From IMG/VR virus record IMGVR_UViG_3300020726_000020, positions 1 through 23,122 of that record: a DNA stretch of 23,122 nucleotides, one strand, 5' to 3'. Source of the stretch: a virus. The position numbers and the translations under genes were made by a program. The first letter of the stretch is position 1; each line of letters opens with the position of its first letter. Of this stretch, positions 1 to 23,122 are shown one piece after another. Below the pieces are notes generated by a model that was not told the DNA's origin, did no database searches, and saw nothing but the letters and a program-made list of their open reading frames with translations.

Positions 1-921
1 TTGCAATTTTTCAGTCGACACACTCTCGAGTAAATCACGCATAATTGCCGATTTCTCTTTGTTTAAAGGCTTCAACATTTCTGCAAGACGATCCTTGCGT
101 TCTGCTGATTCCTTAATAATACGAACTTCACGTTCTTTTGATTCAACTAATACATTCTTTTCTTGGATTGCCTGAACTGCTTCAGATAATTTACCAGTTA
201 CTAATTCAACTTGTGATTGTAACTGACGGATTTGTTTGTTCTCATTTAAATGAGTACCTGCAAACTCGCTTGCGAATGCTTCAAATAGACGACGACCAAA
301 CATGTTCTCACGAGCAATTTGGATATCTTCTTTTAGTTGAGTCAATTCTGACTCTAACGAACTGGTAACGGCCTCTTTAACAGCAGTAGCAGATTGTGCA
401 ATGAATTTTTGTTGTAGTTCAGCTAATTTAGCTTTACCCTCAGCAACTAAACGAACCTTAGTTTCTACTACGGCTTGTTTGTCTGCTTCAAATTCTTTGA
501 TTTCTTCTGCTAAGGCACGGATTGTAAATGATTCAAGTTTGCCAATGGCATTCTCGTAAATTTTACGATCTGTACGTAGTTCTTTAATTTCTTCAGATAA
601 TTTACTTACCATAAAGTTATTGAACTTGCCTGCGCTTTCAACCATTTGCTTTTTAAATGCAACACGGTCTTCAGCTAATTGTTGTTTTTCGTCTGCGAAT
701 TCTTGCAATTCAGCAGTGAGAGACTCTGTAACCATTTTATCTAGAGCTTCAACCATAACTTGCTTATCATGCTGGTAACGTTGAGCAAATTCTTCGCGTA
801 ATTCTGCACGAACTTGTTCTTTAGCTTCAACAATGCGACTTTCCCAAGCTTCGCCAATGGCTACCTTAGTTTCCTCATTAATGATTCCGTTATCCAACAA
901 TGGTTTAATAGCATCTAACAT
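1..921 (-). CDS. 22: Prohead scaffold core protein gp22-like (3' end outside window)
   Basis: The minus strand is open from ATG at 921 to the window edge: 307 codons, no stop. A clear Shine-Dalgarno AGGAGAA sits about 8 nt before the ATG and overlaps the stop region of the protease gene. The translation (begins MLDAIKPLLDNGIINEETKV) is very rich in Glu, Lys, Gln and Ala, with almost no Cys or Gly, and looks like one long coiled coil. The last visible residues include the motif MRDLLESVSTEKLQ, which resembles the conserved C-terminal part of gp22 in marine T4-like phages. T4 gp22 forms the inner scaffold core of the prohead and is degraded by gp21. Position directly after gp21 matches the T4 order 20-(67/68)-21-22-23, so the major capsid gene is expected just left of the window. 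Assignment rests on position and composition plus the C-terminal motif. Confidence 0.85.
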   Translation of the reverse strand, partial: MLDAIKPLLDNGIINEETKVAIGEAWESRIVEAKEQVRAELREEFAQRYQHDKQVMVEALDKMVTESLTAELQEFADEKQQLAEDRVAFKKQMVESAGKFNNFMVSKLSEEIKELRTDRKIYENAIGKLESFTIRALAEEIKEFEADKQAVVETKVRLVAEGKAKLAELQQKFIAQSATAVKEAVTSSLESELTQLKEDIQIARENMFGRRLFEAFASEFAGTHLNENKQIRQLQSQVELVTGKLSEAVQAIQEKNVLVESKEREVRIIKESAERKDRLAEMLKPLNKEKSAIMRDLLESVSTEKLQ

Positions 922-933
922 TGGATATTTCTC

Positions 934-1572
934 CTATAGTTTCAAATCTTTGATTAGGGCTTCAATGCCCTGTTTCAGGTACTTCTGTACTTTTTGATCT
1001 TGAGCGGCTTCACGTGCCGTTTCAAATACCTTGTTGCCACCACGCATATTCATCAAGCCTTCATAGATGGCTTTTGGATAAGCATGAGGAGCACTAGGTT
1101 GTGCAACGATGTCTACGGTAATGATTTCAAAATCACTAACGTGTCCACTTCCTTCGTTTACCTGACCAGATCCACGGGAACTAACACCTAGCTTAACACC
1201 AGATGTAATCATAGCTTCTACTAGTTGTCCCATTGCTGTAGGTAAAATCTTTAATTTTCCAAACCCTGCAGGGCCATCCATCCACATTTCTGTGATCATA
1301 TGGCTTACACGGTCTAGATTAATTTTTAAGTCATCCGGATGATCTACTTCGCCTAAGACGGAATAGCCACCTTTGATTTGTTCATTAATAGTTGAAACAG
1401 CTTTTTCAATTTCGTGAACGGGATAAACACGTTGGTTAGCGTTTTTAACGCCTCCCTCAATGAATATCCCTTTCATATAGAGATCTTTTTTCTTTCCGTC
1501 GGCGGAGTCTGCAGATTCAACTACAATCCCCGCCCGGTCAAAGCTAAGATTCTCTTTTAGGTACAAAGCCAT
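934..1572 (-). CDS. 21: Prohead core maturation protease gp21
   Basis: This 212-aa protein has the same length as T4 gp21, the serine protease that digests the scaffold and trims head proteins during capsid maturation. Visible features are GGVKNANQRVYP (about residues 40-51), the His-containing GEVDHPDD with His78, the SSRGSG segment with Ser131/Ser132, and a late Asp154 in VDIVAQPSAPHAYP. These fit the His/Ser/Asp arrangement of this herpesvirus-type protease fold; the catalytic assignment is by motif only. The start is ATG at 1572, preceded by an AGGGAA Shine-Dalgarno. It lies between the acidic core protein and gp22, the standard place in T4-like head modules. The gene appears intact. Confidence 0.93.
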   Translation of the reverse strand: MALYLKENLSFDRAGIVVESADSADGKKKDLYMKGIFIEGGVKNANQRVYPVHEIEKAVSTINEQIKGGYSVLGEVDHPDDLKINLDRVSHMITEMWMDGPAGFGKLKILPTAMGQLVEAMITSGVKLGVSSRGSGQVNEGSGHVSDFEIITVDIVAQPSAPHAYPKAIYEGLMNMRGGNKVFETAREAAQDQKVQKYLKQGIEALIKDLKL

Positions 1573-1595
1573 TTTTATGTTCCCTAATCTATTAA

Positions 1596-2675
1596 TTACT
1601 TCTTGCCAGTATTTTGTACTTGAACTGATTTCTTAGCTACAGCAACTTTACCGTCTGTAGTTTGGCCTTCAGCGCCGTTTTCTTTACTGTACTCTTTACC
1701 AGTTGTTTCTAACTTGTCTGCTTTACCGCCTGGAACATTACGGTTACCAGATTTGATTTCGCTTTGACCTTTGTTATATTCGTTACTAGCTTTAGTTGGT
1801 GTTGTGCCATCTTGGTTAGAAGTTGGGCCAGTTGCTTTAACTGGAGTACCACCAAAGTTGTTACCTGGGCCAATTGAACCCGGCTTAGTATTAACAGATG
1901 TTTTCTTACCAGCTGCACCAACTGCATCACCTTCGGACGCATCACCTTCGCCACCGTAGATATCGCCAATACGGTCAACGTATTCACGCATTAGTTCACT
2001 TGAAGATTGTTTGCTTTCTGTTTTCTTAGCAAATGGGTTACCAGACTTGCCGCTTACGCCAGACTTAGCTGAACCAGACTTGCCGCTTACGCCAGACTTA
2101 GCTGAACCAGATTTACCTGATTGTGCCGAACCTTTAGCAAATGGATTACCGGATTTACCTGAACCAGCTGCTTCGGCAAACTGTTCTGGCTCTTCTGCAC
2201 CAATTTCTTCTTCTCTGCCAAAGTCGGCTGGCTCTTCGCCACCAAACTCATCACCGGCTAGCTCATCGCCTTGACCTTCGTCGCCCATGATTTCATCAAA
2301 CTTAGCTAATAGCTCGTCTAACTTAGCGTCAATATTTAAAATCTTATCTTCCTCTTCGCCACGACCAAATTCTTCGTCGCTGCCTTCTTCGCCGCCAAAG
2401 TCAGCTGGCTCTTCGTCGCCTAAACCGTCTTCACCGTCTACATCAAATTCTTCGCCTTCTTCGCCATCTTCCATAGCGTGTGATTCATCATGTGATAATT
2501 CATCGGATAACTCTTCTACTTGTGCGCCGCCAATATGCTCTTCCATAGACTCTTCGTCCATAATAGATTCATAAATGTCGCGGGATTTTTCTACTACAAT
2601 ACTGTGAAATAATTCACGTGCTTTTTGATCTTCATCGTTAATGATGTATTCAATTAATTTTTCAAACTTGTTCAT
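1596..2675 (-). CDS. Acidic prohead core protein (gp67/gp68-type) with low-complexity repeats
   Basis: This 359-aa protein has a folded-looking N-terminus of about 45 residues (MNKFEKLIEYIINDEDQKAR, then an ELFHSIVVEKSRDIYES-like helix). That pattern recurs in prohead core proteins of marine T4-like phages. Residues about 45-170 are almost entirely Glu, Asp and Gly. A Ser/Gly/Lys/Ala-rich region follows, with NPFAK motifs flanking a duplicated SGKSGSAKSGV unit, then a Lys/Gly/Thr/Asn-rich tail. The chain is therefore strongly acidic first and basic later, as expected for a disordered scaffold or internal head component. A good AAGGAG precedes the ATG. A TATAAATA-like late promoter lies about 30 bp upstream. 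T4 gp67 and gp68 are much shorter, so the family assignment rests on the N-terminus and on position between portal and protease. Confidence 0.75.
   Translation of the reverse strand: MNKFEKLIEYIINDEDQKARELFHSIVVEKSRDIYESIMDEESMEEHIGGAQVEELSDELSHDESHAMEDGEEGEEFDVDGEDGLGDEEPADFGGEEGSDEEFGRGEEEDKILNIDAKLDELLAKFDEIMGDEGQGDELAGDEFGGEEPADFGREEEIGAEEPEQFAEAAGSGKSGNPFAKGSAQSGKSGSAKSGVSGKSGSAKSGVSGKSGNPFAKKTESKQSSSELMREYVDRIGDIYGGEGDASEGDAVGAAGKKTSVNTKPGSIGPGNNFGGTPVKATGPTSNQDGTTPTKASNEYNKGQSEIKSGNRNVPGGKADKLETTGKEYSKENGAEGQTTDGKVAVAKKSVQVQNTGKK
2041..2106 (-). repeat. 33-bp perfect tandem duplication inside the prohead core gene
   Basis: Two exact, adjacent copies of a 33-bp unit occupy 2041-2073 and 2074-2106. 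Each encodes 11 residues of the Ser/Gly/Lys/Ala-rich segment, so the reading frame is preserved. A third, degenerate partial copy follows from 2107. Exact identity at synonymous positions points to a recent slippage or recombination event. Confidence 0.95.
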
Positions 2676-2706
2676 GAGAACTCCTTAATAAGTGGCTTTG
2701 TATTGT

Positions 2707-2714
2707 TATTTACA
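2707..2714 (-). promoter_or_regulatory. T4-type late promoter (TGTAAATA) for the core/gp21/gp22 genes
   Basis: Read on the minus strand the octamer TGTAAATA matches 7 of 8 bases of the T4 late consensus TATAAATA. It lies about 31 bp before the ATG at 2675, in a 114-bp gap after a small ORF. A start about 12 bp downstream would give a short leader containing the AAGGAG ribosome-binding site. Sequence match and position only. Confidence 0.5.
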
Positions 2715-2789
2715 CAAAACTACGCATATTAAGGTTAAACGGGGGTTTTTTGATGAATTTTAAAAGATAACTACAATTTTACTACTATA

Positions 2790-2933
2790 TTACAACGGAA
2801 CTGGGTTACCTTGTACATTACTTGACCCATATTGTGCTTGTGCTAATTTCAATGCTACGTTACCATTGTCTGCAAATATTACAGTTTGCACCCACATACC
2901 TCCAACTTTTACTGTTGCCCTATACTGACGCAT
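2790..2933 (-). CDS. Small 47-aa protein of the portal-prohead interval, function unknown
   Basis: This short ORF has an ATG at 2933 that overlaps the preceding gene's TAA stop as TAATG, which suggests translational coupling. It ends with TAA at 2790-2792. The 47-aa product begins MRQYRATVKVGGMWVQTVIF and ends GNPVPL. Its alternating hydrophobic N-terminal half looks like a beta-hairpin, followed by a short helix with ALKLAQAQYG. No membrane segment or cysteine is present. It sits where T4-like phages carry small prohead core genes (67/68), but the sequence does not let me assign either name. The start/stop overlap and codon use like that of its neighbours support a real gene. Confidence 0.6.
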   Translation of the reverse strand: MRQYRATVKVGGMWVQTVIFADNGNVALKLAQAQYGSSNVQGNPVPL

Positions 2934-3157
2934 TACATAGGACCAGCAGCTTCAGGAGCTTGTTGATATTGTGCTGAAATGGTTTCCAATTTCTTTTCGT
3001 GCTCCAATTTACGCACATCGTGACTTTGACGTAATTGATTTAAATGGGCAAGAGTTAAACGAGTTTTACGAGTATCATCCAGTTTTAAAGTGGTGTTATC
3101 GTCTTTCTCGTTATAATAGCCCTCAGGAGCTTTGTCAAACATTTCGTTAATAAACAT
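2933..3157 (-). CDS. Small 74-aa helical protein between portal and prohead core genes
   Basis: The ORF is open from a TTG at 3172, but I prefer the ATG at 3157 (74 aa, starting MFINEMFDKAPEGYY); neither start has a good Shine-Dalgarno. The product is highly charged: an N-terminal segment with EKDDNTTLKLDDTRKTRLTL, then a Leu/Arg/Lys/Glu helix (AHLNQLRQSHDVRKLEHEKK) and a short Ala/Pro/Gly tail. Similar small charged proteins sit directly after gp20 in marine T4-like phages, where T4 has gp67. Its stop is shared with the start of the 47-aa ORF (TAATG). A role in the prohead core is an inference from position and charge pattern only. Confidence 0.65.
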   Translation of the reverse strand: MFINEMFDKAPEGYYNEKDDNTTLKLDDTRKTRLTLAHLNQLRQSHDVRKLEHEKKLETISAQYQQAPEAAGPM

Positions 3158-3179
3158 GTAACTATTTACCAATTCTTAG

Positions 3180-4898
3180 TTAAAGTGCAGGACCACCTGC
3201 ACCAATTGCACCTGCAGCACCCTGTGATCCTGGGCCACTTGCACCCGGTGCTCCCGGTTCTGCAACACCTGCATCGGGACCCAATGCTTCTATATCCGCA
3301 GCTACACCGCCTGGACTAAAACCGCCGCTACGTAAGCTAGGAGCATCAACTGCGGCCATCTCAGGATTGCCTTTTTCTTCTGCCCATGCTGTTTCGTTTT
3401 CACTAATCTCTTGTTCACTCATACCTAAATAACGCTTCATTAAAAAACGCTTACTTAAATAAGGTGTTTGTTCAAGCTGAGTAAAGTTAGTAATACGTGC
3501 TGCATCAATATCTGCTTGACGATATTGTGCAAAGTTTTGTGGTTCGTTGAATGATAAATCGAATAATGATCCATCAATGTTAAAACCTCTCCAACGCATA
3601 AACAGTTTAAACTCACTGTCCAACTTATCTGCAATCATCGATTGTAACCGTACACAATATTGATTAAAGCGCCATTCTTGAATAAGTGCTGTGCCCACAC
3701 GCCCATCAGTATATGCTGCTGTGCCATCTTCGGCAGTAGTAGGCAAATAGGAGCTAGGAATACGCAAACCGCGGAACAATTTGTTAGTAAAGAAGCGTAA
3801 ATCGGTGATTTCACCTAGGTTTTGACCGCCGGGGAACACGTCTACACTACTACCCCGCCCATCAGCTGTAACCGGGAAGAAATAGTCTTCGTTTTGTGAT
3901 AACGGATTATATGTAGCATCCATCATGTTGCTGTTGTTGCCTGTACCGGACTGTGTAGGAATACGACGTTGGTGAATTTCGTTTTTAATACGTTCAACGA
4001 ATGCCATTGCCATATGACTTGGCATGTTACCTACGTCAATTTTAAATACACGACGTTCCGGTGCACGTTGTACACGATAGATGATAATACTATCTTCTAA
4101 TAATTCTTTTTGTTTGAATACTTTAAAAATGTTTTCTAATACCGAGTTGCCAAATGGCCAATATACATCTAATCCTTCTGTTAAGCTAACGTGAACTACG
4201 TGCTCTGCATTAATCGCAGCCTCATTCATTGCTTTACTAAAGCGACTACCACCACCAAACGGTGCTTGCGGCTGTGTATATGCGCCGCTAGGACCACCCG
4301 TTTGCGGGTGATTCATGTAGGTATCTGTTGTAGCAACTGCTGTTACAGTTAAGTTTTGGAAGTTAGGGTTTAAGTCTTTAATTAAGTATTGCTCGGGCTT
4401 TTTACCTTCACCTTCGTTAACAATAACTTTAGTAACTTTAGACATTTCTGTCCACATTAGTTTAAAGTTTTCTGGATCACGAATGAATACTTGATCGCCG
4501 TACTTAAATGTGTTACGTACAATTTTAAAGATACGTTTGTTTAGTTCGTTTAGTGCCACCCATTGCTGTAACTGTTCGTTAATAATTTTAACTTCGTTAT
4601 CGCTAGGTTGTTCTTTAAATTTAATAGTAAATGCTGTGTGATTTTCTAAGTTCTTTTGACTACAGAACTCTGCCAGAATATCTAGTGCTGCATTAACTTC
4701 CGAGTCCATATCCATTTGCTCGTATTGGTTATACCGCTCAACACGATTTGGCTGTCCTGTATAAACTTCAGGAAGTTGACTTTGATAGTTACGGTATCCA
4801 GGATCGGCAATGCGGCCGCCTCCCAAAGGACTTACGTTACTAGGTAAATTTGATGTTTTAAAGTACTTGCGCCACGTACCGCGGGGTGTTTCAGCCAT
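3180..4898 (-). CDS. 20: Portal vertex protein gp20
   Basis: This 572-aa protein shows features of T4 gp20, the dodecameric portal through which DNA enters the head and to which the neck attaches. These include NQYEQMDMDSEVNAALDILA (about residues 57-76), FKYGDQVFIRDPE, an IIYRVQRAPERRVFKIDVGN segment, and RLQSMIADKLDSEFKLFMRW in the second half. It is somewhat longer than T4 gp20 (524 aa). The excess lies mainly in the last 60 residues, which are Gly/Ala/Pro-rich and end in collagen-like G-x-y triplets (GAPGASGPGSQGAAGAIGAG). The ATG overlaps the stop of the upstream homing endonuclease gene (TAATG), so its translation may be coupled to that gene. No frameshift is seen. Confidence 0.93.
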   Translation of the reverse strand: MAETPRGTWRKYFKTSNLPSNVSPLGGGRIADPGYRNYQSQLPEVYTGQPNRVERYNQYEQMDMDSEVNAALDILAEFCSQKNLENHTAFTIKFKEQPSDNEVKIINEQLQQWVALNELNKRIFKIVRNTFKYGDQVFIRDPENFKLMWTEMSKVTKVIVNEGEGKKPEQYLIKDLNPNFQNLTVTAVATTDTYMNHPQTGGPSGAYTQPQAPFGGGSRFSKAMNEAAINAEHVVHVSLTEGLDVYWPFGNSVLENIFKVFKQKELLEDSIIIYRVQRAPERRVFKIDVGNMPSHMAMAFVERIKNEIHQRRIPTQSGTGNNSNMMDATYNPLSQNEDYFFPVTADGRGSSVDVFPGGQNLGEITDLRFFTNKLFRGLRIPSSYLPTTAEDGTAAYTDGRVGTALIQEWRFNQYCVRLQSMIADKLDSEFKLFMRWRGFNIDGSLFDLSFNEPQNFAQYRQADIDAARITNFTQLEQTPYLSKRFLMKRYLGMSEQEISENETAWAEEKGNPEMAAVDAPSLRSGGFSPGGVAADIEALGPDAGVAEPGAPGASGPGSQGAAGAIGAGGPAL

Positions 4899-5380
4899 TA
4901 TGAATGTCCATTTTTACGACGGGTTTCCATCGTTTTTTCTAATCGTTTTTGTTTATACTCTGGGTCGGCCCAAAGATTTTTAACTGCATTTTTTATATTG
5001 TTAGCATGGCTATCTGTTTTAGGTTTTCTATATTTTTGTTTGTGTTCTTCGGTTCTAACTTTACCTAAATTGCCTTGTCTAATTTTTTCAACTGCTTCTT
5101 CGGAATGTTTCCAACCCGGTTCTGCTACCCATCTTGTTACTTTTTTGTTATCTAATATACCACCATGTTTTTTACAACCATAGAATTTAATTAATTCTGA
5201 TTCCATCTCGTATGCTGCTTTGTTAGTTAAACCGTCTTTAAGAATAATACGTCTATTTTCTGGTGGTACTTCAGTATATAAATGGTGTTCTCTAATCCGT
5301 GTTCCACTACCTTTACCAATGTAGTATGGTAACCCATCTTCAGTAATGTATTGATACGCGTAATAGTTGCAACCGGCCAT
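4898..5380 (-). CDS. Free-standing GIY-YIG homing endonuclease with NUMOD3-type region
   Basis: This 160-aa protein has an N-terminal GIY-YIG nuclease module: YYAYQYITEDGLPYYIGKG gives the paired GIY/YIG strands (residues about 6-24). Arg28 and Arg30 follow in TRIREHH, and a Glu-containing helix in AAYEMESELIKFYG carries the expected metal-binding Glu. The C-terminal half has WKHSEEAVEKIRQGNLGK and a second basic HKQKYRKPK segment, typical of NUMOD3 DNA-binding repeats in phage mobile endonucleases. Such enzymes cut a neighbouring locus in phages lacking the gene and spread by repair; they are not needed for virion assembly. It sits between the tape measure and portal genes, outside either coding sequence, and overlaps the portal ATG by 1 bp. 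A late-type promoter precedes it at 5402-5409. Confidence 0.85.
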   Translation of the reverse strand: MAGCNYYAYQYITEDGLPYYIGKGSGTRIREHHLYTEVPPENRRIILKDGLTNKAAYEMESELIKFYGCKKHGGILDNKKVTRWVAEPGWKHSEEAVEKIRQGNLGKVRTEEHKQKYRKPKTDSHANNIKNAVKNLWADPEYKQKRLEKTMETRRKNGHS

Positions 5381-5401
5381 ATTATATTCTCTGTTATGCT
5401 A

Positions 5402-5409
5402 TATTTATT
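5402..5409 (-). promoter_or_regulatory. T4-type late promoter (AATAAATA) upstream of the endonuclease/portal genes
   Basis: On the minus strand the octamer AATAAATA matches 7 of 8 bases of TATAAATA. It sits in the 34-bp gap after the tape-measure stop, about 22 bp before the ATG at 5380. It would drive the endonuclease and gp20. The leader contains GAGAA before the ATG. Confidence 0.5.
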
Positions 5410-5414
5410 AGCCG

Positions 5415-8189
5415 TTAGCTTTGTGCCCATAAGATCTTTTCCGAAGTTCCATGTTGATCTTTTAATACTCTAAGCATAGCTTCAAGATTGGTGTTCATCT
5501 TATTAAATAAGGCAGTTGTATCTGATCGAGATGTTACACTAGCAGGCCCTTGTACTATTTCCGGACCTTTTTCCCCAACAATACCTAAATCGCCACTGGT
5601 AATGTCGCCTCCGTTGTCATACATCTTAACAGTACCGCCTTCGTTTTCGGCTGCGCTAAAATGCATAGCATCTTTAATGCTCTTCCAATCCCCGCCCCAT
5701 CCTAAACCCATACTTTTAGAAATAGCACCAATTTGAGCCGGCAAATCTGTTACTAGTTTTCCCCCCATTGGGTTTTCACCGGGATTAATATCCAATGCGC
5801 CGCCCTTGGCATGTACACTCTTAACACCCGGTTTTCCGCGAACATCGCGATCAGCATATCCACCCAGGCTCTTAATATCATACCCCACACTATCAAGGTA
5901 ATCAAGTAACGTTTGAAATTGTTTTGAATACGCAGCGCCAACACTGGCACTCTTGCCACTCTTACTTGTAACTGTTGCTAATTTTGGTGTAGTGCTCCCC
6001 CCGCCTTGTGCTACTGGGGCTTCCGAGCCTGGCTCAGGGGCACTTTCTCTTGCAGAGGGTATAGTAACTGATTTTGCAGGAGTAGATGCTGGTGTAGTTG
6101 GTGCGCCACCGGCTGGTGCCGCAACGCCCGGACCACGACTTCTAGCTTGGGTTGCTGCAAGTTCTGCTTTATATTTGGCCGCAAATGCTTCTTCTTGTTC
6201 TTTAGTTCTGCCAATGCCCCACTTTTGCTTTAACGATGCACCTTCCATAGTTTTATCGTATGTTGCTTTAGTTTCTTTTTCTTGTTTTGCTTCTGGCGTT
6301 GTGCCTTTTGCAGAACCACCAGACATTTTATTTAAATAGTTTGTAGCAGACATTACAGAATCTTTAAATGTATCCAAGTATTCCCCAGAATCTTTTAACT
6401 TATCTGTATACGTACCTAACATACCGCTAAACTGATCTTGTTGTTTAACTCTTTCTAATTGTGCTCGCTTTTCTAGGTCGGCATTATTTTGATCTAGTTT
6501 GGCTTTGTTGTTGGCAGAATTTGTTGCACTTTGACTAGTCTTGTTAGCAGCATCTTCTTGAAGTACAATCCCTCTTGCAAGGGTTTTATTAAGAATTTCC
6601 ATTGCACCAGTGAGTTCCCCGGTGGCACTCGAAGCTCTGCTTGCTAGACCAATCGAATCTAGTTGCCCTGAATCTGACAGCTCAATTGATCGCTGAGTGG
6701 CTTTAGTTACATTCTGTGCAGAATTCTCCATTGCTTGATGAGCCGACACATTGGCATCTTGCACATCGCCTAGCGATTGCTTCATGAAGTTGCTGTATTC
6801 TCTATTTTGAGTCATGGCAACATTAGTGGCGGTATCCATTACTGCTTTGCCGCCACTACTCACATACTCCATAAAACCTTTTTTAATGCCGAGCGCATCC
6901 GCCTGGGTGATTGCTTGTTGCATTTTTAATACTGCTTCCGGGCCACCAGTACTACGTCTAGCTTTGGATAGTATATCAGCTTCCATTGCAGCTGACTTAG
7001 CTTTCTCCATAGCTTTTTTAGCATCTTCGCCAGTAATTAACGCTAATACTTTTAAATCTTTAGCATAGTTAGCTGTTACTTGAGCAACTTCTAATTCATT
7101 ATTTTTTCGTTTATCGCCTGCAGCAACCATACCGGCAGAAACTTGGGCCGCCAACGAAACTTGTTCTTCATATGACATACCAAGTTTTGTTAATTGCTCA
7201 TCTAACCCAGATGTGCGAAGAGCGCCTCCAATCTTGGCCAAACGTTTTTGTGCATCGGCCATACCACCGCCCATGTCTTGTATATCCTTAGACGATATTT
7301 TTATAACGTCGCCCCATTGAGATACTGTTAATCCCGCTTCGCTAGCTTGATTACGCAACTCCGTCATACCACCGCCCAATACCGACCCCGCAGAGTTTAT
7401 TGCTTGAAAGGCTTTTTTGGTTGCTGTTAGTTCGTCACTAAGTAATTTTTGGCCTTCTGCATATTTGTCTAATGTTGTTTTACTTAGGTGTAGGAGGACT
7501 GCTAATGCACCCAATCCTCCAGCAAATAATTCAAGTGGTGGAAATACTAAACCTAGTGCAGCAAGGAGGCCGGCTGCACCGGCAACTATATCTTCAACTG
7601 TTCCGACTAATTTAGCATTAGCTTTAGTTACGTTTATTGCAGCGTTAGCATATAATTCTGTACCAGCAGTACCGGCTTGTAACCCAGACGCAAACTGTAA
7701 ACTATTTTCAATCATTGAGTTTACATAATCTATACCGGCTACAGTTATTTGACTAAAAGTCGATTGCAACGCTTTTGAAACAGCAATACCCTTCATAGTA
7801 ACAGCAGCTGATTGATTCTTAGCTTGTGTGCCTTGAATTTCTGCCATTTTACTATCAATTTTAGCTTTTTTCTCTAAGTCACCGTCCTTCATGGCTTGCT
7901 CGGCTTGTTTAGCTAAATCATCCAGGCTTTCTTCGAGTTTTTTAGTTGATTCACTAAGTGATGCAAACTCACTTTTAAAATCGTTAATCGGTTCACTGAT
8001 ACCTCTGAGACTTTTTGCAAAGGTCGTTAAACCGCCCTGGCCTTTTTTCATGCCGTCGGTTGTTTGTTTTAACTGTTTTTCAAACGCTTCAATATTGTCG
8101 GTATCAAAACTAAACGATTTGCCGCCCTTGCCAAAATACCTGTCAAATGCTGCAAATAAATCGTCTTTGGTAATTCCGTTATCAGCCAT
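5415..8189 (-). CDS. Tail tape-measure protein with M15-type peptidase domain
   Basis: This 924-aa protein is mostly Ala/Lys/Gln/Glu-rich helix with coiled-coil stretches, as in tape-measure proteins that set tail length and pass into the host during infection. A hydrophobic segment near residues 196-235 (VEDIVAGAAGLLAALGLVFP onward) could cross the membrane. A Pro/Ala/Ser-rich linker (about 690-750) leads to a domain at about 770-845. That domain has SVHAKGGALDINPG and WGGDWKSIKDAMHFSA, the HxxGxAxD ... D-x-M-H-F pattern of M15 D,D- or L,D-peptidases. It is followed by GGDITSGDLGIVGEKGPEIV, the Gly-rich motif common near tape-measure C-termini. The place and the neighbouring gp26/gp51-like genes suggest the equivalent of T4 gp29, but it is much longer than gp29 (590 aa). 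The peptidase could open peptidoglycan during DNA entry (inference). Confidence 0.82.
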   Translation of the reverse strand: MADNGITKDDLFAAFDRYFGKGGKSFSFDTDNIEAFEKQLKQTTDGMKKGQGGLTTFAKSLRGISEPINDFKSEFASLSESTKKLEESLDDLAKQAEQAMKDGDLEKKAKIDSKMAEIQGTQAKNQSAAVTMKGIAVSKALQSTFSQITVAGIDYVNSMIENSLQFASGLQAGTAGTELYANAAINVTKANAKLVGTVEDIVAGAAGLLAALGLVFPPLELFAGGLGALAVLLHLSKTTLDKYAEGQKLLSDELTATKKAFQAINSAGSVLGGGMTELRNQASEAGLTVSQWGDVIKISSKDIQDMGGGMADAQKRLAKIGGALRTSGLDEQLTKLGMSYEEQVSLAAQVSAGMVAAGDKRKNNELEVAQVTANYAKDLKVLALITGEDAKKAMEKAKSAAMEADILSKARRSTGGPEAVLKMQQAITQADALGIKKGFMEYVSSGGKAVMDTATNVAMTQNREYSNFMKQSLGDVQDANVSAHQAMENSAQNVTKATQRSIELSDSGQLDSIGLASRASSATGELTGAMEILNKTLARGIVLQEDAANKTSQSATNSANNKAKLDQNNADLEKRAQLERVKQQDQFSGMLGTYTDKLKDSGEYLDTFKDSVMSATNYLNKMSGGSAKGTTPEAKQEKETKATYDKTMEGASLKQKWGIGRTKEQEEAFAAKYKAELAATQARSRGPGVAAPAGGAPTTPASTPAKSVTIPSARESAPEPGSEAPVAQGGGSTTPKLATVTSKSGKSASVGAAYSKQFQTLLDYLDSVGYDIKSLGGYADRDVRGKPGVKSVHAKGGALDINPGENPMGGKLVTDLPAQIGAISKSMGLGWGGDWKSIKDAMHFSAAENEGGTVKMYDNGGDITSGDLGIVGEKGPEIVQGPASVTSRSDTTALFNKMNTNLEAMLRVLKDQHGTSEKILWAQS

Positions 8190-8198
8190 TTTTTAACC

Positions 8199-8206
8199 TA
8201 TAAATA
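8199..8206 (+). promoter_or_regulatory. T4-type late promoter, perfect TATAAATA, for gp26-like gene
   Basis: A perfect 8/8 match to the T4 late consensus TATAAATA lies on the plus strand, 36 bp before the ATG at 8243. With a start about 12 bp downstream it gives a leader of roughly 20-25 nt. This promoter class is recognised by gp55-loaded RNA polymerase, and gp55 is encoded in this window. Confidence 0.7.
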
Positions 8207-8221
8207 GTAGTATATCAAATA

Positions 8222-8229
8222 TATTTATC
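8222..8229 (-). promoter_or_regulatory. T4-type late promoter (GATAAATA) for the tape-measure gene
   Basis: On the minus strand GATAAATA matches 7 of 8 bases of TATAAATA and lies 32 bp before the tape-measure ATG at 8189. With the plus-strand site at 8199-8206 it forms a back-to-back pair whose leaders cross, so the two late transcripts overlap by a few bases at their 5' ends. Confidence 0.5.
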
Positions 8230-8242
8230 GGAAAAATCAACC

Positions 8243-9112
8243 ATGGAAAATACACCTAATATCACGCCAGTGACTGCACCAAACCCACTAGCTAAATATT
8301 TTAGACAGCCTGCACTTTATATAAAATTACCATCAAACGGACAATACTGGATGCCGGGTAGTTTAAATTTACCCGTTACAGGAGAAGTCCCAATTTATCC
8401 AATGACTGCAAGAGATGAAATTACAATACGCACACCCGATGCATTAATGAACGGTGCCGGAGTTGTAGAAGTTCTGCAGAGTTGTTGCCCTAGTATTTCT
8501 AATGCATGGCACATGCCTAGCATTGACGTAGATACTGTGCTAATTGCTATTCGTGTTGCTAGTTATGGATACGAAATGCCAGTAGATACTAAATGTCCAT
8601 ACTGTAACGAAGATAACGCACACAGCGTAGATCTTCGTGTGGTACTTAGTGGTGCCAAATGTCCCGATTATAACAAAAGAGTAGAGATTAACAATTTAAA
8701 AATTAAAGTTAAACCAATGGAATTTTTCTCTGTTAATAAAAATAATAGTGTTAACTTCGAAGAACAACGCTTGTTAGCTAACCTAAGAGACAGTACTTTA
8801 CCCGACAACGAACGTGTTGAAAAAGTAAGAGAAAGTATGAATAAACTAGTCAATATCAGTATAGAAACTGTGGCTGTTTGTGTTGATTCAATTGAAACTG
8901 AAGATGGTACCGTTGTTAGTAATCAAGATTATATCAGAGAATTCTTCCAAAATTCAAATGGTGATATTCTTAAGGCTGTGCAAAAACGATTAGAGGAAAT
9001 TTCCGCGGAAGCAGAATTACCATCGCAGTCTGTTTCGTGTGGGTCTTGCAAAAAAGAATATCAAGTTCCGCTGGAGTTTAATTACGCAAATTTTTTCGCC
9101 AACGGCTCTTGA
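8243..9112 (+). CDS. 26: Baseplate hub / tail-assembly protein gp26-like
   Basis: This 289-aa protein resembles the T4 gp26 family (about 208 aa in T4). It starts with an ALYIKLPSNGQYWMPGSLNL-type segment and continues with EVPIYPMTARDEITIRTPDA, both characteristic of the family. CPYC at residues 118-121 and CGSC at 266-269 form two CxxC knuckles that could make one zinc ribbon. T4 gp26 is needed to build the baseplate hub but may act as an assembly factor rather than a final structural part. Divergent position next to the tape measure suits a tape-measure chaperone (inference). A perfect late promoter precedes it; the Shine-Dalgarno is weak (GGAAAA). The stop TGA overlaps the next ORF's TTG. 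A -1 slippery heptamer lies six codons before the stop. Confidence 0.8.
   Translation: MENTPNITPVTAPNPLAKYFRQPALYIKLPSNGQYWMPGSLNLPVTGEVPIYPMTARDEITIRTPDALMNGAGVVEVLQSCCPSISNAWHMPSIDVDTVLIAIRVASYGYEMPVDTKCPYCNEDNAHSVDLRVVLSGAKCPDYNKRVEINNLKIKVKPMEFFSVNKNNSVNFEEQRLLANLRDSTLPDNERVEKVRESMNKLVNISIETVAVCVDSIETEDGTVVSNQDYIREFFQNSNGDILKAVQKRLEEISAEAELPSQSVSCGSCKKEYQVPLEFNYANFFANGS
9088..9094 (+). other. Candidate -1 programmed frameshift site (A AAT TTT)
   Basis: The heptamer AAATTTT is in the gp26-like frame as A|AAT|TTT, the X-XXY-YYZ pattern of -1 slippery sites. The next ORF lies in exactly the -1 frame and is open from a TAA eight to ten codons before its TTG. Slippage would continue as TTT CGC CAA CGG CTC TTG and give a fusion of about 361 aa. 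No stimulatory hairpin was clearly identified downstream. Confidence 0.45.
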
Positions 9113-9327
9113 CTTTAACTCCTGAGCAAATCACTCAGGAATTTGCTACATTAGATAGAGAAGCAAGAGCCATAAGAGAAGAATCAATGAAAATGTCATG
9201 GTTTATGCGGGGTGGGCTATCTTATGAAGATGCATTAGCTCTGAGTACTCAAGAACGAGAAATCATTTCTAAAATCATTAAAGATAACTTAGATACCACA
9301 AAAGAGTCAGGCCTCCCATTTTTTTAG
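9109..9327 (+). CDS. 51: gp51-like tail/hub assembly protein (72 aa, or C-terminal extension of gp26-like)
   Basis: This ORF follows the gp26-like gene with a TTGA stop/start overlap and ends at 9327. If it starts independently it uses TTG, has no Shine-Dalgarno, and gives 72 aa. The visible core, EESMKMSWFMRGGLSYEDAL followed by TQEREIISKIIKDN, resembles the short conserved part of gp51-type hub assembly proteins in T4-like marine phages. T4 gp51 itself is longer (about 249 aa). The missing initiator and the slippery heptamer at 9088-9094 make translation as a -1 frameshift extension of the upstream protein a serious alternative. That would be analogous to the G/GT tail chaperones of lambda-like phages. 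The product is helical, without cysteines or membrane segments. Confidence 0.65.
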   Translation: MTLTPEQITQEFATLDREARAIREESMKMSWFMRGGLSYEDALALSTQEREIISKIIKDNLDTTKESGLPFF

Positions 9328-9357
9328 TATTATGTATTACTTTGCGTGTTTCGTTTA

Positions 9358-9413
9358 AGACTTACTTGCGTAAGTCTATTGCTTTCGTTATCACTCAGCA
9401 ATGTTTTTCTTTT
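9358..9413 (+). terminator. Possible terminator hairpins for the late gp26/gp51-like transcript
   Basis: An 8-bp perfect hairpin (AGACTTAC / GTAAGTCT, 4-nt loop, 9358-9377) is followed at once by a 6-bp hairpin ATTGCT / AGCAAT (9378-9402). After that comes GTTTTTCTTTT. The order stem-then-T-run fits a Rho-independent terminator on the plus strand just after the 72-aa ORF. The second stem is AT-rich, so strength is doubtful. The same stems could instead belong to the minus-strand structured RNA. Confidence 0.35.
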
Positions 9414-9831
9414 ATTACATATTTAAATTACAACGAAGTTGATAGTTTCATGTAGATAAATCTGGTCAGACGGAACCATTTCACAGGTTCCATCCAGTCC
9501 GCTTCATGTGAGTATCACTAGCCGAGACATTGGAAATAGGTATTTTATTATACACTGAATGCTAATGGGCTCTAATCTTTCCCAACCTACATCGATCTCA
9601 CAGTATTGCTACTGCTACCTTAAACCTCGTTCCTAGTGTTTAAGTTTTTATAGCCAGTGTCTTTGTATGCTAACAATTCATACTATATCAATGCGTTGGG
9701 TGTATTGTTTTACCCTCAGACTCACTTCCGATTTTTCAGGATAGTGGGATAAACCCACGGGAGTGCCTCAATATGTTACGTGTCCGGTTATTCCCCGGTT
9801 TTTCCACAGCGGTATTACAACTGGCCCGCTA
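9358..9831 (-). ncRNA. Candidate structured non-coding RNA in a 507-bp gene-free region
   Basis: No credible ORF fills 9328-9834. The stretch is dense in inverted repeats and slightly richer in G+C than its neighbours (about 42% by hand count over 9481-9840). Stems include AGCGG/CCGCT (9809-9831), CCGG/CCGG (9784-9798), GTGGG/CCCAC (9744-9758), GTATG/CATAC (9664-9682), CTTAAAC/GTTTAAG (9619-9644), CAGTA/TACTG (9601-9614), CTGG plus GGAACC / GGTTCC plus CCAG (9462-9497), ATTGCT/AGCAAT (9378-9402) and AGACTTAC/GTAAGTCT (9358-9377). Read on the minus strand, the CAGTA and AGACTTAC stems are closed by GCAA, a GNRA tetraloop, which favours that strand. The RNA could be transcribed from the promoter before the 85-aa gene. 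I cannot match it to tRNA, tmRNA, RNase P or a group I/II intron core. Boundaries are approximate. Confidence 0.45.
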
Positions 9832-9834
9832 ACC

Positions 9835-10092
9835 TTATGTGTTAGTAAAATAATTCTTTGGTAACCACATTATAAATTTTCCGCTACATGTTTTACAAAC
9901 TGCCTTACCTACATGCGGCCCGGATTCTAATTTAACGGGTTCCCAATCGTGTGCTACATGCACACCTAAATTTTTATTTAAAGTGTTTTTCTTATCGTGC
10001 CATTGTTTATCAAACCCCTTTTTTGGATTACTCCAGTATTCGGTGTTTAATATACTAGTTTGTGGTTGGCGGTCCCATTTAAGTTTTGTCAT
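9835..10092 (-). CDS. 85-aa putative zinc-binding protein, function unknown
   Basis: The product is a small basic protein starting MTKLKWDRQPQTS. Its C-terminal half holds a probable metal site: His45, His48 and His60 precede Cys66-KT-Cys69 in GPHVGKAVCKTCSGKF, followed by the aromatic IMWLPKNYF tail. Only one CxxC is present, so a His/Cys zinc knuckle is more likely than a four-Cys ribbon. I do not recognise a function. It is the last protein gene of the long minus-strand run and lies directly before the structured gene-free region. A TAGACA-17-TAAAAT promoter precedes it with an 11-nt gap to the ATG and no Shine-Dalgarno. Confidence 0.7.
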   Translation of the reverse strand: MTKLKWDRQPQTSILNTEYWSNPKKGFDKQWHDKKNTLNKNLGVHVAHDWEPVKLESGPHVGKAVCKTCSGKFIMWLPKNYFTNT

Positions 10093-10103
10093 AATATGAG
10101 TTT

Positions 10104-10132
10104 ATTTTACTGCGAGTCAGACTTTGTGTCTA
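10104..10132 (-). promoter_or_regulatory. Sigma70-like promoter TAGACA-17 bp-TAAAAT
   Basis: On the minus strand the -35 is TAGACA (10127-10132) and the -10 is TAAAAT (10104-10109), separated by 17 bp. Each box matches 5 of 6 consensus bases. It lies 11 bp before the ATG of the 85-aa gene and could also drive the structured RNA region downstream. Confidence 0.5.
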
Positions 10133-10137
10133 TTGAA

Positions 10138-10923
10138 TTAAATCTTTTCCATTAAAGAATCTAGGAAATTTGTATAGTAGGAGTAGTTGGACTTTATGCC
10201 GGGGTGTACGTTGTCGTTGTTTGTATCTAATTTAGAATACAGCATTGAGTTATATAGGTTAAGCCAGTGCGACTCTTGTATAGTTCCTGCATCTGTGTAT
10301 TCTTTATGTATTTTATTATATAATTTAAAAATTTCTTCGTCGTTGCGATTGTCTGTATTAATTAATTTCTTAGTAAATTGTGTATAGTCACTTGGCATTG
10401 CATTTGTTAATTTGTTAAAATAATTCTCATCCCACGGACATAGTCCGTTTATAAAAAAGATCTTAGTTTTGTATAAACCTGCAACTTTTATTAGAACATT
10501 TACATATCTTACTAAATCTAGTATTTCGTGATGTAAATTTGCTAATGTTGTAAATCTATCTCTTATATTCTCTAAATACTTCTTAGAATAATTTATTTCG
10601 TTTGTATTAACATCAAATAATCCTGCATTTGGCATAAAAGTTACTTTAGTGCTATATAATTCTAATCCTAATTGCATTTCATATCTTGGTACACTAGACC
10701 ACTGTACAAACACATATTTGAAACTATTGTTTGTTAGTGCCTCCAATGTGCGATTAAATATTATAGCATTAGATCTGCCGGCTTCGCTAACATTAACTAA
10801 TTCGTAATCACGTAAAAAACTATTTTGATGCAGTAAATTAACCCAAAGTTCCGGTGCGTGTTCTTCTTGATCAAACCCAGTGCCTTGTGTATAACTACAC
10901 CCGGCAAATAATACTTTATTCAA
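10138..10923 (-). CDS. SGNH/GDSL-hydrolase-like protein
   Basis: This 261-aa protein begins MNKVLFAGCSYTQGTG, where GCSYTxG corresponds to the GDSL block I with the nucleophile at Ser10. A block with EAGRSN follows, and near the C-terminus comes DNVHPG with Asp237 and His240 in the D-x-x-H spacing of the catalytic pair. SGNH enzymes cleave or transfer acyl or other esters on lipids, sugars or glycans; the substrate here is unknown. No signal peptide is visible, so it probably acts in the cytoplasm. It starts with TTG overlapping the upstream stop as TTGA; no nearby ATG would preserve the catalytic block. It belongs to the run with the methyltransferase and radical-SAM genes and may be part of the same modification pathway (inference). 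Confidence 0.68.
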   Translation of the reverse strand: MNKVLFAGCSYTQGTGFDQEEHAPELWVNLLHQNSFLRDYELVNVSEAGRSNAIIFNRTLEALTNNSFKYVFVQWSSVPRYEMQLGLELYSTKVTFMPNAGLFDVNTNEINYSKKYLENIRDRFTTLANLHHEILDLVRYVNVLIKVAGLYKTKIFFINGLCPWDENYFNKLTNAMPSDYTQFTKKLINTDNRNDEEIFKLYNKIHKEYTDAGTIQESHWLNLYNSMLYSKLDTNNDNVHPGIKSNYSYYTNFLDSLMEKI

Positions 10924-11348
10924 ATCTTGCCCTTAATGTGACTACCATGCACACGTACTTGTATGTGCCCGTTATAATAATCATCGCTTTCTAATACTCT
11001 GCGACTAAACTGTTCTCTTGCTTCTATATAACTGCACTCCGATTTACTCCGGCAATAGTAAAGTATTTCTCTACTAAAGTTTTCAACGCCTAATGCAACT
11101 ACATCTTTTGTTAATTCTGGACTGGAACCATAATACTCTTGCCAATCACTATCAATTTTGCTACGGATCTTCTTTTTCTTCTTAGTGCCGTTCTTGAGCT
11201 TAACTACTTTATACGCTGTTTTACTGAATTTTGCGAGCTTTTTACCAATATATTTTCTTCCAGAAAGTTTATTTGTAATTAAATAAACAAATCCGACGCA
11301 ATCTTCGGGAAGAGATTCTACTAGAGTGTTTTCAAAAAGCCATGACAT
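10920..11348 (-). CDS. GIY-YIG nuclease-like protein
   Basis: This 142-aa protein has a GIY-YIG module from about residue 19: GFVYLITNKLSGRKYIGKK supplies the paired motif (VYL...KYIGKK). A Glu-containing helix, ECSYIEAREQFSRRVL, carries the probable catalytic Glu. A very basic insert (KNGTKKKKKIRSKID) lies between them, and the C-terminus ends YNGHIQVRVHGSHIKGKI. There is no NUMOD repeat, unlike the other GIY-YIG gene in this window, so it may be a phage nuclease with a dedicated role rather than a typical homing enzyme. It overlaps the SGNH-like gene as TTGA and begins at ATG 11348. Function beyond nuclease fold is not clear. Confidence 0.75.
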   Translation of the reverse strand: MSWLFENTLVESLPEDCVGFVYLITNKLSGRKYIGKKLAKFSKTAYKVVKLKNGTKKKKKIRSKIDSDWQEYYGSSPELTKDVVALGVENFSREILYYCRSKSECSYIEAREQFSRRVLESDDYYNGHIQVRVHGSHIKGKI

Positions 11349-11363
11349 GCATAGTAGTTATCA

Positions 11364-12176
11364 TCATTTGCCTGTATCTGTATTTTTTAATACATAGAAG
11401 TTTTTCTTCCCAGCGGTTCTCGGTGGCGACTCACCATGCCCAATAAAATCGTGATAATCGTAATAAAATAATACTTCCCACCCATGATATTTTAGTACAG
11501 AATTTAGCGCATTACGAGAAGGCATCAACCCACTTGTGTATTCTTCCCCGGTATTAGTAAATGATTGTATATTTTTAGTATTAGTTGATGCTTTCCAAAA
11601 TTCAAAATGCCCATCATCACAATAATCATCTATAACTGAACTTTCAAAAAATAAAAACTTTGGTTTCACTTTTTGCTTTATAAATGCTAGTACATCGATG
11701 CCGTTGTTTAAATAGTACATTACATCCAGGAAAAATACAACATCATACGGTTCGTTATTATATTGTTGCATGTACTCGTTTAACGACATTTTAGTATTTG
11801 TAACAATGCCGGATAGGTTTCTTAATTTGATATACTCATCACCGAGACTTTTTCGAGTTGTGTCTGGCTCAACACAGTCTGCATGACTAGCACCATTTAA
11901 TATAGCCCATACGCTCCAGAAATTAAGATTTGATCCTAGATCTAAAATCTTAGCATCTTTAAGTAAATTCTGATGTAACACATAATAACAATAGTACCTG
12001 GCTAACCAGCATTCGGGATAACTCCACACAGTATGAGAGTCTGGTGTAAATTCGGCACCGGGGTTATCAAACAGTTTATGAAAAATGTATTCAATATATT
12101 GGCTATCATTGAGTGTACTTTTTAACTCAGCAAGTTTATTAAAGTCCATTTTTGCCGACGGCATACTGTTGTACAT
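11364..12176 (-). CDS. Class I SAM-dependent methyltransferase
   Basis: The 270-aa product has the Rossmann methyltransferase motifs in order. These are ILDLGSN (motif I, residues 77-83), an acidic DCVEPD at 100-105 that would bind the ribose hydroxyls, and a YDVVFFLDVMYYLNNG motif IV segment. No DPPY/NPPY motif is present, so a DNA adenine or N4-cytosine methylase is unlikely. The best fit is a small-molecule, sugar, protein or RNA methyltransferase of the broad Methyltransf_11/23-like group. The N-terminal helical region (about 60 residues) and the C-terminal tail with HGESPPRTAGKKNFYVL are not recognised. It lies between a radical-SAM gene and a GIY-YIG gene with 15-22 bp gaps. The start is ATG 12176; ATGs at codons 5 and 10 are possible alternatives. 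Confidence 0.78.
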   Translation of the reverse strand: MYNSMPSAKMDFNKLAELKSTLNDSQYIEYIFHKLFDNPGAEFTPDSHTVWSYPECWLARYYCYYVLHQNLLKDAKILDLGSNLNFWSVWAILNGASHADCVEPDTTRKSLGDEYIKLRNLSGIVTNTKMSLNEYMQQYNNEPYDVVFFLDVMYYLNNGIDVLAFIKQKVKPKFLFFESSVIDDYCDDGHFEFWKASTNTKNIQSFTNTGEEYTSGLMPSRNALNSVLKYHGWEVLFYYDYHDFIGHGESPPRTAGKKNFYVLKNTDTGK

Positions 12177-12198
12177 AGTAGTAATAATTATCCCCTAG

Positions 12199-13203
12199 TT
12201 ACCAAGTTGTTGCATAGTCTTGATTTACTACGGCTTTTGTACATTTAGTATTGCACTCTTGCCAGCGGAATTGTTTAAACTCTGTTATCCAGAATGGATC
12301 GGCTATTACTTCTGTTAATGTTCTGTTGTTCAAATTGAATCGTTCTGCTAATTGTTGCCATTCGTTGTTATGACTGTATCTGTTGGCTACCCAACAGCAA
12401 GGGAATAGTCTGCCTCGAGCATCAATATACAATCCTTTATTGCCAATTTCGCACAAGGGTATGATTGTCGGATTGTCTTTAACTTGATTATACAATGTAA
12501 TATTAATAGGATGTATGTTGCTAACATTATTATTAAAACGGGTAGTATCGCGCTCGAATCGGTGCGTATTACTTACGTACCTATCGCTGGGTTGTAGAGG
12601 ATCTATAGTTCCATAATTGGGATATATCTTTCCAAACTTAGTGCTACGTGTTAATTGAAAAGCATCCATTCCTAATTTGTTTGCTAAAGATTGCATATAA
12701 TCTATATGATCTTCGTTAAACTTAAACGCTATAGCGGCCCATACTAAACGACACTTACTAGTGGCTCTTAACACCTCAATGCCTTGAATAATAGATACGA
12801 AATCGCTGTTTACCCTATACAAATTGTTACTTGCATTATCATATCCATCCACGCTAAAGTGTACGGTATCTGCTTCTGTAAGTACATTACCTAATGCTGT
12901 CCAATAATCCGGTTTCTTATGACTACCGTTTGTGATAATAACAATCTCAACAGGTTTAATACTTTTAATATATTCAATTACGGCGATTAAATCGTGTGCA
13001 TATATAGGATCCCCGTCGTCGCCGCAGAATGTAATCTTTTCTAAATTAGCAAGAATAAATTCTTCTGTAAAATTTCTTTTAAAAAACTCTAAGGCTAACT
13101 CTGTGTTAATTAAACTATCAGGAACTTCTTGTCGGGCGCAACGAGGGCACCGTAAGGTACACTTGCTACTAATCTCAATATGAAAATGCCAGGTAGCTAA
13201 CAT
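12199..13203 (-). CDS. Radical SAM protein with C-terminal SPASM/twitch-type cluster
   Basis: The 334-aa product has the radical-SAM CxxxCxxC at Cys15, Cys19 and Cys22 (SSKCTLRCPRC). A GDDGDP motif near residue 61 stands where the SAM-binding GGE motif normally lies, and an IITNGS strand follows. The C-terminus has further cysteines: Cys251, the FPCCW pair Cys269/Cys270, and Cys317/Cys321. This arrangement fits a SPASM or twitch auxiliary [4Fe-4S] domain. Enzymes of this type modify peptides, proteins or sugars (for example sactipeptide, PQQ or anaerobic sulfatase maturation), but the substrate cannot be read from the sequence. The start is ATG 13203, 2 bp after the stop of the oxygenase-like gene. 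Confidence 0.85.
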   Translation of the reverse strand: MLATWHFHIEISSKCTLRCPRCARQEVPDSLINTELALEFFKRNFTEEFILANLEKITFCGDDGDPIYAHDLIAVIEYIKSIKPVEIVIITNGSHKKPDYWTALGNVLTEADTVHFSVDGYDNASNNLYRVNSDFVSIIQGIEVLRATSKCRLVWAAIAFKFNEDHIDYMQSLANKLGMDAFQLTRSTKFGKIYPNYGTIDPLQPSDRYVSNTHRFERDTTRFNNNVSNIHPINITLYNQVKDNPTIIPLCEIGNKGLYIDARGRLFPCCWVANRYSHNNEWQQLAERFNLNNRTLTEVIADPFWITEFKQFRWQECNTKCTKAVVNQDYATTW

Positions 13204-13205
13204 AG

Positions 13206-13838
13206 TTATTCTAAGTCTACTAGAACCTGTAAAAACTTCTTAGGACCAATTTGTCTAACGTGAAAATTGTCACTGCTATGGAATAAGTTACGTTTAAAAA
13301 ACAATGTACTACCCGCCTTCCAATTCTGTCCTACATATTTTAAACTTAAATACTCTCGATCCTCGTCCCAACAATGCGATAGATTATCGTTCCAAAAATT
13401 TAAATCTATGGGATGACTGCATTTTTCATTTAATTCTTTATATTTGTAAAAATCGTTATAATCGGGTGCTGTTTGATCAAATATTATTGTGCGGCTTTCG
13501 TAGCTTTCTAATGGAATAATAAATGTATACCAAGTTGATGATCCTTTTAAAGGGCGACTAGATTCGCTATGTATATCCCACGGCAAGCATAACTCTACAT
13601 AGTCAACTTCTACAACTTTGATATTTTCTCCTAATACTTGATTCATACGCTCTTTAAGTAATAGTCCCAACTCGTCATTGTTGTTCCATGTATGCCATCT
13701 TTGTGTAGCAATAAGTTCCCCGGGGAAACGGCCGTAGTCAGGACGAAAATCAACTCGTTCCCAATCTTTTACGATGTTAGCAATTTCATTGAGCTCTGCG
13801 GAACTAACCCAATCCGGAATTTCAAATATATCTTTCAT
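13206..13838 (-). CDS. 2-oxoglutarate/Fe(II) oxygenase-like protein
   Basis: This 210-aa protein has the outline of a small 2OG-Fe(II) dioxygenase of the double-stranded beta-helix type. WDIHSES supplies a possible HxE metal pair (His90, Glu92). KAGSTLFFKRNLFHSS gives the distal His187, and Arg195 eight residues later could bind 2-oxoglutarate. The Glu in place of the commoner Asp is an accepted variant. Related phage and bacterial proteins hydroxylate prolyl, aspartyl or other side chains, or small molecules, and the substrate here is unknown. It sits between two radical-SAM genes with 2-bp gaps on both sides, so co-translation is nearly certain. The assignment is by motif only; another cupin-fold protein is possible. 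Confidence 0.6.
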   Translation of the reverse strand: MKDIFEIPDWVSSAELNEIANIVKDWERVDFRPDYGRFPGELIATQRWHTWNNNDELGLLLKERMNQVLGENIKVVEVDYVELCLPWDIHSESSRPLKGSSTWYTFIIPLESYESRTIIFDQTAPDYNDFYKYKELNEKCSHPIDLNFWNDNLSHCWDEDREYLSLKYVGQNWKAGSTLFFKRNLFHSSDNFHVRQIGPKKFLQVLVDLE

Positions 13839-13840
13839 TA

Positions 13841-15334
13841 TTATCTTTTTTCTAATAGTATAACAGGTTTCGCAGAATATTCAATCAAATTTGATTGTTC
13901 GGCTAATTTTTTAAGTACTAGTAACTCTTCACGAACTCTTGGCATCGGATAGCCCAACTCGACACAAAGTTCATGTATTTCGATACGTCTACGTATTCTT
14001 TCTTTGAGAGTATTACTGGGGTTTAGTGCAGAAGTCCAACTGTAGACACTATCAAATTTAATATTGTCACTAATATTTATTTGCAAATCGTGTACCATAT
14101 CCATAATTGGGGTATGGTCGTACAAGTGCATGGTAAATCCCCAGCGCATCATGAATATCGTTCCCATATCTGAATATTTTTTATATTTTTTTATAGCATC
14201 GATATTGTCTTGATGATCTTGTGCTGTTTCGGTTGGGTATCCCACAATCATTAAGAATACGTTTGGAATACCCCACAGCGCACATTGTTCTAAGTGATAA
14301 TCAATGTCGGCATTTGAAAACTTCTTACGCATATGAGTACGAACATTGTTACTAAAACTCTCAATGCCAGTTGTTAACATAGTACATCCGGCTAACCGCA
14401 TAAGCTCATAGCTACGTGCTGGCTGTTGCGTAGATGGTCTACAAATAAATTGTCCTTGATATCTAATAGGTTCTAACTCGGGATTTTTTAATTTTTCCTC
14501 GTACAACAATTCGTTGAATCGATCAAAGTTACTAATGCTTCCGTTTATTAAACTATCAGTAAATTCAAAATTGGTAATTCCGTAGTCATAAAAATGTTTT
14601 TTAATCTCTGCAACAATACTCTCTGCACTACGATATCTAAACTTTGGCCACGTTAATGCTATATCGCAGAATGTGCAGTTACGTACACATCCCCGACTGC
14701 CCGTAATTAATACCCGGTTGCCCTGATATCTATCCATATCAAAAAATTCATATGTTGGCACAGGTAAGCTAGATAGATCTTCAATTTGTATAGGATTGTT
14801 TTGATTAATCCCGGGATACTTACTGTTACCGTTGAGTAATTCGCGAAACGTTATTTCGCCTTCTCCGTATATTACAAAATTGGCTAACTTGTGTTCTAAA
14901 ATGTAATTACCGAAGATTTGCTTATTCCCAACACTGGTATCAGTTGATACGCCCGTTCCGCCAACTACACTAGTGATTGTAAAGGATTCTTTATACCATG
15001 CAAGTACTTTGGTTGCAATACGATTACTAAAATAACTAAACACACTGAAGCAAACAAAATCAGTTTGGGCATTAATTTTAGAATTAAGACCATTTTTAAA
15101 AATCTTTTTTAATTTATTTTCAAGTTTTATATCTATATGATCGCTGGAAAATGCATTCCAAGATTCAAGCTGTTGCCATTCTTTAGAACTAAGTCCATCA
15201 AATAAATCTAAATTGTAATCAAAAATTGTAACATTGTAATTGCTTTCTTTAGCTACACTGGAAAGTATTGCTAATGCGCCGGGCGGATATGCAAGCTCAA
15301 CTTTGGGTAACGATATAATAACAAGATTTTTCAT
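13841..15334 (-). CDS. B12-binding-type radical SAM protein
   Basis: The 497-aa product starts with a Rossmann-like domain typical of cobalamin-dependent radical-SAM enzymes. This has VIISLPKVELAYPPGALAIL (residues 5-24, including YPPG), a VVGGTGVS loop at 123-130 and IYGEGEITFREL near 155-166. No clear DxHxxG is seen, so cobalamin may bind base-off without a lower His ligand, as in many of this class, or not at all. The catalytic core has SRGCVRNCTFC with Cys216, Cys220 and Cys223. Family members catalyse methylations, ring formation or other radical steps on peptides, lipids, tetrapyrroles or tRNA (MiaB/RimO-like relatives have different domain order). The ATG overlaps the previous stop as TAATG. 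It is flanked by the oxygenase-like gene and a 137-aa unknown. Confidence 0.85.
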   Translation of the reverse strand: MKNLVIISLPKVELAYPPGALAILSSVAKESNYNVTIFDYNLDLFDGLSSKEWQQLESWNAFSSDHIDIKLENKLKKIFKNGLNSKINAQTDFVCFSVFSYFSNRIATKVLAWYKESFTITSVVGGTGVSTDTSVGNKQIFGNYILEHKLANFVIYGEGEITFRELLNGNSKYPGINQNNPIQIEDLSSLPVPTYEFFDMDRYQGNRVLITGSRGCVRNCTFCDIALTWPKFRYRSAESIVAEIKKHFYDYGITNFEFTDSLINGSISNFDRFNELLYEEKLKNPELEPIRYQGQFICRPSTQQPARSYELMRLAGCTMLTTGIESFSNNVRTHMRKKFSNADIDYHLEQCALWGIPNVFLMIVGYPTETAQDHQDNIDAIKKYKKYSDMGTIFMMRWGFTMHLYDHTPIMDMVHDLQINISDNIKFDSVYSWTSALNPSNTLKERIRRRIEIHELCVELGYPMPRVREELLVLKKLAEQSNLIEYSAKPVILLEKR

Positions 15335-15747
15335 TATGAAAGTATTTTTTTAATTTCCTTGACAATCTTAGGGTATCCGTTATTAATACCAACATATAGA
15401 TCAAAGAAATGCTTACTCTGCCGTTGCTTTTCAGACAAACTATTAATACGCCCTTGTATATTCTTATTTTTATATTCGTTAAAAAAATTATCAGTCACAC
15501 TCATTGTTAATTTATGATCTTGTAATAAAATATCGGCTAACCAGTAATCTAGCATAAAATCATTATACCTGACACTAGGCTTAATTTTAAAAGGCCAAAA
15601 CTCTACATCAATTTGTACAGGAAATTCGTTAGAGAAACTAACTTTAAGGGAAGTGCAATCTATATCGTGTGCCACAAGTTGTTGATTAATGTAAATTTTA
15701 ACATTATCAAATTTTTTATCTTGCAACAACACCTCTATAGAGTTCAT
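15334..15747 (-). CDS. 137-aa protein of unknown function coupled to gp46
   Basis: I do not recognise this protein. It begins MNSIEVLLQDKKFDNVKIYI. The first two thirds alternate hydrophobic and charged residues in a likely beta-sandwich (VSFSNEFPVQIDVEFWPFKI). The last third is a Lys-rich helix pair. One cysteine only, no signal peptide, no membrane segment. Its ATG overlaps the gp46 stop as ATGA, and its stop overlaps the next ATG as TAATG, so it links the recombination gene to the radical-SAM genes in one translational unit. It may be a partner or substrate-binding protein of the adjacent radical-SAM enzyme, but that is only positional inference. Confidence 0.65.
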   Translation of the reverse strand: MNSIEVLLQDKKFDNVKIYINQQLVAHDIDCTSLKVSFSNEFPVQIDVEFWPFKIKPSVRYNDFMLDYWLADILLQDHKLTMSVTDNFFNEYKNKNIQGRINSLSEKQRQSKHFFDLYVGINNGYPKIVKEIKKILS

Positions 15748-17513
15748 ACAATGTCTACATCCGTATTATAACTTGTAAACCCGTTTTCTTTAACTACGTG
15801 AAGTGTATTATTAACACGACCTGCTAGTTCATCTTTGTGCGACACTAACCAAATACTCTTGTTAGCTTCGCGACTCATCTTTTTAAGAATAGCCAAAGAG
15901 TTTTCAACCCCCGAACTATCCATACCGCTGTCTACTAACTCATCGATGAATAACAAGTTAATGGGTTGATATAAACTTTCCCACACATCACGAAATGCCC
16001 ATGACAAACTTAAAATAAGTCTATTGCGTTCGCCACGTGATAAGTTATCGAAGTCTAAATCTCTACCTAGCTCAGTAATGGCTACAGTTAAATCGTTGTT
16101 AAACTTAACTGTGTGTGGTAAGCCAATACGATCTAGGTATTGTCCCAAGCGGGCGTTTAAATAACTTAAATTTTGATCAATGATACGTTTACGAATAAAT
16201 GAATCTTTGTTTGTTAATAGCTTTAGCAAGAACTCTTGATGATCTTTAACGTTTGTAAGTTCGTTGATTGTATCATAACTAACTTCTTCTAATGCGGTTT
16301 CCTGCATTTCTGCAATTTGTTCTGTATATGGGTCTGATTCTGCTACCTTGGCAGTTAGTTGCTTGATTAAGTTGTCTACAGTTGCTTGATGATGGATAGC
16401 ATCGGCTTCCTTATCGTAGAACATTATTGGCCGTGGACCGAGTTTGCCCAGCCCAAGCTCAGCCGACTGTAATTCAGCCAAAGTGGCAGCATAAGATTCC
16501 GCGGAGTCGCGAGCCACTGATAGTTCTCCCTGCTTCTGTCCCATAACCTGTTGGTGCTTTTCGTCGTGGAACTCTTGGCCGCAAGTGGAGCACGTATGAT
16601 TTTCCAGCGAATCAATATCTGCTGATATCTTGCTAACACTTTTTTCTTCCCGCGAAAGGTCCAATTTGGTGCGACTAATCGCCGACGATAGTTCATTGAG
16701 ATCCTTTCTAAGTTGATCCCATGTCTTGAACGCTTGGTGTGCCTGAATCTCGGCCTTGATGTCGATCTTCTGAAGCTCTTCGATCGCATCGTGTGTCTTG
16801 TTAATCTCATCATCGTGCTTGTTGTTCCACATTGTTTGTCTACGCTTCAATGCTTCAATTTGCTCTTGAATGCGGACGTTAGCATCAGTAACAGCTTTAA
16901 TACGAAACTCTTCTGCGGTAATAGCGTCTTTAGTTGCTTTACCTTGTTCTTTTAATTTGTCTGCTTTTTCTGATAGTAATGTAATACCAAGTAACTGTTC
17001 AATGATAGCACGTTGATCGTTTGCACGTAAGGCTAAGAATGGTTCAGTATACGTGTTTAACGCTACAATATGCTTAAACATGTCATGCGACATACCTAGC
17101 ATACGTTCTATTTCTGCTTGGGTTTCTCTGCTATCGCCCTGGGCATCGTCGGTAATTTCTTTTTCTTGATCTCCTACCCAAAAGCGCATGCCTGTGGGCT
17201 TACGTCCACGCTCAATGCGATAATGCTCACCGTCTTTTTCAAAATCAATAGTAACCATCATATTCTTTTGATTAGTTTTATTAATTAAGTTATCTTTCTT
17301 AATGTTAGTAAGTGCGTTACCGTATAAGGCATAGCTCAGAGCATTAATAATAGTAGTCTTTCCCGTACCGTTTCTCGCACCAGAATCGTCACCGCCTAAG
17401 TCTAAGTTTTCACCTAATACTAGCGTTAAATCTTGTCGATCAAAGTTAACAGCCTGGGTAGTATTACCCACGCTCATAAAGTTTTTAACGGTTAGAGTTT
17501 TTATTTTAAACAT
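15744..17513 (-). CDS. 46: Recombination endonuclease subunit gp46 (Rad50/SbcC-like ATPase)
   Basis: The 589-aa protein is a Rad50-type ATPase. It has Walker A GARNGTGKTT (residues 45-54), a first coiled-coil arm and a zinc-hook CSTC near residues 307-310. A second arm follows, then the ABC signature LSRGERNRLILSLSW (about 488-502) and Walker B LLFIDELVDSG (about 516-526). T4 gp46 (560 aa) pairs with gp47 to process DNA ends for recombination-dependent replication and host DNA breakdown. Unlike T4, a radical-SAM gene separates it from gp47. A strong sigma70-like promoter (TTGACT-17-TATATT) lies immediately before the ATG, so the mRNA may be nearly leaderless. Its stop overlaps the start of the 137-aa ORF. 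Confidence 0.95.
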   Translation of the reverse strand: MFKIKTLTVKNFMSVGNTTQAVNFDRQDLTLVLGENLDLGGDDSGARNGTGKTTIINALSYALYGNALTNIKKDNLINKTNQKNMMVTIDFEKDGEHYRIERGRKPTGMRFWVGDQEKEITDDAQGDSRETQAEIERMLGMSHDMFKHIVALNTYTEPFLALRANDQRAIIEQLLGITLLSEKADKLKEQGKATKDAITAEEFRIKAVTDANVRIQEQIEALKRRQTMWNNKHDDEINKTHDAIEELQKIDIKAEIQAHQAFKTWDQLRKDLNELSSAISRTKLDLSREEKSVSKISADIDSLENHTCSTCGQEFHDEKHQQVMGQKQGELSVARDSAESYAATLAELQSAELGLGKLGPRPIMFYDKEADAIHHQATVDNLIKQLTAKVAESDPYTEQIAEMQETALEEVSYDTINELTNVKDHQEFLLKLLTNKDSFIRKRIIDQNLSYLNARLGQYLDRIGLPHTVKFNNDLTVAITELGRDLDFDNLSRGERNRLILSLSWAFRDVWESLYQPINLLFIDELVDSGMDSSGVENSLAILKKMSREANKSIWLVSHKDELAGRVNNTLHVVKENGFTSYNTDVDIV

Positions 17514-17519
17514 TAAATT

Positions 17520-17548
17520 AATATACTAGATTTAGTTGTAAAAGTCAA
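17520..17548 (-). promoter_or_regulatory. Sigma70-like promoter TTGACT-17 bp-TATATT for gp46
   Basis: On the minus strand the -35 TTGACT (17543-17548) and -10 TATATT (17520-17525) are 17 bp apart, each 5 of 6 consensus. The -35 contains the TGA stop of the upstream radical-SAM gene. Only 6 bp separate the -10 from the gp46 ATG, so transcription should begin at or next to the start codon. The element closely resembles that before gp47. Confidence 0.6.
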
Positions 17549-19116
17549 TATTCCATTGCCCGGGATATTTCGGGATATAATGCAGAAAAACTCTCATCCC
17601 TGATGGAATCAAGATTTTTCATATAATTGCAAAAATCGTCGCTACTATAAGGTTTAGCTGATTTTAAAATGTTAATAATATTACTAATAAACATCGATAC
17701 TGTAGGATCAATTGAATGATATGTGGATAGCTTTTCTAAAACTAACCTGTTTGCGCTACTAGTAAGATGCGAAATATTTAAGTATTCTGGAAGGTACAGG
17801 GTACTAAAATGAAAGCTATCAAATTTCTGTGCGATTATCCAATTACATATTTCTGGTAGGTAGTACACGTTTTGAATATTAACTGCCAAATGTAGTGCTA
17901 TTTTAATAACACTACAGTCTAATGCTAAAAATTGTTTTATATTTGAGTTGACTATATCCCATGCAACTCCTGGACGTTCGTACTCGAATCGTTTTCCTAT
18001 ATTATCGACGCTAATGGCAATTTCAACATTTTTAAATTGTTGTAGTAAACTTATATATTTTTCTGGGAAGACAGTACCGTTAGTATTATAATGTATACTA
18101 ATATCTTTAGCCCGATTTAGTGCAACAAGCTGTTCTAGAATTTGAAAGTGCCTAATTGACAGCATAGGTTCGCCACCAGCTAAATCAAAATGTACAATAT
18201 TTGATTTTAGATCTAGTATTGAATTCCAAATTTTGGCATTGTCATCTTTAATCCAATTACCGGCCGACATCAATTGATACACTGGGTGTGATTTTTTATC
18301 TTTAACATTTGAATTATTGATTAATTCTGTAGCGAATAGGCTACTATTATCTGGACTACATATTCTACATTTTAAATTACATACATTACCAAATGCAACA
18401 CTTGCAAATACTAGGTTCGCAATATTATCTTGTTCCCAGTTTGAATTATATGATTCGGGCACAATGCGATGTTTAAGTAATTGTCTTTTACTTTCAGTGC
18501 CGTCGCGTTCCTCGTTCCAGCATCTGGCGCACGGCTCGGGCTTGCTTCCATGTCTAAAGTCTTCTCTAAGTTTTTGCATATAATCGCTGTTATATACGTC
18601 ATCAAACGTATCAACTTGAGCATGAAACGGAGTCCCGTTGTTTTTAGTTATTACTTTATTATAAAAGCAACATGGACGAAATTCCCCGTTAGTAGTAACA
18701 TCTAACGATATCCATGGTTGCGTACAGATAGATTCGGGCGGATTAAGAATCACATTACTAGTCTTATCATAGTTAATCACAGGAGTATCTACTAATTTGA
18801 ATGCAATAGGATCTTCTTCGTTTGAATATAGTTGTGTTGCAGTTGCAAGTATTTGTTTTATTGCAGGATTATTTGATAAAAATATAACAAAAAAGTTTGG
18901 AATATCAATAAAAGATAAACTTTTCTGCAGACTATACGCAAAATCTTCGATTTGTTTTATTTCAAGATTTTCAAAACAAGAGAATATTATTCTATAATCA
19001 TTTGGAAATGATTCCTGCTTGAGGCTGTATAGCTCACGATGTAATGTTGCAGATGGTTTCTCTAAATATTCTACAACAGTACGTACACGATCAAATTGAA
19101 AGTGATCTAAGTTCAT
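17545..19116 (-). CDS. Radical SAM protein with N-terminal twitch-type cysteine cluster
   Basis: The 523-aa product has an N-terminal region of about 125 residues that I do not recognise. Next is a cysteine cluster, Cys131, the PCC pair Cys149/Cys150, and CARC at 196-199, resembling the auxiliary-cluster (twitch/SPASM) fold placed before the core. The radical-SAM motif NVCNLKCRIC gives Cys246, Cys250 and Cys253. GGEP is at 314-317, and IHYNTNG and EIAISVDN mark further barrel strands. Such twitch-domain radical-SAM proteins occur in marine phages with unknown substrates. The gene is inserted between gp47 and gp46: its ATG overlaps the gp47 stop as ATGA and its TGA forms part of the gp46 -35 box. 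It is co-transcribed with gp47 while leaving the gp46 promoter intact. Confidence 0.85.
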   Translation of the reverse strand: MNLDHFQFDRVRTVVEYLEKPSATLHRELYSLKQESFPNDYRIIFSCFENLEIKQIEDFAYSLQKSLSFIDIPNFFVIFLSNNPAIKQILATATQLYSNEEDPIAFKLVDTPVINYDKTSNVILNPPESICTQPWISLDVTTNGEFRPCCFYNKVITKNNGTPFHAQVDTFDDVYNSDYMQKLREDFRHGSKPEPCARCWNEERDGTESKRQLLKHRIVPESYNSNWEQDNIANLVFASVAFGNVCNLKCRICSPDNSSLFATELINNSNVKDKKSHPVYQLMSAGNWIKDDNAKIWNSILDLKSNIVHFDLAGGEPMLSIRHFQILEQLVALNRAKDISIHYNTNGTVFPEKYISLLQQFKNVEIAISVDNIGKRFEYERPGVAWDIVNSNIKQFLALDCSVIKIALHLAVNIQNVYYLPEICNWIIAQKFDSFHFSTLYLPEYLNISHLTSSANRLVLEKLSTYHSIDPTVSMFISNIINILKSAKPYSSDDFCNYMKNLDSIRDESFSALYPEISRAMEY

Positions 19117-20129
19117 AGATTTCTATAAATGTCTAACAAAAGATTTTTATTAAACTGTGTACTCTCAATGCTGTTTAGTTGTCCGAAAACAATTTGGTCT
19201 ACACTTTCAAATTCAATATTACCTTGTATTTCGTAATCTGTCAAATCTGTAATTTTAGCAGGGATAAGTGTAATCTCTCGTAACTTATATGTTTCAATGA
19301 ATGTTTCTTTAATAAACGTGGCTTCTTCGTAACTAATGTCTACATCTAAGTTTACACGCACATGCATATTAGGTTTAAGCATTGTTTCGGTATTGTTTAA
19401 TACGTCCCGTAAACTAAACACACGATATAAGGGCTGATCGGGCCAACTATGAAACTCCGGTGGCTTGTCCCACTCTAAGATCATTAATCCGCGATCGTCG
19501 TCGCCTGCGTCGGCATAGTTGTGTGGGAAGCAATTACCTAAGTAAGTTACATTACGTTGAGTTTGTCGTTTATGGAAATGTCCAGAATATACATGCTCGA
19601 ACCCTTGCATATCATTTCCGGTAATCTCACCGTGGTCCGGCATAGCAACCATAGCATTCATTAAGTACCCGGGCAATTCAAAATGCCCAAATAAGTATTT
19701 GCCTTTTAATTTTTTGAGTTTCTTGTGATCATCACCAACTAGCCACGGAGCAATAGTGACATCCCCGAAAGTAGTCCAATCGTTGCAAATGTGTATATTG
19801 CTGAGGTGCTTGGCCCATTCCACAGACTGTACGTCACGCTTGTCGCGATAATAAAGATCATGATTGCCGGGAATGAAGTAAGTATTGTCGAAGTTTGCAT
19901 TTAAGTGCTCTAGTGCTTGTAGACTATATTGTAGTGTGAGGATATTGATACTAGCACGATTATTATGCCAGTCTCCTGTAAAGATACAGGTCTCGCACCC
20001 TTCTTCTCGGGCTTTGGCCGTGGCCCATTTAACAAAATTTAAACAGTCGTCATTATGTAGAGTACTGTTTGATTTTAATCCAAAGTGAATGTCTGTAAAG
20101 ACTGCGGCTTTTTTGAATAGATTAGTCAT
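19113..20129 (-). CDS. 47: Recombination endonuclease subunit gp47 (Mre11/SbcD-like)
   Basis: This 338-aa protein is about the length of T4 gp47 (339 aa) and has the metallophosphoesterase motifs in order: FTDIHFG (Asp13, His15), GDWHNN (Asp53), GNHDLYYRD (Asn89, His90), GHFELPG, and SGHFHKRQ. It is the nuclease partner of gp46 for DNA-end resection and recombination-dependent replication. The start is ATG 20129. A TTGACT-17-TAAAAT promoter ends 6 bp before the ATG, predicting a nearly leaderless message; no Shine-Dalgarno is present. The T4 order gp55-gp47-gp46 is kept, but an SGNH-like gene lies before it and a radical-SAM gene after it. Confidence 0.95.
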   Translation of the reverse strand: MTNLFKKAAVFTDIHFGLKSNSTLHNDDCLNFVKWATAKAREEGCETCIFTGDWHNNRASINILTLQYSLQALEHLNANFDNTYFIPGNHDLYYRDKRDVQSVEWAKHLSNIHICNDWTTFGDVTIAPWLVGDDHKKLKKLKGKYLFGHFELPGYLMNAMVAMPDHGEITGNDMQGFEHVYSGHFHKRQTQRNVTYLGNCFPHNYADAGDDDRGLMILEWDKPPEFHSWPDQPLYRVFSLRDVLNNTETMLKPNMHVRVNLDVDISYEEATFIKETFIETYKLREITLIPAKITDLTDYEIQGNIEFESVDQIVFGQLNSIESTQFNKNLLLDIYRNL

Positions 20130-20135
20130 TGTGTA

Positions 20136-20164
20136 ATTTTACTACATTATTGCTACAAAGTCAA
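20136..20164 (-). promoter_or_regulatory. Sigma70-like promoter TTGACT-17 bp-TAAAAT for gp47
   Basis: On the minus strand the -35 TTGACT (20159-20164) and -10 TAAAAT (20136-20141) are 17 bp apart. The -35 contains the TGA of the upstream SGNH-like gene, and the ATG follows the -10 after 6 bp. Layout and many bases match the gp46 promoter. Confidence 0.6.
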
Positions 20165-20910
20165 TGCTGGTTTGTTGCGATTTTTTCCAATAAATATCTC
20201 CCAAATTCACGATGTGCTTCTTTGCCCGGGTGCCCAGTTAATCCATATTTAACTTGATCTTTTGGTAAATGCCCGTTGTTTAATGCAAAGTCTGCAAAAC
20301 TAAAATTCCATAAATCGATGATTGAATTTTTTGTATTAGCATATTCGTTAAAGTTGGCAAGAAATGGTGCAGTTACATCAACTTCCGGAAGTGATGGGAG
20401 TTTTTGACAATTACAAAAAATTAAAATTTGCGAATTAATTGATTCAGCAAATGAATTAAGCATAATAACATCGGTTATCAAGTTAGTGACTTCTGCTTCT
20501 TTAGAAAAGTGTAATAGCCAGTATTTGTAATAGTCTTTTATTTCGGAATCCGCATACTCGTGAACATTAGGGCGGTGGGTGTTGATTAATCCGCCAGACC
20601 AATCTAGATTCTGTATACCGGCATTAGTAATTGGATGAAAATCACCATCATTGCCGACTGGGGGTAAATGTGGTTGCCATAATTCAGTCCTGCTAATAAA
20701 CGATAAACCCACTAACGCCAATAACGGCCCACTATGAGTTTTTCGAATATCAATCAATGATCTAATAGAACTACGTATTATACGCCGATTGCACGAAGCC
20801 GGAGTACCATCATTTACTAATTTAGCTGCTAACTCCTGTGCAACAACTTCAGGATAAATTGTATGTCCCTGTGGTGCACCAAAGCTACATGAGTTTGAAT
20901 AAACAATCAA
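20161..20910 (-). CDS. SGNH-hydrolase-like protein, second copy, divergent active site
   Basis: The 249-aa product starts MIVYSNSCSFGAPQG, where SCSFG matches block I (GCSxxxG) with Ser9 as the possible nucleophile. Near the C-terminus GLTGHPGKEAH holds the block V His227 followed by Pro-Gly, but the Asp usually three residues before the His is replaced by Leu224 (GLTGH). It may use another acid or be inactive. The two SGNH-like proteins of this window share little beyond these blocks, so they are not recent duplicates. It starts with TTG overlapping the gp55 stop as TTGA; no in-frame ATG exists near the start. Its own TGA is part of the gp47 -35 box. Substrate unknown. Confidence 0.55.
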   Translation of the reverse strand: MIVYSNSCSFGAPQGHTIYPEVVAQELAAKLVNDGTPASCNRRIIRSSIRSLIDIRKTHSGPLLALVGLSFISRTELWQPHLPPVGNDGDFHPITNAGIQNLDWSGGLINTHRPNVHEYADSEIKDYYKYWLLHFSKEAEVTNLITDVIMLNSFAESINSQILIFCNCQKLPSLPEVDVTAPFLANFNEYANTKNSIIDLWNFSFADFALNNGHLPKDQVKYGLTGHPGKEAHREFGRYLLEKIATNQH

Positions 20911-21806
20911 TCGTCATATCCACCATCGCTGCCGCCTGTTGTAGAACTAATTTTTTGTCCCTGGCGTGTATAGGACGGGGTTAAATTATTCATTTCTAAA
21001 ATATCATCACGTAAATTTTGATTACGCTTTTCGATATTCAACACCCGTGTAAATGAGTTAGTGATAGCGGCTGTGTAGTATGCAAATGGATTCTGCGATT
21101 TAAACTCATCAAATTGCAACCCAATTTGACTTAACTGTAATAATGCTTGGCTACGCATTTCGTCATTATATGTATAACCACGCCAATTGGAACGGGTAGC
21201 ATAACGTTCGCATAATTTAATAAACATATGAGCTAACTTTGGCGTCATTTTACCATGCTCGCGACTAAATGATCCTTTGATTAAATCACCTTTCCAGTGA
21301 CTACGTCCTACTAACACAGGGTCTCCCTCTTCGGTTACTTGAAAGTGTTCAAATGGTGGAAAGTTTACTTTAACGTACTTAGTATTACCGGCAATGTCTA
21401 ATTCGTCATCATCGTACTCAGATCTAGCCGGGCCTTCATCTTCGAGCTCCATTGCTTTAACAGCAGCTTTACGTGATTTAACATCATCAACTGGAATATG
21501 ATCCCATGTCATTACACGGAATACAACAGCAGTATCGGGAATATCTTTGAGCTTGATTTCAAATTCATCCATTTTACGCTTAATTGCGCCTTCTTGAGCA
21601 TGATGAGCATCATACGCAATTTTAGCTAAACGGACAGCACGATCTTTTCGTGCTTGCATTATGTTCTTTTTATTGATTTTTTTAACGTCCGGCAGAATCA
21701 TATCATAATCTGTAACTTCGGGACTTGAATAATAGCAATATGTATTCTTGCTTTTATGTATTTCTTTTAAAATATCTTTATTATTTAGATAATTGTGGCG
21801 TGCCAT
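20907..21806 (-). CDS. 55: RNA polymerase sigma factor for late transcription, gp55-like
   Basis: The conserved part lies in the C-terminal half: THMFIKLCERYATRSNWRGY-type sequence (here LAHMFIKLCERYATRSNWRG), then YNDEMRSQALLQL, KSQNPFAYYTAAITNSFTRV and LNIEKRNQNLRDDILE. This corresponds to sigma region 2 as found in T4 gp55, which directs host core polymerase to TATAAATA promoters with the sliding clamp. At 299 aa it is longer than T4 gp55 (185 aa). The extra N-terminal part begins with a Lys-rich segment and includes an acidic stretch (LEDEGPARSEYDDDELD). Several TATAAATA-like sites in this window are likely its targets. It is the first gene of the minus-strand early/middle run, with AAAGGA before the ATG. 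Confidence 0.88.
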   Translation of the reverse strand: MARHNYLNNKDILKEIHKSKNTYCYYSSPEVTDYDMILPDVKKINKKNIMQARKDRAVRLAKIAYDAHHAQEGAIKRKMDEFEIKLKDIPDTAVVFRVMTWDHIPVDDVKSRKAAVKAMELEDEGPARSEYDDDELDIAGNTKYVKVNFPPFEHFQVTEEGDPVLVGRSHWKGDLIKGSFSREHGKMTPKLAHMFIKLCERYATRSNWRGYTYNDEMRSQALLQLSQIGLQFDEFKSQNPFAYYTAAITNSFTRVLNIEKRNQNLRDDILEMNNLTPSYTRQGQKISSTTGGSDGGYDD

Positions 21807-21831
21807 CCGGTGATTCCTTTAAAGTAAGTAC

Positions 21832-21861
21832 ATACTAACATATTTAAACTCAATTAGTCAA
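21832..21861 (-). promoter_or_regulatory. Possible sigma70-like promoter TTGACT-18 bp-TAGTAT for gp55
   Basis: On the minus strand TTGACT (21856-21861) shares its exact -35 sequence with the gp46 and gp47 promoters. The best -10, TAGTAT (21832-21837), matches only 4 of 6 bases, with an 18-bp spacer. The leader would be about 20 nt and contain the AAAGGA ribosome-binding site. Confidence 0.35.
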
Positions 21862-21909
21862 CCTAAATTTGAAATGCAACCAAACATTATAATAGCCGTT
21901 TATTAAGAT

Positions 21910-21917
21910 AATAAATA
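21910..21917 (+). promoter_or_regulatory. T4-type late promoter (AATAAATA) for the baseplate genes
   Basis: AATAAATA on the plus strand matches 7 of 8 bases of TATAAATA and lies 19 bp before the ATG at 21937. It is the only late-type element in the 130-bp divergent gap after gp55. Confidence 0.5.
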
Positions 21918-21936
21918 CAGTATAAATTGGAACTAT

Positions 21937-22929
21937 ATGCCAGTACTGCCGAATCAACCTTTACAAACAACAGCTACTAATCAGAACGTAAGTTTTGGCG
22001 CTCAAATAGGGCAGGCTGTAACTAATAGCCTATCAGGGTCTGTTGGGTTAAATCCTTTAATGAGCAGACAAAACGTGGCTAGCATGTTTTCCTATGCTAC
22101 TCGTACTGCTGGACCAAATTTGGTTGTGAATTATCCTCAGGCTAGTTACGATTGGCGGGTACGGGTTAGTTTAGCTCCAAACAGTAACTATTTCTACAAT
22201 GATCCAAGCAATCGATTGTTAAGCCCATTGGTATCAGAAGTGGGAAATAACATAACTAGCGCAGTAGTACAATCAGTAAACAGTTTATTTGGGCCAAACG
22301 GACAAACTCGTGTTGGTGTAGTATTTCCATATACCCCGTCGGTACAAATTACTCATGCGGCTAATTATGGGGCACAAAAATTAACACATAACAATTATAC
22401 TAACTATTTCTATGAAAATAGTGAAGTACAGAATATTAATATTAGTGGTGAGTTTACAGTACAAAATGTAAATGAAGGGCAATACTTGTTAGCAACAATA
22501 TATTTCTTTAGAGCAATTACCAAAATGTTCTTCGGGCAAGATCAGTTAGCCGGAAATCCGCCACCGATTGTATTTTTAAATGGGTACGGTCAATATTATT
22601 TGCCTAATGTTCCTTGTGTAGTAACACAGTTTAGCCATACTATGCCAGATGGTGTAGACTACATGGACATACCCGAACCCGGCCTGGTATATAATCCTGC
22701 TGTGACTAATCCTGTGTTAAATAGTACACGCTTGCCTACTACCAGTACATTAACTTTAAATCTACAACCGGTCTACAGTCGTTTATCACAAAGCCAGGGC
22801 TTTAGTCTCAATGATTTTGCCCGTGGAGCACTTGTTAATACAGCCGGAAGCGGCGGCCCGTCGTCGGCATTTGGCGCAACAAGTCCGGCACTTAATGGTG
22901 GCTCGAGCGGTAATGGAGGATTTATCTAA
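21937..22929 (+). CDS. Baseplate/tail-tube junction protein (gp48/gp54-type)
   Basis: The 330-aa protein has a Gly/Ser/Asn/Thr-rich N-terminus (NQNVSFGAQIGQAVTNSLSG). A beta-rich core follows, with YDWRVRVSLAPNSNYFYND, VVFPYTPSVQITHAANYGAQ, a FYENSEVQNINISGEFTVQN strand pair and IYFFRAITKMFFGQDQLAGN. It ends with PNVPCVVTQFSHTMPDGVDY and a Gly/Ser-rich tail. Similar core segments occur in baseplate proteins at the tail-tube start in marine T4-like phages. The gene precedes gp53 with a TAATG overlap, supporting a baseplate role. I cannot decide between gp48 and gp54 from sequence alone, so no symbol is given. A late promoter lies 19 bp upstream; the Shine-Dalgarno is weak. Confidence 0.65.
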   Translation: MPVLPNQPLQTTATNQNVSFGAQIGQAVTNSLSGSVGLNPLMSRQNVASMFSYATRTAGPNLVVNYPQASYDWRVRVSLAPNSNYFYNDPSNRLLSPLVSEVGNNITSAVVQSVNSLFGPNGQTRVGVVFPYTPSVQITHAANYGAQKLTHNNYTNYFYENSEVQNINISGEFTVQNVNEGQYLLATIYFFRAITKMFFGQDQLAGNPPPIVFLNGYGQYYLPNVPCVVTQFSHTMPDGVDYMDIPEPGLVYNPAVTNPVLNSTRLPTTSTLTLNLQPVYSRLSQSQGFSLNDFARGALVNTAGSGGPSSAFGATSPALNGGSSGNGGFI

Positions 22930-23122
22930 TGTCTGCAATTTATAAACAGTCTAGTCCATATCACAATACTCCACTTTGGGGCCAATTCCTTGATATATGG
23001 AAAGGTATAACAATACCAACTGATGTGTCGGACGCACGTTATCAAATTGACCCTCCGTATAATAGAAGACCGGATTTATTAGCGTATGATATGTATGGTG
23101 ATAGTAACCTGTGGTGGGTATT
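22929..23122 (+). CDS. 53: Baseplate wedge protein gp53-like (3' end outside window)
   Basis: ATG at 22929 overlaps the preceding TAA (TAATG) and 64 complete codons are visible before the window edge. The product begins MSAIYKQSSPYHNTPLWGQF and contains YNRRPDLLAYDMYGDSNLWW, which matches the R-P-x-x-L-A-x-x-x-Y-G-x-x-x-L-x-W-V signature of T4 gp53 and related baseplate wedge proteins. T4 gp53 joins adjacent wedges around the hub. The gene is read in the same late operon as the junction-type protein. Confidence 0.85.
   Translation, partial: MSAIYKQSSPYHNTPLWGQFLDIWKGITIPTDVSDARYQIDPPYNRRPDLLAYDMYGDSNLWWV

Follow-up and report, generated by a model that had tools for sequence, protein, structure and literature searches.

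A functional analogue of the locus described here is the gpG/gpGT pair of phage lambda, in which a short tail assembly chaperone and a long, -1 frameshifted one are encoded beside the tape measure gene. The chaperones of T4-like phages were reportedly identified by Vladimirov, Gautam and Davidson (2022; Virology 566:9-15), and the abstract of that study is said to describe frameshifting as conserved in several T4-like groups. As relayed by papers that cite it, T4-like phages have a two-gene chaperone arrangement (PMC10885494) and polyT slip sites in their TAC-N genes (PMC12846349); a short and a long fused chaperone (TAC-N and TAC-NC) occur there, as is predicted for the present locus, and in some T4-like phages the short gene is accompanied by a long one that is already fused. 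To the extent that these relayed accounts convey it, chaperone frameshifting in the T4 superfamily is already published in principle (Vladimirov et al. 2022), and the details that may be new here are the coverage of a clade of jumbo phages and an RNA stem downstream of the slip site. In Vandenendeviridae and Andersonviridae, which are other phage families than that of our sequence, TAC-N has likewise been described to end in a T-rich motif, GTTTTT, where a -1 shift is conserved (PMC12846349). A 2016 review presents G-T frameshifting as widely conserved "except T4" (PMC5009743), and a published list names T4 gp26 and gp51 as chaperones of hub assembly, with gp51 absent from the final particle (PMC3004832).

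The locus that we analysed comes from a jumbo myophage with RaK2 and Atu_ph07 among its relatives, and very probably encodes a frameshifted pair of tail assembly chaperones. Its likeness to lambda gpG/gpGT is one of function, with no sequence relation shown; it differs in having T TTT TTC rather than a lambda-type slip site, a presumed tape measure gene that is divergent, and a downstream stem. An earlier note on this DNA had suggested that a -1 frameshift joins a gp26-like to a gp51-like protein, and that the two may be what G/GT is in other phages. With a slip heptamer and the -1 frame both conserved among relatives, this remains the best explanation, although the conserved heptamer is not the one that the note had chosen.

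The gp26-like gene and its neighbours

The window, by which we mean the whole stretch of DNA analysed, comprises the 23,122 bases of its source record and is a fragment of a jumbo myophage genome. Its homologies assign it to a phage related to Atu_ph07, Phosso, GAP32, RaK2, 121Q and PA5oct. Two of its genes are of immediate concern:

8243..9112, plus strand: gp26-like ORF, short form (TAC-N), 289 aa, with PF12322 and phrog_150 matches
5415..8189, minus strand: adjacent gene for a presumed tape measure protein, 924 aa, with a C-terminal M15 peptidase domain (PF13539)

The gp26-like ORF matched the Pfam profile PF12322 with an E-value of 1.4e-17 and 64.5 bits, above the curated cut-off of 24.5, and phrog_150 ("baseplate hub") with an E-value of 3.9e-23; by these profile matches it is a member of the T4 gp26 family. 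It is the only PF12322 copy in the 23-kb window, itself only a genome fragment, and its protein is 22-34% identical to those of the jumbo-phage relatives. The AlphaFold model (pLDDT 90) resembles predicted viral baseplate hub or gp26-type proteins, including an Aeromonas phage gp26. Foldseek returned no significant fold match for this model in the PDB, a sequence search of solved structures with the gp26-like protein found nothing, and an NCBIfam search gave nothing useful. When the model was compared with the HK97 tail assembly chaperone 2ob9, the VIA Z score of 5.7 (101 of 107 residues aligned, rank 47) lay within the range of unrelated rows.

Many of these jumbo relatives share the neighbourhood seen in the window, with the portal gene, the divergent structural gene, the gp26 gene and the small ORF; in GAP32, RaK2 and PA5oct the position of the divergent 924-aa gene is taken by genes for virion structural proteins. 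Its product matches PF13539 (E 3.3e-12) near the C-terminus, and profile searches gave no strong tape measure match for it. The earlier note had called this neighbour the tape measure gene; its adjacency and divergent orientation are as described there, and the tape measure role is one that we infer.

Slip site and -1 frame in the window and its relatives

The junction at the 3' end of the gp26-like ORF contains two overlapping slippery heptamers and an open -1 frame:

9091..9097, plus strand: conserved slippery heptamer T TTT TTC, in frame (67 of 67 distinct junctions)
9088..9094, plus strand: overlapping heptamer A AAT TTT of the earlier note, shared by only some of the close relatives
9098..9327, plus strand: -1 frame extension (TAC-C, the gp51-like part), with a homologous -1 ORF in relatives

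The note had described A AAT TTT as lying in the gp26-like frame near its stop, followed by a -1 ORF that is open back through the slip site and has neither an ATG nor a Shine-Dalgarno start. This arrangement was borne out. Five codons separate A AAT TTT from the TGA at 9110-9112, and the -1 frame is open over 9082-9327, running 71 codons beyond the gp26-like stop; its first ATG lies 32 codons past the slip site with no Shine-Dalgarno-like 4-mer ahead of it, and its first NTG is a TTG that overlaps the gp26-like stop. The predicted fusion, of the size anticipated in the note (about 361 aa), is 361 aa whichever heptamer is used, and consists of 285 codons ending in ...NFF followed by RQRLLTLTPEQ... 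A AAT TTT is not, however, the conserved slip site. The long ORFs of the window have 5,510 codon positions, and in-frame heptamers of the form X XXY YYZ occur at 39 of these, so that A AAT TTT alone proves little. In-frame T TTT TT[C/T] occurs in the same ORFs a single time, at 9091-9097.

The junction was compared in jumbo phages from a phage collection, in uncultured viral contigs, and in S-PM2, P-SSM2, HTVC008M, phiM12 and KVP40. A DNA-level search of phages with the window sequence gave no matches, and a scan of viral contigs with the window gp26 as single query was unsuccessful. Moreover, an alignment of 16 gp26 sequences was too diverse for scanning, and the portal protein was used instead, yielding 80 loci from uncultured contigs; since they were retrieved via the portal gene, these loci are unbiased with respect to the junction. 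All 67 distinct gp26 junctions had an in-frame T TTT TT[C/T] (T TTT TTC in 63, T TTT TTT in 4) together with a -1 ORF; the heptamer was 0-11 codons from the gp26 stop, and the -1 frame stayed open for about 59-82 codons afterwards. Consequently, we regard T TTT TTC (9091-9097) as the conserved slip site. The counts do not represent independent events because the sequences are related, but the set does include proteins less than 35% identical, and it extends to PF12322 proteins from cyanophages, the Pelagibacter phage HTVC008M, phiM12 and KVP40. A frameshifted tail assembly chaperone is marked by a single PF12322 gene with an in-frame slip heptamer close to its 3' end, overlapped by a -1 ORF. 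The window and all 67 junctions have the heptamer and the -1 ORF, and the gene is single in the whole genomes of Atu_ph07, 121Q and PA5oct.

An additional 18 loci had T TTT TTC in 16 cases and A AAT TTT in two. The latter heptamer was found in only part of the window's close relatives, and in two cyanophage-like contigs it is the sole slip site, in frame and followed by a homologous -1 domain:

L144:1924-2200 and L145:2181-2450: junctions with A AAT TTT replacing T TTT TTC

The alignment of relatives that the note had suggested thus upholds the -1 frame, and puts T TTT TT[C/T] in the place of A AAT TTT.

Codon choice at the slip site was assessed in 60 aligned genes, in which 31 columns combined a conserved amino acid with a synonymous choice. 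The slip-site TTT and TTC, invariant in 60 of 60 genes each, were the only columns with zero synonymous variation; the next-lowest had a synonymous entropy of 0.57 bits, and the median of the 31 was 1.08 bits. The codon before the slip-site TTT ends in T in all 60 genes, whichever of N, S, H, R, Y, D or T it encodes. Elsewhere in these gp26 genes Phe is encoded by TTT (67%) and TTC (33%), and for the amino acids in question the expected share of sequences with NNT TTT TTC is about 12%.

These data bear on three other explanations. The small ORF could be a separate gene, whose translation would begin where that of gp26 ends, through reinitiation or coupling; in the window the TTG overlaps the TGA there. 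Several relatives, e.g. 121Q and Phosso, have start-stop overlaps (TAATG or ATGA) and small genes annotated there in public records, and an ATG overlapping the gp26 stop in some relatives allows independent initiation in those. However, the -1 ORFs of PA5oct and phage 30-2 contain no ATG, GTG or TTG at all, the first ATG is found anywhere from codon 3 to codon 58 after the slip site, and Shine-Dalgarno-like 4-mers stand ahead of only 15 of 65 first ATGs. Similarity among the -1 proteins begins at the slip site itself, and overlapping starts leave the invariant TTT TTC codons unexplained, so that we consider a separate gene very unlikely. Public records either give the small gene whatever start codon is available or leave it out: in RaK2, PA5oct and 30-2 the -1 frame is open, yet the records hold no gene for the -1 domain. 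In the public jumbo phage records examined, the fused protein was missed, or a small separate gene was annotated.

Slightly less probable again is a fused product of transcriptional rather than ribosomal slippage. The slip signal is indeed a homopolymer run, but it has only six T and is always phased as T TTT TT[C/T], as slippage of tandem tRNAs requires; the non-homopolymer A AAT TTT takes its place in L144 and L145, and the stem described below sits at the spacing of a ribosomal stimulator. Finally, the idea that the motif is kept only because the protein needs Phe-Phe has next to no credibility. The proteins of A1 and A5 do have an invariant FF, but the codon data speak against this idea in that other FF pairs in the same genes use every codon combination, the preceding codon is always T-final despite its varying residue, and T4 keeps FF with the codons TTC TTT.

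The downstream RNA stem

Ribosomal -1 frameshifting, the explanation that we prefer, may draw on a second signal, as the slip site is followed by a predicted RNA stem that looks like a frameshift stimulator:

9104..9111, plus strand: 5' arm of the RNA stem, GGCUCUUG, 6 nt past the heptamer
9164..9171, plus strand: 3' arm of the RNA stem, CAAGAGCC, pairing with 9104-9111

The predicted folding energy of 9098-9200 is -26.3 kcal/mol in the window (z = -3.05), and the z-score in Atu_ph07 is -7.0. Over 44 sequences 90.2% of the cells in the stem arms were paired, compared with 24-55% when the partner was slid, and in five pairs both partners had changed. At alignment columns 38/97, 29 sequences have the pair UA and 14 have CG. 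Coding does not readily explain this exchange, since the 5' change is synonymous (Leu CTT/CTC) and the 3' change is Lys/Arg. On the tree, however, the covariation of this pair comes down to only about three evolutionary events and is not significant alone, which weakened covariation as proof of the stem.

Stronger support comes from the stems that appear to have been rebuilt with differing sequences in separate lineages. First, in three of the loci (L088, L091 and L102) the stem has a new partner (AGCTCTTAAC/GTTAAGAGCT) at a similar distance. Secondly, different stems lie at a similar distance in XacN1 (a perfect 11-bp stem), S-PM2 (14 bp), P-SSM2 (11 bp), phiM12 (10 bp) and PA5oct (11 bp). 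For a stem at stimulator spacing, the Fisher combined P over 14 lineages was about 1e-10 relative to positions inside the same genes. The stem is common but not universal, being weak or missing in HTVC008M, CM1, SCTP-2, KVP40 and the GAP32/121Q/Munch group. Rfam has no family for this downstream stem. A perfect inverted repeat, TCCTGAG/CTCAGGA (9120-9126/9134-9140), lies inside the stem loop.

On balance, we lean somewhat towards the view that frameshifting in the T4 superfamily uses a two-part cis signal, namely a near-universal U UUU UU(C/U) and a stem 4-9 nt downstream that has been rebuilt with unrelated sequences in many lineages, including a jumbo clade in which its use was previously undescribed. 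The lineages meant are the Atu_ph07-type jumbo phages together with the window's clade, XacN1, PA5oct, cyanophages and phiM12. Slip site and stem would then form a compact signal by which the proportion of the two assembly chaperones is fixed.

Proposed mechanism and the T4 genes 26 and 51

According to the proposed mechanism, most ribosomes would terminate at 9110-9112 and give the short 289-aa form, while a minority would slip back one nucleotide on T TTT TTC (9091-9097), with tRNA-Phe in both sites. Slippage would probably be aided by the RNA stem that begins 6 nt downstream, and the slipped ribosomes would continue in the -1 frame to produce the 361-aa form with its gp51-like C-terminal domain. 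The signals in the sequence, their conservation and the homologies are what we observed, and from them we infer that frameshifting takes place; its efficiency is inferred as well. If the analogy with lambda gpG/gpGT holds, the short form would act as a chaperone that coats the presumed tape measure protein of the adjacent gene, while recruitment of tail tube subunits would fall to the long form.

The comparison with T4, which the earlier note had drawn through its 26/51 pair, holds for the family and fails for the junction. T4 gp26 and gp51 are both PF12322 proteins (also phrog_150), as is the product of the window's gp26-like ORF, and are mutually alignable, which identifies them by homology as paralogues within the family of that ORF. 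Their genes are separate and divergent, however, and there is no 26/51 junction in T4. Two PF12322 genes and no slip site were found in T4, RB43, Aeromonas 31 and KARL-1, the two genes being divergent in T4, Aeromonas 31 and KARL-1; at the end of T4 gp26 (EFFELL) the FF codons do not form a slip heptamer. KVP40, the cyanophages, HTVC008M, phiM12, Atu_ph07, 121Q and PA5oct have one PF12322 gene with a slip site, and in the whole genomes of Atu_ph07, 121Q and PA5oct this is the single copy.

The C-terminus of T4 gp51 matches the -1 ORFs of cyanophages and KVP40 (phrog_634; hhalign probability 95%). For the -1 ORFs of the jumbo clade the hhalign match to it is weak (36%, E 3.8e-4) and lies at the same C-terminal position, which is suggestive of homology between the -1 domain of the window's clade and the gp51 C-terminus; comparing the jumbo profiles with the T4 gp51 sequence alone gave no useful information. 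T4 gp51 is the long form and gp26 the short form, and our results suggest that in T4 the two chaperone forms have been split into separate genes, 26 for the short one and 51 for the long one. The gp51 proteins of cyanophages and a marine vibriophage lack the first ~200 residues (Sullivan et al., PMC3037559), an absence that the frameshift explains. T4 is the exception listed in the 2016 review; across T4-like viruses the frameshift appears to be widespread.

The remainder of the window holds several genes of other kinds. A SegE-type GIY-YIG endonuclease (PF19835) is encoded at 10920-11348, and a second GIY-YIG-looking ORF with no Pfam match lies at 4898-5380, with the portal gene on one side and the presumed tape measure gene on the other. 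The ORFs at 10138-10923 and 20161-20910 have an SGNH/GDSL-type look by eye (motifs GCSYTQG and SCSFGAPQG) with no strong Pfam match. Between gp26 and a gp55-like late sigma factor, the region 11364-19116 contains an enzyme cluster of three radical SAM proteins, two of them with SPASM, along with one methyltransferase-like protein and unassigned proteins, arranged around an SMC/AAA (gp46-like) gene.

Follow-up and report, generated by a model that had tools for sequence, protein, structure and literature searches.

The question raised by this locus is what occupies a gene-free stretch between two convergent genes of a phage. The DNA analysed (the window, 23,122 nucleotides in all) is a fragment of a T4-like phage with portal, baseplate hub, gp46/gp47-like and late-sigma-like genes. 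An earlier note, made from the sequence alone, had proposed that the stretch encodes a large structured RNA on the minus strand. The gap is as it described: positions 9328-9834 are free of open reading frames, a 72-aa gene on the plus strand ends at 9327 and an 85-aa gene on the minus strand ends at 9835. Inverted repeats are abundant within it, and the higher G+C that had been claimed is right in direction (39.2% against 37.8% for the window) but the difference is weak.

A conserved stretch beside a GIY-YIG gene

A search with the 85-aa protein returned one relative (locus L002), which was enough to show conservation; the gene order there matches that of the window, with the GIY-YIG gene, the 85-aa gene and then a conserved stretch in which compensatory differences are visible by eye. 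The baseplate-hub protein as a search seed gave no match. Using two exact and two degenerate sequence patterns from the RNA, we fetched at least about 200 loci, and nhmmer found the RNA in at least 197 of the roughly 200 (E < 1e-8), on about 195 IMG/VR contigs of uncultured freshwater and marine viruses. Distinct near-full-length RNAs are present at at least 124 of these 197 loci, with one copy per contig even on contigs of 286-364 kb. The elements of the locus are as follows.

9355 to 9846, minus strand: the whole structured RNA (type I), about 490 nt, from nhmmer homologs and covariation, with probable ends near 9846 and 9355 placed by conservation and hairpins.
9835 to 10092, minus strand: 85-aa protein with a CxxC pair, upstream neighbour of the RNA; a relative lies just upstream in 62 of 197 loci among the matches listed.
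10920 to 11348, minus strand: SegE-like GIY-YIG endonuclease (PF19835, 2.6e-32), the usual upstream neighbour, near the RNA in 154 of 197 loci among the matches listed.

The 85-aa protein has no match in Pfam or PHROG. The order in T4-like myophages is gp55, gp47, gp46, the SegE-like GIY-YIG gene and the RNA. A scan of genome contigs with the patterns gave 8 matches, none similar to the RNA beyond a 20-nt piece, and no chromosome match was real; blastn of the RNA and several relatives against phage and plasmid collections gave no match of note and no cultured phage or plasmid record. Rfam 15, with its models of GOLLD, ROOL, OLE, HEARO, IMES, RNase P and group I and group II introns, gave no match to the RNA at gathering or at E up to 10, the sole match being a chance snoRNA in a neighbouring gene, and ARAGORN found neither tRNA nor tmRNA in the window. 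These searches agree with the earlier note, which could not fit the stretch to tRNA, tmRNA, RNase P or an intron. No description of the RNA was found in the literature searched, in which subscription journals were thinly covered. We conclude that the minus strand from window position 9846 to about 9355 almost certainly encodes a conserved, structured non-coding RNA.

Several other genes in the window are unusual in a phage, including three radical SAM proteins (12199-13203, 13841-15334 and 17545-19116), one of them with a SPASM domain, and among the same phage genes a possible methyltransferase (11364-12176). A second small GIY-YIG-like protein (4898-5380), unrelated to the SegE-like one, lies between the tape-measure and portal genes.

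Fold, strand and ends of the RNA

The folding energy of the minus strand was -127.2 kcal/mol (z -2.5; 0 of 100 shuffles as stable) and the plus strand gave z -2.0, so that predicted stability by itself is a modest signal. Mutual information with average-product correction was computed over 124 sequences with no structure supplied, and complementary pairs ranked at the top and aligned into helices and pseudoknots. In a MAFFT alignment of 53 diverse members, 94.9% of the cells of the resulting 18-helix structure were paired (87 pairs, a count that includes some inner non-pairs at columns 218-247 and 227-239), compared with 28-39% in slid controls whose partners were moved by 1-3 columns; 0 of 500 shuffles reached any observed pairing value. 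Two-sided changes occurred at 46 pairs (466 cells), as against 10-16 pairs (32-59 cells) in the slid controls. We were concerned that the MAFFT alignment, although independent of the 124-sequence alignment, covers sequences overlapping those from which the structure was derived, which favours that structure over its slid versions; the count of two-sided changes far exceeds any such advantage. Conservation and covariation, whose joint absence the earlier note had named as the argument against its RNA, are thus both strong, and on the evidence of these alignments the fold is proven by matching mutations. Its helices are as follows.

9779 to 9829, minus strand: hairpins P2 (9829-9826/9812-9809) and P3 (9808-9805/9782-9779 with 9798-9795/9787-9784); two-sided changes in P2 and P3b, P3a nearly invariant.
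9685 to 9774, minus strand: P4 (9774-9768/9691-9685), enclosing the P5/P5a/P5b/P6 domain; covariation.
9665 to 9683, minus strand: P7 hairpin GTATG/CATAC with a conserved loop; conserved, and covarying in the 124-sequence set.
9536 to 9660, minus strand: the core, with P8a/P8b (9660-9651/9564-9552); this and the next three entries from ab initio covariation and pair counts.
Core, minus strand: P9 (9644-9638/9625-9619) and P10 (9617-9613/9602-9598).
Core, minus strand: interlocking pseudoknots PK1 (9593-9591/9576-9574) and PK2 (9584-9581/9569-9566).
Core, minus strand: P11 (9590-9586/9540-9536).
9626 to 9637, minus strand: P9 loop ACTAGGAACGAG, near-invariant in the alignment of diverse members.

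PK1 and PK2 cross one another, and P11 crosses P8. The P4 interior is reduced or diverged in a marine subgroup with short spacing (L192, L195, L167 and others). G.U usage in pair columns is frequent (e.g., UG in 52 of 53, GU in 47 of 53), and because such U.G and G.U cells would be A.C mismatches on the opposite strand, the RNA is the minus strand of the window. Both GCAA-capped stems that had been noticed on this strand exist, one at 9377-9358 and the other, CAGTA-GCAA-TACTG, inside hairpin P10 (9617-9598).

The boundaries first given for the RNA, 9358-9831, were nearly right. Conservation reaches the last hairpin, which ends at 9358, and on the 5' side it extends further out than had been given, starting 12 nt inside the 85-aa gene (CTAACACATAAGG, 9845-9833). 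The elements at the two ends are these.

9833 to 9845, minus strand: 5' element CTAACACNNAAGG with stem P1, conserved throughout the full-length members; the 85-aa gene overlaps it with its final codons and stop (9837-9835).
9358 to 9402, minus strand: 3' hairpins at 9402-9378 and 9377-9358, the latter terminator-like with a GCAA loop, followed by TTAA; sequence varies and the hairpins persist.

The 5' element is kept where the upstream gene is a different one, and where the stop codon (TAA) is lost (CACCCAAGG), and it is therefore part of the RNA and not of the protein. At the other end, the terminator-like hairpin reads AGACTTAC-GCAA-GTAAGTCT, and 3'-end hairpins are present in all relatives. 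The trailing T-run is weak in the window, and a scan for consensus terminators flagged 9358-9377 on the plus strand only, leaving the RNA's own strand unflagged.

Between the core and the terminal hairpins lies a short module with a direct repeat (alignment columns 332-338 and 388-394).

9503 to 9509, minus strand: twin 7-mer, copy 1 (ACATGAA); repeat counts over 124 RNAs.
9470 to 9493, minus strand: P12 hairpin ATGGAACC/GGTTCCGT, flanked by the two 7-mers; pairing in 98.8% of cells, and G.U changes.
9447 to 9453, minus strand: twin 7-mer, copy 2 (ACATGAA); repeat counts over 124 RNAs.

The 7-mers differ between phages and stay identical within each RNA, whereas the preceding dinucleotide is constant (TC at copy 1, CT at copy 2). 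Both copies read the same in 113 of 124 RNAs, where chance predicts 43%, and of the 46 RNAs in which copy 1 is not the modal form 35 still have matching copies (3.7% expected); shared ancestry inflates these counts, yet several different forms recur. A complement to the 7-mer occurs 0 times inside the RNA, against 0.67 expected. The excess of the 7-mer across the whole locus is uninformative, because every locus holds its own two copies. From this pattern of repeats we infer that the twin 7-mers may share a common partner outside the RNA.

Two phage lineages and exchangeable parts

Two properties of the family go beyond the earlier note: it is present in two phage lineages, and its 3' module is common to RNAs with a different, already catalogued 5' part. 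T4-like genes surround the RNA at at least 148 loci and another gene set does so at at least 38, with no overlap in hallmark genes. The second lineage is a tailed group with a different large terminase and portal and long tail genes. The nearest cultured relatives of the T4-like set are Pseudomonas phage PA5oct, Sinorhizobium phage Phosso and Agrobacterium phage Atu_ph07 (about 50% identity in portal and gp46), and those of the second set are Phage DSL-LC06 and pelagiphages such as HTVC111P (terminase identity 53-57%). On the RNA tree, whose deep supports are low, the second lineage falls into several clades, with 6 label changes compared with 23 for shuffled labels; that it mostly clusters yet interleaves suggests, as far as the tree goes, more than one transfer. 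The genes downstream of the RNA vary in identity and strand, and the upstream genes differ too (85-aa, c37, GIY, c15).

Directly upstream of the RNA, the CxxC protein differs by lineage, being 85 aa in the T4-like loci and about 160 aa, with several CxxC motifs, in 25 of the 38 second-lineage loci (e.g., L072, L086, L098, L115). At many T4-like loci (L002 3762-4577 and relatives), the gene downstream encodes an Ala/Pro/Gly-rich protein starting MKI..LxE, whose sequence looks like the capsid-targeting leader of an internal head protein. In PA5oct (MK797984.1, about 76.2-76.8 kb; L213 11600-12160), a poorly annotated stretch downstream of gp46 folds with z -5.2 relative to shuffles, is confined to PA5oct-like phages (11 records with identities of 99.6% or more) and has no Rfam match. 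Neither our profile nor our covariance model found it, and we rejected it as a homolog; judged by its predicted folding, it may encode a large RNA analogous to that of the window, at a comparable place on the map. In Phosso, gp46 and a Holliday junction resolvase are followed by 1 kb in which no gene is annotated (L212 11411-12424), with several inverted repeats and no match in Rfam.

The SegE-like GIY-YIG protein (PF19835) as a query gave 80 further loci, and of the 66 GIY loci with enough downstream sequence 59 carry an RNA of some type, always on the same strand. Most are of a second type (type II), which sits at the same locus in sister phages. The 5' part of type II RNAs, about 140 nt, is Rfam family RF01718 (Polynucleobacter-1; bit scores 69-119), and their 3' third is homologous to that of the window RNA, with the hairpin, the twin 7-mers and the terminal hairpins in the same arrangement and with other 7-mers (GGATAAT, AGATAAT, GGATGAT and others). 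Searched with a type II profile, the window RNA aligns to profile positions 340-444 with E 9e-7, and L125/L127 reach E 3e-19. Conversely, the RF01718 model finds nothing in the window, either at its gathering score of 37 bits or when E values up to 10 are admitted, and no full type II RNA is recovered by R1, a covariance model built on the window-type core. In these comparisons the 3' module is the only part demonstrably common to the two types. Because type II shares this module while the window-type core model misses the type II cores, the RNA of this locus appears to be modular, its 5' and core parts exchangeable and its 3' module shared. By sequence, the window RNA belongs to a new family of large phage RNAs, whose tie to an orphan Rfam family is a single module.

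At 14 loci the type II middle and 3' parts occur with neither known 5' domain, and a third, unclassified 5' domain is seen in L236, L237, L239, L241, L253-L255, L258, L293 and L294 (possibly also in L220 and L224). In L156 and L173, a type I 5' element is joined to a type II-like middle, and these two are possible natural chimeras. RF01718 has been reported from Burkholderiales and from fresh water or estuary (Weinberg et al. 2010, PMC2864571), an origin that hints, by analogy, at possible hosts.

Possible roles and comparison with known RNAs

Phages keep little non-coding sequence, and so intricate an RNA, kept in at least about 195 contigs of two unrelated lineages, must be useful. Strand, fold, conservation, modularity and distribution across two lineages come directly from the data above; to the reading that we prefer, an independently terminated, trans-acting phage RNA that is probably a ribonucleoprotein scaffold or a decoy for host machinery in infection, we assign a probability of roughly 55%. 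Action in trans is itself very likely, given that the genes around the RNA vary from locus to locus and that its 3' end is formed by hairpins of its own. More tentative, with odds somewhat below even, is a scaffold or decoy mechanism, suggested by a rigid pseudoknotted core on which two identical elements would stand out as single strands. Transcription of the minus-strand RNA would continue from the GIY-YIG and 85-aa genes or start at a putative promoter of its own, and would stop at the hairpin near 9358. In the folded transcript, hairpins at the periphery would accompany a compact core in which two pseudoknots interlock, and in the 3' module a hairpin would be flanked by two identical, single-stranded 7-nt elements. 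In lytic infection the RNA or ribonucleoprotein, as scaffold or decoy, would then engage a factor of host or phage origin. Each of the twin 7-mers would bind its own copy of a given partner, or both would bind the same copy. The conservation could equally reflect catalysis or packaging. A broader reading, which we regard as speculative and rather unlikely, is a modular class of large RNAs, built in phages around a core with a double pseudoknot, that would be catalytic or form a defined RNA or RNP particle and would pass between unrelated phages of the same aquatic hosts, with the twin 7-mers as a recognition code drifting from phage to phage. The fold and the coevolving 7-mers open the RNA to concrete tests.

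Another unlikely reading is that the RNA is mobile, whether intron-like or as a homing cassette: some degenerate or novel self-splicing element that travels with the SegE-like GIY-YIG endonuclease. Such mobility would fit the GIY-YIG gene that adjoins the RNA in most T4-like loci (and lies on its other side in 9 of 38 second-lineage loci), the interleaved lineage labels on the RNA tree (6 changes) and the overlap with the ends of different upstream genes, but the group I and II models of Rfam do not match, the RNA lies between genes with no interrupted gene seen, an RNA of one type occupies the same place in 59 of 66 GIY relatives, as a resident gene would, and SegE-like proteins also occur in cyanophages, there without the RNA by blastn. 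We consider it unlikely, and a shade more so, that the RNA serves an adjacent gene in cis, as its leader or 3' UTR element. It always follows closely behind a same-strand gene whose stop codon it overlaps; nevertheless, these upstream genes differ among loci, and the size and pseudoknotted core are excessive for a stability element. A leader or riboswitch is also hard to reconcile with the 3'-end hairpins in all relatives and with downstream genes that are unrelated and lie on either strand. Less probable again is a role in the virion, structural or in packaging, after the manner of the phi29 prohead RNA. In the second lineage the RNA has tail genes on one side and the large terminase and portal genes on the other, and in T4-like phages it is close to baseplate hub, tape-measure and portal genes, which would suit that role; against it, portals and terminases differ between the lineages with the RNA nearly the same, and T4-like packaging motors are not known to require an RNA. 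Decayed coding sequence or a chance cluster of hairpins is refuted by the covariation, the conservation and the closed reading frames (longest stop-free run within the RNA, in any frame, 52 codons), and we give it almost no weight.

Among known RNAs, the phi29 prohead RNA is likewise phage-encoded and structured, with virion genes adjoining in both cases; it is 174 nt long with a different fold, and the window RNA has no Rfam match. Group I and II introns, HEARO and the IscB omega-RNA are also structured RNAs near endonuclease genes, but here Rfam gives no match, no gene is seen to be interrupted, and none beside the RNA is recognisable as IscB- or TnpB-like. GOLLD and ROOL are large, ornate, pseudoknotted RNAs of phages and prophages whose function is unknown (PMC12286853). 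The window RNA is also large, pseudoknotted and phage-borne; unlike them, it is shorter (about 490 nt), shows no sequence or model match to either and has no tRNA gene in its window by ARAGORN. Polynucleobacter-1 differs from the window RNA in that the 5' and core domains of the latter have no RF01718 match, and it resembles it in its freshwater setting and in the 3' module that RF01718-bearing type II RNAs share with it. The Rfam model spans just about one third of the type II RNA, and Polynucleobacter-1 thereby gains a context, in these phages, as one exchangeable 5' domain of a longer RNA.

What the first reader, a model, noticed from the sequence alone, without database searches (positions are those of the whole stretch)
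10138..19116. A multi-enzyme modification cassette with three radical-SAM proteins built into the recombination operon
Seen: three proteins with CxxxCxxC (two with extra SPASM/twitch-like cysteines, one with a B12-type N-terminus), a methyltransferase, a possible 2OG oxygenase, an SGNH hydrolase and a 137-aa unknown. All are on one strand, mostly with overlaps or gaps of 2-22 bp. Known: such enzymes co-occur in pathways that tailor peptides, glycans, lipids or RNA. Inferred: they act together on one substrate during infection. I found no precursor peptide in the short intergenic gaps, so the target may be a host or phage macromolecule or the cell surface.
Basis: partly seen in the sequence, partly recalled or inferred. 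Interest (0 to 1): 0.85.

Follow-up and report, generated by a model that had tools for sequence, protein, structure and literature searches.

The report
Swappable radical-SAM island in uncultured phages
Large uncultured T4-like phages carry, beside two DNA-recombination genes, a slot where chemistry enzymes (mostly iron-sulphur 'radical SAM' enzymes) are swapped in and out like cassettes; one three-gene set in it, including a small unknown protein that is always paired with a vitamin-B12-type enzyme, looks like a real working unit, probably tailoring a surface or virion molecule.

Summary
Window 10138-19116 encodes two SPASM/twitch-type radical-SAM (rSAM) proteins, one rSAM with a B12-binding-type fold, a 2OG-oxygenase-like protein, a methyltransferase, an SGNH-like protein and a 137-aa protein (u137). 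All lie on one strand, woven around gp47-gp46 and a SegE-type GIY-YIG gene, with intact motifs and purifying selection. The interpretation (one pathway, one substrate) holds only in part. Comparison with ~230 phage loci shows two exchange slots, gp47|gp46 and gp46|SegE, whose contents change gene by gene between phages with 90%-identical gp46. The window cassette is a chimera: u137-B12rSAM-OG comes from one lineage, rSAM_B-SegE from another, and MT and SGNH1 are single insertions. Only u137+B12rSAM behaves as an obligate pair: adjacent in 22/22 loci found with u137 as query, overlapping ORFs, tree correlation 0.89 against 0.42 with gp46. OG usually joins them. Outside the window, the same lineage carries a fixed array of five more rSAM genes (45/47 complete loci; >500 viral contigs), next to glycogenin-like and carbamoyltransferase genes. 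Best reading: a swappable tailoring island, most likely acting on a sugar-containing surface or virion polymer. The substrate is inferred, not shown.

The parts
20907..21806 (-). gp55-type late sigma factor (backbone)
   Evidence: phrog_12791 5.6e-79
20161..20910 (-). SGNH2: SGNH-like accessory gene between gp55 and gp47
   Evidence: no family hit; relatives at 43-50% lie between gp47 and gp46 in L143, L146, L153, L158
19113..20129 (-). gp47 (SbcD-like), left boundary of slot A
   Evidence: phrog_100 5.7e-61
17545..19116 (-). rSAM_A: N-twitch radical-SAM protein, the slot A insert; starts on the TATGA stop/start overlap of gp47
   Evidence: NF033640 3.2e-94; best relatives, 39%, are member r7 of the lineage's five-rSAM array; junctions
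15744..17513 (-). gp46 (SbcC-like), separates the two slots
   Evidence: phrog_77 1.2e-108
15334..15747 (-). u137: small beta-sandwich protein, obligate neighbour of B12rSAM
   Evidence: AlphaFold2 pLDDT 89; 22/22 adjacent; mirror-tree r=0.89
13841..15334 (-). B12rSAM: radical-SAM enzyme with B12-binding-type Rossmann N-terminus
13206..13838 (-). OG: 2OG-Fe(II)-oxygenase-like protein, usual third member of the unit
   Evidence: HxD/E...H in 26/26; 10 of 12 loci of an OG-first scan hold B12rSAM
12199..13203 (-). rSAM_B: radical-SAM/SPASM-like protein, independently exchanged
   Evidence: 79% to L090 but 45% to L002/L003
11364..12176 (-). MT: class-I methyltransferase, single insertion between rSAM_B and SegE
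   Evidence: absent from L090; no relatives in fetched loci
10920..11348 (-). SegE-type GIY-YIG protein, right boundary of slot B
   Evidence: PF19835 2.6e-32; conserved leader GATAACTA..CCATG in divergent loci
10138..10923 (-). SGNH1: SGNH-like gene inserted after SegE
   Evidence: the empty site in L090 reads straight through; the insert is flanked by 7-bp direct repeats AAGATTT

Best explanation
This is an exchangeable tailoring island, not one fixed pathway. Two slots flanking gp46 of a large, uncultured, PA5oct-related ('far-T4') phage lineage collect single genes and small modules of tailoring enzymes. Modules are swapped between co-infecting phages by recombination in the conserved gp47, gp46 and SegE flanks. 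In this window the main functional module is u137-B12rSAM-OG. The radical-SAM enzyme with a B12-type fold activates a C-H bond (most likely C-methylation, or an AprD4-like dehydration). u137 is its dedicated non-catalytic partner and docks the enzyme on, or presents, the substrate. OG oxidises the product. rSAM_A, rSAM_B, MT and the SGNH proteins add further steps on the same class of substrate. The most likely target is a sugar-containing polymer of the cell surface or virion (LPS, capsule or glycosylated fibre), changed to block superinfection or host receptors or defences. Shown: slots, exchange, intact enzymes, u137-B12rSAM coupling. Inferred: reaction, substrate and benefit.
For: Slots and rotation. 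Slot-specific families: B12rSAM 0 in slot A / 34 in slot B, u137 0/24, amidinotransferase 6/0, GT-like 7/0. Cultured relatives have gp47 and gp46 adjacent (Ettore, XaC1) and a resolvase instead of the cassette. Chimera and gene-precise junctions. Obligate pair. OG link. B12-type fold. Glycan leaning: the same contigs carry AGAT/SxtG/StrB1-type amidinotransferases, glycogenin-like GT-A proteins and NodU/TobZ-type carbamoyltransferases beside a five-rSAM array; slots also hold a sulfotransferase, an aminotransferase-like family, SDRs and methyltransferases. No thymidylate-synthase homologue in 10/12 long contigs.
Against: No substrate is known. The window genes themselves include no glycosyltransferase. 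The u137 fold has no significant structural match; its weak resemblance to CBM36/60 (E 0.06) is not evidence. Cobalamin use is not shown: AprD4 has the same fold and, as I recall, does not need cobalamin. The five-rSAM array is not shown in the window's own phage, which is a fragment. In the Bdellovibrionia chromosomal relatives the neighbour is an NF033640 protein rather than u137, next to cell-division and protease genes, not glycan genes.
Confidence: 0.45

Rival explanations
1. One fixed pathway: all seven enzymes act in sequence on one substrate.
For: Compact same-strand order; all active sites intact; some loci keep u137-B12rSAM-OG-rSAM_B together (L002, L003, L014).
Against: Gene-by-gene presence and absence against L090; different nearest relatives for trio and rSAM_B; MT without relatives; SGNH genes in different slots; rSAM_B-type mostly without B12rSAM in the gp46-first sample.
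Confidence: 0.08
2. Protein or peptide modification: rSAM/SPASM, B12rSAM and OG modify a phage or host protein (for example a fibre), and u137 is the substrate or carrier, as in a RiPP-like system without a small precursor.
For: rSAM_A and rSAM_B resemble peptide/protein maturases (SPASM); MgmA, a close fold match, methylates a protein; u137 is small and tied to the enzyme; small beta-proteins F37/F41 occupy the same place beside other B12rSAMs, an rSAM or PLP-like enzymes; the five-rSAM array follows fibre-like genes in some contigs.
Against: u137's conserved positions are structural types (F, P, R, L, A, H, Y, D, G) with no conserved Cys or Ser/Thr cluster; no precursor peptide; glycan-type enzymes dominate the linked genes.
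Confidence: 0.25
3. Nucleic-acid modification protecting phage DNA or altering RNA.
For: Genes interleave with DNA-recombination genes; the B12-type fold is shared with MiaB-type enzymes; some phages hypermodify DNA with rSAM or PLP enzymes (own knowledge).
Against: No dUMP/dCMP-hydroxymethylase-type gene in 10/12 long contigs; the gp46 link is a positional slot in the late structural region, filled also by sulfotransferase, SGNH and transporter-receptor genes.
Confidence: 0.1
4. Unrelated auxiliary metabolic genes gathered by a permissive insertion site, each changing host small-molecule metabolism.
For: Single insertions such as MT; TctC transporter receptor and sulfotransferase in some slots; empty slots in 22/74 loci.
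Against: Strict slot preference of families, SDR always with an rSAM (14/14), u137-B12rSAM co-inheritance.
Confidence: 0.12

Closest known systems
Hypervariable or 'host recognition' islands of T4-like marine phages (pelagimyophages, PMC7029224; cyanomyophages)
   Same: T4-like backbone interrupted at fixed places by islands with glycosyltransferases, LPS-type and other tailoring genes; rSAM proteins reported in marine pelagimyophages
   Different: Here the slots flank gp46; rSAM enzymes dominate; families are slot-specific; a two-protein u137-B12rSAM unit exists
B12-binding-type radical SAM enzymes TsrM, MgmA, CysS, OxsB, AprD4
   Same: Full-length fold and CxxxCxxC
   Different: 14-20% identity to all; cobalamin motif only partly recognisable (conserved D39-N41 and G125-G126); fixed partner u137; phage-encoded
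NF033640 twitch-domain radical SAM proteins
   Same: rSAM_A scores far above the curated cut-off
   Different: Family has no known function that I could find; this copy sits between gp47 and gp46
Pseudomonas phages PA5oct/Ettore (Wroclawvirus), Sinorhizobium phage Phosso, Xanthomonas phage XaC1
   Same: Same backbone gp55-gp47-gp46-hub-TMP-portal; gp46 and portal about 50% identical to the window for Ettore and Phosso, 36% for XaC1 gp46
   Different: No rSAM cassette in the region; a junction resolvase or endonuclease VII lies between gp46 and hub

Membership tests
Radical SAM superfamily (B12rSAM, rSAM_A, rSAM_B) | CxxxCxxC [4Fe-4S]/SAM motif in a radical-SAM domain | tested here: met
B12-binding radical SAM class | N-terminal Rossmann-type B12-binding domain before the rSAM barrel | tested here: met
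   AF2 model and Foldseek to TsrM/MgmA/CysS/OxsB; TIGR04072 7.8e-23 over residues 108-477, below its cut-off
B12-binding radical SAM class | actual cobalamin binding or dependence | not testable with these tools
   same fold is found in AprD4, which I recall as cobalamin-independent
NF033640 twitch-domain rSAM (rSAM_A) | score above curated cut-off (170 bits) | tested here: met
   316 bits
Radical SAM/SPASM maturases (rSAM_B) | C-terminal SPASM cluster domain above family cut-off | tested here: inconclusive
   Pfam SPASM 20.4 bits against 21.5; C251, C269, C317 and C321 conserved
2OG-Fe(II) oxygenases (OG) | HxD/E...H metal triad | tested here: met
   26/26 homologues
2OG-Fe(II) oxygenases (OG) | double-stranded beta-helix fold or family score above cut-off | tested here: inconclusive
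   PhyH 14.2 bits against 22; structure not predicted
SGNH hydrolases (SGNH1, SGNH2) | profile match to an SGNH/GDSL family | tested here: not met
   no SGNH/GDSL hit in Pfam, NCBIfam or PHROGs for SGNH1 and none in NCBIfam/PHROGs for SGNH2; motifs G-C-S-x-T/F and D-x-x-HP seen by eye only
RiPP biosynthetic cluster | precursor peptide next to the maturase | tested here: not met
   gaps in the run are -4 to +31 nt; u137 is a folded 137-aa protein
Prokaryotic viperins (pVip) | score above curated cut-off | tested here: not met
   33 and 26 bits against 180; PADLOC hits look like generic rSAM similarity
Hydroxymethyl-pyrimidine-based DNA hypermodification | thymidylate-synthase-like hydroxymethylase in the phage | tested here: not met
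   absent from 10/12 long related contigs; the window phage itself is a fragment

The most novel reading that the evidence does not exclude
A whole lineage of uncultured phages runs a phage-encoded radical-SAM chemistry programme: a fixed five-rSAM array plus slot-swapped accessory rSAMs. In it a two-protein enzyme (B12-type rSAM with the beta-sandwich partner u137) carries out a so far undescribed C-H modification on a surface or virion polymer, and phages diversify the product by exchanging modules at gp46.
Probability: 0.3. Interest if true: 0.85.

Novelty: new variant of a known kind. Interest (0 to 1): 0.6.

Why it matters
Radical-SAM enzymes are oxygen-sensitive, costly enzymes, normally a sign of specialised biosynthesis. 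A phage lineage in which 10 of 12 long contigs have at least six matches to one rSAM family model, with modules swapped at a fixed genomic slot, implies strong and changing selection on some chemical feature of infected cells or virions. It gives two directly testable objects: an obligate enzyme-partner pair (u137-B12rSAM) for biochemistry, and a conserved five-rSAM array found in more than 500 viral contigs that I could not find described in the open literature held here. It also shows how single genes are exchanged at start/stop-codon precision between phages.

Tried and rejected
Fold of u137: AlphaFold2 gave a confident beta-sandwich with C-terminal helices, but Foldseek against PDB and BFVD gave nothing significant, so no function was taken from it. 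Rosetta-stone idea (C-terminal extension of the second B12rSAM in L002 equals the u137 or F41 domain): not supported by hhalign. u137 homologous to F37/F41/F56: not supported by sequence, though F41 is related to F37 and to F56. F9 of pelagic phages as a u137 homologue: rejected; it is an Asp/Asn-beta-hydroxylase-like protein. DNA hypermodification: no hydroxymethylase in most contigs. Viperin-like antiviral role: scores far below cut-off. Close relatives of B12rSAM in cultured phages: none; of rSAM_A: only ~23% matches in Vibrio jumbo phages and one single-cell virus. Cellular source: GTDB hits of the phage type lie mostly on short contigs that look like misbinned phage; the Bdellovibrionia chromosomal copies are only ~35% identical. 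Promoters/terminators: scan at background level; no T4-type late promoter in the cassette. A too-diverse u137 alignment could not be scanned; two narrower ones were used instead. A conserved leader before SegE was first noted as a repeat in the window, but the pattern alone is at chance; only its conservation across loci counts.
Full report
WHAT IS THERE. The window is a 23.1-kb fragment of a virus record. It belongs to a far-T4 myovirus: prohead protease, portal, baseplate hub, gp46, gp47 and gp55 are recognised by PHROG models. The closest cultured phages are Pseudomonas Wroclawvirus (PA5oct, Ettore, Paride) and Sinorhizobium phage Phosso, at about 50% identity in gp46 and portal. The right part of the window is also present, essentially identical, in record IMGVR_UViG_3300002933_000040. 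The run also contains gp46 and a SegE-type GIY-YIG gene.

ACTIVE SITES AND SELECTION. CxxxCxxC is present in 140 of 142 B12rSAM relatives and 156 of 158 SPASM-type relatives, and HxD/E...H in 26 of 26 OG relatives. dN/dS values that could be computed are 0.04-0.15. B12rSAM was modelled with pLDDT 88.6 and pTM 0.87. It matches TsrM, MgmA, AprD4, CysS and OxsB over its whole length at 14-20% identity. So the 'B12-type N-terminus' is real as a fold. Cobalamin use is not shown.

WHERE THE CASSETTE SITS. In cultured relatives the order is gp55-gp47-gp46-(junction resolvase or endonuclease VII)-hub-TMP-portal. In Ettore and XaC1 gp47 and gp46 are adjacent; Phosso has two small genes between them. 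None of these regions holds an rSAM gene. In the uncultured lineage two slots are filled: slot A between gp47 and gp46, slot B between gp46 and SegE. In a sample collected with gp46 as query, so not chosen for the cassette (best 80 of more than 590), slot B is complete in 74 loci. It is empty in 22, holds an rSAM in 39 and two or more rSAMs in 17. Slot A is filled in 42 of 70. All but one of 192 slot genes point the same way. Families prefer one slot: B12rSAM 0 in A and 34 in B, u137 0/24, OG 0/9, PLP-like F49 0/6, rSAM_B-type 3/49; amidinotransferase 6/0, GT-like pair 7/0, NF033640-type 10/0 (this tally includes the B12rSAM-selected loci, which inflates the B12rSAM and u137 numbers).

THE WINDOW CASSETTE IS A CHIMERA. 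Nearest relatives differ by gene. gp55, gp47, gp46, rSAM_B and SegE are 79-94% identical to L090. u137, B12rSAM and OG are 67, 81 and 71% identical to L002/L003, whose gp46 is only about 70% identical and whose rSAM_B is 45% identical. L090 lacks u137, B12rSAM, OG, MT and SGNH1 and has an SGNH-like gene instead of rSAM_A. Junctions lie at start and stop codons: rSAM_A begins in the TATGA overlap at the end of gp47, and gp46 homology ends at its last codons. SGNH1 is a ~780-bp insert after SegE with the empty site in L090 and 7-bp direct repeats AAGATTT at both ends. A SegE leader (GATAACTA..CCATG) is conserved whatever gene precedes it. Exchange is therefore shown by comparison. That SegE itself promotes it is only a possibility.

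WHICH GENES BELONG TOGETHER. u137 and B12rSAM are adjacent with overlapping ORFs (1-37 nt) in 30 of 30 fetched loci. Scans made with u137 as query find B12rSAM directly downstream in 22 of 22 loci, including contigs where the pair lies away from gp46. Distances in u137 and B12rSAM correlate at 0.89, against 0.42 with gp46 for either; the partial correlation given gp46 is 0.87, with no permutation reaching it. An OG-first scan finds B12rSAM in the same slot in 10 of 12 loci, against 8 of 74 in the gp46-first sample. Other B12rSAMs have a different small beta-protein (F37/F41/F56) in the equivalent place; F41 is related to F37 and to F56, not detectably to u137. rSAM_B-type enzymes mostly occur without B12rSAM but pair with an SDR (14 of 14 SDRs). 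MT has no relatives in any locus.

THE WIDER LINEAGE. All 12 long related contigs carry NF033640-type rSAM proteins, with 2-15 matches to that model each and at least six in 10 of 12. Ten of them (L202-L211) carry a block of five rSAM paralogues r0-r4-r7-r3-r5 (one lacks r7), preceded by genes weakly related to glycogenin (E 2e-4) and followed by an unknown gene and, in most, a carbamoyltransferase (PF02543/PF16861; distant NodU match). A scan with r3 gives at least 531 viral contigs. Among 47 complete loci, 45 have five or more rSAMs, 32 in exactly that order, and all 47 have the carbamoyltransferase; 405 of 405 rSAMs keep CxxxCxxC. rSAM_A of the window is closest to r7 (39%). Only three cultured or single-cell records show a weak (~25%) match to r3. 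Whether the window's own phage has the array is unknown, because the record is a fragment.

MECHANISM. Shown: slots, gene-precise exchange, intact enzymes, u137-B12rSAM coupling with OG as frequent third member. Inferred: B12rSAM does radical C-H chemistry (methylation as in TsrM, MgmA and CysS, or dehydration as in AprD4), u137 docks or presents the substrate, and OG oxidises the product. The substrate class is inferred from company: amidinotransferase related to AGAT/SxtG/StrB1, carbamoyltransferase, glycogenin-like proteins, sulfotransferase, SDRs, methyltransferases and aminotransferase-like proteins point to sugars or a sugar-containing polymer more than to nucleic acids (no hydroxymethylase in 10/12 contigs). 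A protein target remains a serious rival, because MgmA modifies a protein and u137 could be the substrate.

CELLULAR RELATIVES. In Bdellovibrionia chromosomes two B12rSAM relatives (~35%) and an NF033640 protein follow ftsE-ftsX-envC-ctpA (the cell-division gene names are my reading of the sequences). This supports a functional link between the two rSAM classes outside phages but gives no substrate.

NOVELTY. Islands of tailoring genes in T4-like phages are known (pelagimyophage and cyanophage hypervariable regions, PMC7029224), so this is a new variant of a known kind. New here, as far as the tools and the open literature searched show, are the gp46 slots dominated by rSAM enzymes, the obligate u137-B12rSAM unit and the lineage-wide five-rSAM array.

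LIMITS. Samples are capped at 80 loci per scan, so frequencies are for the sample. B12rSAM-selected loci are biased for co-occurrence, so coupling claims rest on the u137-first, OG-first and gp46-first scans. ORFs outside the window were called by a simple longest-ORF rule. SGNH and some GT labels rest on motifs or weak matches.

Noticed in passing
window 9328-9840, minus strand: A ~500-nt non-coding element between SegE and the hub genes: folds better than shuffles (z -2.6), no Rfam match, conserved in patches in L019, L020, L150, L151, L155, L157 and L228; 20 of 53 predicted pairs show compensatory changes. Candidate unnamed structured phage RNA.
   Followed up: partly
L246-L325, L202-L212: Fixed five-radical-SAM array r0-r4-r7-r3-r5 with glycogenin-like and carbamoyltransferase genes, more than 500 viral contigs, no close cultured relative. 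Deserves its own study.
   Followed up: partly
L059 8987-10618 (minus) and the same place in L060, L063, L068-L079, L082, L085: In pelagic phages an Asp/Asn-hydroxylase-like gene plus B12rSAM pair is followed by a ~540-aa ORF with a TonB-receptor plug domain (PF07715, 2e-18) that reads like BtuB: a possible phage-encoded B12 receptor beside a B12-type enzyme.
   Followed up: no
L012 11008-14087, L116 2307-4841, L159, L163: PLP_F49 + F37 + PLP_F49 module in slot B: two weakly aminotransferase-like proteins around a small beta-protein.
   Followed up: no
L114 3261-4187: TctC-type transporter receptor with apparent signal peptide in slot A: a host transport gene in the same hotspot.
   Followed up: no
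window 4898-5380: Second GIY-YIG-like gene between the portal and tape-measure genes.
   Followed up: no
L170 2422-10615: Bdellovibrionia chromosome: ftsE-ftsX-envC-ctpA followed by two B12rSAM and one NF033640 rSAM.
   Followed up: partly
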